DNA from: Symmetrospora coprosmae | Lineage: Eukaryota > Basidiomycota > Cystobasidiomycetes > Symmetrosporaceae | Length of the DNA stretch: 64,000 nucleotides | Direction: 5' to 3' | Assembly: GCA_008802785.1 (NCBI GenBank) | Contig: VUYT01000047.1 | Coordinates: 1-64,000, forward strand | Shown: piece after piece, positions 1 through 64,000 of the stretch | Position numbering within the stretch: position 1 is the first letter of the stretch | Layout: every line of letters begins with the position of its first letter | Notes under the pieces: generated by a model | The model's database searches: none | Seen by the model: only the letters and a program-made list of their open reading frames with translations | What the model was told of the DNA's origin: nothing | Translations under genes and position numbers: made by a program

Positions 1-285
1 CCAATGCTGCTCAGTATGATTTTGAGAAGCGCGGAGCAGTGGTAGTCCCTAACAGGGAAGGGCCTGGATCGCCCGGTGATTTCGGTCTTAGCCTGGCTAG
101 AGCGATAATTATTTCTACCAAAACCGCTCCCGCGCGTTGTACTTTTGTTCGGACCTCTCATCCCAATTCCACTGCAGTATCACCACACCTTTTGCTCACG
201 CTCTTTTCTCGATACACCCGCGCACACGCACACACGCGCGCTCAGCAGCACTGCCATCAGCCTGCACCAGCGAGGGAGGGAGGCC
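1..285. other. Intergenic, upstream of first gene
   Basis: No coding signal that I can support. The last part is pyrimidine-rich and carries a CA/CG dinucleotide-rich stretch around 218-240 just before the ATG at 286. This is probably promoter and 5' leader of the gene that follows. Confidence 0.4.
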
Positions 286-2597
286 ATGCAGCTCGAGAGG
301 CAGAGGGAGCCATCGCAGGCTGAGCGGACCGACCGCGTCCGCGACCTCGACGCCGAGCTCGGCCCAGCGCCCTTGCCGCCGGACTTCAGCTCGCTGTATA
401 CTGCGAGACCGTCCATTGCAAGAGCCGTCACCTCGGATGCTGGAACCAGCACTGCGAATGGCCACCTGCTGCCAGTCCAGCAGCAGCAGCAGCCGCAGCT
501 CCCTCGGTCCTTGGTCACGCCGGCGCCACTGGGTGACGTCCGGAGACAGCGTCAAGACAGCTCGTACCTTGCTCAAGAGGTGAGCAAGGATAGACACTAT
601 TGTGGTCCCGTGTGGTTCGCTAGCTAATGCTAAGCTCTGTCGCTCCTCGTTCCATCAGGAAATGCTCGTGTCCCTCTCCGGCGCAGAGGCCACTTTCGTC
701 GAAGCGCTGAGAGCGCTCGTCACGCGGAACTTCCCAACGACAGAGGGCGCGAGCTCGTCTTCATATATTAGTCTAGAGGAGCGAGAAGAGCCTCTTGTGG
801 CGCTCGTAAGCGACCTGCGACGCGCTTCCAGAGCTGCAGCAAACGCTCCCGACAGTCGACACGAGATGAAGCAGGTCACGCAGGAGATAGGGGCACCCGT
901 CGCGAGCCTCACCCCGGAGGAGAGGGTCGACGAGGCCCGCTCGAGGCTAGACCAGCTCGCGCCCTGTCTCGCCAGCAGCGAAAGTGAGGCTCCCATCGCC
1001 AAGAGCCTCTCCTCCATCCTCGGCTGCATCTGCCGCCTACAGACCCTGTACCGCGTCTCGCCTTCTCTAGCTAGCAGTCACGCCTATCGGGCAACGCCGC
1101 TGAACACGCCGGGCCACGAGACGGCCGCATCGACATCGTATTTCTTCCCGGCGGTCAAGTCGCCCGCTGCTGAAACGTCTAGCTCGGCTTCAGCTCAGGG
1201 AGCAGATCGCGACGTCTTCAGCAATCTACATCGGCAGGCCAAGACGCTGCAGTCGTCGCACCTGACGCGGAATGATTCCTACGACAGCGCAAATGCGGTG
1301 ATTGCAGTCGAACAGGCCGAAGTGGAGCTGCTGTGGGGCAGAATCGACGATATGATGGAGGAGGTCTCTTTCGCTTCTCGGCAAGCACAGCACCGTGGGT
1401 TACTGAGGAGAGGGGCGGAACAGACGTTGGTCGGCGCGACTCCAGCAATGGCGAGCGATGATGCGACTTTTGAAGTTCAGCACCACCTGCCGGAGTATGA
1501 AACCGGGCTACCGCCGGAGTACGGGCAGTACGACGGCGTGGACGGAAAGCGTGCGCCTGATGGTGTCGATGGCAAGGCCGTTGCAGACGGAACTACCCTC
1601 CGCCGCAGTACAACAACAGCTTCGCGCCGAGCTCTGCCCGCTTCGGACGAGAAGATGCAGCTCGAGCTCGACAAGATGACGTCGGCCATCGAGCGGCTAT
1701 ACGTCGCCTCGCCGCAGCTCGCCAACCAGCGCGTCGACGCCGTGCGAGCGACTCTGCAGGATCGACAGGCCATGCGGGAGGCCCAGCTTGCAAAGCTCGG
1801 GACAGCAGTCGAGAAGCTCAGCAAGGGCCGCTTGGAGGACCAGCGAGCCACGCTATCCGAGGTTCAGTCTAACTCGGGCTTCTTCAGGAGCGGCCAGGGC
1901 AAGATGGCAAGCCAGCAGAGCAGGATGGAGAGCCTCGAGCTGTTGCTGGACAACATCGACAAAGCGTCCAGCCGGTCAATGAATGATCAGCGAGTCACGA
2001 TGTCGGTGAGGCAGCAGGAGGTACTGCGGGGCGCGCAGCAGACCGCACGAGCTGCAGGGGTGAGTGGTCGAAGCGGATCTGCACAAAAGGTAGGCACGTC
2101 TGACGAGAGCGCCGATCTGTCTACAGCGCGACCTGGCTCTTCTTGACAGTGACGAGTTAGCGTTCCGCGAGCAGCTCTTGGCGAGCTCTGGCAAGGGTCG
2201 CTTGACTTCGCAGGACGCCTCATTCACCCTCGGCCGCCCGCACCAGCAATCTGCCCCTGCGAGCCGTATGTCATTCGACCCTGCGTCCATCAGCATCTCC
2301 GACATGAAGCGCCGCTCCTTTGTGCATGTCTACGATCACGACGACTCGCCTGCATCGCAGTCCATGCGTGCTCGCTCGAGCTCGGTCGGCGCGCTTCCCA
2401 TTCCACCGCCTCCACCTATACCTGCGCACCACTACCAGTCGCAGACCAGCCAGGCGGATAAGACAGTCAAGAAGCGCTTCTCAGTCTCGAGACTCCTCGG
2501 AGGCAATCAGAATGCCAATACGGGCTCACGCAAGCTCAGCAAAGGTGCTCCCACCTCGACTTCTCGGCCAAACTCCTTTCACGGCGAAAGTGAGTGA
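286..2597 (+). CDS. Coiled-coil, Ser-rich protein; probably N-terminal half of a HECT_2 fusion
   Basis: Three exons fit: 286-580, 659-2089 and 2127-2589/2597. The second intron is only 37 nt. The start is the ATG at 286 (MQLERQ). The product has a Gln-rich stretch near residue 65, a charged helical region around residues 450-560 that looks coiled-coil (LDKMTSAIERLY, QLAKLGTAVEKLSKGRLEDQ), and a basic Ser-rich tail (KKRFSVSRLLGG). I do not recognise the family with certainty; fungal Uds1-like septation proteins are a guess. A stop at 2595-2597 would end it. However, a consensus donor (GTGAGT, 2590) overlaps that stop and joins in frame to the HECT_2 exon starting at 2677, so this may be one gene with the next entry. 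Confidence 0.7.
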
Positions 2598-2676
2598 GTT
2601 CTGACTTCATTCTCGCGGCCAGGCGGCGCATCCTCCAGGCTACACTCTGACTCGAATTCTGCTTGTCAATGCGCAG

Positions 2677-4592
2677 TGCCTCTTCAGCTACAATATACGG
2701 TGGAGGAGCTGAAGAATGTCGGGACATTGACGCTTCGGGCGTGGGACGAGCGCTTTGAAAGCACGCCACCCAAGTCCGACCCGGCGGGCATGGACATGAC
2801 AGCAGTGGCGAGAGAAGCCTGGAGCTTCTCATTCGCCGGTCCGACCATTCTCAGCGTGAACATGGGCAACACTGGCGCCAGCGGGAACCCGCACAGCAAA
2901 TCACATGTCCGCTTGCCTGTAAGCGCCGACCCTGCCACCGGACCAAATGGCAAGATGGATGCAGTCTTCAAGGCAGACCACTTCGAGCTGCGCCTGCGGA
3001 CGGCCGAGGCATCGCAGACGACCCGCCCGCGGGACGATCTGGAGATATCGCACCCATACACCGCCAAGGAGTTCCGGGCGCATGCTGGCGTGCTGCTCGT
3101 GTGCGTTGCGTGCGGTGCGAGCCTGGCCGACCTGCGCAGCGTGACGCGCTTCAACGACCTGCCGTCCGAGCACTGGGCGGACCTGCTCGATGCGTGGATG
3201 TGCCACCAGGACCAGACGCTCAGCGAGGAGCTCATCGCCAAGGGCAACAACATCTGGCCGAAGGAGTCTCAGGCGCTCATTGGCTCGACTGGCATCGTCC
3301 TCGCTGCCTCGAACACCTGCAACTGGACTGTAGCAAGTGATCTTGAGGTGAGTCTACTAGCTATCGTGCGGTACTTTGCGTCTCTATTCGACCTTCTCGC
3401 CTCTGCCTTGTTGGTGTGAACGATCGTCACTTAGCTTGACTACGAAAAGTCGGACTCAAAAGAAGGCCAGCTCCCGCATCTCGTTTCAAGCTTGTCTACC
3501 GGTAATGGAAGCCAGATCGAAGCTCGCTGCAAGCGTCGGTCTGGCTGACTTGTCTATAGCCGGGCAAGAGATTCACTCTCACGAGGGCTGGGTCGATACC
3601 CGAGATCCAAGATCACACGGATGTGCGATGAGAGCGACTGCAGATCTTTCGAGACATGCACGCGCCTCTGCTGCCACCTAGTCACCAATACGAAACAGAC
3701 CTTCCCTCTCCCCACAAGCTTCAGAGCTGCGGACGGCTAAATTGGTGTCCACATACTTAGCTGATTTTGCCTGCCGGTGTTCCTGCTTTGTCTCCTCGAT
3801 TTCGTCACAACGCAGCCGACTCAGGCATCTGATGGCAAGTGGCAAGCCATCAGGTGCGGAACGTGCGCTGCCCTGGTTGGCAAGAGCTCCGCCGGTCCGC
3901 GTCGCGAGATCAAGGAGGAGAAGGCGTACATTCGCTTTGCTAAACTTGCCGTCCAGCCGGACTCGTGAGTTCAGAGACGATCTGTGTTATTGGCTCACTG
4001 GTTGCTGACGCTGTGCCTTCCTACGTCGCTGCGTTACAGTCGAAGCAATATGACTGTTCATCCACTCTCTTCGCACATCACCAGTGCCATGCTGGAGACG
4101 TCCTTGTCTCGAGCAGTGCACCGCTTTGTAGTGGAGGACGAAGAGACGTTCACGCCCCGCATGGTCGTGAGTCATCCAATCGAGCTACTCTATGGCGCGC
4201 AGCAGACGGCTAATCCCACATACACCCGGCGCGACAGCTCTGGCTCTTCAACCCCTTCGTCCGCATCTTCTCGAATCACGCTAGCTTCATGCACGAAGCG
4301 CCCATCACTGCTTGCAAGATTCTCTATCGATCCAGCCCGGATCTGGACGAGTGAGTCCAATTCGGCTTGGCAGCCATTGCAGATCTTCTGTCACGCAGCT
4401 GACATGGCTCGTGCGCGCTTGTGCAGATCCAGCATTGACGAGCTGCTGGCCGGCTCTGAGCATGAGACCCTGATTTACCCGTCGAGAATTTGTTCCCAGC
4501 TAGCAGAGCTGCTGGACCAGAGCACGATCATCTACCCGCGCTCGCAGCAGCGGCTCGGCGAGTGGACAGTCGGCTGGCTATTGCGTCGATGA
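2677..4592 (+). CDS. UBE3D: HECT_2 (UBE3D/Ipa1-type) E3 ubiquitin ligase
   Basis: The protein matches the UBE3D/Ipa1 family (pfam HECT_2), E2-binding ubiquitin ligases that are cytosolic or nuclear. Diagnostic blocks in order: VCVACGASL then LPSEHWADLLDAWMCH (about 3098-3205), IRCGTCAALVG (about 3850), LWLFNPFVRIFSNH (about 4240) and CKILYRSSPDLDE (about 4310). The Cys pairs and the LPSE-W-CH block are the family's metal-binding signature. Clear introns are 3348-3434 and 3965-4039, plus two more after 4160 and 4350. The stretch 3540-3830 is not fully resolved and must hold at least one more intron. There is no ATG at the start of the domain: the first exon is entered through the 2590-2676 intron, which rebuilds an ATG codon across the junction. 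It is therefore either fused to the upstream gene or shares its transcript. Confidence 0.85.
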
Positions 4593-4905
4593 GTCCGACG
4601 CCGATCGACTGCTGCGATCTGCCGCCTGGACGACATTTGTAAGCGCGGTGCAGTCAGTGCAGTCCAATATTCATGCAGTTGCTTAGAATCCGGCCTTTTG
4701 TAGTCAAGAGCAGGCCCTCGTTTCTGTTGTATCCACGAATGTGACGTCGTGTACTTGTCACTGCCGCAAAGGGCCATAGTGCGGCCTTCGTTACGACTTT
4801 CTCCTGTCCTGTACCTCTCGCATGATCTGTTTGTAGGAGGACGCTGCCACATGGCTCTGTACGACGTGCATTGACGGCGGAAAGCCTCGACTACATCAAT
4901 CTCGG
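4593..4905. other. Intergenic between convergent genes
   Basis: Space between the HECT_2 stop on the plus strand and the LRR protein stop on the minus strand. No gene seen. It presumably holds both 3' ends. Confidence 0.4.
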
Positions 4906-6721
4906 TCATGCAGCTCTCCGCTGGTACTCCATACAGCCCACGACGCCGAGTAACGCCCACTTGTTATCCAAGCTGATCCTGCCTTGGTCCCGTGCATCCC
5001 CTCTCGCAGGACTCGCTCTCCCCGCGCCGTTGCCGGGGAAGCTATGCGTCATACCGGATAGGGTGGCCCTGTCCTGCGCAATGGCCAGGACGCGGTTAAA
5101 CTGCGCTTCTGACAGAGGTGAGGCAAAGACGGGCTGAGGTGGCTGCGTGACAGTGTACGTCGATGCGTGTGCAGGTGATGGGGGCAGAGCGACAGGCTCG
5201 AGCGTCGTGAACACACGGAGGATACAGCTGACTAGCTCCGGCGGTAGGCGGAGAAGAGGGCTGGAAGTGGCGGTGGATGGCGACATGGGTACCGTCGAAT
5301 AGGTAGTGTAGCTCGCAACGCTTGCCTTTGGCGCTCCACTCAGACTCGCTGCCTGGAACGTGTCGGCGACATCGTCGGCCCCGAGCTGCGCCTTGATGCT
5401 GTCGGGACTTGCTCTGGGTCGCTTGGCGTGGAGCAACACACGAGCAACGGGAAGCAGCAGAAGTGCAGTCTGCCTCGTTGCCACCCGCAGGAGCACATTC
5501 CGCATCAGGCCCTCGACCAAGTAGGTCTTCAACTCTGCGTATGGCAGATCATCCCCCAGCAAGGTGTTGTCGCCCGATTTGCTGTCGTTGACGAGACTGT
5601 CTGGCAGGGGAACGGCCGTCTCGGCTCCTGTAGGTTCTCCGTCTTCGTCTAGTTCAGGTAGTGCTCGTCCATTGGAGGCGAGCTCCAGACATTGCAGCGA
5701 GGTGTTTAGGCCGGCGTAGACGACCTTGGCGAGGCGGTTCGTACCGAAGATGTCGGTCCCGAGGGCGTTGGCATTGAGCTGATGAGTCAGAGACGACGCC
5801 ACGTCAGCTCAGGTCGACGAGGGGCAGTCAGAAGTTGGTTAGAGGGCCCACTTCTAGATGGGCCAGTCTCCCGCCCTTGCCCGGATCGCTCAGCCACAAG
5901 GCTATCGTCCGCGCATCCTCTGGCTCGAGAGCACAGGCATTCAGCTGAAGCTGGACCAGGCTAGTCGGCTCGAGGTGCTTGAAGAAGGCGCGTAGGTTTT
6001 CCGGACTAGAAGCGATCCCGGTATTGCTTGTAAGCGAGAGCGAGAGGAGGGACGACGACTTGTGCGAGAGGGCGGTCGAGAGGAGATGCGGGGTCGCGCT
6101 TGATGATGGGGACAGGCATATTGCGTTGTTGGAGAGGATGAGCTCTGTGATTGTCGGCAGCTGCGAGATTGGCGGGGCCGAGGGCAGCAGCAGGTACCGG
6201 ATGATGGCGTCGAGACCGCGGTCGGTGATGCCGTTCGAAGCTGTGGGGACGAGCGTCGGTGGCGAAAGAGTTGGACGGGAATGCAGATGGAAGCGGAAAG
6301 AGTGGCATCGGCGTCAGGATCTCTGCGTGAGGATGAATGCATCGCGTTCACGTTGGCGATGTAGCGTGGCGGCACGCACACAGGTTGAGCTCCTTGAGCG
6401 GGGCAATCAGTCTGCCTCTCCGGCGGAGGTCGAGGATGCCGGAGCACAGCGCTTCCACCCCATCATCGCCGAGGTGGTTGTGCGAGAGAGTGATGCGCGT
6501 GCAGAATGGGTTCTGCGAGTAGCTGCGGAGGACCTGGCTGGTGTGGAATCAGCGTCGACTATCTGGCTGGCTGCCTCCCAGCGAGAACGTGACGTCGCCG
6601 CGAGCGAGGCAGCAGGCAGCAAGCCAGCAAGCGGCCCCCGACCTACCGTCATTGCGCCCGATGCGCCAGTGAGGCCGCTGTCATGGTACGATATGTGATA
6701 CAGTGCAGGTGCTAGAGCCAT
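4906..6721 (-). CDS. Leucine-rich-repeat (RNI-like) protein
   Basis: The start is the ATG at 6721-6719 (MALAPALYHI). Exon 1 ends at 6647 and exon 2 starts at 6533. Exon 2 joins an exon ending near 6390 so that the repeat LKELNLSSNGITDRG is completed across a splice. At least four ribonuclease-inhibitor-type repeats are visible: ITLSHNHLGDDGVEAL, LKELNLSSNGITDRGLDAII, ITELILSNNAI, LVQLQLNACALEPEDA and LQCLELASNGRALPE. The C-terminal 150 residues are Ser/Pro/Ala-rich and non-repetitive, with LLRLPPELVSCILRVF resembling a short helical box. Such proteins act as protein-binding scaffolds. The specific role is unknown, and nothing in the neighbours suggests one. Confidence 0.8.
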
Positions 6722-6843
6722 GTTCGTGGATGATGGTGTATGGAGGAATGGATGAAGCAAGCCGGACCTGTTCTCTAGCTCAGGGACGAGCACGGCTCTT
6801 CTGCCTTCGGCCATCCAGCTGGTATAGCATACAGCTCTCAGAA

Positions 6844-8264
6844 ATGGTGCAGGAAACATCGCACACCGAGGTCTCGACCCTCAAGTACAGGGACGTCGAC
6901 TACATTGTCTTTTCGGACTTTGACGGTGGGCAGCTGCTCTGCAAAACCCGTGGAAGAGGGGACGCGCTCTCGTCGACGTGCAGAGAGGGGCTGACCTCCC
7001 TGGAACTGGCTCGCTCGCTCGCTCACAGGGACGATAACGACCGAGGTGCGAGGTGGAACATGGCACGAAGGCAATGTGTATCCCTTCTGACCCGCAGTGC
7101 CCGTGCTTGCGCTCCTGCCGGCGATCCCTGCTCCAGGACAGGTACGCCAGGGACACGCCCCAGGACCGACACCGGACAACTTGCGCTGACTGTGCGCACA
7201 CGCTCTTGTACCACCTCAGCAATGACCACATGACGGACAACCTCGGGTTCGGCCGCGAGCGAAGGCAAGCACTCAACCAGGACGTCCTGCACAACCGGAC
7301 CACTTTCCGCGACTCGTTCCGGGAGATGCTGGCGTCAGTCTCCGAGACGACCAGCTTCGAAGACTGCCAGCGCATCTTGAAGAAGAGTGCGTGTATCAGT
7401 TTGCCCGCAGTGCCCATTGGCCTTCACAGCGCACATGACTCCGCCCTATCTGATGCAACCAACCGCCACTCGCAGACATCAAGCTTGACCCAGGCTTCAA
7501 GGAGTTCTTCGGTGAGCCTGACCTTTCAGTTGTCTTTCAAGTGTGCACCAAGCTGAGAGCAGCCTCTTACTCGACGCTCGCACAGACTGGGCCAAGAGCG
7601 CAAAGGTGCCCGTGGTGATTGTCTCATCCGGCATGGTACCCATCATCCGCTCGATCCTCGAGAACCTGCTCGGCCCCGAGGATGCCAGCCAGATGGAGAT
7701 CATTGCGAACGAGGTCGACGTCAAGCCCGATGGCAAGTTTGAGATTGTGTTCCGGCATCCAGAGTCCGGCTTTGGGCACGACAAGTCCAAGGCTCTGCGT
7801 ATCTACAAAAATCTCGAAGGAAAGAGGCCGACCATCTTTTTCTGCGGCGATGGCGTCAGCGACATGTGAGTGCCTTCGCCCTCGCCATCGCGCTCGTGCG
7901 GCGGGCGAGTTCGCGCCCTGATGTCAGGCTGCGTCACTGGCAGGTCGGCCGCTGGCGAGTCGGACGTGCTCTTCTGCAAGCTCCTACCTAGCAGCAACAA
8001 CGACCTGGCCAAGCACTGCCTGAAGGAGTCGGTCCCATTCGTGCCCTTTTACACTTTCACCGAGGTGCGCATGACACGCGGGTCTTCCGCTGCTTGCGCC
8101 CGTTGCGGGAGTTGCGCGCGGAAATGTCATAGCTCACTGGTCGCCTGTTATTCCCTGCATGTGTACAGGTCAAGAAGCACTGCCAAGAGGTCGTTGAAGG
8201 TCGGCAGTCTGTGCAGGAGCTGGTAGCAGCAGGACAAAAGGCCGCGTCTGAGGCCGACATCTAG
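6844..8264 (+). CDS. PYP1: HAD phosphatase of the Pyp1 (YNL010W) family
   Basis: The 267-residue product follows yeast Pyp1, a HAD phosphatase acting on sugar-alcohol phosphates (a metabolite-repair enzyme). HAD motif I is FSDFDGTITTEDSND, motif II VVIVSSG, then GFGHDKS and motif IV FCGDGVSD. Eight exons keep frame throughout: 6844-6925, 7029-7045, 7137-7141, 7220-7386, 7476-7511, 7586-7865, 7944-8064 and 8169-8264. The second and third exons are only 17 and 5 nt. They are needed because the family's DGTxTxEDSND block is otherwise missing, and each is flanked by AG and GT. Downstream, LDPGF and KSVPF-like blocks also match. The ATG at 6844 gives MVQETSHTEV before the catalytic motif; length is close to the yeast protein. 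Confidence 0.93.
7137..7141 (+). other. 5-nt micro-exon of the Pyp1-like gene
   Basis: The bases gacag sit between CCAG and GTACGC. With the exon ending at 7045 and the exon starting at 7220 they encode the DS of EDSND, which is near-invariant in this phosphatase family. Confidence 0.8.
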
Positions 8265-8404
8265 AGCAAGACGGTAGAGCACCACCCTTGTTTGTACACA
8301 CATAGACTAGACTTACAGTAGACGCTATAGACTGTTCTAGCTTGCATAAGATTTGGAGGAAAGCCTTGCCCCTCTGCCCTTGCCACACTGGCTGCCCACG
8401 CTCG

Positions 8405-8410
8405 ACGCGT
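8405..8410. promoter_or_regulatory. MCB-like ACGCGT box upstream of POL1
   Basis: ACGCGT lies 91 bases before the POL1 ATG. In yeasts this hexamer is the MBF site in promoters of replication genes. The hexamer is also frequent by chance in this GC-rich sequence, so the assignment is tentative. Confidence 0.35.
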
Positions 8411-8500
8411 CTTTCCCTTGCCCGCTGTTGCTCTCCGACCTGCTCCTCTGCTCAGCTTCGCAAGGCAACAACTGCAAGGCAGCAGGGAGGCATACCCACG

Positions 8501-11500
8501 ATGGCAGACAGAAAAGCACGCCTGGCCAAGCTCGAGGAGCTCAAGCGAGCGCGGTCCGGCGAAGGGAGCCGCTCCAAGGAATACAAGGTGCGTCGGCCGG
8601 TCGGGAGATGGGCGCGTACATGGGCGACCGACAGCGAGGAAGGGAGACAGCAGCAGCAGCAAGGCGGAGCACAGTCACTGATACATGCTGCCTATGCTGC
8701 TCATTGCGGTCTGCAGGAAGCTCGCAGCAACAAGATCTACGATGAGGTGGACGATGAAGAGTACCGCACCGTCGTCCGGGCGCGTCTGGACGAGGACGAC
8801 TTTATCGAGGACGACGGATGCGAGGGCTACATCGACAACGGCGAGGACGACTGGGACAGACGGCGTAGAGGCAGCGACGAGGAAGATGACGAGGATGACA
8901 GCGACGACGGAGGTCAGTCCATACCCTGCTGTGATGGGCTGCTCCCGCTGACGCGCGACGCGTACCGCCGGCCTTTGTCCCTTCCCCTCCCCTCACCTAT
9001 CTCCGCAGGCCGCAAGAAGAAGAAAGGCAAGAAGGCGGCGACTGGCAAGAATGGCAAAGAGAATGGCAATGGTTCTGCTGCTGGTGGCCCCGCCGCTGGC
9101 AAAGCGCCTAACGGCAAGGCAAAGAAGCCGCTGCCCCCACCTCGGCCCATCCTCGCCAACCCGTACAAGAAGGAGATTTCGGCAGCAAAGGAGGATGACT
9201 TTATGGCAGACCTGCTTGGCGACCTCGATGCTGCCCCTCGCTCTATCTCCCCACCGCTCAAGAAGCGCAAAGCCCTCACCTCGTCTGCCCAATTCAGTGG
9301 GAGCGGCAGCCTGAACGGCCTGCGCTCGTCACACGCAGCAAGCAGCAGCAGCTTGATGTCTTCTGACCCAGTCACCGGCCCAGAGTCTTCGCAATATGCC
9401 GGAGATACGGGCCCATCCTCAGACGGACTCTTTGACGTCGATGCAGACACGAGCCGGACGTCCAAGAAGGCCAGGGTGTCTGGAGCGGAGGACAAGCTCG
9501 ACAGCCTCGCCTTCGATCTCGATCTCGACAACGATGACTTCAACAACACTTTTGACGGCGACGATATGGCCATGGAGCTCTTTCCCGAGATGCGGGACAA
9601 GGACAAGAAGGCCTCTGGCGCGGCAAAGGCAGGCGCGGAGGACGACGAGGAGGACGACGAGATGCAGGTCAAGCAGGTCAAGAAAGCCAAGCCAGGCGGC
9701 AAGCGGCAGCAGCTCGTCAACTCCACATCGACGAAAGTCAAGCCTGCTTCCGCGCTGGTGGTCAAGGCGCAGGAGCTGGACGAGTACAAGCCTGCCTCGC
9801 TCGACATCAAGCCCGTCACGACCCTGCAGGACAAGAAGAAGGACAGGGGAATGGACTGGCAGCTGGCAGCTGCGCAAGTCACGCTCGAGGGCGACGAGAA
9901 TGGAACTGCGCCCATTGCAGGGAGCGAGGATGTCGATATCTTCTCCGCTGCCCCGACGGCACGCTCGACAAAGAAGATCAAGGCACCTTCCGCGGGAGGT
10001 GGCTCGCTCAAGACTGCCAAAGTCCAGGCGCTTGAGGAGGACGGCTCGGTCCGCTTTTACTGGCTGGACTATGTCGAGACGAACGGGGTCCTCCATTTCA
10101 TCGGCAAGGTCTTCGACAAAGAGACCAAGAAATACGTCTCAAGCTGCGTGACGGTGGAAGGCATCGACCGGAACCTCTTTGTGCTCCCGAGACAGAGCAT
10201 GTCGGATGGGAGGTCGACCATAAGCAGGCTAACACAAGGCGCGGCAGCTGACGATCGTGCTTCCCCCCACAGAGTACGGCAACGAGCTCGACCCCCCTTC
10301 TGAAGAGGAAGTCTATGACGACTTTGGCGAAGTGGCATCGAAGGCTGGCATCAAAGACTGGATCGGAAGCCACGTCCAGCGGAAATACGCTTTCGAGCTC
10401 CCGGACGTTCCGCAAGGGGAGGCCAGCTACATGAAGGTGCTCTACTCATACGACCAGCCTCAGCTGCCGTTCAATTGCTCGGGAAAGACGTTCAGCAGGG
10501 TCTTCGGAACAAACACATCCGCTTTTGAGCTGTTTGTTCTCAAGCGCAAGATTATGGGCCCGTGCTGGCTCAATATCCAGGAGCCAGAGTTCAGCGACAA
10601 GGCGGTGAGCAATCTCTGGACTCCAATGACGAGCAAGAGCTGACTCGCTCTCATCGACAGATCTCGTGGTGCAAGCTGGAGATTAACGTCAGCGACCCGA
10701 AGACGGTCAAGCCCTTTTCCGAGAACGACGAATCCGCGCCGAAGGAGATGCCACCTCTAACCGTCATGTCACTTTCCGCGCGGAGCATTGTCAACCACCA
10801 AGCGAACAAGAAGGAGATTGTCTCTACGTGTGCTCGAGTGTGGCAAGACAGTAGGTCGTCGCGATTATGGCACGGAGAGATCGGTTGCGGCGCAAAGTCA
10901 GACCACTGACACCGTTGCGCCACTTGGCAGTGAACATCGATGACCCTACGCCCATTGAGCGGCAACCGTGTGCGGTTCACACGTCCGTTCGCCCATTACT
11001 GGGCGACTACCCCGCCGGCTTTGACGGCCTGGCCAAGTCTCAAAAGAGCAAGATCCTCATGGCCCAGAACGAGCGACACCTCCTTAACCACCTGCTGCTC
11101 ATCATCCAGAAGGTCGATCCGGACGTCATTGTCGGGCACGAGTTCTCGAGTGTCCTGCTCGACGTGCTTCTGCACCGCTTGCGAGACCTAAAAGCAGACC
11201 ACTACTCGCGGGTTGGACGCTTCAGACGCATGAAGTGGCCTCGGCTACGTGCAGGCATGAACTCGGGCCTGCTGAGCGGCCGACTTGTGTGCGACCTCGC
11301 TAGCGAGGGCTCGAAGGTGAGCTGCCAGCCTGTCCCAAGGGTGCTATATCTGAGCTGACGTCCTGACTCGACTATTCAGAGCATGATTCAATCTACCACT
11401 TGGTCGCTCACCGAGATGTGCCAGTCGATCCTGAAGATTGACCGCGAGGACATTGACCCAGACGACACGCCAGACTACTTTGACAAGTATGCGCCTCCGA

Positions 11501-14134
11501 CCAAGCTGCTCCACTTCATTCGGCATTGCGAAGCCGACTCGTACTTCCAGATGGCGCTGGCTTTCAAGGTGCAGCTGCTTCCGCTCACCCGACAGCTGTG
11601 CAATCTGGCTGGGAACTCGTGGAGCAAGACGCTCAACGGAGGGAGGGCCGAACGAAACGAGTACATTCTGCTGCACGAGTTCCACCGGCAGAAGTACGTA
11701 TGCCCGGACAAGATCTCGCGCTGGGAGCGAACGCAAATTGCGCGCACAGCTGCGGCAGATCCGGAGGATGACGACGGCGCAGTGCTAGCAGGCGACGAGA
11801 CCGAAGCAAAGGGCACGGCAGCGGGGATGGGTAAGAAGGGGACTGCGAAGAAGGACAAGTACAAAGGTGGTCTCGTCTTTGACCCAAAGCGCGGGCTGTG
11901 GGACAAGTACGTCCTCGTCATGGACTTTAATTCGCTCTACCCGTCCATCATTCAAGAGTTCAACATCGACTTTACAACCATTGAGCGGCATAGCGGAGGA
12001 GGAGAAGCGGACGAGGCCGGAGACGATGTCGACAAGATCCCAGAGATTCCGGGGAGTGATGTCAAGCAGGGTGTTCTTCCAAGACTTATCGCAACGCTCG
12101 TCAACAGGCGTAAGCAGGTCAAGAGTCTGATGAAGGACAGATCGGCCTCGCAGGCCAAGCAGTTGCAGGTGCGTCCCCGTTGGGGGTGGGACTAGTTCCG
12201 GAACGCATGGCTGACAATGCCATGCGCTCACAGTGGGACATCAAGCAGAAGGCACTAAAGCTCACAGCCAACTCCATGTACGGATGTCTCGGCTTCGAAG
12301 GGTCCCGCTTCTACGCAAGACCTTTAGCCGCCTTGACGACCTTCAAGGGTCGAGAAATTCTGACAAATACAAAGGAGCTGGCAGAGAGCCTGCAACTGGA
12401 TGTGAGTAGGCCTGTCGGAATGCGCAGATGCCGCTGTAAGCTGATACAGCACCCTGCCTGCAGGTCATCTACGGAGACACGGATTCCGTCATGATCAACA
12501 CCAATGCCTCGGACCTTAAAGAGGCCAACCAGACCGGTAACGAGTTCAAGAAGCTCGTGAACGACCGATATCGCCTGCTCGAGATCGACATCGACGCCAT
12601 CTTCCAGCGCATGCTCTTGCTGCAGAAGAAGAAGTATGCCGCGCTCAAGGTTGAGGACAGCGGCGAGAGCACGATGGAAATCAAGGGTCTTGACATGAAG
12701 CGGCGAGAATTCTGCCCGTTGAGCAAGACCGTTTCTGGATACGTGCTCAAGCAAATACTTAGCGGCGAGGCAACAGAGCACGTCGTCGAGCATATCCACG
12801 ATTACCTCGAGTCCATCGGCAAGCGCGTCCGCGCTGGCGAGATCGACCTCGACGAGTTCATCATCCTGAAGAGGCTCGGCAAGAATCCACAGGACTACCC
12901 GGATGCAAAGTCGCAGCCGCACGTCCAGGTCGCTCTGCGGATGCAGGCCAAGGGCCAGACCGTCAAGGCGGGCGACGTCATTCCTTACGTCTTCTGTCTC
13001 GCCGAGGACGGCATCACTGCCAAGTCTGCGAAGGCAGACCGCGCTTTCCACCCGGACGATCTGCGGAAGAAGGACACTACGCTCAAGATCGGTGAGTGTG
13101 AAAGCCTGGACGTGCTCGCAATGTGCGTGTGCTGACGGATCGGGGTAACGCATAATGAAGACTACGACTTCTACCTCTCTCTGCAAGTCCTGCCGCCAAC
13201 CGAGCGTCTTTGCGATCCCATCGAAGGCACCGAGCGCGCTCGTCTGGCAGAATGCCTCGGTCTCGACCCGAATCGCTTCCGCACGCAGCAGACGACGATC
13301 GAGAGCGAGCGCGAGTTCCATAGCTTCGAATCGCAGATTTCGGACGCGCAACGCTTTGCGCTATGCGAGCCGCTCACCCTGCGGTGCAGGTCTTGCAAGC
13401 ATGAGCAGACCTTTGGCGGGCTCCTTGAGAACTCGGTGCGTGCTTGCTATCTGGGTTTGCGGCTGCGTCAAAATATATCTCACATCTTGTCCTTTTCGCC
13501 CGTCTCAGAATGGCATGCTCAACGGCAGCGGTCTGCATTGCACCAAGATCGACTGCGCTGCTTGGCTCTCGCCTGCTTCGGTGCAGATCCAGGTTGAGAA
13601 CCAGGTCCGTGCCGCCATCTCGAAATTCTACGAGTCGTGGCTTGTCTGCGATGACCAGTCTTGCGGAAACCGGACGCGCATGCTTGGCATGGTTGGACGA
13701 CGCTGTCTGAAGCCCGAATGCCGTGGCAAGATGCATAATGAGGTAAGTCAGGTGACGGAAGAAGTACTTTGCGGCTTCAAATGCTGATCTCGCTCCCTCA
13801 CCATGTGTACTCAGTACTCGGACTCGCGGCTGTACAACCAGATGCTCTACTTCCAGAGCCTATTCGACACCGAAAAGGCGCGCTCAAAGACGCTCGGCAC
13901 ACCTCGAGCTGGTAAGTTTGCCCTTGTTTGGCCCTTCAACGAAGGTCATGCTGATGACGCGCCGTGCCCTCTACGCCTGCAGAGGAGATCCAAGCACTGG
14001 CTGTGCAGCACAAGGACTCGTTCTTGCAGATCAACGCTTCGATAGAAGACTACATGAAGCGGTGCGGCAGGCGCTACGTCTCTCTGGAGAGCGTTTTTTC
14101 GTACATGAAAGTCGCTTCGGCCCCACCGGCGTGA
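8501..14134 (+). CDS. POL1: DNA polymerase alpha catalytic subunit
   Basis: Replicative B-family polymerase that extends primase RNA primers. The start is the ATG at 8501 ([18 protein letters not shown]), the usual Pol alpha N-terminus. An acidic, Lys-rich N-terminal region (about 8717-9990) follows, then the β-rich/exonuclease-like fold ([19 protein letters not shown] near 10060). Polymerase motifs: [16 protein letters not shown] (11920, motif A), [13 protein letters not shown] (12260, motif B) and VIYGDTDSV (12465, motif C with the two catalytic Asp). The C-terminus has the two Cys clusters expected for zinc and for binding the B subunit: [10 protein letters not shown] (13388) and CDDQSCGN with CLKPEC (13650-13725). 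Around ten short introns interrupt it. Length is about 1,450 residues, normal for the family. It lies 237 bp after the Pyp1 gene on the same strand. Confidence 0.97.
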
Positions 14135-14346
14135 TATTTGTGACGCCCCCCTGCTCTGCTCACGATACTTCGTTCCAATGCTGTTGCTACCGTAGGCTTG
14201 ACCTCCTGATTGTTGTAATTCGGACTGATCGCGACCTTGCAAACATGGCATACGATTCGTGCACCTGCCTAAGAACGCCTATCAACAACAATGCGTTTGG
14301 TCCCCTATGTACAGTGTCGGAAGAGCGTCGCGACTCTGCTTCTCAC

Positions 14347-15090
14347 TCATGCCTGATCAACATGCGCCATGGCCTTGGTCTCGCTGCCCTGCTCGGCCGC
14401 AAAGACGGCTGCCCATTTCTCGACGAGCTTGGTGTGAGCCTGCATCGAGATGGAGCTGTTCTCGACGCCTTTCACCACGCCGTGCCTGTCAATGACGAAG
14501 GTGACGCGCTCTGTGTATGGGTGTGGCGGTCGTCAGCAAGCGTTATTAGCTATCGGATTGACGGGTCGAGCCTCGACCTACGCGCAGCAAGCCCGAGCAG
14601 CGCTGTTCCACCCACTCCGTATGCTTTGCGGATCTCCTTCTTCGTGTCGGCGAGCAGAGTATAGTTGAGATCGTTCTTTGTCGCGAACTCCTTCTGCTTC
14701 TCGACCGAGTCGCTCGAGACACCAATCTGGAAGGGGAAGATGTCAGATCTGGACGGGACTACCTCGAAACGCAGGTCATCCTGCTGCTCACGATCCGCAT
14801 AAGCTTGCTCTCGTCTGCAGCGTTCTTGAACGTTGGGCGGTTCCCTACGTCTCGGAGACTGCAAGCTTCCTTCGTGCAGCCTGCACAGCGACGGAGGCGG
14901 AGCTCATCAGGACTGGCTGTTGCTACTGCGTCGCCTTCAGAGGTGTAGGCGCACCGTATGTCATGGCTTGCGGGTAGAAGAAGAGGACGCAGGGCTCCTT
15001 GCCGATGACGGTGGCGGAGTCGAAGTCGGCCCCGTCCTGGTCGCGGACGGTGGGGAACTGGGGCGCAGGCTTGTCCAGGAGGTGGGCCAT
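14347..15090 (-). CDS. PrxQ/Bcp-type peroxiredoxin
   Basis: Thiol peroxidase that reduces hydroperoxides. The start is the ATG at 15090 (MAHLLDKPAPQFPTV). CVLFFYPQAMTY joins by a splice to GCTKEACSLRD. The peroxidatic Cys is in GCT, and a second Cys five residues later is the usual resolving Cys of this atypical 2-Cys group. The PxxxTxxC active-site pattern is kept although the usual TPGC reads TYGC. Further family blocks: IGVSSDSVEKQKEF, YTLLADTKKEIRKAYGV and VTFVIDRHGVV. The C-terminal helix ends at VDQA. No targeting peptide is obvious, so it is probably cytosolic or nuclear like yeast Dot5. It converges with POL1 (213 bp apart). Confidence 0.92.
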
Positions 15091-15386
15091 GGCGGCGATG
15101 CGTGTGAGCGTGGGTGTGAGGACGGCGGAGCAGTAGATTTACAAGTAGAAAGCTAGAAATCGTGAGGAGGACAAGGCAGCCAGGCCAGCAGGCAGCCAGT
15201 CCAACCGAGAGGGGCCGGTCCCTGCCAGCAGCCGGCGGCCGGCCTGAAATAGGACGCAACTGGTCAAGGAGCTCTGGCTAGCGAATGGGTCGTCCGTCTG
15301 CTTCCTCATACTCAGGCTTCTTCGGACGGCATAAATGCTCGAAACGCAGCGCTGCGCAGGTCTCTTTTGGCGCTATCCTCTCTAAT

Positions 15387-16006
15387 GTGTCATCGAGCCA
15401 CGTGCTCCGGCGGATCCGGAGATGATGGCTCGACAGGCTCGACAGAAGCAGCAGACGGCAATGACTCGATGACAGGAGCCCCTTCGACGTTCGATTCTTC
15501 TCAGAAGATTTCCGCTCTTCTATCGTCTAACCGGAGGGGTCCGAGTCGCGAGCCGACCTGTCGAGCATGACCCTCTCGAACGGCCTGGCACGATCCCTGA
15601 AATCGCACTCAGGCTGAAGCCAGACATCCCCGCAACTGACGTACTGGCTCGCATGCAGGTCTGTCGGACTCTCTTCTCTTATTCCTGTCGCTCACGTCCC
15701 GAAGCGCTCGTGTGCCGTCTAAATCGAGCACCCTGACGCAGCTTCATGGATTAGCAGGCTCCGACTCGGAGTCCGAGTCTCTATGTGTACAACCGCAGGG
15801 ACTGGTCAGCGTCTCCGGACCGACTCGGCCTACCGACCACGATATGCCTGTTCAACGATGTGATCCGCTTGTCCAACGGGAACACTTCGCAAAGCCCCTG
15901 CAATCGCATCGCGGCAGCAGAGCTTGAGACGGACGTGCCTGGCTTACTTGTCGACGGAAAGACAGTGCGCGACGCTGCTCTATTACTGGCTTCAAATATA
16001 CATTGA
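15387..16006 (+). CDS. Possible unrecognised spliced gene
   Basis: An Asp/Ser-rich frame from the ATG at 15387 (GGSGDDGSTGSTEAADGND) is followed, in another frame, by TIPEIALRLKPDIPATDVLARMQ (about 15590-15658). A GT at 15659 can join to an AG before 15758, giving APTRSPSLYVYNRRDW and then LGLPTTICLFND to a stop at 16006. The composition looks coding and the second junction is good. I could not find a clean splice joining the first frame to the second, and I do not recognise the protein. It could be a decayed gene or chance. Confidence 0.28.
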
Positions 16007-16359
16007 TGAAGAGACGCTTATGTTCGTGCACAGCTGTCGGGCAAGACGCCTTCACTCCGCATGGCAGAATTCCTGCTTCTCTACATGGCGCCGAAGATAA
16101 TGCAGTAGAAGATCGCCGTAGAGCCAGTTTGCAGCGGCTAAAGGACATTGAAGAACCTGACAGCCGTCAGTGTTCGTCCGAACAGACATAAGGAGATCTC
16201 CTGCTTACAGCCAGCACGGAAATGGACAGGATCGACTGTGAAAAGAACCGACCATTCTCAGTATGGCTAGAAGACCAAGCCGTGCGCATGACTGACTGAA
16301 CGTACTCATGTCCTGCTCGCCATTGAGCTTGTCTCCCCCTTTCCATGACGAGATGTGTG

Positions 16360-17868
16360 TCAATGCCATCGCGTGTACGAAGGGGCTCGGTCCACTCTTA
16401 ACTCACAGGAGAAGATGGGCACTTTCACCGTGCGCATCGCTGCGATAGCTGCCTCGCGAATGTTGTAGGTGATTGCATTTGAGTTACGGTAGATCTGGTA
16501 GGTCTCAGGCCGGAACATCACGGCTGCTTCGGGAAACTCGGCTCGCAGGAAGCGGACCATGTCGCGCAAACGCGTGCGATAGTAGTCATATGCTTGGAGC
16601 GGGAGAACCGGCGTAAGACGCTCGGGAATGGTCGCGGTCTGCGCTGACAGGTCCTCTATTGGCGCGAAGGCCGATGTCAGCCAGACCTGGTCCCATGTGC
16701 CAGAGGCTGCGGCAACCGGAATGTCAGTGTTAGCCTGCTCGCCAGCTGAGATAAGAGTCAGGGAACCTACCGAGGATGATCAAATCGGGCGAAGTACTGT
16801 TCCGCGCGCGCCACAGGTAATTGCTCTCCATCCTGCTCTCGAACTCATAGCCCTTCATGAAGCCTTGCGTCGCATACCAGTCGTCTCCGAAGACGCGGGT
16901 GCCTTGTCGCACTCCTCCGTGGAACCACACCTCTATAGCAAGATCGAGGTCCTATGAACTTGTTCCTCTTCAGTTCTGGACTTCTTGGCTTGAGAGCGCT
17001 CGGAAGACTGTCAGCCCGACTGACCTTGAAGTAACAGCTCGAGAAGTCGTGATCGTCTACCACTAGCTCCGCTTGTCCCTTTCCAAGCGTCAGGCACATG
17101 GAGATCATGGCAATCCGGTCCAGGCTGCACCCAACAAGGGCGACCTTCTTTCCCCTCAGAAATTCGAGCTGCGTTGGCCCGGCTTCAGCATCCATGGCGA
17201 TTGGCCGGTCGAGCAATGCGAGGGACAGCGAAGGCGGAAGACGCTCAAGCACGTTCTCCGGTAGGTCGTCGATGGAATAGTTGCCTCCGATGGTCCTGAA
17301 CTCGGTCTCCTCGGCTTCAACGCTAACGGTCGTAACGTATGGGATCCAGCGAGCCATCGATGCGTTGACACTCCGCCACAGGACTGCAGAGTCAACGGTA
17401 GGGGTCGGTCAGCTTCTTTGACTACGTCAGTGAACCTCTGCACATGGATGCATACTCACAACCAGGCTCCAGGTATGGGTCCGAGCATTTCCTATCGGTC
17501 GAAGACGCGAACCCGCCGAGGAGAAGGGTGTCGCGTACGGTCGCGACCCGCTCGATGCCCTGCACCTGCCAATGTCAAATGCGACACACAGACCGCCTGT
17601 TTAGCTTCAGTCCACACGTGCGTGTAACGTAGGCTGGACACACCGCCAGGAGGAGGCCGAGCACACCAGCGATAGCGAGAGCTAGTAGCCATGCTCGCCG
17701 TGAGTTGCGCTTCGGCTCTGCAGCTTCCCAGCCTGGTAGCAGCGGAGACTCGGGGTCTTCATGAGACGACCCGGATGAGCTATTTGAGCTCCTTCTACGC
17801 TCCTTCCAGGCGCCGAAGTCTGGGCTCCCTGGCACGATATCGCGGAACAGAGTCATGTACGGCCGCAT
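16360..17868 (-). CDS. Membrane-anchored SGNH/PC-esterase-like protein (copy 1)
   Basis: Type II membrane topology. The start is the ATG at 17868 (MRPYMTLFRDIV), followed by a Ser-rich cytosolic segment and one membrane helix (AWLLALAIAGVLGLLLAVCP). After short exons with ATVRDTLLLGG and MARWIPYVTT comes FLRGKKVALVGCSLDR, the block-I position of SGNH/Pmr5-Cas1-type acyl esterases. It keeps the Ser but has Cys where GDS has Asp. DLIILG and FRPETYQIYR follow. A DxxH catalytic pair (DGIDTHLV, about 16330-16350) lies just downstream in another frame, so the true 3' end probably extends to about 16167 through an unresolved splice or a frame break. It is related to the gene at 25295-26725. Confidence 0.65.
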
Positions 17869-19418
17869 TGCTTCAAGAGGTGGAGTGAGCTCGCAAATGA
17901 GGGTGTGGTGAGAGTTAGAAGAAGGAGGAAGAGGAAGACGGAGGACGGGCCGGGCAGCACGCAGCTACCTTGGGTATCATCGTTCAGCTCTGACCTCGGC
18001 GTTAGGATGCTCCGTCCATGGCCAGACAGCTGCATGATTAGAGATAGATCCCTGGGACTGCCGTCAATTCTAAGTCTGGTGCGACGTGGTGCCTCTCGTC
18101 CCCAACCATAAGTGGAGGACCCTTCGACTGCCGATACGTTTCACGCCGCGCTGCTCTATGCGCTCTATGCAGGGAAAAAGGGGCGAAGGGGGCGCTCCGC
18201 GACAGGCCTAGCAGGCCTTCAAGCTCCATTCGGTCTTGAAAGCGGAGTATACCAACCGAGCGTTACCTTCAGGTAGTGCTGTCTCGGCGGGGTGCAGACA
18301 GGACCTCACAGCCCTGCAGGGTCGGCGCGTCCGCGGCTCTCCTGCCAAATGCGGACGAACCGCTCGCTTTTCTAGATGTAGTACACGCTCGTGAGAGTAG
18401 TCGCGCTGCCTTCACATTGCCGCGCGTATCCCGGGTGCACGAATTTGTCATTGTCAGACTTGAATAGCACCCTGAATGCGCTGCACTCCGGTGCGTAGGG
18501 GAATAGTCGGAATCCGAGGGGCCGTCCAGCACATCTCTTCTTCGCATCCCGTCGCAGGAGTACACGAGCAGCCGCAGTCATACGCAAGACGCGAATGCAT
18601 CGAAGCGCTGGTCATTCGGACGGGTCCGTGTGCAGAAGCAGCGCGCAGTTTGCCGACCGTCTTCCTCCGTTCGGCTGCCTTGCAAAGGCCCGGGCCGTCT
18701 CCCATGCTGTAGAGGCATTACTGGCTTTGGCGTACAGCCGCATCGCAAACCCCGGCTTCTGACGTTTCCGTTTCGGTGCAAAGTGAAGACGCAACCATGG
18801 ACCCCCTCTCCACGTCAGAGACTTCCGCGCATTCTCCGTGCAGGCCCGTGCAGGACTCCGCCCGACGTTGTTTGGGCGCGCATCGGAGCAGTCGAGAACC
18901 CGAAGAACCCCCCCCCCCCCCCCCTGTCCCTGGTCGACGACCTGCACTGCTTCGACTGTGACACATACACATACACACTGAGAGAGTTCTGCATCTCTTT
19001 GTTACACATCCACACGCTCATTGGCTGCATCCAGATCACTCTCGTTTCGAATCGTCACCGTCCCTTTTCCAGCCGCAGATTCGGGCCGCCTCCCTCCTGT
19101 CCCCTTATAGGTGAGCATTTACAACGGGAGAGCAGAGACAGCTCCGCAGTGACCTCTACGTCAGTCAATGGACGCATCAGTCGGAGAGAGCTGAAACTGA
19201 TAGTGCGCTCTCCCGTCTGTTGCCCTCCCTCGCGCTACCATCCAGGCCGCAACCCAACACTCAGTCCCGACCGAGACTGCCTGCGTGACCGCACCGACAT
19301 CAACAAACAACAACAAGGAGGAGTCGACTGGGTCAGCCTCCCTGGTTGCCGCGAACAGTTCCGCATCATCGTCCCTGACAGCTCATTCTTCTCTTCATAG
19401 CCCATCCAGCCCAGAATC
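17869..19418. other. Long intergenic region
   Basis: No gene can be supported. Several long open frames exist on both strands (for example 18630-19400 plus and 18612-18947 minus), but none has recognisable motifs. The region contains a run of 17 C residues at 18908-18924. It separates divergent genes and probably holds both promoters. The stretch before 19419 is rich in CAACAA and pyrimidines, typical of a 5' leader. Confidence 0.4.
18908..18924 (+). repeat. Poly-C homopolymer
   Basis: Seventeen consecutive C residues in non-coding DNA. Confidence 0.9.
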
Positions 19419-20581
19419 ATGAAGTCCAGCACCATCTCCGCCGCGGTCACCGCGACTGCCGTTCACCTCGTGGCCCCAGCCTGGGCCTTTTCTGGCGCAG
19501 GTTCCTTCTAGTGAGTGTCCTGCAGCCTGCACACTTCATGCTGCGTGTCTCTTGACGGGCGCGATCCTCAGCCAGTGCTGAGGTTCATGCTCCTCCATCA
19601 ACAGCAACGTCGAGACTGGCAATCAGGTGGCCTGTGGAGGCTTCGGCAAGAACACCGGTGAGCTAACCTGTAGTCGGGAGCGGCTCATTCGCACGCAGCA
19701 GCGATGCTGACGTACCCACAATGTCAGGGTGGACTGTCGCGCTCAACTATGCGCAGTGGGACGGCGGAAGCCACTGTGGGCAGCAGATCACCATCCGATA
19801 CGAGGGCAAGAGCCAGGTTGCCACCATCACAGACCGCTGCGAGAGCTGCGGTGGGTATGGAGGCATAGACCTCACGCCGTCGCTCTTCTCCAGCTTTGCC
19901 AGCCAGGATCGTGGCATCATTCAGCTCACGTGGGACTATGGTGCGGGACAGCCCGAGCCAAAGCCCGAGCCGTCTACCACCTCGAAGCCGCCCCCGCCCC
20001 CTCCGTCAAGCACTTGGACTCCACCTCCGCCGCCGCCGTCCACGACGTGGACCCCGCCTCCGCCTCCCCCTCCATCGTCATCATCGACCTCGTGGTCTTC
20101 GAGCAGCACTCCATCTTCGTCTTCAAGCAGCTCGACCTGGACCCCCTCTTCGTCGAGCTCCGAGTCATCCCCTGCCAATAGCGTGAATGGCACCACCTCG
20201 AGTGCTTCAAGCGCATACAACTCGTGCGCCGATCAGGAGCCCGGATCGGAGCTGTCTCGCGCACCCGCTGACACCTCTATCTTACCGTATATTGCAGCAC
20301 CATATCCCTCAACAGCACGGCCACTTCTACCGGTCCCACATCCGGCAACGCTACCTCTGTCATCACCTCGGACGGCGCGACTCAGAGCGATACCAGCGGC
20401 AGCGGAGGCAGTACTTCTACCCTCCCAGGAGGCTCGCTTGCACACGTCAACCGACTGGTCATTCAGATGGTAAGTGGCGCCTGCTTTCGCGAATGCACAC
20501 GTAATGTGCATCTTGCTGACACTTTGTTTTTGGCAGGCCAACATGGTGCGCAGCGCTTCCGAGACAGCGCCTTCTGCATGA
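19419..20581 (+). CDS. Secreted double-psi beta-barrel (loosenin/RlpA-like) protein
   Basis: An N-terminal signal peptide (MKSSTISAAVTATAVHLVAPAWA) leads straight into an expansin-like DPBB domain: FSGAGSFYNVETGNQVACGG, NYAQWDGGSHCGQQITI, ATITDRCESCGGYGGIDLTPSLF and GIIQLTWDY. The Asp of TDRC and the Asp of IDLTP are the conserved polar-groove residues of loosenins and RlpA-like domains. Proteins of this type loosen or bind wall polysaccharides. A low-complexity tail of PPPPPPSSTWT-like repeats and Ser runs follows, then an exon starting near 20310 (SLNSTATSTGPTSGN). Exons about: 19419-19510, 19607-19657, 19728-20227, 20310-20471 and 20538-20581. No GPI signal is evident. The short C-terminal exons are the least certain part. 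Confidence 0.85.
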
Positions 20582-20889
20582 TTCCGGCACCATGAGTATC
20601 AGTCAGTTGAGTTGAAGTAAGATACATGAACGCGCCTTTAGCGTGTTCGTAGGGCAGAAGAGGTCGGGTCGCGTAGTAGAAGCAGTTGAAGTATCCCGTA
20701 GTACCGTCTCTACGGCTCGCATTCGCCTCTTTCTTGCCTGGCCTGTTGTACTGTAGCCTTAAACACTTTAATTGCCTTCCTGCTGAGATTCCTCGGTCTC
20801 ACGTCCTCCAACTGCTTGCCTTGCCTATCTGCGTTGAACCTGGCGCTGTCTGCTAGCTTGCCCACTCACTCCAGCTTCCCTCGGTCGCT

Positions 20890-22766
20890 TTAGAACAGGG
20901 CTCCGGTCATGCCGCCAAAGGCCGCCATTGCAGCTTGAATGCGGATGCTGCGGACGTCTTTGGCCTTCTAGCCAATGTGACGCAGGGAGCCCGGTCAATC
21001 GGCAGAACTCACGAGAATTCTCGAATCTTTGCGAGTTTCTCGTCTGACCCAAGAGGTATACCGAGGTCAGCGAGTCTTTACCTGTGTTCTCTCAGCACGG
21101 AACCATCCGCCTACCTAGCTGCCCCTCTTCAGCCTGAACAGCGTTCAGCGCGCTGTACAGCCGGCATGTGTGTCTCTCTGCCTGGACTTCGCGTCCCCTG
21201 CGCAGCCAGAGAATCAGGCTGTCGGTCGTTTCCTTGTATTCCTGCTGCAGAGCTGGCAGTGCAAGCGGAGATGCGACATGTTCAGTCGGCGTGTGCGATA
21301 CATCGAAAGCCAGAAACAAGCGCAACCCACCGGCAATCTGAGTGTCAATCTCGTCAGCCGCCCTCTCGTACTCGTCCTCGTACAGCTGCCTGTCCATGCG
21401 GGGGACGCCGGGTCCGACAAGGTAGTCGACAGACCAGCTGCCGGTCTCCTTCTCTTCCTCGTTGTGGCTTGTCCTGGTACTTCGCTGCTCCTCCTCCTCC
21501 CGCACAGCCGGGCCAGGTCGCGGGCCCTCGATCTCAGCTGACTGGATTCCTGACTCCTGACTGATACTGTTAGACGAATCGGAGGTGTGGGTCGCCTGCA
21601 CAGACTGGGCTTCACCCTCGATGAGATGCTCTCCCGTATCTCGCTCCGTTGCTGGCTGCGTTTCGATCCTTTGGACCCGCATGGCTTCATCTGCGAACGT
21701 GCCCAGTGCGGCAGGGGCGGAGCTGGTCAAGCTGGCCCACAGGGACCTGGCATTGGTTGACGGCATGTCCTGGCCACGGGAGGCTTGGCCTGCGTCGAGG
21801 CCACCCGGAAGGGTAGCAGAGGTCGACTGGCTGTCAAGGGTGTCGGTATACATGGCGGCCGTTCGAGGCGAGGCTGCGTTGGCCGGCATCGACTTGGCTG
21901 GGGAATTCTCCAGCTTGACCTCCTCGATGTGTTGCGGCCGACAGTGCAGAGAGTTGGTGTCGGACAGAGTGCCGTCGACATCAGGGTTGGGGCAGGGCTC
22001 GGCTCGCTCCGATGGAATGGTAGCCTGAGATTCGAAAGCTTGTGACTCGACGTGCTGTGCGGATCGACGAGCCAGCCCGACCGCGTTGATGTCAGGAGGC
22101 AGTGTAGCTTGAGTGTCGAGTGTCTGCTTTGGCGTCTCTCCTGCAAGGATGAGACTGCTGCTGTGGCCCAGGGTTCCGCCGCTGTGAGATTGTGTCGTCG
22201 AGCAGAAAGCGGAAAGGGGGAGCGAGAGGCGGCGAAGGGAGCGAGGAGACGGATCAGGCCATGCCCACCTGAAGACCCGATCCAACGACTCACGTTGCGG
22301 TCCAGTACTCGGCTTCCGAATCCAGGAGGAGCGTTGTGTCCGGCTCTCCATCGTCATTGTTTGGCCGCGCTTGGGCCACCTCCGTATCCATGTCCGTCTC
22401 CGCGTCCGTCTCCGTCGTACAGATCGCCTCGGCGCTGTTCATGTTGTGCGGCACTTTCGGCCAAGGAGTCGGGCGCGGACGCTGCCACTGCTCGAGTCGC
22501 TGATGGCCCGGCGTCATCGGCCTTTCAACGCCTTCGCTCCTGCTCCTGGAACCCTTGCTGGGAGTCTTCGGTGCGCCGATGCCGCCGGAGCTTGGACCTC
22601 CTCGTGTCGGCGTCATCCCGATGTTGAGATTCTGCTCGAGCTCGCCCATCGATACTGCGCGGTCGTACTTGTGCATGTACTCCATGCTGGGCGTGTCCAG
22701 ATCCGCGTCCATGCCTTCGGTGGAGAGAGTGAGGATCCCGCTTGGGCTGGAGTCTGGCTCGCGCAT
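20890..22766 (-). CDS. Unrecognised acidic protein
   Basis: Starts at MREPDSSPSGIL (22766). Exon 1 runs to about 22296 and carries MGELEQNLNIGMTPTRGG, a Ser/Pro-rich stretch and an acidic segment. A second long exon (about 22140-21105) is Ser/Glu/Ala-rich, with a more structured end: LYEDEYERAADEIDTQIAGGLRLFLAF and LPALQQEYKETTDSLILWL. A short exon (about 21050-21022) and a last exon ending MAAFGGMTGALF with the stop at 20890 fit by splice sites and give a sensible C-terminus. I do not recognise the family. The helical C-terminal third suggests a protein-interaction role. Confidence 0.6.
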
Positions 22767-23035
22767 CGGGTGGCGGAAAGAATTGGAGCGGAGAAGAGGA
22801 AGGGAGGGAAGGGAAAGGAAGAGTGGGGAGGCAGCAAATGGAGGAAGGGGAACGACCACAGGCAGGAGAAGGAGGAGACCTGAGAGGAGATCAGAAGAGA
22901 AGGGGGGGGAGCAAAGCTAGCAAACATAATCGAGTGCGCGCGTGTTGCGCTCATGGTAATCGTCTCGCAGAAACTACATACACGGTCGGGCACTCGCAGA
23001 ATGGGATACAAGCGGTCATGAAGCCTGCCGCGAGC

Positions 23036-24244
23036 TTACTTCCGGTACCATGCAACTCCCTTCCTGCCCCTCCTCATCTTCTTCTGCAGCTGGAGCATGC
23101 CATAGAGGAGCGCCTCGGCCGTTGGCGGGCAGCCTGGCACGTAGAGGTCAACGGGGACGATGCGGTCACAACCTCGGACGACAGAGTACGAGTAGTGGTA
23201 GTATCCGCCTGCGTCGAATGATAACAAAGCTGTAAGCATTTTGTACATTGGTAGGTCAGGGGGAAGCGGCCTCACCTCCATTGGCGCACGATCCCATAGA
23301 GATGACCCAGCGCGGTTCGGGCATCTGCAGGACGGGGGCGTAAGCTACGGCAGAACCAGATGCACAAGGAAGCGGTCGCACCTGGTCGTACACCTTCCGA
23401 AGCGCGGGTGCCATTTTGTTGGTGAGTGTGCCGGCCACAATCATGCTGGAAAACGGCGAAGAGTACCATCAGCCCAGCTTGGACACCACAGAGATGCACA
23501 GCATGCCTGCGACGCACATATCACTCTGCCTTGGAGAGGCACGGAACACGACACCGAGCCTGTCCTGGTCGTACCGGCTCGCTGCCATGTGCATCATCTC
23601 CACGGCGCAGCAGGCGAGACCGAACGTCATGGGCCACATGGAGCCCTGTCGTGCCCAGTTGACGACCTTGTCGGCGGTCGATAGGACGTACTCCATGCCG
23701 TTGCGTGGTGTCTCGAGCGAGAGCTGGTTGGAGCCCTTCATTGCGTACTGGCTGACCTCCTCGGGCCCAGGCATGCGGGCTGCGAGGCCGCTTCCTGGCT
23801 CGGCAACGTCCATGCTGCCGCGCGCCGAGGCGGCGGACGAGGTCGTCAAGGAGCGAGACTGTGCGATGAAGGGTGTAAGGGAGGTGGTCTTGCTGTTCGA
23901 TGCGTCTGGAGATTGCGGAGGGAAGGCGTTTGAGGGGTCAGCGATTGGCGGAGCTCGGGCACAGGAGCGTGGCCAGCCGTGGCAATCCAGGCCCCGCTAG
24001 ACCCAGCTTGCTATACCCACCATTGCGCTTTGCAGAAGCATTACTGCTCAGCGTCGACAGAGCTCTGCTGGTCGAAGCTGCCGGGGCAGGGAAAGCTGGA
24101 GCAGATCGGGCTGCGACCTGGATCAAGCCTGTGAGGACCCGGCGGAGGGGGAGGAGCTCTGGTCAGCCGGCGACAACAGCGATAGCAGCAGCAGCGGCAG
24201 CAGCATTGCGACGATCTCTCACCTGTTGTGCGTCGGAAAGCCAT
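23036..24244 (-). CDS. NDUFS7: NADH:ubiquinone oxidoreductase 20 kDa subunit (PSST/NDUFS7)
   Basis: Core matrix-arm subunit of mitochondrial complex I; it carries iron-sulfur cluster N2 and helps form the quinone site. Starts at MAFRRTT (24244) with a short first exon and an Ala/Ser/Arg-rich mitochondrial presequence. The conserved core is present in several exons: [79 protein letters not shown] and [20 protein letters not shown]. The tandem Cys of ACCA, the Cys of GSCA and the Cys of GCPP are the four N2 ligands. It ends [11 protein letters not shown]. It is divergently placed 234 bp from a glutaredoxin gene. Confidence 0.96.
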
Positions 24245-24477
24245 TGCGTTTAGTGTTGTAGCGGTGTGGTTGGTGGCGCAGTGTGCGGTGGGAGGGATGA
24301 GAGCGGCCAACGGGCAGCCGGGCATCTGCAGGCCAGCAGGGGGACAGACCCGAGGCGATCGCAGCATCTTTGCCACACGCTGACACTCGCTGACAAGCAC
24401 GAACCCCGACAGGAGCACAGTAGTACACCCTCTAAAGTCCTACACCCGCTCTATAATATTGCTCCCCCACACACCGC
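24245..24477. promoter_or_regulatory. Shared divergent promoter, complex I PSST / glutaredoxin
   Basis: Only 233 bp separate the two ATGs. An AT-rich element (TATAATAT, about 24452) lies 20-30 bp before the glutaredoxin ATG. The two genes probably share upstream control elements, which is inferred from spacing alone. Confidence 0.4.
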
Positions 24478-25126
24478 ATGTTCTCGACCCTCGGCAAGAT
24501 CGTGTCATCCTTCTTCCCTGCAGCCGTTTCTCCAGAGCAGACCATGGCCGCGACACGATCCATCGAGAGCATCATCAGCAAGGCTGGGACAATAGCTGTG
24601 CGCTCTAGCCTAGACTCCTTGTTTGCGTGCACAGCGGACTGTGGCTGACCCTGCTCCTGCTCCTGCCAGGTCTTCTCCAAGAGCTACTGCCCGTACTGCA
24701 CACAGGCCAAAGGCATCCTGCGCAGCTATGGCGGCATCGCGTCCCGTCTCCAGGTACGTGCTCTAGATGCGGAGACCACACTGCGGTCGCCCCGCAGGTA
24801 CTCGTGTCGGGGGACTGACCAAGCTTTTGTGTCCGGACAGATCCTTGAGCTCGACACCATGGGTCAAGAAGGCACGGCGATACAGACGGCACTCGCGCAA
24901 AAGCTCAACAAGTCCAGAGTCACCGTGCCGCAGGTGTTCATCGATGGCAAGCCAATAGGAGGATGCAGCGATCTGCAGGCGGCTCAGGCCAATGGCACAC
25001 TAGACGAGATGCTCGAAGCGCTCAAGAAGACGGGTGAGTCGGGCAAGAGGCCTCACATTCCTTTTCAGCCAGCTCACGTTGAAGATCCTTGCAACGCCTG
25101 ACAGCTGCTGCATAGTAGCAGAATGA
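24478..25126 (+). CDS. Dithiol glutaredoxin (CPYC)
   Basis: Glutathione-dependent disulfide oxidoreductase of 133 residues. The active site is KSYCPYC (exon 2, 24670-24753); TVPQVFIDGKPIGGCSDL holds the cis-Pro and the GG-C-D glutathione-binding residues. Exons: 24478-24597, 24670-24753, 24841-25033 and a 5-nt last exon (25122-25126) completing KKTE and the stop. The alternative acceptor at about 25103 would end KKTAAA. A CTGAC branch-point-like sequence near 25098 favours the later acceptor. The first exon adds an N-terminal stretch of about 28 residues (MFSTLGKIVSSFFPAAV), which could be a mitochondrial or membrane leader or, if translation starts at the second ATG (MAATRSIES), be absent. 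Confidence 0.93.
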
Positions 25127-25294
25127 AGCTCCCGTGTAGCCCTAGATCGATTACCCTGTGCTGGCCACAGCTGCCCAAGTCCGACCGTTCCTCTATACTG
25201 ACGCTCTGCCTGGGACTCAAAACGTCACTGCAATTCCAGAACGCCGACCGGCTGCAGATACCGAAACGCGATTCAGTCAGCACTTTCCATGCTA

Positions 25295-26725
25295 TTACTG
25301 CCTCATGCGATCTATATGCTTCAAGTAATACAAGATCATCTGCAAATGGAGACTCTGTCCGGAGCGGCCCATGTGTATGTTGTCGCGGTCTGCCTGACGT
25401 GATGAAGGCTCAGCATGATGCCCATTGCAAGACCACGCCAAATACGCACAATCCTGCATGAAACCCTGCATGACGTGTGGCAGATTCAGTGGCCAGACTG
25501 GACTATGCTTCTTTCCTCGATGCTCGCTTTCGATAACGTCTAGCACAGCCGAGTTCAGCTGACGGACCTTAGTGTTGGTGAATGGCCGACGAGGGATGCG
25601 CTGAAGGTCCTCTGGCATGCCTTCCATGAACCTTTGGTTGCACAACCAGATCGAAGAGCCTCGATCATTACATGTCAAGGCAGACTGTCTGGCGGACGGA
25701 CTCACCACCATCCGCTCGAAGTTAATCGTGACCGAGTCTGTACATCCTGGCCGCCTCCGGCCACATTGCCTTGACAGTCATGAAAAGCCGAGCCGTCTTT
25801 TCCCGAAACTCCGAGAGAAACGCCAGGTCGAGCGTATCGCTCGCAGCTGACTCGGCCAGGACGTCCCGGTTGTTCACAGTCGCCATGTCCCACAAGACCG
25901 AGTGCATGATGACCAGATCTGGCCGGATGGATTGATGGTCCAGCGCGCTTTTGAGCAGCTCGAGCTTGGCGAGTGTCTCTCTTGGCGCACGCGTGGTATT
26001 CTTGTGCTGCCATTCCTCCTCTGCTGCCGTCACTCCGTGCGTGAGGACCGAGATGAAGCGCGTTTTTCCGAACGGTGGGTTGGGCAGCTGGCAGATGTGC
26101 GGCTCGCCTTCGCGATCGGCAGAGCTGCTCGAAAGGACGGCCAGGTCGTGCGGGGCTGTGTGCAAGTTGACGATGGACAGCTTACTGTCTGGCAGAAGCT
26201 CCTCGCAGAAGGAGTCCACGGCAAATCGGTCGATGCTGTCGCCAAGCAAAAGAACAGTCTTGTTGTGCAGGTAACGAAGTCCAGTCAGTGCCTGGCGGCT
26301 GCCGGCATGAGCTGGAGAGAGGTAAACTGGATCGGTCACTCGCCTTATGTTCACGATTCCTACGGAAACCGACGGTGCCGCCCACCTTGCGTGTACTTGG
26401 TGAGCTCGTCGTAGCCATCGTTCAACCTCACACCCTTCTCGAGACCGGTCTGTCCAGCCCGAGCGAGATCTTCGATGGCGTCCGTAGGTACGAAGCGAGC
26501 TCTTGTGCCGTGCCGTACGAGGACGCCGCGCCGAGCATAGAAGTCCCACGAGCGGTCCATAGCATCGACATTGCGATGCGCCACATGTGAACCTCCGGAG
26601 AGATTACTTCCGCTGCCCGACAAGCGGAAGGGGCCGAGGCCGGGCAAAGCTGCGCCGTACAGACCCAACGAACAGACCGCTGCCACGAGCGCAAGGCCGG
26701 CGAGGAGGCCGAAGCGCCGGGACAT
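25295..26725 (-). CDS. Membrane-anchored SGNH/PC-esterase-like protein (copy 2)
   Basis: Starts MSRRFGLLAGLALVAAVCSLGLY, an N-terminal signal-anchor. The luminal part has DRSWDFYARRGVLVRHG, then LHNKTVLLLGDSIDRFAVD, the GDS nucleophile block of SGNH esterases related to Pmr5/Cas1p-type O-acetyltransferases. PDLVIMHSVLWDM is the third block. A last exon carries the catalytic Asp-His pair (DRDNIHMGRSGQ) and ends IDRMRQ at 25295. Such proteins act in the secretory pathway on sugars or wall polymers; the substrate here is unknown. The copy at 16360-17868 has the same order: anchor, GDS-like block, DLxIx, then MFR/MYR. It converges with the glutaredoxin gene. Confidence 0.75.
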
Positions 26726-27041
26726 GGTGGCACCATATAGCTAGTTGACCAAATCAGCTCGAACATGAGGGACAACAAGGCAGCAGGAAATCGTCAGACA
26801 TCGCCAGCCAAGAACGTGCGCGATGGTTGCTGAGCTCGTGCAAAGGGCGGACCGCCCGCGGAGGCGGACCGAGCTGAAAGGGCAGAGCGGAGAGGGCCTG
26901 TGCCCAGGATAAGGGAATCATTGCAACGCGGGCGACCGACACAACAACAAAGCAGGGAATGGAAAGCAAAGAAACATGTCGAATGCGAGGCATGCTACAT
27001 ATATGAGTAAGGCGCGACAGTGGGGAGGATCGGAAAGAGCG

Positions 27042-30000
27042 TCAATCATCCTCCTCGTCGTCGTCCGCAAAGGCCACTCGCCGCATCTTGCTGGAAGATG
27101 CAGCAACGACGACGGTATCGTCATCATCGTCTTCATCATCTGCGGCGTCATGGTTGAACTGGGCTTGTCGCAGCCTGCTCCTCATGCTCATAAGCACAGC
27201 GCGCTTCTTGAGGGGCATCTTCTTGTGCGCTGGCGTGGGCGCCTCGGGGAGGTCCTCAGACGACGCAGACTGCGACAGCGCTGGCGTTGTAGCCCGCGAC
27301 GCGGGCTGAGCGGATCCAGATCGCGAAGCTGAAGCGGCCCGAGCGGCCGAAGAGGCAATCTCGCGGAGCTGTTCTTGCGTGTCGCGTTGAAAGCTGTGGA
27401 GCACCATCTCGGTATCTTCGTCGAAAGCCGCGGGAAGGAGAGTGAGGGCGCGCGTAAAGGGCGTGAACATCCCAGAGGGACGTGAAGCGACGTCGATGTC
27501 CGGCAGGAACTGCATGCTCTGCAGGTCGCGGTAGAGCTGGATGTCCTCGTAAGGGTTTTTGGCTTCGGCCGTCTCTGCAGGTTGAATAGCAGTGTCAGCA
27601 AACGTCACCCGACATAGTGGCTACGCTGCCATATCTCACCCCTGCGTGACAGCTGATCGCCCCGCCTGACAACTCGCTCCTCAAATGAGTCCCTCATGAC
27701 GAGTGTCTCGACGTGGACCGGCCGGTCCTGTCCCAGCCGGTGGGCTCGCTTCACGGCCTGCGCCTCTTCGTCTTTGTGCCAGACAGGTCTGAGAGCATAA
27801 GATCAGCCTCTAGTCGCACGACTCCGACATCAACCCCCTGGAACTCACTCAGTGAAGATGATGCGCGTCGCTTTTGACAGCGTTAAACCTCGGGCGGCGA
27901 ACTGAGGTCATGCAGAAGCAGAGGATCAGCAAATGTTCCGATAAGCAAGCGCTTCAGGTGCAGCTCTACATACTCTGAGGTCCAGCAGAAGGACTCGAAA
28001 GACGGAACTCTCGCTGAAAGCTTTGGCATACGCTGCCAGCTTCTCTTGCGTCAAGGTGCGCACGAAGATCAGGTGCGGGATGTTGGCAAGGTCCAGCGCC
28101 TCAGCGAGGTAGTATAGATTGTTCGTTGTGACGTTGGCCGAGCTGGAAGAGCCGCCAGCGAAAACAAGGAACTTCTCCTCTGGCGCTTCCTGGATGGCCC
28201 GAATCACGTAGGCCACCTTCGTCGAAGCGATTGAAGGGAGGGTGGAGAAGTGGAGAGTGCACGACATGGGCATGCGGTGATAGTCTTGCGGGGCCTTCTC
28301 GTTTCCAGTACCGCGCTTGTATGCTCCGACCGCAGCTTTGCGGGCCGACGGAGCTTCGGAGGCCTCCCTGGTCCGCCGCTTGGCTGGCTTCTCGCCCTTC
28401 GCCCTCGGTCGCTCACGCTCGGCCCTCTCGTCGCTCAGACGCTTCAACTCCTTCAGTGCGCTGGTGATGAGCTCCTCCTCGAAGTCCTCGCCGGATGCTA
28501 CCAGCCAGTCTCCTTCTGACGCCTGCTTGCCGATAGACTGACGCAATCCCGCAATTTTCTCCCCGGTCATGTAGGCGATCGCGTCTGGCAGGTCAGGTAG
28601 CCCATCGAGCCCTGGGTTGGCAGAGGCTGGTGTGTGACCTGCCCACGCGTCGACTAGCTGCTGGCCGATTCCTCGGACTTGGTACACCATTGAGCCGGTC
28701 TGAGCGTACGCCCATAGCTCGCTGCCCGATGCCCGGAGGAGATGCTCCTGTGCACTGGTGAGCAACTGCCGGTCCGCCTCCTGCCAGCGCAGATGGGATG
28801 GCTTCTTGTCGTCCGCTTCGAAACCTTTTCGGTTGGCCTCGATGGCATGGGCAATGGCACTTTGCAGGCCATCGGAAGAGAAAAGGAGATGGGCAGCTCC
28901 TAAGTTGCTGACTAGGCTGTTGAGGGCGCCCTTCTGCTTGGCTGTATCACCGATGAACTGTTCAGCCTCTGTCACAGGTCTCTGCCAGGCGAGAACAGCG
29001 GAAGACGCGACTCACCATGGAAGAAGTAGTCTTCGTCGGTCCTCTCTGTCAGGACAGAGTTAGACGCAAACAACGCCAGTAAGGTATTGTAGGTGAGCCG
29101 CTCAAGCGGGTTGAAGTCGAGCATGACCTTCTCCCGCGTTAAGGGAGGTAGTGCGACCTCCGGCACCTGGTGGCGTACCATCGTGCGCGACAGGAATGAT
29201 TGTATACCCGAAATGTCGCCTCGCGATTTGAAAGGCTCGTAGAAGACGCGCATGAAGAGCTGACTGTTGTGCTCCTCGGAGAAAGGGCGAAGGCCCATGA
29301 AAGTGGAAATGTTGGCGAGTCTTTCGAAGTCCTGCTTCTCCGAATCGCCCGAACCGGCCGAGGGATCCGTCACGTTGGCCGAGGAGGCGTTCTCGACATC
29401 GTGTATCCCGACCAGATTCTTCGAGGGAGTTCCAGAGACTACGTAGCGCGACTCGGTGCGTAGACGCATGCAGAGCCGAACAAGTTCGCCATGTCCCGCT
29501 ACCTTGTGCCTGCATGCACACAATGCAGTCAAGACAGGATTAGCGATTGCATCATTTCTCAGTCTGCTACCAGAGGGCACTCACCCTTCATCGACAATGA
29601 GTCGTTTCCAGTACACTCCGACAAGCGGAGAGCTGCCCTTGTCGACTATCTTCTTGCAGCGACAGTCGATTGTGCGGGTGTTCTTCCGGTATGGACACTG
29701 GCAAGGAGGAGCAGCTACGGCCCGAGTGGTAACGATTTAGCCTGATGGCGGCCTATTTTAGTGTGACTTACAACTTACTCGCAGACCAGAAGCGTCCTTC
29801 TTCGCTCCGAATCTTGGCCTCACTGATCAAGACCAGGTCAAGCTTGCACAGCTCCGCCTCGTTGGGGACGACATCGCCCTTCTCGAGCTTGATGTACTCG
29901 AGAGCGTCTTCCTTGACGTGCTTGTCTATTTCCGCCAGCCACTGTGCGACCAGGATATCGGGGACAATGACGATCGTGGCCGCCGACAGATACACTTTGC

Positions 30001-31559
30001 GCTTAGTCGAGCCCACCGAGCGTGTGCCATCCCGGCCTTTCGATGGCGGCTCTTCCCAGATATACGGCAGGTCAGCCGATGAGGGTGTGTGCGTTGAGGG
30101 ATCGATAGACAGCTGCTTGTAGTGCTTCGAACAGTATAGCAGGTCTAGCGTGAGATCTTGTAGACTCGGGAAGGGGCGAGCAGCTCGCTCGCCAGGGGCG
30201 ACGTCATCTTGATAGGGATTGGCCGGGGGCGCTCCTGCATCCTCGAGCCAAGGGAAGCTTTCTTGCCGCCCAGTGCGTACTGATGACACGGTACCGATTG
30301 TCGAATCCTCTAGCTCGACGTTGACCAGGCGATGTCTGGTTACGAGGATGAGCGCGAGGCAGATGCAGGTCTTGCCCGTCCCCATTCCTTCAGAAACGAT
30401 CGCGCTCCGTGGCTCGAGGTAGTATGGGGCAGTCTCCCAGACGAAGTGGCCGCTGTCGAGGAAATAGGTCCGAGCGATACCGCCCGCGCCGGTGAGAGCC
30501 TGCAGCGGACGGTACGAGAGGTCTATCTGTCGTTGCGGGGCCAGCTCGCGCGAAGCCAGCTTCCACAGGCATTGCTGTATGACCAGAGTCAGCATGCGTC
30601 AAGAACAGCGAAAAAGCTATCGGGTGGTGCTGACCTTCTGGAACTCGTATAGCCGGCTGTACATGCCCTCCGGGGCATCCTCCTTGAGGATGTCGAGCAG
30701 CATCTCCTGCGCTTCGGGAGAGACTCCGCTCAGTCGTCCGATGGAAGGGTCATCGAGAGAATTGTAGACCTCGAGGAGGGAAGGCGGGGTCTGCGGGCAC
30801 CATCGGCTTTAGCTTGGTTATTGACTTGTACGCGCTCTAGTGACGCACCGGGTTCCGATGGAGCAGCATTGGGGCGTCTGTATTCAGCTGGCCAGACTGC
30901 CATTCGTCGTAGTCGTAGCGCAGGTGGTGAAAGACCTTGTGCAGCGCCTTCTGCGCGACCAAGTTGTTGTGCGTGGAGCGGATCTTGAGCTTTCGCGCGA
31001 CGATCTTGCTATTGAGGCCGGGCGCATCAAGCGGGACAACGTAAACGCGAAAGAGGGCGCCATGAGTGCCGCTGTGAGCATCGCCGTAATCTGAGGAGCT
31101 GGGGTTGACCAATGCGTACTCCAGTCGCAAGAAGATGTTGGTCACCACGTGGTCGAGCTCAGCTAGGCTGGGCACTGGCACCACAGGTGCCGCTGATTTC
31201 GGCCGAGCTGTGCTGGACTCTTCGACTGAGCTGGAGACGGAGCTTCTCTTCCTCTTGTGCCCGCGCGTGGCCGTCCCTCTGCCTTTACGCGTCGGAGTGG
31301 CACTCGCGCTGCTGCCACGCAATGCTGCCTCGCCGCTGCTGTCGAGGAGGGCACCGGGGGCGTAGATTCGCCAAGCTGGCGATCCCAGAGACTGACTCTG
31401 CCCCTTGTGTGCCTCATCCTGCGCCGTGATGCCCTCTCCGCCCTCCTCCTCCTCCCTCGAGTCATCCACTGGCGTGACCGAATTCAGCAGCAGCGTGCCG
31501 GCCTGAATCGGGTGCGATTCCGGAATGGCCAAGCTCTCGTAGAAGCTTGAGTGATCCAT
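27042..31559 (-). CDS. SNF2-family DNA-dependent ATPase
   Basis: Large nuclear translocase. The likely start is MDHSSFYESLAIPES (31559); an in-frame ATG at 31742 is an alternative. The N-terminal part is Ser/Arg-rich with a basic stretch (RGHKRKRSSV). Motif I is GMGTGKTCICLALI (about 30385), then IVPDILVAQWLAEI. A Cys-rich insert CQCPYRKN...DCRCKK (about 29670-29700) sits just before motif II, RLIVDEGH, which is split by an intron; motif III is YVVSGTPSKN. The helicase C-lobe includes FLVFAGGSSSS, RVLLLDLR, ARGLTLSKATRIIF and motif VI AVKRAHRLGQDRPVHVETLV. An acidic C-terminus ends DDDEEDD. The DEGH box and Cys insert resemble fungal Rad5/Uls1-like branches more than Snf2 itself, but I cannot name the subfamily. 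Confidence 0.88.
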
Positions 31560-31824
31560 CTGGGCGGCCGACGTGCGTGCATCTGGCGAGGGTGCGGACG
31601 GACAAGGCGGGCTGGGGCACAGTACTTTTGCTGGCAAGCGTTGAAGGAGAGAGCTGAAGAGAGAGAGAGAGCTCGCCGGATGTGAGCCGGGCTGCTCGAG
31701 CGCGCACGAGACTCGATCGGGTCCTCGACAGCTCGCCGTCATGCTCTTGCTTCATCTCGCACTTGCTCGCTATCTACAGCAGAGCAGGAGGGTTGTCCTG
31801 AAAGCTACAACTTCCTCCGATATT
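31560..31824. promoter_or_regulatory. Divergent promoter, SNF2 gene / unknown gene
   Basis: The 265 bp between the two likely ATGs hold a GA-repeat tract (about 31656-31672) and no coding motif. The two genes may share control elements. Confidence 0.3.
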
Positions 31825-32679
31825 ATGCCCTGGCCACTGTCTAGCTCTACCCCCGCGAGAGCCAAACCCGCAACTGGACCTCGGGACCACCTAGGAGACG
31901 GCCTCTCCGCACTGCAGCTCGAGGACCGCGATGACCATGCAGCAGGGAACGCGTCGATGCACGATCGTCGCGGTGGATCCCTGGACATTTCGCGTCCCTT
32001 AACCAACTATCACGTCGCGGCCGTCCTCGAGAACAAGAAGGCAAGACGATCCTCGTTCCCTCGGTTAGCGATGCCTTCTTGGCGGACGGGTCCCGCAAGC
32101 AGCCCTGGGTCGTCTCGCAGCGGGAAGCAGCTCGAAGACGAACAAGACGTCGTTGAGCTGCAGACAGGGCACGGGACGCCTTTTTCGGCAAACGGCCTTC
32201 GAGGCGGCTTTGCCCCAGACGAAGGCTCGCTGTACTCATCCCGAGGGAGCAGCATCAGGAGCGCCAGTATCCGTTCCAGCTTCTACAACGGGGATGATGC
32301 AGAGCAGGAGGACGATGGCGAAGGCGCATCGCTCGACACCGGGCACTCGAGCAGAACTCGCGTCTTCGTTTCGCCAGGCCTGACCCCAGTCGACAGCGGG
32401 TTCGCTGACTTTGGCCCGGATAGCGTCGTCCCGCAAGCGGAGGAAGCGAAGGAGATGCCACCTTCCCCGGGCGTGTCGAAGCGCAGATCGAAAGGGTGGT
32501 TCTCCTTCTCGAATCCAGTGAAGGAGGAGGCAGACGAAGCCGTCGTCGAGGCGCCTAGGGAGTCTGTCGCCCACTCGTCCGTCTCCACACCGCTCAAGAA
32601 GAGTCGCTTGGGCTTCAATATCGCGGGAAGGAAGAGAGGGGATTCAGAGGTGTCGATGAAGGATATTGTGGACCTCTGA
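31825..32679 (+). CDS. Unrecognised Ser-rich, likely unstructured protein
   Basis: Single-exon frame with a likely start at MPWPLSSSTPARAK (31825). The frame is open further up to an ATG at 31741. The 284-residue product is rich in Ser, Asp, Glu and Gly, with KARRSSFPRLAMPSW, RGSSIRSASIRSSFYNGDD, SKRRSKGWFSFSNPVKEE and a basic end (LKKSRLGFNIAGRKRGDSE). Several RxxS sites suggest phosphorylation. I do not recognise a family or any domain. Codon choice and length argue that it is real. Confidence 0.6.
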   Translation: MPWPLSSSTPARAKPATGPRDHLGDGLSALQLEDRDDHAAGNASMHDRRGGSLDISRPLTNYHVAAVLENKKARRSSFPRLAMPSWRTGPASSPGSSRSGKQLEDEQDVVELQTGHGTPFSANGLRGGFAPDEGSLYSSRGSSIRSASIRSSFYNGDDAEQEDDGEGASLDTGHSSRTRVFVSPGLTPVDSGFADFGPDSVVPQAEEAKEMPPSPGVSKRRSKGWFSFSNPVKEEADEAVVEAPRESVAHSSVSTPLKKSRLGFNIAGRKRGDSEVSMKDIVDL

Positions 32680-33653
32680 AGGGAACTGAGAAGGTGGGTG
32701 ACCGGGCAGCTCAGATGGTACGCGACGCGTAAAGTCTGCTGACATGGGCTGCCTCAGGAGTTTTTCGGCGTTGCGGTACCTGTGGATTATTATGGCATGC
32801 ACAGGTAATACAGACTAGTAGATAGCTAACGGCGACAATTCCTTGTGTAGCGAAACTCGATAGGGCGTATCAGTCGGCGTTCAGAGGCTAGATACGTGCG
32901 ATGTGCTGGTAGAGAAGGCAGAGCGCGCTCGGTGTCGAGCTGTGCGCTGCCTGTTGACCCTTGGAACACTTAAATCAGGCTACGTGGGGCTTCCGCGGCG
33001 TGCGGCTTTGCAAGCGTCTCTACGATAGACGGACACAGCCGGTTCAAGCCCAATTGGCAGATGAAGTATCCTTGCTTTGATGAATATATACGTACTCACA
33101 CCCGGCGCGCACTGCAGAGAAACTCAACCGCTATGCCCGAGTAAGCTTAATTGGCTTTCTTTTGCTGTGCTGTGGATCTTGTCCTGACATCAAGTATCCA
33201 TCATTTAAGGTGGTCTAAGGTTCGTTAACCCCGGATAAGCCTACAGCAATATCACCTACTTACATTCGTAGGATCTTCAGGGGCCTGCCTTGAATACGCA
33301 CAATGTGCTTGCTAGCAGGTGTCATTTTGACGCGCATGTTCGAACCATGTTGGCGGTGCTTTTTTGCGCGGTTCAGCCTCTGCGCACAAGCTTCTGTTTA
33401 CTAGCACCAAGCTTCCCTTTTGCTCCAGCTCCTGCGTCGTAGACCGTCTGGTGTTTCCCCATTCTGCATGTGGCGCTCCTACGTACTCACCCGTTCCTGG
33501 ACCTGTGCCCGTGCCTGGTGCCTGAGCCCGACCCCAGGCCGGCCGAAAGTTCGGCTGGATCCCGAACTCGCCGTCGCCCGCCGACGTGATCGACTGCGAA
33601 CGAGCACGCGGTCATTGCCATTCAGAGCACGAGTTGCCTCTGCTCCACTCTAG
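32680..33653. other. Intergenic region of about 1 kb
   Basis: No gene that I can support. It has a less GC-rich middle (33060-33250) with a TATA-like GAATATATACG at about 33081 and an ATGCCCGA followed by GTAAGC at 33133, which could be a tiny first exon but leads to no recognisable protein. Confidence 0.4.
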
Positions 33654-35435
33654 ATGCACATCACCAGGAGCCTAGCTACAATGTCCAGAGGTCTCCTACT
33701 CGCAGTCAAGCCGGACGGCTCCACCTTCTCGTCCGAGGTCGCCAGCCTCAAGGGCACCGACGTCAGCGCCCTCTGGAAGGCCAGCAACGCGAAGCCGCGA
33801 CCTGGAGAGATCCGCCTGTTCTACGGGCAGGGAGAGAACAAGGACACCACGCTCGCACTCGTCGGTGCTGGCAAGACCGAGAACCTTGACAAGAACGCAC
33901 TGCTGGAAAGGAGCCGGATCGTCGCGGCCACTGGTATCAAGGCCCTCCGCGAGGCAGGATGCACCGAGGTGGGTCAGGGCAACCCCTTGTATAAACGGCC
34001 ACATCGCTGACATCCCATCCAATTGCTCAGGTCGCCGTTGAGACTGGTTCCGCATCCGGTCTGGACGCCCACGCCGCTGCAACCGGCATCAACCTCGCTC
34101 TGCACAAGTTCGACTGGAAGACCAGCAAGTCCGACAAGGAGAAGAAGACGCCCGTCAGCGTCAGCTCAAGTGGCGGGTCTGATGCATCGTCGTTCAAGGA
34201 CGGCGGCAAGACGCTCGACTGGGCGACCGGCAGCCTGTACTCGACATCGCAGAACCTCGCCAGGGAGCTCATGGAGACACCCGCCAACCTGATGACGCCG
34301 ACCGTCTTTGCTGAGCGTGCAAAGAAGGAGTTCGAGGGCCTTGAGAACGTCACCGTCAACATCCACGATGAAGGTGAGCATGTCCCATGTCGCTCCGAAT
34401 TAGACCCCGGATTGACGCGCCTCTCCCACAGCCTGGGCCCGAGAGAAGGGCATGCGAACCTTCCTCTCGGTCGCTGCCGGGACTGAGGAGCCCGCCAAGT
34501 TCCTCGAGATCATCTACAAGGGCGCCGAGAACGCCTCAGACACCGACGTCTCGCTCGTCGGCAAGGGCATCACCTTTGACAGCGGTGGCATCTCGCTCAA
34601 GCCAGGAGCTGACATGAAGGCCATGCGAGCCGACATGGGCGGAGCGGCGACCGTTGTCTCGACTGCGCTCGCTGTCGCAAAGCTCCAGCTCCCCATCAAC
34701 ATGGTCACCGTCACCCCGCTCACAGAGAACATGCCGTCCGGCCACGCCACCAAGCCCGGAGACATCATTACCGCCATGAGCGGCAAGACAATCGAGGTCG
34801 ACAACACCGATGCAGAGGGACGACTTGTCCTCGCCGATGCCCTCTACTACTCCACGACCGTCTACAAGCCGAAGGTGGTCATCGACGTCGCCACCTTGAC
34901 CGGAGCCATGATGATCGCACTTGGCGATGTCTATGCCGGCGCTTTCGTGACCAGGTGAGCCTCGCGTTCTTGCAGCTTGAAAAGCATGTCTAACATCATA
35001 TTCACTCAGCGACAAGCTCTGGACAGATCTCAACACCGCCGCGCAGGCCGAGCACGACGAGATGTGGCGAATGCCCTTCCACAAGAGTTACCTCGAGTAC
35101 ATCAACAAGACCGGGGCTGATTTGGTCAACACAGGTGGAAGGCCTGGGTCAGTCATGATGCCGACCCTGTCAACGGACCCACAGTGCCATGCTGACATTG
35201 TCGCCATTCCAGCGGATCCTGCACTGCGGCCATCTTTCTGAAGGAATTCGTCGCAGGTCTCGAGCCTGAAGAGGGTCATGAGCAGGACGAGCCCAAAATC
35301 GAGTACGCTCACATTGACATTGCCGGTGTTATGAGCCTCAGTCACGCCGCACAGGCGTACGACACCAAGCAGATGAGCGGCAAGCCTGTCCGAGCTTTGA
35401 TCGAGTACCTCCGAAGGCGCGCTTACAATCTGTAG
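33654..35435 (+). CDS. Cytosol (leucyl) aminopeptidase, family M17
   Basis: Dizinc exopeptidase that removes N-terminal residues from peptides. The start is the ATG at 33654 ([13 protein letters not shown]); the second ATG at 33681 is also possible. The N-terminal macro-like domain ([25 protein letters not shown]) leads into the catalytic domain. Zinc and catalytic blocks: [16 protein letters not shown] (34557), [11 protein letters not shown] and the M17 signature [14 protein letters not shown] (34803), with the DAEGR Arg. A C-terminal part with [12 protein letters not shown] and IDIAGVM follows. Introns are about 33969-34030, 34373-34430, 34955-35010 and 35132-35212. The length of about 530 residues is normal for fungi. 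Confidence 0.95.
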
Positions 35436-35888
35436 AGTAGCTGCATGGTGGTCGAATCTGGTAGTCTAGAAATACATGCAATGAGAAGCAGACCAAGGCG
35501 CGTAATGAGCGGACGTAGGGCTCGGTGGATTCTGCCGGAGGTGCACGCAGTGCCGGTCGCGTCCAATGCGACAGCCATTTGATGAGCTCCGATTGCTGCA
35601 AACCGGATCGTCTCGCATTTTCGCTGGGGCCTGCTAGACCCTCCTCCGCATGGTCGCTTCGCAAGGCTATGGACCCGGCGGAACGGGTCGGTGCGCTGAC
35701 CGTTGCGATCAAAGGCCAAAGCCAAAACGCGGAGATGCGCCGACTCTCGAGCAGCTTGACTCTCCTTCGCACCCTTCGCGAAGGCGTCACTACCTGCCCC
35801 GTGCTACGTATCTCGCATATTGTAGCGTTGCATCTGCCCTTTGCGCTGAGCCACACCTAAGCGCGAGCGGCGAGGCGCCTCCGACACC
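35436..35888. other. Intergenic, same-strand neighbours
   Basis: Holds the 3' end of the aminopeptidase gene and the promoter of the next gene. No further coding signal seen. Confidence 0.4.
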
Positions 35889-38528
35889 ATGGACCCGCCG
35901 GGGCTCACCAAAGAACAGCTCGCTGCCATCGAAGCGCGTGTCGCAACGGAGATTGCTGCAAAGCTCAACAACCTCGGCTTCACCGAAGCTGCAGCTGCTG
36001 CCGCGGACTCCAGTCGCACGAACGCTACATCATCGAAAGCGCAACTGCAGGCACGGGTCGACCCGGACTCGGAGGCAGAGTGGGAGGATGAGCGCGACGA
36101 CGACAGCGACGTTTTGCCGGAGCTTGAGAGCCAAGGCGAGCCCGACAGTGACCCAGATTTGCCTGACCTTGTTGCCGAGGACGACGCGCAGAAGGCAGTC
36201 CTCACCGACGAGCTGCCAGACCTCGAGGGTAGCGACGAGATGCCAGGGCTGGTGGGCCCATCAGACGCGAGTGACAGCGAGGGAATGTCTGGGCTCGAGG
36301 AAGAGGAATTCGTGCGCGAGCCTTCATCTGCTCAATTCTATGCGCGGCAGAAGCAGCAGCAGCCGGAACGCCGTGGCCCGTCCACCTCTACGAATGTGCG
36401 AGCTGCCCCGCAGCAGATACCAAAGCACAGTCAGTGCCACCCTATCTCTGACGTAGACTAGAGTAATACATATGCTGAGGATGGTTGCCGGCACCTTGCA
36501 GATGCACCCGCCGCAACATTCAAGCCTGCGGGGACAGTGGACAACGCTGAGGGCCAGCAGAGCAAGAAGAAGAAGAAAAAGAGCAAAGGGAAAAAGAAGA
36601 GCAAGGAAACCGCACTCAAGATCGTACCAAACCTCGCCCACCTCCCGGAGAAGGTCCTCGGCCGCATCATCGAGCACCTCCGGGTCGTGTGCGCTCCTCC
36701 TCGACGTCCTCCTGGCAGCGAGCCTAGGCTCTTGGGACCACATCTCAGGAAGTCCCCCGAGCGGCTCCCAGGCTCGCTCGTTGAGCGGCGGCTGCGAGCT
36801 GGACTCGAGTTTCAGCAAGCCTCTGCTGCGCTATCGCTCACTTGTCGCTCCCTCCGCTTGGCCGGCCAGCGTCCACTGCTGCACACACTCACTTTTGATA
36901 GCTCGACACCTATGAAGGAAGTACGGTATTTCGTCAGCAGAATTCGCGAGGGCAATCCCAGCATTTGCCGGCTCGTTCGGACCGTACACTACGTGGTCAC
37001 TGGCGGCCTCCACCAGGACGCGGTGATTTTCTCCCAGCTGTTGAAGCAGTGCTGCAATCTCGTCACTTTGCAAGTGGACGCCTCCCTTCTCGATCGCAGC
37101 ATTGTGGACGCCTGCCCTCCCGTTCGCGACATTGGGGAGCGTTCCGGCCCAACGGTCGGGAAGACAATAGGGCGGGACAAGGGCAGGCAGGAATTCGCGA
37201 AGGTGATGGCCCTCCTTCATACGTCCAAGCAGATCCCAGAGGTCGTCATCTCCAACTTCTCTCTGTGGCAAGCAGGCGTACTTCCACCGCGGCCGCTGCG
37301 ATCTCTCACTTTCGACTTTCAGGTCGGACCCGGTGCAACTCCTTTCGACCTGATGCGCTTAATGACCCCCGAAACAGGCCTATTGAGTGCCGAGCACGTC
37401 ACCCTCCGCAACATTGTTTGCTTCAAAGACTCCGAGAAAGCAGCAGCAGGCGAATACCGCAGCAGGCTAAACCTCGCGTTCAGGAACGCTCTGGCAAAAG
37501 AGAGTCTCCAAGCGGGCGAAAGCGGCTCGGCCCAGGATACCCTCTGGTTACTGAACAAGCCTAAAAGCGTGTCTCTCGAGAGGTGCAGACTGTCGCTCCC
37601 GGCGTTGCAGAAATTTTTCGACGCGCCAGTCGCGACATCTCTCACGACCCTGCATCTGCACGAGATCATTCAGAGCTTGCTCCCAGGCCTCCGGGCCGCC
37701 TCAAAGCCGAAATTCGCCTTCGACCGCCTCCGAAATCTCCAGCATCTGCGCTTGGGTACCATTGGAAAGGGCATCATCGATGGCGTTCCAGCCCGCCTCG
37801 CATCAGTTACATTCACCGTCGCAAATTGCCACGAGGCGCAGTCATGGCTCGAGAAAGCCGTCCGAGGCAAGTCAGGCTACAGCGGTATGATGCGCCTGCC
37901 TGCCAAGTGCATCATTAAGGTCTGCCCGCGCATCGCACTGCGCAAGATGGACGGGCCGGAGAATGTCGGAGATGTGGAGGTCCCAGACAGCTGGAAATGG
38001 ATACAGAAGGAGGCTGCAGGATTGGATGCCACCTTGGCAAAGCTCCGACGCAAGTGCATCCCGATGACTTTCGCTCTGGCTCTAGAGGAGGGCGCTCGGT
38101 ACTTCAGGTCGGACATCTACCGGTGGCTTGCGCGACGGGGCGAGGAGGAGCCATCCAAAGGCGCCAAGCGCAACTACATGTGGGGCGAGTTGGCGGAACT
38201 CAGTCTCGACGACGAAGAGCGCTTCATGCTGGCTTCAGAGGGGGAAGAGGAGGCGGAGAGTCAGACAATTCAGGAGGCCCACACGGCGGGCGCGAAAGGT
38301 GCAGGAGCCGAGGTGGGGAAGAGCAGAACGGACAATCACGCTGAGCTCAAGGAGGTTACCGGAGCCAAAGGTGGGGAGTTGGACCAGCAGCACGGCAATG
38401 CAGGAGCACCACAAGAGAACACCCAGGCCTCGGAGATGGTTGAGGCAACCGTCGAGAAGGACCAAGAGGGAGGACTCCCAGCCGCTGTTGACCCCGACGC
38501 TCCGTGGTCTTGGAGTGATGAGGAGTAG
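35889..38528 (+). CDS. F-box-like protein with acidic N-terminus
   Basis: Starts MDPPGLTKEQLAAIEARV. Exon 1 ends near 36430 and joins at about 36502 to a long open frame to 38528. The N-terminal 180 residues are acidic (EWEDERDDDSDVLPELES), followed by a Lys tract (KKKKKKSKGKKKSK). Then comes an F-box-like helix pair: LAHLPEKVLGRIIEHLR and, about 50 residues on, ALSLTCRSLRLAGQRPLLHTLTF. The remainder has irregular LRR-like strands (LTFDFQVG, LTTLHLHEII, LQHLRLGTIG), as in SCF substrate receptors. The acidic tail ends WSWSDEE. The segment between the two F-box halves (36690-36810) is Pro/Arg-rich and might be an unspliced intron. Role in ubiquitin ligase targeting is inferred. Confidence 0.72.
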
Positions 38529-38766
38529 GCTACATCGCCCGAGGTAGCAAAGCGCAAGGGCTGAACGGGCTCGGAGAACCAACGAAGACGTCGCAAGCGC
38601 GCATAAAGGCTATAGATCAGCTACACGAAGGGTGGTCCGGTGGTCTCGTCTTGCAGCGCAGTCCGATGATTCGGGATGGCAACATCCGCATGCCAGCTTG
38701 AAAGCAACGGTATGGAAGGCAACAGTAATTGAGTTGACTGCATCATAGGCACACTTTCCTGATCCA

Positions 38767-40084
38767 TTACACAACGGTCAGAGCCGGCTTGCGCTTCCTG
38801 CTGACAATCTCCTTGACCTTTGGGTCGTACACGCCAATCGCCAGGGACTTGCTCAGTGTGGGGATAGTTTTGATGGCAGTCCACTTGCCAACCTCGGTAA
38901 AGTCGCCTTTACGCTGGAAGACGTAGTTCTGCGTACCACGAGAAGAGGCCTCAGCGCCTGAGACCCGATTTGCAAGTGATTGTACCCCATCCGCACTCAC
39001 CTCGGTCACAGGGGTCGGCTGCGCATGCGAGCCGCGCACGAGTGCACCCTGTCCATCACGCGTCTCGAGGCTCTGCGTGCTCTCGATCCGTGCCGCCATC
39101 TGCAGAACGGGCTCATTCTTTGTAAACTCCATCTGGCGCATCGACGTGATTGTGAACCCTTTCATGGCGCCAAAGCGCCAGCTGTGCGAGAGTGCTTTCG
39201 ACTGTGCAAGCAGGTCGGCTGTCTCTAGCTCGCGGTAGAGGCGCTGGGAGACCCTCCCTTCCAACGATGCGAGGCCGCCGTTCCTGAGGAGTACGGAAAG
39301 AGGTCTATCAGCATTGCCGGATGCCACGCGGGTGTGCGCGTACACTTACGATGCTTGTGCTGCGCAAATGTCCTTGTACAACGGGATGAGCTCGTCCGTG
39401 ACTGTCTTGCGTAGCTTCTTGTTCATGAAATACGGCCTCCAGCCAAAGACTTCCTTGCCTCTGTGCGTGCATGGGGTGCGACAGAAACCAGTCTGACAGG
39501 GTCCAGGAATGAGACAGGACCAGGTGAAGGTGACTTACGCCTGGAAGGACTGATACCGATTGAGGAGCTTCACCCATGTCCACGTTAGCCAGTCGAGGGT
39601 GAAGGGCGTAAAGCCGGGGCGTTTTGGAGGGACGAAGAGGGCTGCGTGGCGTAAGGAGCGTTAGTCTGCGAGCCGGAGAACCAATACGGCAGACGTGCGC
39701 GCACCGAAAGGGACGTCTTGATCTTGCTGAAGAGTGTCAGAGGGTGTAGATGGGGTTTCAGCTCGGCCGGTCACGCTCGTCACGAGCTGGGCATCTTCCT
39801 CCTCCGAGTCCGCGCGGGAGGTATGGCCCACCCACCTTGAGCGCATTCTTTGACTTTCTGTTCTCTGCCCGCTCCATCATTTCCATCTGCTTCTTCATCC
39901 ATTGCCCTCCCTGCTGCTCTCCTGCTGTGCTCTTGTTGCTCCGTTCTGGCGCAATAGTCGAGGCGAATCGTGCATTGCGCCGCCGCCATGCAGGGCGAGC
40001 TGCCACACGGACGCGAGCTGCAACGGGCGATAAAAGCGTCATCTTGGACGTGCTGGCTACTGCCATTTGTGTATATGTCTGCAT
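38767..40084 (-). CDS. MBA1: Mba1/mL45-type mitochondrial ribosome protein
   Basis: Mitoribosome component or receptor that couples the ribosome to the inner membrane for insertion of nascent chains. The N-terminus is a typical presequence (MAVASTSKMTLLSPVAARVRVAARPAWRRR...ARFAST; ATG at 40084 or 40066). It is followed by MKKQMEMMERAENRKSKN and, in another exon, VPPKRPGFTPFTLDWLTWTWVKLLNRYQSF. GKEVFGWRPYFMNKKLRKTV and the Tim44-like domain follow (LYRELETADLLAQSKALSHSWRFG, QNYVFQRKGDFTEVGKWTAI). It ends KRKPALTVV at 38767. The order and motifs match fungal Mba1 and mL45. It converges with the F-box-like gene. Confidence 0.8.
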
Positions 40085-40896
40085 GATCTGGATGGGCGCG
40101 CAGTTGACAGGGAGACAGAAAGCCGAAAAGGCGAAGTCCGGGCAGAGAAGGAAACCTCACGGGTCGGACTTCAGCCTGGTTCGTCGGACGCCAACATGAG
40201 CATGACAATATACACAGAATGGGCGGCACCAGCGGTTACGATGACAGTAATGCTTTTGACGAACGAATGAGGGGTCTACTGCCCTGCAGTTTCAGCTCAA
40301 TCTGCGCCTGCTGGCTGCTAGCTAGAATGCGCAGGGACTGGCTGGAGCACGAGCGGCTGGAGCACGGACAGAGCACCAGGATGCTCCAATACACTTACAC
40401 TATCGACATTCGTCAGTGCATTTCACACCGTGCTGCTGCTCTCAGACTCTCTCTCTCTCGCGCGCACTGGGTGCTTTCACCTGCCTGCCTTACTCGCAGG
40501 CTACGCGTTCAGCTGATCGTGCCCACTGCGCGCATACACTATGAGGAGAGGGGAATCGCAGGCGTGGAAGAAATTCTACGCACGACTGATGCGAGTGCCA
40601 TACGCAGCTTTGACTTTGAGCTCCATCTGTTCACGCGCACGTACTGCATGTCCGCCCTCTGCTGCCTCTGCGCCTGCAAGCAAGCAGCCATCGAGCCGCG
40701 TCACGTGTGGGCCATGTCGATCCCCAGCTCCCCCAGTGAGAAACCTTGCTGATGCGCTCATCTCCTCAGGGGTGTCCCCGACGGATTGATAGCCGCTCCT
40801 TGCCTTCTCACTGATCAACTTGGAAATCAATTACTCGTAGCATACCTCCAGCCCCTCTGACCCCGCACTCACACGAGCACTCACCACCCACTCACC
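40085..40896. other. Divergent promoter region
   Basis: Between the Mba1-like gene and the small mitochondrial-looking gene. A 177-codon open frame (40219-40752) has no recognisable motif and an odd Cys/Arg-rich composition, so I treat it as chance. A CT-repeat tract lies at about 40448-40460. Confidence 0.4.
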
Positions 40897-41461
40897 ATGA
40901 CCGTCTCCACCCTCCGATCTCTCGCCCGCACCAGCGTCTCTGGTCTCCGCCAGGCCAGCTGCAGCGTCGCCCGAGTCCAGTCCCGCGGACTGGCGACCAC
41001 CACCGTCAAGCTGTCTGACAATGTCAACAAGCCGACGTGAGTTGTCTCTTGTTTTTGGCATGCGATATACTGCGCCGTGGACGGGCAAGCTGACGCAAGG
41101 CGGGAATCGCCACACATCAGCATGGACGACCTCTCGGACAAGGACAAGAAGCGCGTCTCTGGCGGATTGGCAGACGAGAGTAGGCTACATCAACATGTGT
41201 AGCGTTGTCTCGATGCAATGCTGACTGGGTTGGCCGCGTCAGTCCCCACCGACAACAAGGCCACGGACTGGACCTCGCACGCCAACAGACCTCAAGATTC
41301 GAAAGTACCGCATTTTGTGCAGGAAGTCGCTCCAAAAGCAGTCGAGGAGGCTTTGCCAGAGAGTGAGTCGTTGCATCTCCTGTCCGGGGCGAATTAGAGC
41401 TGACTTTCGCTCCCTGCCATCAGGCATTCACCCGACCGGCGGCAAGCCCAAGAAGGTATAA
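40897..41461 (+). CDS. Small probable mitochondrial protein, unrecognised
   Basis: Four exons keep frame exactly: 40897-41036, 41121-41179, 41243-41362 and 41424-41461, giving 118 residues. The N-terminus is a good mitochondrial presequence (MTVSTLRSLARTSVSGLRQ, then VARVQSRGLATTT, with a likely cleavage before LATTT). The mature part is short and hydrophilic: MDDLSDKDKKRVSGGL, TDWTSHANRP, VPHFVQEVAPKAVEEALPES and HPTGGKPKKV. No membrane helix and no Cys motif. I cannot name the family. Matrix location is inferred from the presequence. Confidence 0.82.
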
Positions 41462-41634
41462 GTGTGCAAGCAGTGCAATGTCTCGTGTAGCATCAGCTGC
41501 ATTGCAGACCGACCATACAGATCCTTGTCTCGAGAAAGAGCCTCCGACCCCGACTGTCTAACTTCTCCTGATATAGGTGAAGCTACCCTTTCACTGCGCG
41601 ACCACAAGTGACCCTCTTTGCCCAAAACCTGCTC

Positions 41635-42459
41635 CTACGCCTCGACAAAGGACACCTTTGGCAGTTTCGCCTTGGGCGTGTAGGCATGATCTGCCAGCTC
41701 CATCTTCTGCTGAACCGAAACATGGACGAGCGCACCCTCGTAGGCAACCCTCGGGTGCCACCAGTGCGGGCTGTGGAGCAAGCCAGCCCGAGTCAGCACA
41801 CGCGACCTGATTGACGCAGGCTGAGAGAAATACGACAACTCATAGCCAGGTCCTGCGCCACACCTGCGTCTCCTGATTCTGGTAGTCCTGTCGAAGTGGG
41901 AGAAGCTCGAGGAAGCACCAGAAGACCGTCTTGAGAGTCGCTCGAATGCTGAAGCTCGACGTGAGCTCGGCTCATGCATTGGCAACAGCAGACGAGATGG
42001 GGGTAAAGATGCTTGGGTGGCTGTATGTACCAATGCCAGGCCTGTCGAGAGCCGGAAGCAAGGAGGTGAGACAACGCGTCGTAGATTCACGAGGTCCTCG
42101 ATGTGGAGGATTCAGCTATACTCACTGGTAGTAGCAGACCTGCTTTGAGGGGTCCGTCTTGACGAGATTGCCGTAGAGCCTCATCACATTGGTCAGGGAG
42201 CTATTAGTGACTGCGCGCAAGGGGAGGCAACATCAGCGCGGAGGGTGGATGGTGGATGGGCGGCGGAGCATAGCGAAGGCTGACTCGTCGAAAGCCTCGG
42301 AGGTGCCTGTATTTGAATGCAGGTCGAGGGGCAGCATTAAGGCGATATTCTTATGCAGTATCAGCATCGCCGGCGTCCGGACCCACCGTCGAAGCACAGG
42401 ACGAGCGTCTTGCCGGTCCCACGCGCTTTGGCATCAGGTGCGGCAGTGAGTCCGGGCAT
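41635..42459 (-). pseudogene. Decayed, internally deleted DUF2235 gene copy
   Basis: Pieces align in order with the intact DUF2235 gene 0.6 kb upstream. The N-terminus with TGKTLVLCFDG (about 42390) is followed by LTNVMRLYGNLVKTDPSKQVCYYQ (42190-42118) and PGIGTYSHPSIFTPIS (42040). The sequence then jumps directly to the C-terminal hydrophobic block TVFWCFLELLPLRQDY (about 41935) and AYEGALVHVSVQQKMELADHAY ending VSFVEA (41635). The whole central catalytic part, including the GFSRGG nucleophile and the HSDVGGG motif, is missing. An in-frame stop follows the third piece. It cannot encode an active hydrolase. Confidence 0.8.
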
Positions 42460-43059
42460 GGCGGAGGAAGGTGACGGGCGGAGCGGAGTGGGGTGGAAAC
42501 GAAGGATGCGAGTGAACCCGGTGGAAGGGAACAGAGAGAGGGAGGAAGAGGAGGAGACGAGCTTAGCAGGAGAGCGAGTCGATCAGCGCCGACCCCTCCC
42601 CCTTTCTTCTCTGCATTCTTCGTGGGTCCGACACCGCCTGGCCCTCCGCAGCAGCAGCGGAATTGCGGAGCAACACGGTCAGGAGCGAAAACCGAGGCGG
42701 TCGGGCATGGAAGAAGCAGCTTTCCAGGCAAGACAGAGCGATGCAGTTTGTGTCAATATGTGCGTGCGTTTGGGAATTCGCAGAGGCGCAAGGGCAACCC
42801 TCGATCTGACGCGATCGCCAGCTGGGTATAGACCAGGCACAGGCACACCATTGCACCGTGACGAAGTATCCTCAAAGCAGCAGCGTAATCGGAGTCGCTC
42901 ATCTAAATATCCAGTGTTAGAGTCGTATGAGAACGCCGATTCCTGTAACCCTTCCACATCCCTTCGGTGTAAGCATCCGCGCCGACAAGCGGCCGTTACG
43001 GCGCGGCATACCGGTCGCACCGTAGTCTGCCTTTGCTGCCTTCCTGCCTCTTGGACCAT
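42460..43059. other. Region between DUF2235 copies
   Basis: No gene seen. It should contain the promoter of the decayed copy and the 3' end of the intact one. An open frame on the plus strand (42353-43063) has no motifs. Confidence 0.4.
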
Positions 43060-45488
43060 CTAGTTCTCGACGTACTGCACATTCTTGGTGTCGAGCTTCG
43101 GCATGGGCCTGTACTCGGTGCGCTTCTGCTTCTCCAGGACGGAGATGTGAACGAGGGCTTGGTTGAAGACGAACCGGGGCTTGCCGAGGTGAGGCCTGCA
43201 TTGTCAGAAACACACACGAGTCAGCACATGAGCTACTACGCCGCAGCTAATGGCACTCACCAGTAGGTGGTGTACCACTTGTCACTGTACTCGATCTGGT
43301 ACGTTTGCTTGAAAGGGAGGAACTCGAGGAAGATCCACCAGAGCGTGAGGAGCGTGGCGAAGATGCTCCAGTTGCCCCAGGGGCTCTTGAAGTTCCAGAG
43401 TTCGTTCTTGATTGGCACAAAGATGTCGGTGTCGATGCCCTTGACGACGACTTCGAATGGCTGCAGACTGGGCTTAAACTTGATGGGAATCCCAGCATAC
43501 TCGGAGGCGAACTCGCAGTGACGGATCATCCAGTCGCTGAGAAGGCAAACATCAGACACTCAGGTCTAGCGACGAATCAGGCACGCGGAGCGAGGCAGTC
43601 CACTGACAGCGTAATGTTGGCGAGGCCGGTGTCCTTGTCGTTCGAGCGGGACCCGCCTCCGACGTCCGAGTGCGAGCCGGCGAACCAGACCTGCGAGAAG
43701 ATAGCCCGTATCAGTCGCCATTCGACCACATCGCAGTACACGGGAGTCTGATTCACCTCTCGAACCTTGTCCAGACCGCCCGTGTCATCGCGCGCGTCGG
43801 CGACAGCGGGATCGCGCAGCTCTCGGTCAAAGCGCTCTCCTGCCTTCTGCTTCGGCTCAGGCTGAGCAGCAGGGACGTGGTAGTAGCTGAGAGGGAACTG
43901 TAGCGACATGCAGTGCAGCATGTCAGTCAGACGGCAACTGAGAGTCAAGCCGGATGTCCCTACCTTGACTCGCTGCTCGTCGAGAGCCATTGCCTGACGG
44001 AAGATGCGGATGGACCTGTCGGCGAAGGGAAGGTGGGGGCCTCCAATGTAGCCGATGCTTCCAACCGTCTCTGTGGGCGAGTATGAGGCTCATGTCAGCA
44101 TCGGGCCGGACTGCGGTGAATACCCCAAGATTCGCAGAGGCGCACCCCAGACGCCGACAAAGTCGATAATGACATCGCGCGAGAAGCGTTTCTTGAAGCT
44201 GGCAGCAGCCTCGACGGTGATCGGCAGCTCGGGGTTCCAGAGCCTGTACGTCCTCTGTGACAAGGGCAGGACCAATCAAAGGTTGTCAGCTACTGGCGAT
44301 GTCGTGGCTCATGTAGCATCGTGGACCTACGTAAGCCATCGGGGTGCTCTCGAGGTTGCCTTTCTCCATTAGACCGACCTTCTCGAGCATTCCAGCCAGC
44401 GCGCGAGCAGTGTAGGCTGGCATTGAAGGGACCGCATGAAATTTACGGACGTTAGCCGTGACGAGCGCGACAACAGGGAGGAGAGCTGACATACCGCCTC
44501 GAGAGAAGCCGAACTGAGTGATGATTGAACGGTGGGTCAGCCCGAGGTCTGACCGCAGACGATTCGTCAAGCAATGGACCTACCAGGCAGATCTTGTCGC
44601 CGGGCATCCAGTTCTCAGCAATGAATTGGTAGCCCGAGGTGATGTGGCCGCCAATGTACCAAGCTGTGGCCTGGACGGCAGAAGGGAACAATCAGTATTC
44701 AGACGCGGTTCAAGCCTGTGTGAGCGGGCGGAACCTCACGAGATCGAGGCCTTGAGCAAGCGCTGCGGTGATGGGACTCAGGATAGACGGAGGGCTGTAG
44801 CAGCTAATGCCAGGCCTATCGGAGCATGTCTGTCAGTGGTGAGCCTTGTGAGTGCATCAAGACCGCAGCGACCCTACTGGTAGTAGCAGATCTGCTTGGA
44901 CGTGTCGTCTTTGTCGAGAGCTCCGAAGAACCTGACAACGTTGGTGACGAATCTGGGGGCAGTGATGTACGCGCTTTAGCTATTGTCGCACGAGCAGACG
45001 GAAAAAGAGAACGTGGAGAAGGGACTGACGGGTTGAATTCCATCGCGGTACCTGGAACAGGTGTCATGACAGCACCGCAGTCAGCGGTGCTCAACACGAG
45101 CACCCTCAAGACATGGCAATGAGCTCACCATCGAAGCACAAGACCAGCGTCCTGCCTGAAGAAGGAGGCGAAGGCTCGGACGGTTTCGTCTCCTCGGATG
45201 GCTTCTCGTCGGACGGTTGGGTAGCAACTGCGTCGGGTCCAGGCTGCGGGAGTCCACGCCAGCATCAAGGGCCGGCTCAACGTTCGCTTCACCGAATTCG
45301 GTAGGCTTGGAGAGAGAGTTGGCTTTGGCGTTGGCGGGCTTGCGCGACGCGGGACCGGACGTCGGCTTTGTTGATGGAGCCCAGCTGCTGCTCGCCGGCT
45401 TGGGAGAGGCTGCAGACGCTTTCGCAGGGGAAGAGGGTGGAGGATACTCGGCTGCAGAGTCGGCGACGGCGACGGCTGGAGCGGACAT
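43060..45488 (-). CDS. DUF2235 (Tle1-like alpha/beta hydrolase) protein
   Basis: Starts MSAPAVAVADSAAEYPPPSS. A Pro/Ala/Ser-rich leader is followed by SGRTLVLCFDG (45150), the usual entry to the DUF2235 hydrolase domain shared with bacterial Tle1 phospholipases. In order: FVTNVVRFFGAL, KQICYYQRPGISCYSPPS, AWYIGGHITSGYQFIAENW, the nucleophile elbow FGFSRGGMSALLPV (about 44510), DFVGVWGAPL (catalytic Asp region), ETVGSIGYIGG, and VWFAGSHSDVGGGSRS with the catalytic His (about 43670). A hydrophobic segment FATLLTLWWIFLEFLPF (about 43345) suggests membrane association. It ends MPKLDTKNVQYVEN. There are roughly eleven short exons. Substrate unknown. A decayed copy lies directly downstream. Confidence 0.88.
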
Positions 45489-45939
45489 TGTAAGGTGAAG
45501 GTGAAGGAGTTCGGGTGTTGGTTAAGAGGGAGAAGCTGAAGATGGTTGGAGGGAGAAGAGAGAGAGGGGGGAACGGTGCAGCGAAGGCGAGGTGTTGGCT
45601 AGGAAAAATCCCTCGAGCGCTGACCTCGTCAGGGTGTCCGTGCTGTAAATTGCCAGTGGGTCCGAGGATGGAGATGCCGATATCGGACGGAGTGCGGCGT
45701 GCGGAGAAGAGCGGAGGTAGGAAGGGACGGAGCGGACCGACCGGCGGGATGGCGGAGGGAGCGGAAGGAGCGGAAGAAGCGCGACTACGAGTACAAGAGG
45801 ATCGTAGCGTTAGATTGCCCCCACTGACCAGATGCAGCAGATGAAAGGGAAGAGGCACGTTCATGTCCGCGCTGTGCGCGACAACCGATACGGAACAACA
45901 TCATACTCGGACGACTGCGACTGCGAGGAAGGACCCCCT
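45489..45939. other. Intergenic, promoter of DUF2235 gene
   Basis: Purine-rich on the plus strand (GGAGGGAGAAGAG type tracts at 45545-45575), so pyrimidine-rich on the coding strand of the DUF2235 gene, typical of a 5' leader. No gene seen. Confidence 0.35.
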
Positions 45940-48604
45940 TCATGACATCTCCAACAGACCCTCTATCGATCGCTCAACGTCCTCCCCGTTGCTGAGGAGA
46001 ACAATCTCGAGCGTCTCGCGCTCAATCCCCGGGAAAATGCTCGCGAGCGTCTCGATGCTCGCAGCGAGAGTGGCACGGTGCTGCCGGTCCGCCTCCACCT
46101 GCACTTGCTCTGCAGAGACGTCGTCGTTGACAAAGTCTCCGGCCTGATAGCTAGCTGAGCGTGGGAGCTGGCCTGTTGGACCGCACCCCTGCTCGTGCGT
46201 CGCGCTACTGTCGGGCACGATGTATGCCGGATTGTAGCCGCGCCGCCGGGCTTGAGAAGTAGGCGAACTGGGCGATGCCAGATTGCTCGCTGAGCTGCGT
46301 GACCGACTCGATACGGGCCGCCCTGCATTGCCAGACGTGAAGGGGTAGCCTGCACCCGGAAAGGAATGCCCTTGCGCCTGCTGCGGAGAGCGCGGCGGGC
46401 GATGATGAGGGTGCTGCTGTTGGTGGAGCTGCTGCTGCGGGCCGGGCAGGCCAGCGACGAGCTCGCTGTCGCTCCCCATCTCGGTAAAGATACGCCCGAG
46501 CGCCTGTAGAGGTTTTGAGACCGTCTTTTGCAAGTTGTCGGACGACTTCATGATGAAGTCGCGTGTTGCCTCTGCGGGGCTGACTGAGCGTTGCTGATCA
46601 TCTCCAACAGCCGGAGGTGGAACCAACGGCGCCCGCAGTGACGAGAGGACCGACTCGGACCGCGTGAGCTTGCGAGGCGATTGCGGTGCTACGGGGCGAG
46701 GCTGAGCCAATACAGGCTGATTATGACCTGCTTGTGGCGTTGATGCTGATGGCAGGCGAGGCGAAGCGGATATTGTGTTAAGCGGTTCCGGCAACGACTC
46801 TGGTCTGTCGGCCTCCTCAGCAGGAAGCGACAGGATGGCGGTCTCGACATTGCTTTCGAACTCCTCCTGCGTGATGTTGGACAGCGAAGAGCTGTCCATG
46901 GTCTCGATGAAGGAGATAGCACCCGTCAATGAGGAAAGGTAGTACCCGTTCTCGCCAGCGAGCCGCTCTGGGTTGCGGAAGCGCTGAATGTATTGCACAT
47001 TCGAGATGAGGTGCTCTGGATCTGCACGCAGCACGACGAGGATGAGGAAAGGAATGAAGGTGTCTGCGCCGTCATCGAGCTGGAGATGCCGCATCAGGCC
47101 AAAGATGACCTTGCAGCAGTTGAGGATGCAGATGAGCTTATCGCGAGGCGCCTTGTACGAGTTCACTTTGCAGATTTCTGGGAACAGACAGGTCTGAGCG
47201 CGGCAGCCAGGCGGACGCATGTGTGAAAGAGAGCGGCTCACCTTGTTTGGCGAAGTCAATGAAGCTCGCACTGTCCTCATGCTGTGGCAGATCCAGATGC
47301 GTTTCGCCCACCCAGCCGAAGAGTCGTATCCGTTGCGAGAGGACGTGATCTCGTTCAAGGTCATCTGTTTGCGTTGACGCCTTGGCAGAGCTGGAAAGAG
47401 CAGGCACGAAGGTCCTGGCGGAGGGAGACCGTCAGCCTCGGTCGCAGGGAAGCAGCCGACGGCGCGAGCGAGACCCACTGATGGTGCACCCGATTCATTA
47501 CCAGCTTCTCCATGGCCTCGACTGCGTTATCGAACTCTCTCTCCGAAGCCGTCTTCCAGACCTCATTCTCGCGCATCTTGACGGCTATGAACTGGTAGAG
47601 CTGGCAGCTGTTAGCTGATGCACTAGTCACAGAGGAGGCGAGCAACGCACGTCGAGAAAGTCGTTGATGACGCGTATCTGGTCGTTGACGCCGTACGTGC
47701 GCTTGCTAAACTCCTTCAGGAAGCTCCGGAGATACTTTCCGATGGGCTCGGCGGCGCGACTGCGCATCTGCTCCAGAAACAGGTTGAAGTCGAAGGGAAC
47801 GGCATCGTTTGCGGACTCGCCCTCGCGACCGTCGAAGGAGTCTCTGCTGCTGCCATTGTCACCGCCGCCGCCTAGGCTAGGGATGGCTTGCGGGGCCTCC
47901 TTCTCCGAGTCGTCAATCGCGTCCGTCTCGTCTTTGTCGAGCACGAGCACAGGAGCGGCCGGCTGTGGCGCTGGCCTATCTGCCGGCGCAGGTGTCTGCG
48001 TCCGGGATGCGGGCGTCGAGGCACCAACGGACCTCCTTCGAAAGGCCGACGCAATCGTAGCGAGCGGGTTGCCGAGGCCACCGGACGAGGTGGGCGTCAT
48101 GGGCTGGCTTGCCGACGTGGCGGCCGTTGTCGCCTTGCCCTTGGAGGGTGTCTGAGGATGCAAGTGACTGTGCTGTGCTGCCCCTGCATTCCCCAGGTCG
48201 TGTATCGCGCTCGCAGGAGAAGCTTCGGTTGCGCCACTTGGACGCGTCGTGGACGTCGACGACGTCTTTGCGGGTGTCGGCGGCGCTGGCAGCTCTGCTT
48301 GCTTCTGGTCCTGAGGCGTGATATCGCGCGGCCTGAAGAGCGCCTCCTCCCCCTCATCTGCTGCCCCATGCTGCCTGCCCTCGTCACCATCCCGCTGCTG
48401 ATCTGCCGTCGCGTCCGGCTTGAACGGGTCGAAGTCGTCGAACTGCCCCGTCAGTCCTGCAAGGGGCTTCCCCGCCGCCTTCTCCTGCTGCTGCGGCTTC
48501 GACGGCTCTGACGCCCACACGTCCGCAGTCGATGCCAGCATGGCGTCCTCCTCCGCAGTCATTGGGTCTGATGCAACGCTCGCCCGAGGCGGGCTGGAGC
48601 TCAT
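45940..48604 (-). CDS. VPS9: Vps9-type Rab5 guanine nucleotide exchange factor
   Basis: Activates Rab5/Vps21 GTPases on endosomes. Starts MSSSPPRASVASDPMTAEED (48604), then a long low-complexity leader. A helical bundle follows: PFDFNLFLEQMRSRAAEPIGKYLRSFLKEF, QIRVINDFLDF and MEKLVMNRVHHQ. The VPS9 domain is clear: SQRIRLFGWVGETHLDLP, KAPRDKLICILNCCKVIFGL, GADTFIPFLILVVLRADPEHL, SNVQYIQRFRNPERL, and SSLTGAISFIETMD with the invariant Asp of the catalytic FIxxxD-type block. A Ser/Pro/Gln-rich linker leads to a C-terminal CUE ubiquitin-binding domain: LAASIETLASIFPGIERETLEIVL then VERSIEGLLEMS. Domain order equals yeast Vps9. There are about five exons. Confidence 0.94.
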
Positions 48605-49922
48605 AGCTCGAGGTTGGGAGCGCTGGCGGTGAGTGCGTCGAAGGCGAAGCTGCGCGAGCAAGGGCAAGCAGATGAGAACGACTACGACGCAGCACACAGG
48701 CAGTGGAGCAGCATTGTTGTACTATGCACAGAACAGCTAGCTGAAAGCTATCTACATGGGAACTGTGGTCATGCGGGATGGCGCGAGGCACGCATGTACA
48801 CCCCGAGGGAAGCGGCAACCTCTGGGGGTAGGCCGGACCTTCCTGGCGAACAAGCACATTCGCAACGCCGCAGCTTGCTGCTGTTGAGCATTGCCAAACG
48901 CGGGCCGGGCGCAAGTCCCTGTAGGCCCTCTTTCGCCTTGAGACTTTGGGCGGAGAACGCAGGCGTCCCGGCCAGACACGTACGGTCTTAGCCAGAGACA
49001 CTGGCGGATGGACAATTACGGAGCTGCTGCACACCGCCACGCAGGCGGGACGACCGCGTTCTTGCTATATGCATGATGTGCTGACGAAAGCAGGCCAGAG
49101 ATTGCTGGAATATGAGCAGGTCGTGCTGGGGGACAACCTGTCTGCTTGCGCAGTAGTCTTAGGGGTAAAGGTGGCCTTGCAGATTCCATGCTGTCGTGTC
49201 CTGAGCCATGCGGCAGCTGCTCAATGTCTTGATGCGCCAGATGAACGCCGGTCTCGGCTCGGCAGCATTGACCCAGGTGCTTCGGGGGTGCACAGCGGCA
49301 GTAAGTGTGCGGCGACATCCCTGTGTAATGAGCAGGTTTTGTCGGGCGCCTGGCTTCCCGAGCTTGCGCGCTCGCTGCACCATCCTCGTCTGTATTTCCT
49401 GCTCCCTTGGGGGCATGCTCGGTGATTCCTTGCGCAATGCATGGCGCTCATGCTACGTCTGCCTGCTTGACAAGGCGCGAGTGTGAATGGGCGACAGCTG
49501 ACACGCTTGCAGGCTGTAGCATGCTTCTGCTACGCTGCAACGCGTTTGACGACGTTGCGATGCGTCTACGCCTGCCCAATGGCTTGCTGTGGTCGGGGTT
49601 GAAGGAGCACCTCGGTGGCGGCGAGTATAAAAACCCCTCTATTTGGCAATCGTAACGCTACTCCTCCTGCTTTCCATCGCTGTCTTTCAGTGCGCTCCTC
49701 TGCTGTGCAAAGGCGCCGTGATGGCAGGACAGTGGAGATGTTGGGAGCGTCGCTTGCCCAGCTGCGCGCTCTCTCCTCGCCCCGCTGGTGCAATTTTCGG
49801 GCTGGAGGACGGGGGTGATCGACTTCCTCGTGCAGGCTGGACCCGCTCTGCTTCGCTTCATTCTCGCACGAATAGCCCTCCCCGTCGACCCACCCCAATC
49901 CATCCACACATCACGATCTACC
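48605..49922. other. Divergent promoter region, VPS9 / RPL7
   Basis: About 1.3 kb without a supportable gene. A 159-codon open frame at 48946-49425 lacks any motif. The RPL7 side holds a TATA box and a pyrimidine tract ending CTTTCAG (about 49690), which may be the transcription start or a 5' UTR acceptor. Confidence 0.4.
49626..49633 (+). promoter_or_regulatory. TATA box of RPL7
   Basis: TATAAAAA about 300 bp before the RPL7 ATG, followed by a C/T-rich stretch. The position fits if the leader is long or contains an intron. Confidence 0.45.
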
Positions 49923-51408
49923 ATGTCGTCTGCACCTGAGGTGTGTGCATGCCCTGCTGCTGCTGCTGCTGTTTCGTTGCAGCACGCTGCTTGGCCGAGA
50001 CTTGGAACGGTGGCTGACTTTTGACCCCTGCTCCCTGCTGCCGCTACTGCTGCGCACCGCCAATGCGACCATGACCTCGCCGACATTGTGCACACTGCAC
50101 AATACGCACACGCAGACTGTCCTCAAGAGGCGCAAGGATGTCGCGGCCACCCGTGAGGCCAAGCTCGCGGCCACCAAGGAGCGCAAGGCTGTGAGTGAAT
50201 ATGTACCTTCCGGCAAAGCAACCAACGGGCGAGCGAGCGAGGGTCGACAACGGCGGGCAACACTGCAATGAAGAAGAATCATCTATACCCAAATTTCCGA
50301 GGCGACCCGCAAGGGCGCTTACGACATGAAGGAAATCATTTGACAATTAACCATCTTTCGGGTCGGAGCATCTGTTGACCCCAACGTCGGCTCCTCTCGC
50401 TCGCCCCTCCGCCTTCCGACTAGGCACCAGCACCGATGAGGGCAAAGAACAGTCGTTGACTCGTTCCCGCCATCACCGCAGTCCAACAAGGCCAAGCGCC
50501 AGGTGGTCTTCAAGCGTGCCGAGCAGTACGTGAACGAGTACCAGAAGAAGGAGCGCGAGGAGATCCGGCTCCGACGGGCGGCAAAGAACTCTGGCGAGTT
50601 CTACGTCCCCGCCCAGCCAAAGGTCTACTTTGTCATTCGATTGAAGGGGTGGGTCGTCGGACGTTGTCTCTCCTTCCTCCATCCTCTCCTTCGCTGCTCC
50701 CCCTCCGCTCTCCTTTCGAGTTGAGCGAGGGAGGAACCAAGGCAGCGAACGGCAGAGCATGGATGGAACGGACGAGCACGTTTCTTCCGGATAAAAGGCA
50801 GTCAGCATGCTGATGTCTCCGACCCATTGGCGCCCTTCTTTGCGACTGCACCTTTCGACAACCGGTCACAGTATCAACGAGATTGCTCCCAAGCCAAAGA
50901 AGATCCTCCAGCTCCTCCGCCTGCTCCAGATCAACAACGGTGTCTTCATCAAGGTCACCAAGGCGACGACGCAGATGCTGCAGCTCGTCGAGGCCTACAT
51001 TACGTACGGCGAGGCCAACCTCAAGAGCGTGCGCGAGCTCATCTACAAGCGCGGCTACGGCAAGGTCAACAAGCAGCGCATCCCCCTCAACGACAACAAG
51101 GTTATCGAGGCCGCCCTCGGCAAGTACGGCATTGTCTCGATTGAGGACCTCGTCCACGAGATTGTCACGGCCGGCCCTGCCTTCAAGCAGGCCAGCAACT
51201 TCCTCTGGCCGTTCAAGCTCTCCAACCCCAACGGCGGCTTCCGAACGCGCAAGTTCAAGCACTTCATCGAGGGAGGAGAGCGTGAGTGCCTGGCTGCTGG
51301 CGGATGCTGGCTGGATGGTCTTGCTTACTGAACTGCCTCGTTTCGCGTCCACTCACAGTCGGCAACCGGGAGGAGAACATCAACTCGCTCATTCGAAGCA
51401 TGAACTAA
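49923..51408 (+). CDS. RPL7: 60S ribosomal protein L7 (uL30)
   Basis: Large-subunit ribosomal protein. Five exons fit exactly: 49923-49940, 50116-50190, 50482-50648, 50872-51281 and a last exon ending 51408. The first coding exon is only 18 nt (MSSAPE) and joins [38 protein letters not shown] is the typical basic helix. [27 protein letters not shown] opens the uL30 fold, followed by [29 protein letters not shown] and the C-terminal [13 protein letters not shown]. It ends [15 protein letters not shown], as in other eukaryotic L7 proteins. Several long introns for this genome; I saw no snoRNA in them. Confidence 0.97.
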
Positions 51409-52108
51409 GTCTCTTGCCACGTGCAGGAGTCTAGAGTTCTTGTCAGCCAGCCTTCATTGTCGGAATAGCCCTCGGGCTGTTTGGCCCGCGAGAGACAGGT
51501 ACGGTCTGGAGCCAGCCGGAACCACCCCACATGCTTGCAGCCTTTTCGCCTCTCTCGACTTCCTCGTTGTCATTGGTAGCAGAGCAGAGTGTGGGCGCAA
51601 GTGAAAACACAAAACACCGACCATCTAGGTTTCGCGTTTCCTTCGCCTCGCACATCTTGGCTGTCCTGTATCGCATCGCCCGTGTACAGGGCCCCTCGAT
51701 TGCCGGGCCTCATATAGACGGTCCTCCCGAAGCCAGATCCTGCATGTCTGTCCGCCTCCAAGTGGCCTTGAGCGCCTGCTGGAGCGGCGTCGTGCTGCGA
51801 TATTCTGAGCACAACGAGGAGAATGAGGCTGGAGGCAGATGCGCATATGATATATCAGCGTGACCGCTACGACGTTTATTCTCAGTGAGGAACTGCTACT
51901 CACCTCTCCGGATTGTGCAGTGGTACGCGAGCGCGCTCGAGCTCGAGTCGGTACGCGGAGCTTGTTGTCGCCTGCACGAAGCTCGGCGCAACGGCAGATA
52001 GAGTGAAGCGCTGCCGGCAGCGGGACACGGAACCGTATCTCAAGCTGCCGAGTCGTTGCCAGGTTTTCCTAACTTCCTTTTCTGCTTCTAGCCTTGCTGT
52101 AGCCTTGC
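51409..52108. other. Intergenic between convergent genes
   Basis: About 700 bp between RPL7 and PSF1 stops. Nothing recognisable on either strand. Confidence 0.4.
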
Positions 52109-52756
52109 TCAATCGTGCACCTCCTCGAGGAACTCTTGCGCGAGCAGCCTCTCTACGTCGGCCCTGCGCACAAAGACGAGGCTGCCTTTCCTGAACTCGA
52201 CAGTCCCCTGCTCCGTCTCTATCTCTCCCACATCGCGGAGGACCCTGACTTGGACGTGGAGCTCCTTTGGCGGGCGTTCAAGATTCCCGCCGGCAGACAG
52301 GTCGACAGCGTCGATGAAGGCCGACTTGTACTCGCGGACGAGGTTGGCGTAGCTGCGGATAAAGTCGGTCTCGGAGGGCGAGATGTTCCTGCGGACCTGG
52401 TCTGCGGCGGATGTGCACGACGAGGACGCGAGCAGGCCTGCGAGGTTGCTGCCGGAGTTGCCGATCCCGCTGTCCCAGAAGAGGTCGCGGAGGAGCTCGA
52501 CGCGCTGGTGGTGATATGCGAGGAGGGCGCGCTTGTTGCGGCGCATGGTGAGCGCAGCTACGGTGAGCGAACACACGGCTGCGTCGTCGTTGGCAATCTG
52601 CGAGAGGACCTCGGTCCCTGCCTGGATCTGCTCGTTGAGGGAGCGCGTCTCGCGGGCGAGCAGACGGACTGACTCGTCCTGGTAGGTCCGGAGGAGTGAG
52701 GTTGCGTTGGACCGTGCGCCTTCCTGGACTAGTCCCAGCGCTGTGTCTCCGATCAT
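52109..52756 (-). CDS. PSF1: GINS complex subunit Psf1
   Basis: Subunit of GINS, part of the CMG replicative helicase. Single exon, 215 residues, the usual length. Starts MIGDTALGLVQEGARS (52756). The A-domain helices carry MRRNKRALLAYHHQRVELLRDLFWD, the family hallmark; SPSETDFIRSYANLVREYKSAF follows, then PPKELHVQVRVLRDVGEIETEQGT and LVFVRRADVERLLAQEFLEEV, the B-domain strand region seen in all Psf1 proteins. It is divergent from the glycosyltransferase gene. An ACGCGT box lies 258 bp before its ATG. Confidence 0.96.
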   Translation of the reverse strand: MIGDTALGLVQEGARSNATSLLRTYQDESVRLLARETRSLNEQIQAGTEVLSQIANDDAAVCSLTVAALTMRRNKRALLAYHHQRVELLRDLFWDSGIGNSGSNLAGLLASSSCTSAADQVRRNISPSETDFIRSYANLVREYKSAFIDAVDLSAGGNLERPPKELHVQVRVLRDVGEIETEQGTVEFRKGSLVFVRRADVERLLAQEFLEEVHD

Positions 52757-53013
52757 GGCTGTGGTGTACTGGCGCGTGGGTGTCTTTTGAGGGGTGGTTG
52801 CTGCTCTCGATGCTGTTGTCGCGTGTCCAGACGCGCGAACCACAGGAGGGGGAGGAGGGGAGAGGGGAGAGATGGAGAGAATATAGTGGGCTGAATGTAG
52901 AATGGGCGGGAGTAGTACTGACACCCGTGTAGAAAGCTGCAACACTCTCAAGCGGAGGAGAGTCGAGCGATGCGATGAGTGCGTCAGAGAGCAAGAGCAG
53001 AACGGCAGACGAG

Positions 53014-53019
53014 ACGCGT
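53014..53019. promoter_or_regulatory. MCB-like ACGCGT box in the PSF1 promoter
   Basis: ACGCGT in the 356-bp divergent region, 258 bp before the PSF1 ATG and 94 bp before the glycosyltransferase ATG. Tentative, since the hexamer is common here. Confidence 0.3.
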
Positions 53020-53112
53020 GCGTGCGGGCGGGCGCACCTCTCTTCCCTCTCAGCACCGCACATATCAGATAGTACGGCCATCAGCAGCAGGCCTCTGCAC
53101 ACCAGAGAGCGC

Positions 53113-54775
53113 ATGCATCCCTTCTCGCAGGATGCCAACATTGCCCTGACACAGGCTCAGCAGCGGGATCACCGCAATGGTCCGCGCAGAGGGACGCTGT
53201 CCACCTCGGGGCTGGCGGCAGCAGCAGGAGGAGCAGGAGGGACGAGCGGGGCTGCCTCGAATCGCCTGCCCACCTATATCGACTACAGCAAGCCCGGGTC
53301 TGCTGCGTCGTCCACTGTGCGCGACATCCTGAGCATTGACGGGAATGACGACAAGTACCGCAAAGGCGGATGGAGGAACCGCCTCATTGCAAGAGCCAAC
53401 AGGGCGCAGGGCGTGCTGGGGGCATTGCAGAGGAGCAGCATACGTGCGGGCGTGCTCGAGCAGAAGTTCTGGTGGAGGCTGCTTGCGCTGCTGCTGGTCC
53501 TCGTTCTCGCTGCTGTAAGTCCCAGTTCGTCGCACGGCATGCGCACTGAAATCAGGCACACGGCACGCACGGGCGTCTACGTAAGACTAACACTTTCCGT
53601 CCCAAATGGCCCCCCGCACGCAGCTCGGGCTGTTTGTCAGATCCTACGAGACGCACATTGAGATGTCATTCTACTCGAAGAACTGGGTCAATCGCGTCAT
53701 CCAGCCCGTCCCCCCGCTGTCAGGGACGTGTTTCGCCTCGCCAGGCCTGCAGGCCAGCTACAACGCCACCGCATCGATAGCATCCTCCGTCTCTACGGCA
53801 CATGCGCACTCGCTCGTCCTGAACCCGGGCATCAACATGCGCTTCGGGATGGACTGCTATCACTTCAGCCGGCAGCTCCCTTCGACACCTCTCCCCGGAC
53901 AGACCCTGCCAGAGTTCACCATCTTCCACCTGTACTGGCGCGCAGACCTGACCCCGCTCGGCCAGCGTCAGATCGAGCTCCTTAAGAGCATCCTCGTCAC
54001 GCAAGAGCCGCGCGACAAGACGTCCATCATCCTCTGGACGAACGACGTCCAGGGTCTCCTTGAAGATCCGCTGCTGCAGGGCATCCTCCCAAAAGCGGGC
54101 GGTCGCCTCAGCGTGCGGCACGCCGACTGCTACAAGTTAGCTACAGGCACGCCGATGGAGGGGCATGCGCTGCTTGCAAAGGGCGGGACAGACGCGCGAG
54201 CGTGGCTCGATGGCGACCTCGTGCGCGTGCTCGTCCTGTACGCATACGGCGGCGTCTGGGTCGACATGGACACGCTGCTCGTGAGGAGCATGTATCCGCT
54301 GCTCGAGCAGGAGTTTGTCACGCAGTGGGACTGCTACGACAAGCCGTACGCCCCGCTCAACGGCGCCATCATGCACTTCTACGCGCGCTCGCCCTACCTC
54401 TGCGAGATGCTCCACATCATGGCGACCGGCCCGTCGCCGCGGCCCAAGACGACAGACTGGGGCTCGCTGCTGTACCATCAGCTCCACCGCCGCCTGCTCC
54501 AAGAAGGCATCCGGCCGTTCGCTGTGCTGCCCTACTGCCTCACCGACGGCCGCAGCTGCAGGCTCGACAACCGCCTACCAGATCCGTTTGACAAGGACGA
54601 TAGGTATACATCCACCCCAGCAGGCTGGAAGCAGGTCCAGACGCAGGTCCAGAGCGTCTTTAGCATACACCTGCATAACCAGTGGGCCAAGACGTGGCCC
54701 AGGGGTGGATGGCTGGACAAGCTTGTTGTGCAAGGCATACAGCAACGCTGGGATGCATTGGAAACGGGCGGATGA
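53113..54775 (+). CDS. GT32-like (Och1-type) Golgi glycosyltransferase
   Basis: Type II membrane protein. The likely start is MHPFSQDANIALTQAQ (53113); an in-frame ATG exists at 52975. Exon 1 (53113-53514) encodes a cytosolic tail and the membrane helix FWWRLLALLLVLVLAALGLFV, which is completed across a 109-nt intron. Exon 2 (53624-54775) is the catalytic domain: FTIFHLYWRADLTPL, TSIILWTNDVQGL, DLVRVLVLYAYGGVWVDMD with the DxD metal site, FVTQWDCYDKPYAPLNGAIMHF and HLHNQWAKTW with the conserved His near the end. The family transfers sugars from nucleotide donors, often mannose. The exact linkage cannot be read from sequence. Confidence 0.9.
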
Positions 54776-55290
54776 TGAATGGAGATTCACAAGTTGACAT
54801 TAGAGGGGAGTCCGTCTGTCTGCGCCGCGCTGAGAGATTGGTGCTCATTCCGCTCGCAGCCGTATAGACAGATGGACCAGAGGCTAGAAGACAGCGAGTG
54901 GCCCAGCTTCTAAACACGACCTCGCACGCTTGTGCTGCTTTGGCGGTAGCACGGCCGTATCAGGCAGTAGCTGCAGCTCACGATGCGCTCTCGCCAGTGC
55001 CAGGCGACCCGTGACTGCGCAGCACACGTCAATGCGGTCGCTTCAAGCGGGCAAAATCGTCCGGTGGCCGCAGTATCAACACCATGCCGTCCCGAAGCAG
55101 GCACACTCGCACATCGTGACATGCATATTAGATTGAATTTCACACGTAGAATGCAGTAGATGGATACACATATGGGGTGCACTTGGGTAATGCTACACTT
55201 GAATGCTTGAATGCTTGAATGCTTGGGAGATGGTATCTTGGCGTGTATGTAGGATGAAGAGCCAGAAACTGGGTCTGATATCGAATATGT
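54776..55290. other. Intergenic between convergent genes
   Basis: No gene seen. A short direct repeat sits at its 3' end. Confidence 0.4.
55198..55221 (+). repeat. Three tandem copies of CTTGAATG
   Basis: Perfect 8-nt unit repeated three times, followed by a partial CTTG. Non-coding, beyond the stop of the PalI-like gene. Confidence 0.9.
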
Positions 55291-56563
55291 CTAGTAACGA
55301 GGGCTGCGCTGCCAGAAGCGGCGCTTCTCCTGCATTGGGGTGCCGTAGGTATCGACTGGCACGACAGGGTTGCCGTAGGCATCGACAGCAGTGGGATTGC
55401 CGTAGGTACTGTTCGACGAGATCCGATCCGCCTCCTTGTTCCTCCTCTTCTCCTTGCGGGCGTGGCGTGAGCCGAAGCAGACTGTGAACGCGGCCAAGAG
55501 GAGGAGGATGGTAGCGGCGACGACCTGGATGCGGGAACGACGAAGTCAGGCCTAGAACTCCGCGGAACTTCGAAAGGGGCCGAGGCACGTACCATCCAGT
55601 AGGCATTGGAGAGCGACGCAGGGCTGCCTGCGACATCTCGGTTGATGCGGTTACGGGCGACGACAAAGAGGATGGAATCGCAGATCAAGGCGACCAGGCA
55701 GACCAGGAAAGCGAAGAATCTGGGGACAGCATTCGGCTCGTCAGCATCGTTGTCCGACCTAGGATGCGTATGTAGGTGAGGGAAGACCAACGAGACGAGA
55801 CTGCCGATTGTGTCGAGGATGACGTTGGTGGTGAGCGAGATGAGAATGGCAATGAGGGTGATGGCGGCCGCGACTGTAATATGAAAGCGTCAGCTAATTG
55901 GCCAGAAGGCTTTGAACCATAGTTTCCGTGTTGCGCTTACTAGGGTGCAGAATCAGGGTGTACGTCAGGTTGCGGACGACCGAGCCGCTGATGTCGCCCA
56001 GTTGACCGAATTGCTCGACGGCAGCTTCGGCATTGTATCCCAGGCGAGCACCAGAGGACTGCCAGTCGCCGCCGACGGCTTGGACGACGTAGCCCCAGTT
56101 ACCGAAGCGCAGCTGCACGCCATTGGTCTCGGCCTCGAGGAAGCTTTGGTCGGAAGGCGAGGCAGGTCAGCATGTGCTCGACGGGAACCTTCAGCATTCT
56201 CCAATGTGCGTCAGCTCACTAGATGGCCCGCCATGTCGGCGCAGACACGCTGACTGTTGTGTAGGGAAGCAAATGCAAGGTCAGACGCTGCTCCCGAGGA
56301 GACGCGCAGACGGCAGAAGGCGGCTCACCGAAAATGAGGAGGACGAATGCGGCGAAGGCGAAGAAGACGCTGTGGGAAGGAAATGGTGAGGGGAGAAGCG
56401 CGTGAGTCAGTCGCCGGAGAAGCCTGCGAACGCGTCGACGGCAGAAGGGTGAGTCAGTCTTACCCAGGACCTGCAGTAAAAGAAGCATGAGAGCGCGAAT
56501 CAGTATCTGCCAAGATGGCCTGCCTTCTCCATGGCGGTACTCACCCTGTCGAAGAATGCTCAT
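55291..56563 (-). CDS. PalI/Sur7-like four-helix membrane protein (copy 1)
   Basis: Plasma-membrane protein of the fungal PalI/Rim9/Sur7 group. Exon 1 encodes MSILRQ (ATG at 56563). A 7-nt micro-exon (56464-56470) then gives GPG, and the next exon starts VFFAFAAFVLLIF, the first membrane helix. The extracellular loop has RFGNWGYVVQAVGGDW and RLGYNAEAAVEQFG, the family's G-W-GY...LGY pattern. Three more helices follow: ITLIAILISLTTNVILDTIG, FFAFLVCLVALICDSILFVVA and VAATILLLLAAFTVCFGS. A cytosolic tail has YGNP/YGTP repeats and ends FWQRSPRY. Members act in ambient pH sensing or cortical domains. A tandem paralogue lies upstream at 57252-58340. Confidence 0.85.
56464..56470 (-). other. 7-nt micro-exon of PalI-like copy 1
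   Basis: GTCCTGG between CTGCAG and GTAAGA; joins MSILRQ-G to VFF to give LRQGPGVFF. Confidence 0.8.
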
Positions 56564-57251
56564 GTTAGCTGCTGCGGAGGAGGTGGATTGTGCAGGAGAG
56601 GCTGGGTGGCGACAGGCTGGCTTTCGATGAAGCGGTTGCAAGTATGGTAGAAACGGAAGAGGAAGAAGAGGGAGGAAGAGCAGGCGTCCCTTTATGTATA
56701 CGCATTCTCGCCTGCTTGTGCTTGTGCGCTGTGCGTCACCGCCTTGCTTTGTCGCGCACGTCAAGCGGTGCCGCGCGCAGCTCGTGCTTGACGTCGCGCG
56801 TCCGGTGCAGCCCGATGACGTAAGGACCCGGGCTGAATTGGGCAAAATGGCACGTGCACGCAAACGACCCCGAAAGGAAACAAGCTGACGTCAGCCTCAA
56901 GTGCTCGAGGAGTTGCCTTCTGCTCGAACGTCCACTCGTACTCACAGTATCGTCAACGTTCTTCATGCTTCAGAGTGAGCTCCGTCGGGCTCTGCCTACT
57001 GCCCTGGATGAGCTGGGCGGGGTCTTCGAATCTTGTACCGGTACCGACACCGGCCAGCTTATACCCCACTCCGGTGAAGAGGGCCGCTCGGACACGCTCA
57101 AGAAGTGCGGGAGCATGGAGTAACATCGCATTGTTGTATTACGAGCTTCACTGCGGAGCCGTGTCTCTCCCGAGCTAGCTGGGTATCGTTATGGAAGGAC
57201 CGTGACATGATTGAGCATAACAACCGACCTGGCCCCCCTGCTATGACTGCA
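56564..57251. other. Intergenic between tandem PalI-like genes
   Basis: No gene seen. Promoter and leader of copy 1 and 3' end of copy 2. Confidence 0.4.
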
Positions 57252-58340
57252 TCAGTACTTCCTTCTCTGCCACCAGTGAGTCTTCTCCGACATGGTCGGC
57301 TCCCCCGCGACCGAGCTGCGCCTGGCCGCTGTGCTCTCCCTCCGCTTTGCTCTGCGGGCGTGGCAGGAGCCGAAGCAGACCGTGAGGGCGGCGAGGAAGA
57401 GCAGGATTGTGGCAGCAACAGCGAGCCAGAACGCGTTCGAAAGGTGGGCGGGATCGCCTGGGAGGATGTTGTTGATGCGGCGACGAGCTGTAACGTAAAG
57501 CGCGGCCGAGCAGGCGAGTGCAACGGCAGACACGAGGAAGGCGAGGAAGCTGAACGTGATGGGGCTGAAAGCTTCAGCGCGATCTTTCCATGCGACTTCT
57601 GCAGCAGCACATGGACTCACGCGATGACGCTGCCGATGATATCGAGGATGACCGAAGTGGACAGGGATACCAGGATAGCAAGAAGCGCGAGGAAAGCCGC
57701 GATCGGATAGAGGACGTTGGCGTACGTCAAGCCCTTGATGACTGCTCCAGCGAGGTTGGCGCCATCGCCAAAGTTGTCGAGGAAGTCGACGCCAGTCGAG
57801 GGGATGACATCCGTCACTTGCTCGAGGCCCCACCCGAGGCGGGTGGAGGATTTGCGCCAGCCGTCTGCACCGATGCGGTAGATGTAGCCGTAGGAACCGA
57901 TGCGCAGCTCGAAAGGTCCAGGACCGTCGACCTCAAGGAAGCTGTGGGCGGTGAATGCAAGCGTGATCAGTCTGGATCACTCGAACACGCTCGACTCAAG
58001 AGGCACTCACTAGAAAGTCCTCGTGACCGGCGCCGAGATGCTGTGAAATCGTGTGCGAATCAGTGTGTGTCTCAGGCGCCAACGGGCTTGTACTCGAGCT
58101 ATGACTGACCTGATGAGGATGAGTAGCACGAAAGCGGCAAACAGGAAGAAGACGCTGTATAGAGGAAGTAGAACCCGTCAGACTAGGTGTGTCTCCACGA
58201 AGCGGCCATTTGCATTGAGGGAGGCAGCATACCCTGGGCCTGAAAGCAATGCGCCTGAGTTCAGCGAGAACCAAACGCAGCAGCGGCCAAAGTGCGCGAG
58301 AGAGCGTTCAGAACTCACCTTGTCGCAGAAGGTTGACCAT
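57252..58340 (-). CDS. PalI/Sur7-like four-helix membrane protein (copy 2)
   Basis: Same architecture as the downstream copy. Exon 1 MVNLLRQ (ATG at 58340), a 7-nt micro-exon (58233-58239), then VFFLFAAFVLLILI. The loop block LRIGSYGYIYRIGADGWRKS and LGWGLEQVTDVIPSTGVDFLDNFG is followed by ANVLYPIAAFLALLAILVSLSTSVILDIIGSVI, a third helix FLAFLVSAVALACSAALYVTA with RRRINNILPGDPAHLSNAFW, and AVAATILLFLAALTVCFGSCH. The tail is basic and ends HWWQRRKY. The second half matches copy 1 closely (RINRDVAGSPASLSNAYW there), so the two arose by tandem duplication. They differ in the extracellular loop and the tail. Confidence 0.87.
58233..58239 (-). other. 7-nt micro-exon of PalI-like copy 2
   Basis: GCCCAGG between TTTCAG and GTATGC; gives LRQGPGVFF at the same codon position and phase as in copy 1. 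Confidence 0.8.
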
Positions 58341-58735
58341 CGTTGTCAGTGAGCGTGGGTCTAGAGTGAAGGGATCAGGATGCAGCAGAAGGAGAAGGGC
58401 AGACCTGTCTGAGGCCGCACAGTGATACAGAAGAATTCGACGGCGTCGTGTGAGCTTTGGCGTCGTGTTGGGCGCCCCTGACTCCGCGCGCAGCCCCTGT
58501 CGCGTCATGGCGCGGTGCGAAGGCGGGGAGCTACGGGTCGCTTGCGCAAGCGTTGTGAGGGGGCTCCACACTGTGCATGCGTGTGCACCAGCTGGCTTCC
58601 CAGTGCGATACTCGTTAGCGCGTCCTCGTCTTCCTCGACCTAGACGTCAAGCCGTCCGAGCCGCTCGCGACAAGCGCGTCCGTCCCCTTGTCCAGCTCCA
58701 AACTCGGAGGGCTCGGGCATTCTTACTGGCGGACG
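58341..58735. other. Divergent promoter region
   Basis: About 400 bp between PalI-like copy 2 and the flavin oxidoreductase. No motif recognised. Confidence 0.35.
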
Positions 58736-60740
58736 ATGGTAGCTGACGTCGTTGCGACTTCAAAACTGGAAGATGAGAGCGAGCCGTCGCCTTCCTTTGC
58801 GGACCCGATAACCTTGTGCAATGGCGGTCCGGTCGCGAAGAATCGCCTGGTCAAGGTGAACTCGGTCCTCCGCAGCCCTCTTCTGGAAGATCGCTCGAAA
58901 CGCGCCTCTGGATCTCGACATTGACTCTAAGACGGCTTTGCTTTCTTCGCTTCTGCTCAGGCTGCCATGGTCGAAGGTCTCTGCTCCGTCTTCACTGGCC
59001 AACCGAACGAATCTCACTTCGCGCTATACCGTCGGTGGGCTGAAGCCGACTACGGCATGGTTATTTCCGGTGCGCGTGATCTGCTGTGGAGCAATCCTCA
59101 CTCTGCCTACTGACTTCTAGACGCGGTTGACACGAAGGCAACGTCAACGTGGACCCCAAGTACAGCGGCACCCCCGGCGATCTGCGACTCCCTGCCGACC
59201 TCTCTCCCGCAGCTCTATCTCCGTGGACCGCACTGGCAAAGAGCATGTCCCTGCATGCGAGTGTGGGTATCCTGCAGCTCGTGCACACAGGCCGACAATC
59301 TGTTCGCTGTGCAGGCCGGTGGCCATGGGAGCTGGCGCTCGGCCCGAGCGCGGTGAGGGTATCCACAAATCCGCCGAGCTGGGTCGGACAGCTCGTGGAG
59401 AAAGTCGCATTCCAAGTCCCGCGCGCGATGACGACTCGCGATATCGAGGATGTCACGGCCCGGTTCGTGCGGGGATCCCGGCTGGCCCGGGTGGCCGGCT
59501 TTCAGGGTGCCCAATTGCATGCAAGGTGCGCTGCACGCTCGGCACAGTCTCTCTGAACCTACACTGACATGATATTTTCCCCAGCCATGGCTACTTGCTC
59601 TCTTCCTTCCTGTCTCCCAAGGTGGGGGCGAATGGTCTCCAACGGGTCGACAGGATGTGCCTGACGATTGCCTCGACAGACAAATCTCCGCACCGATGAC
59701 TACGGCGGGTCACCTCGCAAGCGTCTGGAAATAGTTCTGGACCTCGTCGAGGCAGTTCGAACACAATGCCCGAGGCCTTTTGTCCTTGGTATCAAGCTCA
59801 ACGCGGCCGACTATCTCGTGAGGCAGACGGCTTAGAAGACGAGATCCTTCGCATCCGTCCTGTACTGAAGTGCAGTCCATTCCCTGCCTGCAGGACGGAG
59901 GACTTGATGTAGGCACTGGCCGGCTCTTTCCTTCTCGGGGCGTTGACGGATATTGCTGAACCATTGACTTGTCCTCAACAGGAGGAAGAAGCCCTCTTGC
60001 ACGTCAAATGGCTATCAGAGCAAGGCGGTCTAGACTTCATCGAGGTGAGTCAAGCTGGCGTGGCTGCTCCTGGGACGCTATTCCCAGCTGACTGCTTACA
60101 AGTCCCGCAGATCTCTGGCGGCTCCTACGAGTCCCTTGCCTTTCTCGAGCGAACCGCCTCTTCTGCATTGACCTCGGCACAAAGCACGCAGAACTCGAGC
60201 ACACACACATCCCGCCGAGAAGCCATCTTTGCCTCTTTCGCTGCGCAGGCCAAGCGTGTCGCTACGTCAGCAGCGGTGTCGTTCGGCAGACACGCGCCGC
60301 TCATCATGTGCACTGGCGGCTTTAAGACGCTCGACGGCATCGAGCACGCCATGTGCGATGATGGCATCGACCTCATCGGCCTCGGGCGGGCAGCAGCGGC
60401 CGACCCGGACCTGCCACAGAGGTTGCTTGCGAGTCAGCGGAGGCCTAAGGGAGCCAGCGACAAGGCTGTACAGTGCAAAGAGTATAGTGTGACGGGAGGC
60501 GAGTGGCTGCAGGCGCTTGTCCCGCTCAAGCTCGTCGGCGGAAGTCTGGTCACCCTATGGCATCAGATGCAGATGCACAGGATCGCAAGGGGCGCAGAAC
60601 CGGATCTGAGCAGAAGGTACGAGGGCCTGTTGCTGCGGGAAGTAGCTGCTGCTCTGTCGTTGAAGACAGCACGGACCTTCCTGGTAGCGATCTTGTCAGT
60701 ATTGGTAGCTGGCGTCGCATGCACACGCTTGTCAGGATAG
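58736..60740 (+). CDS. OYE-like NADH:flavin oxidoreductase with C-terminal membrane segment
   Basis: FMN-dependent ene-reductase family. Starts MVADVVATSKLEDE (58736). PITLCNGGPVAKNRLVK joins by a splice to AAMVEGLC, then FALYRRWAEADYGMVISGNVNVDPKY. LVHTGRQS, FQVPRAMTTRDIEDVTARF and GFQGAQLHASHGYLLSSFLSPK hold the flavin and substrate-binding His residues. RTDDYGGSPRKRLEIVLDLVEAV is the classical signature; CTGGFKT and DLIGLGRAAAADPDLP bind the FMN phosphate. After the barrel comes about 120 residues ending in a hydrophobic stretch (FLVAILSVLVAGVACT) close to the stop, suggesting tail anchoring. About seven exons; the junctions between 59880 and 60110 are approximate. Confidence 0.88.
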
Positions 60741-60915
60741 TCCGAGTCAAGCCGGTGACAGGGGCGCTTTTGCTCTCATGAGTCCACGACGCATTGGAAG
60801 GGTGTCATAGTTGCTCCTGTTGCTATATTGCTGGCAGTCTGAACGAAATAGACAGAATGCGCATGCAGAAAGGCCCAACCTCGAGGAACAAGATCTTCTC
60901 GCTTGACGGACGCGA

Positions 60916-61593
60916 TTAGTATGGTGCGGCGGCAGCCTGGCACGCCTTGAACTGGTCACTGCAGTGTGGAAGTAGTATGTCAGCAGGGTGAATGAGCACA
61001 TGTGTTGGTAAAGTCGAAATGCGACCAACAGGTAGTATTGACACGGAGCTGCGTCGCCCTTGGTCGCAGTCAAGCAGTTGGCAAAGTCCTTTGCAATGTT
61101 CTCGCAAGCGTTGGGTGCCTGCTGCTGTTGCTGCTGCTGGACGTAGCCCTGGTTCTGGTCGTACGTTGCCTGGACGGACTGGGGTGCAGCGGCCGCCTCG
61201 GCTGGCTGCTGGCTCGACCCGTTCCATCCGAGGGCGTTTCCGATGCCGCGGGCCATGGTGTGCCCGACGGCGATGCTGGCCGCATTCGCTGCAATCTGGC
61301 CCATCATGCCCGGGCCCTGGGACTGGGGCATTGTCGCCGGCACGCTCGAGTACGGCTGCTGCTGCTGAGCAGGGGGTGCCGCCTGGCGGGCAGCAGGAGG
61401 GGCGGCGGAGCGCGCTGCCGGGGCAGGAGCGGAGCGCGAAGAGCTGGATCGGCCGCCGCCGCTGCTTCGAGATGATCGCTGTGCACGATCCCAGTGGAGA
61501 AGCGTCAGCATTTGGTAGGTACACTGGTCGAGCTGCCCGAATCCTGCCGATTCAGGTCTCGAGCTCCACCTTTTTTCTGGCACTCACGGGCAT
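60916..61593 (-). CDS. MIX17: Mix17/CHCHD2-type twin CX9C protein
   Basis: Mitochondrial intermembrane-space protein oxidised by Mia40. Three exons: 61588-61593 (6 nt, ATG CCC only), 61030-61478 and 60916-60958, total 165 residues. The start MPRSSRSSGGGR is built across the first splice and matches the family's typical N-terminus. A Ala/Pro/Gln-rich segment and a hydrophobic glycine-rich helix (MMGQIAANAASIAVGHTMARGIGNAL) follow. The CHCH domain is CENIAKDFANC and, formed across the last splice, CQYYLDQFKAC. Both pairs have exactly nine residues between Cys. It ends QAAAAPY. Confidence 0.93.
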
Positions 61594-62253
61594 GGTCAAG
61601 GGATCTGATCAGGGGGTGGATCCTCGGAGTAGAAAGGTGCGACACCAGATGGGCGTTATTCCGTGTACGGTCGTGGAGGTTGGTCCAGGAAAGGGAGAGA
61701 CTCCGGCAGGTACCGGTAGTGGGCGGCCCCAGGCTTGCGCGTGCAAGTGGCGGCGGACCCGATCGGGCTGCCGAAGAGTCGAGAAAGCGGGCCCGCAGGG
61801 AGAGGCGATACTTACTCGTACAGGACAGACCAGGTTGGCGGGTCCAATGGCACGTACACGCATGACACTGTGAATGGCGTTCGAGAACCGTACAATTGCA
61901 GTCATGGCGCTATCGCCGGGCTTTGGTACAGGACAAGCACACGCGCGACTCCGGTGGCGAACGGCTATATGAGAACAACCTGATGTGGGGATGCCCAATA
62001 CTATGCAACGCAGAGCATGTGTGCAGTGTCCCCGTGTGCATGTCTACTCTATCGTGTCGGATGGAAGCGGTCTCTGTGTACACTGCACTGGCAGGAATTG
62101 GGGGATTGGTTAATCACGCGCCCTGAGCCGTGGTCGCAGGCGCGTCTGTGAGCTCGTCTCTTTCTGTTCCCTTGCACCACCCCGGTTGGGACGAGGCTCC
62201 TCATTGAAGGGCCTCTTATACTTCACCATCACACTCTGTGAATACCAGTAGCA
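61594..62253. other. Divergent promoter region, MIX17 / MFS gene
   Basis: No gene seen. A plus-strand frame overlapping the MIX17 gene has no motif. CTTATACTTCACC at about 62215 lies 40 bp before the MFS ATG. Confidence 0.35.
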
Positions 62254-64000
62254 ATGTCGTCCACACCTGCTGCGGCTGGAGCAGGCAACACGACGCCGAG
62301 CCGCACCGCCGCTGGCACTGGCACAGAGGCGGAAGATCCCTTGAGGACGGTCAGGGCAGCTACGAGGACGGCTGCACTGCCAGGAGGGGCGGGAGGTGGT
62401 GGTAATGATGATGGACCTGATGCGGAGGATGGCCGCGAGATTGGCACCACTGCCAGTCCGCTGTCGTTCAAGCGACGCGTCCCAGATCGCTCCTACGCTG
62501 CCGCTGCCGCTGCCGCTGCCGCCGCCGCCTCAGCAGCTCCAGGGTCCAGCCAAGACGCAGACACCAGTCAATCCGGCAAGCGCTCATTCTCCAACTTCTT
62601 CAACTGGAAGAAGCCCGCTGGCCTCGGACAGATACATCTCCCTCCCAACCCCACCTTCACGCCCGATGCGAGTCCGAGCAGAGGGCACGGCGCAGGCTCG
62701 CGCGTCTCTTCCATGTCGCGCGGTGGTGCTGGAGGAGGAGGCCGACGCGTATCGACCAGCAACTGTGGCATCCACCAGACACTGGCACCCTCAACGCCGC
62801 CGACCGGCCTCGGCAAGCGCATCCACGACTGGCAGGAGCGCGCCGCCCGCTCCCCGCTCGAGCCGCCATCCTCCCCAGGCGCCTCAGGCGACAATGACGG
62901 CGATGGCAACGACAACGACGACGCTGGCAACCAAGACCAGGAGGAACAGCTGCCGGCTCCCATCGTGCCCAACATGCTGCCAGATCTAAAGACGCCACAG
63001 TACCAGACCCCGCTCCCGAAAATCGCCACTACCGTCCTCTGCATCTGCATGGTCGGCGAGTTCCTCTCCGCTTCAGTGGGATCACCCTTCCTCCTGCCCA
63101 TGCTCGAGGACCTAGGCGTGCCTGGAGGTGGCGGCGAGGCGGCTGTCGGCCTGTGGGCTGGCTATGTGTGTAAGTGAACCTCACTCTCGCGCCAAATCGA
63201 CAGACGCAGGGCTGATGTTCTCTGTTCGTTCAGCCGCCGCCTTCTTCCTCTCCCAGTTTGCGACTGCCCTGCTGTGGGCCTCCGCTGCAAGTCGCTACGG
63301 CCGTCGCACAGTCCTCTTTGTCTCGTTGCTCGGCAACACCCTCATGCTGCTCGCGTATGGCACTTGCAAGAGCGTCTACCTCATGGTGGTTATCCGGCTG
63401 CTCCAGGGCTGCTTCAATGGAGCGGTAGGTGTGGCACGAGGTGCGGTCAAGGACATTACCGACTCGACCAACGAAGGCCAAGCCTACTCTGTCCTGGGCG
63501 TATGCTGGTCCCTTGGAGGTATACTCGGGCCTGTGATCGGAGTGAGTCCTGTATCGCCATTGTTGCGTCTGCTTCAACCAGTCACGAAAACGTACTGATC
63601 GTTGCGGGAGTTTGTGCGTCGTGTCTTTAGGGCTGGCTTGAGCACCCGGTCGAGCATATTCCGTCACTATTCGGCAACTCTGAGCTGTTCCACACGTACC
63701 CGTATCTCCTGCCGACAGGAGTGGCCGCCTGCGTGACTGCCACAGGCTGCATTCTATCCACCTTCCTTTCGTACGATGGCGGGCCGCGCGAGGGCAGCAT
63801 CCGGCTTCCGGAGGAAAAGGACGTCGAGCGCGCCGTCAGCACGGTCGCTGCGATCCCAGGGACCGTCCGGAAGCGCCTCTCGGGCTACTTTGGCGGGCCG
63901 AGTCCCGACGCCTCGCACATCTCCATCGGGTCGGATGGGGACCAGGTGATGGCTTCGCCTGGACCCATGTCTGAACCTCGCGCGTCGACGCTCGCGCCTG
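62254..64000 (+). CDS. Major facilitator superfamily transporter, partial
   Basis: Starts MSSTPAAAGAGNTTPSR. A long hydrophilic N-terminal region of about 240 residues precedes the first helix (IATTVLCICMVGEFLSASVGSPFLLPML). After an intron (about 63170-63232): AAFFLSQFATALLWASAASRYGRRTVLFVSLLGN with the motif-A-like loop ASRYGRRT. VIRLLQGCFNGAVGVARGAVKD follows, then YSVLGVCWSLGGILGPVIGGW (motif C-like, helix 5) and YPYLLPTGVAACVTATGCILSTFL. A central loop begins LSYDGGPREG and continues past the window end, so about half of the protein is seen. The pattern resembles fungal ZIFL/Tpo-type drug-proton antiporters; the substrate is unknown. Confidence 0.88.

Follow-up and report, generated by a model that had tools for sequence, protein, structure and literature searches.

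The window, by which we mean the whole stretch of 64,000 nt that was analysed, is contig 41 of an assembly of 20.05 Mb in 77 contigs. Its plus strand carries a gene of eight exons (Table 1) whose product is related to HAD-type phosphatases. Rebuilt letter by letter, the gene has GT-AG at every junction and a coding sequence of 804 nt, i.e. 267 codons plus the stop, so that the exon borders, the reading frame and the 267-residue product put forward in an earlier note on this DNA all hold. If a micro-exon is defined as an internal exon of at most 30 nt between two introns, this gene model contains two consecutive ones, of 17 and 5 nt. The gene structure of the host suggests an intron-rich fungus, with roughly five introns predicted per gene, a median length of 76 nt for the predicted introns, and branch points of the CTGAC type. 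Directly downstream of the phosphatase gene, at 8501-14134 (+), we predicted a gene with 13 exons and 1568 codons including the stop, which, judging from its sequence features, presumably resembles the DNA polymerase alpha catalytic subunit. A search for RNA families and tRNAs across the window returned none.

Table 1. Exons, introns and competing acceptor of the phosphatase gene (positions in the window)
Feature	Position	Strand	Remarks
Exon 1, 82 nt	6844..6925	+	start codon to FSDFDG; codon 28 split, phase 1
Intron 1, 103 nt	6926..7028	+	GTGGGC...CACAG; branch point CTGAC, A at 6994
Micro-exon 2, 17 nt	7029..7045	+	remainder of G28, then T-I-T-T-E
Intron 2, 91 nt	7046..7136	+	GTGCGA...CTCCAG; branch A at 7090, 46 nt before AG
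Rival acceptor CAG	7095..7097	+	7 nt past branch A 7090; in-frame 44-nt exon 7098-7141 if used
Micro-exon 3, 5 nt, GACAG	7137..7141	+	D34 and two bases of S35
Intron 3, 78 nt	7142..7219	+	GTACGC...CTCAG; branch point CTGAC, A at 7189
Exon 4, 167 nt	7220..7386	+	begins with last base of S35
Exon 5, 36 nt	7476..7511	+	
Exon 6, 280 nt	7586..7865	+	contains S116, K169, G190, D191, D195
Exon 7, 121 nt	7944..8064	+	
Exon 8, 96 nt	8169..8264	+	includes stop codon

Against TIGR01489 (MtnX-like HAD-IB phosphatase) the 267-residue product scored 135.2 bits, above the cut-off of 81.55, and against the Pfam HAD model 86.1 bits. It is not MtnX proper: its score with the MtnX equivalog TIGR03333 was 70.5 bits, far under the cut-off of 303.2. 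The top match among solved structures was 2fea, a 2-hydroxy-3-keto-5-methylthiopentenyl-1-phosphate phosphatase. With a hand-entered sequence for S. cerevisiae Pyp1/YNL010W, which reads DFDGTVTLEDSND at the corresponding place, the product shares 45% identity over 245 aligned positions. Pyp1 is described as a sugar alcohol phosphatase (PMC8466642); we use the name "Pyp1-like" for the product as a lead only.

Conservation was assessed in an alignment of eight rows, made up of the 267-residue protein and seven bacterial relatives, two of which are nearly identical. These were drawn from a plasmid collection with 43 bacterial relatives; eight were taken among the 20 matches listed, and one was dropped for a stop in its range. 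Relatives were also sought in viral contigs and in bacterial and archaeal genome contigs, where none were found. The residues that define the HAD motifs (DxDGT, Ser, Lys and GDxxxD) are kept throughout, with D25, D27, G28, T29, S116, K169, G190, D191 and D195 invariant in 8/8 rows. The assignment of the split region to HAD motif I is supported. Within the motif, all eight rows share D25, F26, D27, G28, T29, I30 and D34, and S35, N36 and D37 vary. The block had earlier been called near-invariant, a description that suits D25 to I30 and D34 and does not extend to S35, N36 and D37. Bases 1 to 3 of the 5-nt exon form the D34 codon. In alignments with PDB entries, D25 to D34 could be placed gap-free on 2fea (DFDGTITMND) and on phosphoserine phosphatase (DVDSTVIREE); phmmer set D34 opposite the second Glu of DVDSTVIREE in phosphoserine phosphatase 1nnl. 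Asp34 probably corresponds to the acid that binds the substrate in the phosphoserine phosphatase fold.

Splice paths through this region were enumerated with GT/GC-AG borders, at most two internal exons, introns of at least 45 nt and donors from position 6900 onward. This gave 21,598 paths, 4,674 of them open to the stop; 50 contained DxDGT, and in three DxDGT was followed by DSND. The three are the model with the 17- and 5-nt exons, a model with a 44-nt exon (7098-7141) and one with a 47-nt second exon plus the same 5-nt exon. The motif spacing of the aligned relatives is retained in the first of these only, and the proposal that just 7029-7045 and 7137-7141 rebuild motif I is thereby upheld, as the sole path with family spacing among those enumerated. 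The same model reached the highest TIGR01489 score of five open variants (135.2 bits), followed by a variant with another 5-nt exon at 7098-7102 (126.6), the 47-nt plus 5-nt combination (120.3), the 44-nt exon (118.2) and retention of intron 3 (116.7). Skipping of the 5-nt exon would leave a product of 34 residues, skipping of the 17-nt exon one of 30 and skipping of both one of 31; the earlier expectation is supported in that loss of either micro-exon would ruin the protein.

For gene prediction we used a purpose-written finder that combines a periodic coding model, matrices for donors, acceptors and branch points, and intron lengths. It was trained on the window plus 200 kb of contig 11 (264 kb), starting from the splice sites of the phosphatase gene, and returned all eight exons of that gene exactly at the lengths listed in Table 1. 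In a leave-out run the phosphatase gene was masked and a hand-entered generic consensus served as the start, yielding 69 genes and 388 introns; this finder still picked the 17- and 5-nt exons. The earlier note expected most gene predictors to overlook them, but this small one recovered both, whether or not the gene was masked. In the same run, exon 1 began at 6835 and was linked to doubtful upstream exons, and therefore the start at 6844 rests on the gene-included run and on the protein. We then barred single sites in the leave-out run. Barring acceptor 7136 cost 5.7 nats and produced the 44-nt exon, and barring 7136 and 7097 together cost 10.5 nats; with 7028 barred, another 5-nt exon replaced the 17-nt one at a cost of 7.7 nats. 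Barring donor 7142 cost merely 2.0 nats and led to retention of intron 3 after the 5-nt exon, a form that is also open (293 aa), the 2.0 nats being a difference that ignores the protein evidence. The micro-exons have no coding signal of their own (log-odds 0.0 and 0.3 under the gene-included model).

An alternative reading of the third exon is that it comprises 44 nt and uses the CAG at 7095-7097, which would place a 13-residue insert within motif I of a 280-residue protein. Such an exon is in frame and open, it was the leave-out finder's choice once 7136 was barred, and its acceptor is nearly equal in score to that of the 5-nt exon (5.33 for 7097 vs 5.36 for 7136). However, the insert disrupts a spacing conserved in 8/8 rows and costs the product 17 bits against TIGR01489, and the 39 additional nt have a coding log-odds of -3.2 under the gene-included model. 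The 44-nt exon would further need an acceptor no more than 8 nt from the branch A: the one good branch point of intron 2 is a CTGAC whose A at 7090 lies 7 nt before the end of this CAG and 46 nt before that of CAG 7134-7136. In other genes, 328 introns with a CTGA or CTAA branch point were predicted by models that included the phosphatase gene in training. An AG at most 8 nt past the branch A was skipped in 74 of them, the AG being part of a CAG or TAG in 36, and used in two; a branch-to-AG distance of 40-52 nt occurred in 29. The leave-out set gave two of 331 for distances of at most 8 nt and 39 of 331 for at least 46 nt; in both sets the introns are predicted and the branch point is the best one 6-65 nt upstream (4-70 nt in the leave-out set), a choice biased against very short distances. 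A simple rule suggested by these figures is that no acceptor is used in the first 8 nt or so past the branch A, an exclusion zone that would settle the choice of the 5-nt over the 44-nt exon. We regard the longer exon as very improbable.

Two other explanations concern the status of the gene and of its 5-nt exon. The gene could be a decaying copy, in which the micro-exons patch a broken motif by chance. When 200,000 random introns were generated by a first-order Markov model from 7052-7207 (the 5-nt exon itself included), a 5-nt AG..GT cassette of any kind arose at a rate of 0.135 per intron region, which would speak for chance, but one coding for Asp-Ser at just 0.000475, so that a bare 5-nt cassette is cheap by chance and one with the right residues is not. 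A chance patch is also hard to reconcile with eight open exons, with retained HAD core residues and with a gene that is the only close match within its genome; we consider this explanation extremely improbable. Decoy cassettes in introns proper were of lower quality: 34 predicted single introns of at least 120 nt contained 74 AG-(1..10)-GT cassettes, 13 of them of 5 nt, all with combined site scores below 9.5, compared with about 10.1 for the cassette at 7137-7141 under models that had the phosphatase gene in their training. Alternatively, inclusion of the 5-nt exon could be regulated, with skipping, or a zero-length exon at the AG/GT 7141/7142, causing a frameshift and a stop after 34 residues and thereby switching the enzyme off. 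The truncation that follows skipping fits such a role, the acceptor at 7141 scores 3.12, and Xlr2 of Trichoderma virens contains a 20-nt micro-exon that works as a switch (PMC11121469). Against regulation, we saw no pointer to it in the sequence, the flanking site scores are ordinary, and neither 17 nor 5 nt is a multiple of three, the usual case for micro-exons (PMC11121469). Regulated inclusion is in our view unlikely. A bolder version holds that the paired micro-exons form a splicing-controlled active-site switch, in which the 5-nt exon is lost in some condition and the 34-residue product is destroyed, with an 11-nt exon in a second HAD gene (see below) likewise controlled; this we rate as very unlikely.

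We are confident that the window holds an intact Pyp1/MtnX-like HAD-IB phosphatase gene with a motif I split by three ordinary introns that are most likely recognised by intron definition, and on the strength of the sequence the 17- and 5-nt exons are most likely real. According to this proposal, three ordinary introns would happen to sit 17 and 5 nt apart within motif I, and each would most likely be recognised as its own unit of 78-103 nt with a 5' splice site, a CTGAC branch point and a 3' AG. If recognition proceeds intron by intron, the 5-nt exon needs none of its own. Two neighbouring introns would be removed successively and not together, since the splicing complexes on either side of a 5-nt exon would clash. 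The AG 7 nt past the branch A of intron 2 would be too near, and the next AG, 46 nt off, would be used. Intron definition in fission yeast is reportedly the subject of work by Romfo from 2000.

The splice sites around very small exons are ordinary. Introns beside exons of at most 12 nt had a median site score of 11.3 (n=25) vs 11.4 for the others (n=370; p=0.72) and were slightly longer (median 82 vs 76 nt, p=0.004), and the site scores of introns 2 and 3 fall at the 26th and 45th percentile among predicted introns, all under models trained with the phosphatase gene included. With ordinary flanking sites, plain intron definition would suffice, and nothing in these scores calls for a special enhancer; recognition of the introns one by one is the simplest account. 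We infer that the junctions are used in vivo, that the introns are removed in turn and that the micro-exons are included constitutively.

Small internal exons were predicted in several other genes. The 264 kb contain 89 predicted genes with 357 predicted internal exons, of which 38 have at most 30 nt, 16 at most 15, ten at most 10 and four at most 6 nt; eight of the 89 genes, the phosphatase gene included, have an internal exon of at most 10 nt. Outside support exists for some, but not all, of the other predicted micro-exons. One of those counted, a 1-nt exon at 56545, was rejected as an artefact: a probable first exon of 19 nt, starting at 56563, ends in this base. Several others fall within conserved regions. 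In a Rac-type GTPase, a 12-nt exon (G000:C11:187631-187642) codes for NAFP, which is identical there to Rac1 (PDB 1i4d). The predicted start of this GTPase is unlike Rac before residue 16, and its first exons are probably mispredicted. A 9-nt exon of a Ure2-like transferase encodes HFF, compared with HFN in the best match and VFF in the second. Consecutive 6-nt exons were predicted in a YVC1/TRPY-type channel (G000:C11:175460-175465 and 175543-175548), covering residues 495-499 within a Pfam match at 256-533, and exons of 8 and 12 nt in a Pom33 protein, covering residues 51-57 of a Pfam match at 13-263.

Two tandem SUR7/PalI-like genes of the window have a common 7-nt exon, GTCCTGG at 56464-56470 (-) and GCCCAGG at 58233-58239 (-), at the start of the Pfam match. 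The two copies differ at just two third codon positions, both synonymous, and their flanking introns are unlike in length and sequence. We read the pair as an indication that selection preserves exons of such small size here. A gene at 43060-45488 (-) of the window, with a T6SS Tle1-like catalytic domain (PF09994, 240 bits), has 14 predicted exons, three of them of at most 27 nt; two of its small exons code for GTAMEFNP (after FD) and for FGFSRGA inside the domain match.

Two further HAD-like genes were inspected. The second HAD gene (L003; contig G000:C30, minus strand of the locus) matches PF06888 Put_Phosphatase with 173.9 bits and lies outside the training set. Its motif I, too, is interrupted by a micro-exon, predicted at 11 nt; the motif reads FDFDF/SFAD/NDTD over predicted exons of 38, 11 and 29 nt, and its intron positions differ from those of the phosphatase gene of the window. 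In a third HAD-like gene (L004), DFDGT lies within a single exon of 633 nt. Of 31 micro-exons of at most 24 nt, 14 lie in the second tenth of their coding sequence, a concentration that may account for the splitting of N-terminal motifs like HAD motif I. Tiny exons of the kind predicted here are not special in this genome; the phosphatase gene is one case among several.

The earlier note had also placed a 5-nt exon near the lower limit for the spliceosome. Such an exon is not exceptional, given exons down to 1 bp in Cryptococcus neoformans (PMC3990503) and of 5 nt in Drosophila Ubx (PMC8042270). The Cryptococcus study, whose authors call such exons hard to identify automatically, concerns a likewise intron-rich basidiomycete with short introns and 5.7 introns per gene; its exons come from RNA-seq, whereas ours are predicted from sequence, and its median intron is 55 nt long compared with 76 nt predicted here (PMC3990503). 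P450 genes of Phanerochaete chrysosporium have micro-exons of 2-10 residues and a shortest exon of 6 bp (PMC1184071). They share with our gene micro-exons in an enzyme gene with small introns, the difference being that here two consecutive ones fall inside motif I of a HAD phosphatase. Xlr2 of T. virens shares with our gene a fungal micro-exon that codes for part of a functional domain, and its 20-nt exon was absent from the annotated gene model; that exon responds to glucose, whereas the phosphatase micro-exons are without a sign of regulation in the sequence. The Trichoderma authors state that functional micro-exons were previously undescribed in filamentous fungi and that their automatic detection is difficult (PMC11121469). 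A literature search on micro-exons in Ustilago or Rhodosporidium returned nothing useful. The predicted phosphatase micro-exons resemble the published fungal cases, and the mechanism is most likely an ordinary one for an intron-rich fungus.

For annotation, the eight genes with a predicted internal exon of at most 10 nt are a warning; they include, besides the phosphatase, the YVC1-type channel, the Ure2-like transferase, Pom33 and the two SUR7 genes. For the biology of splicing, motif I of the phosphatase offers a clean example of how a spliceosome that uses intron definition could tolerate exons of nearly any size.
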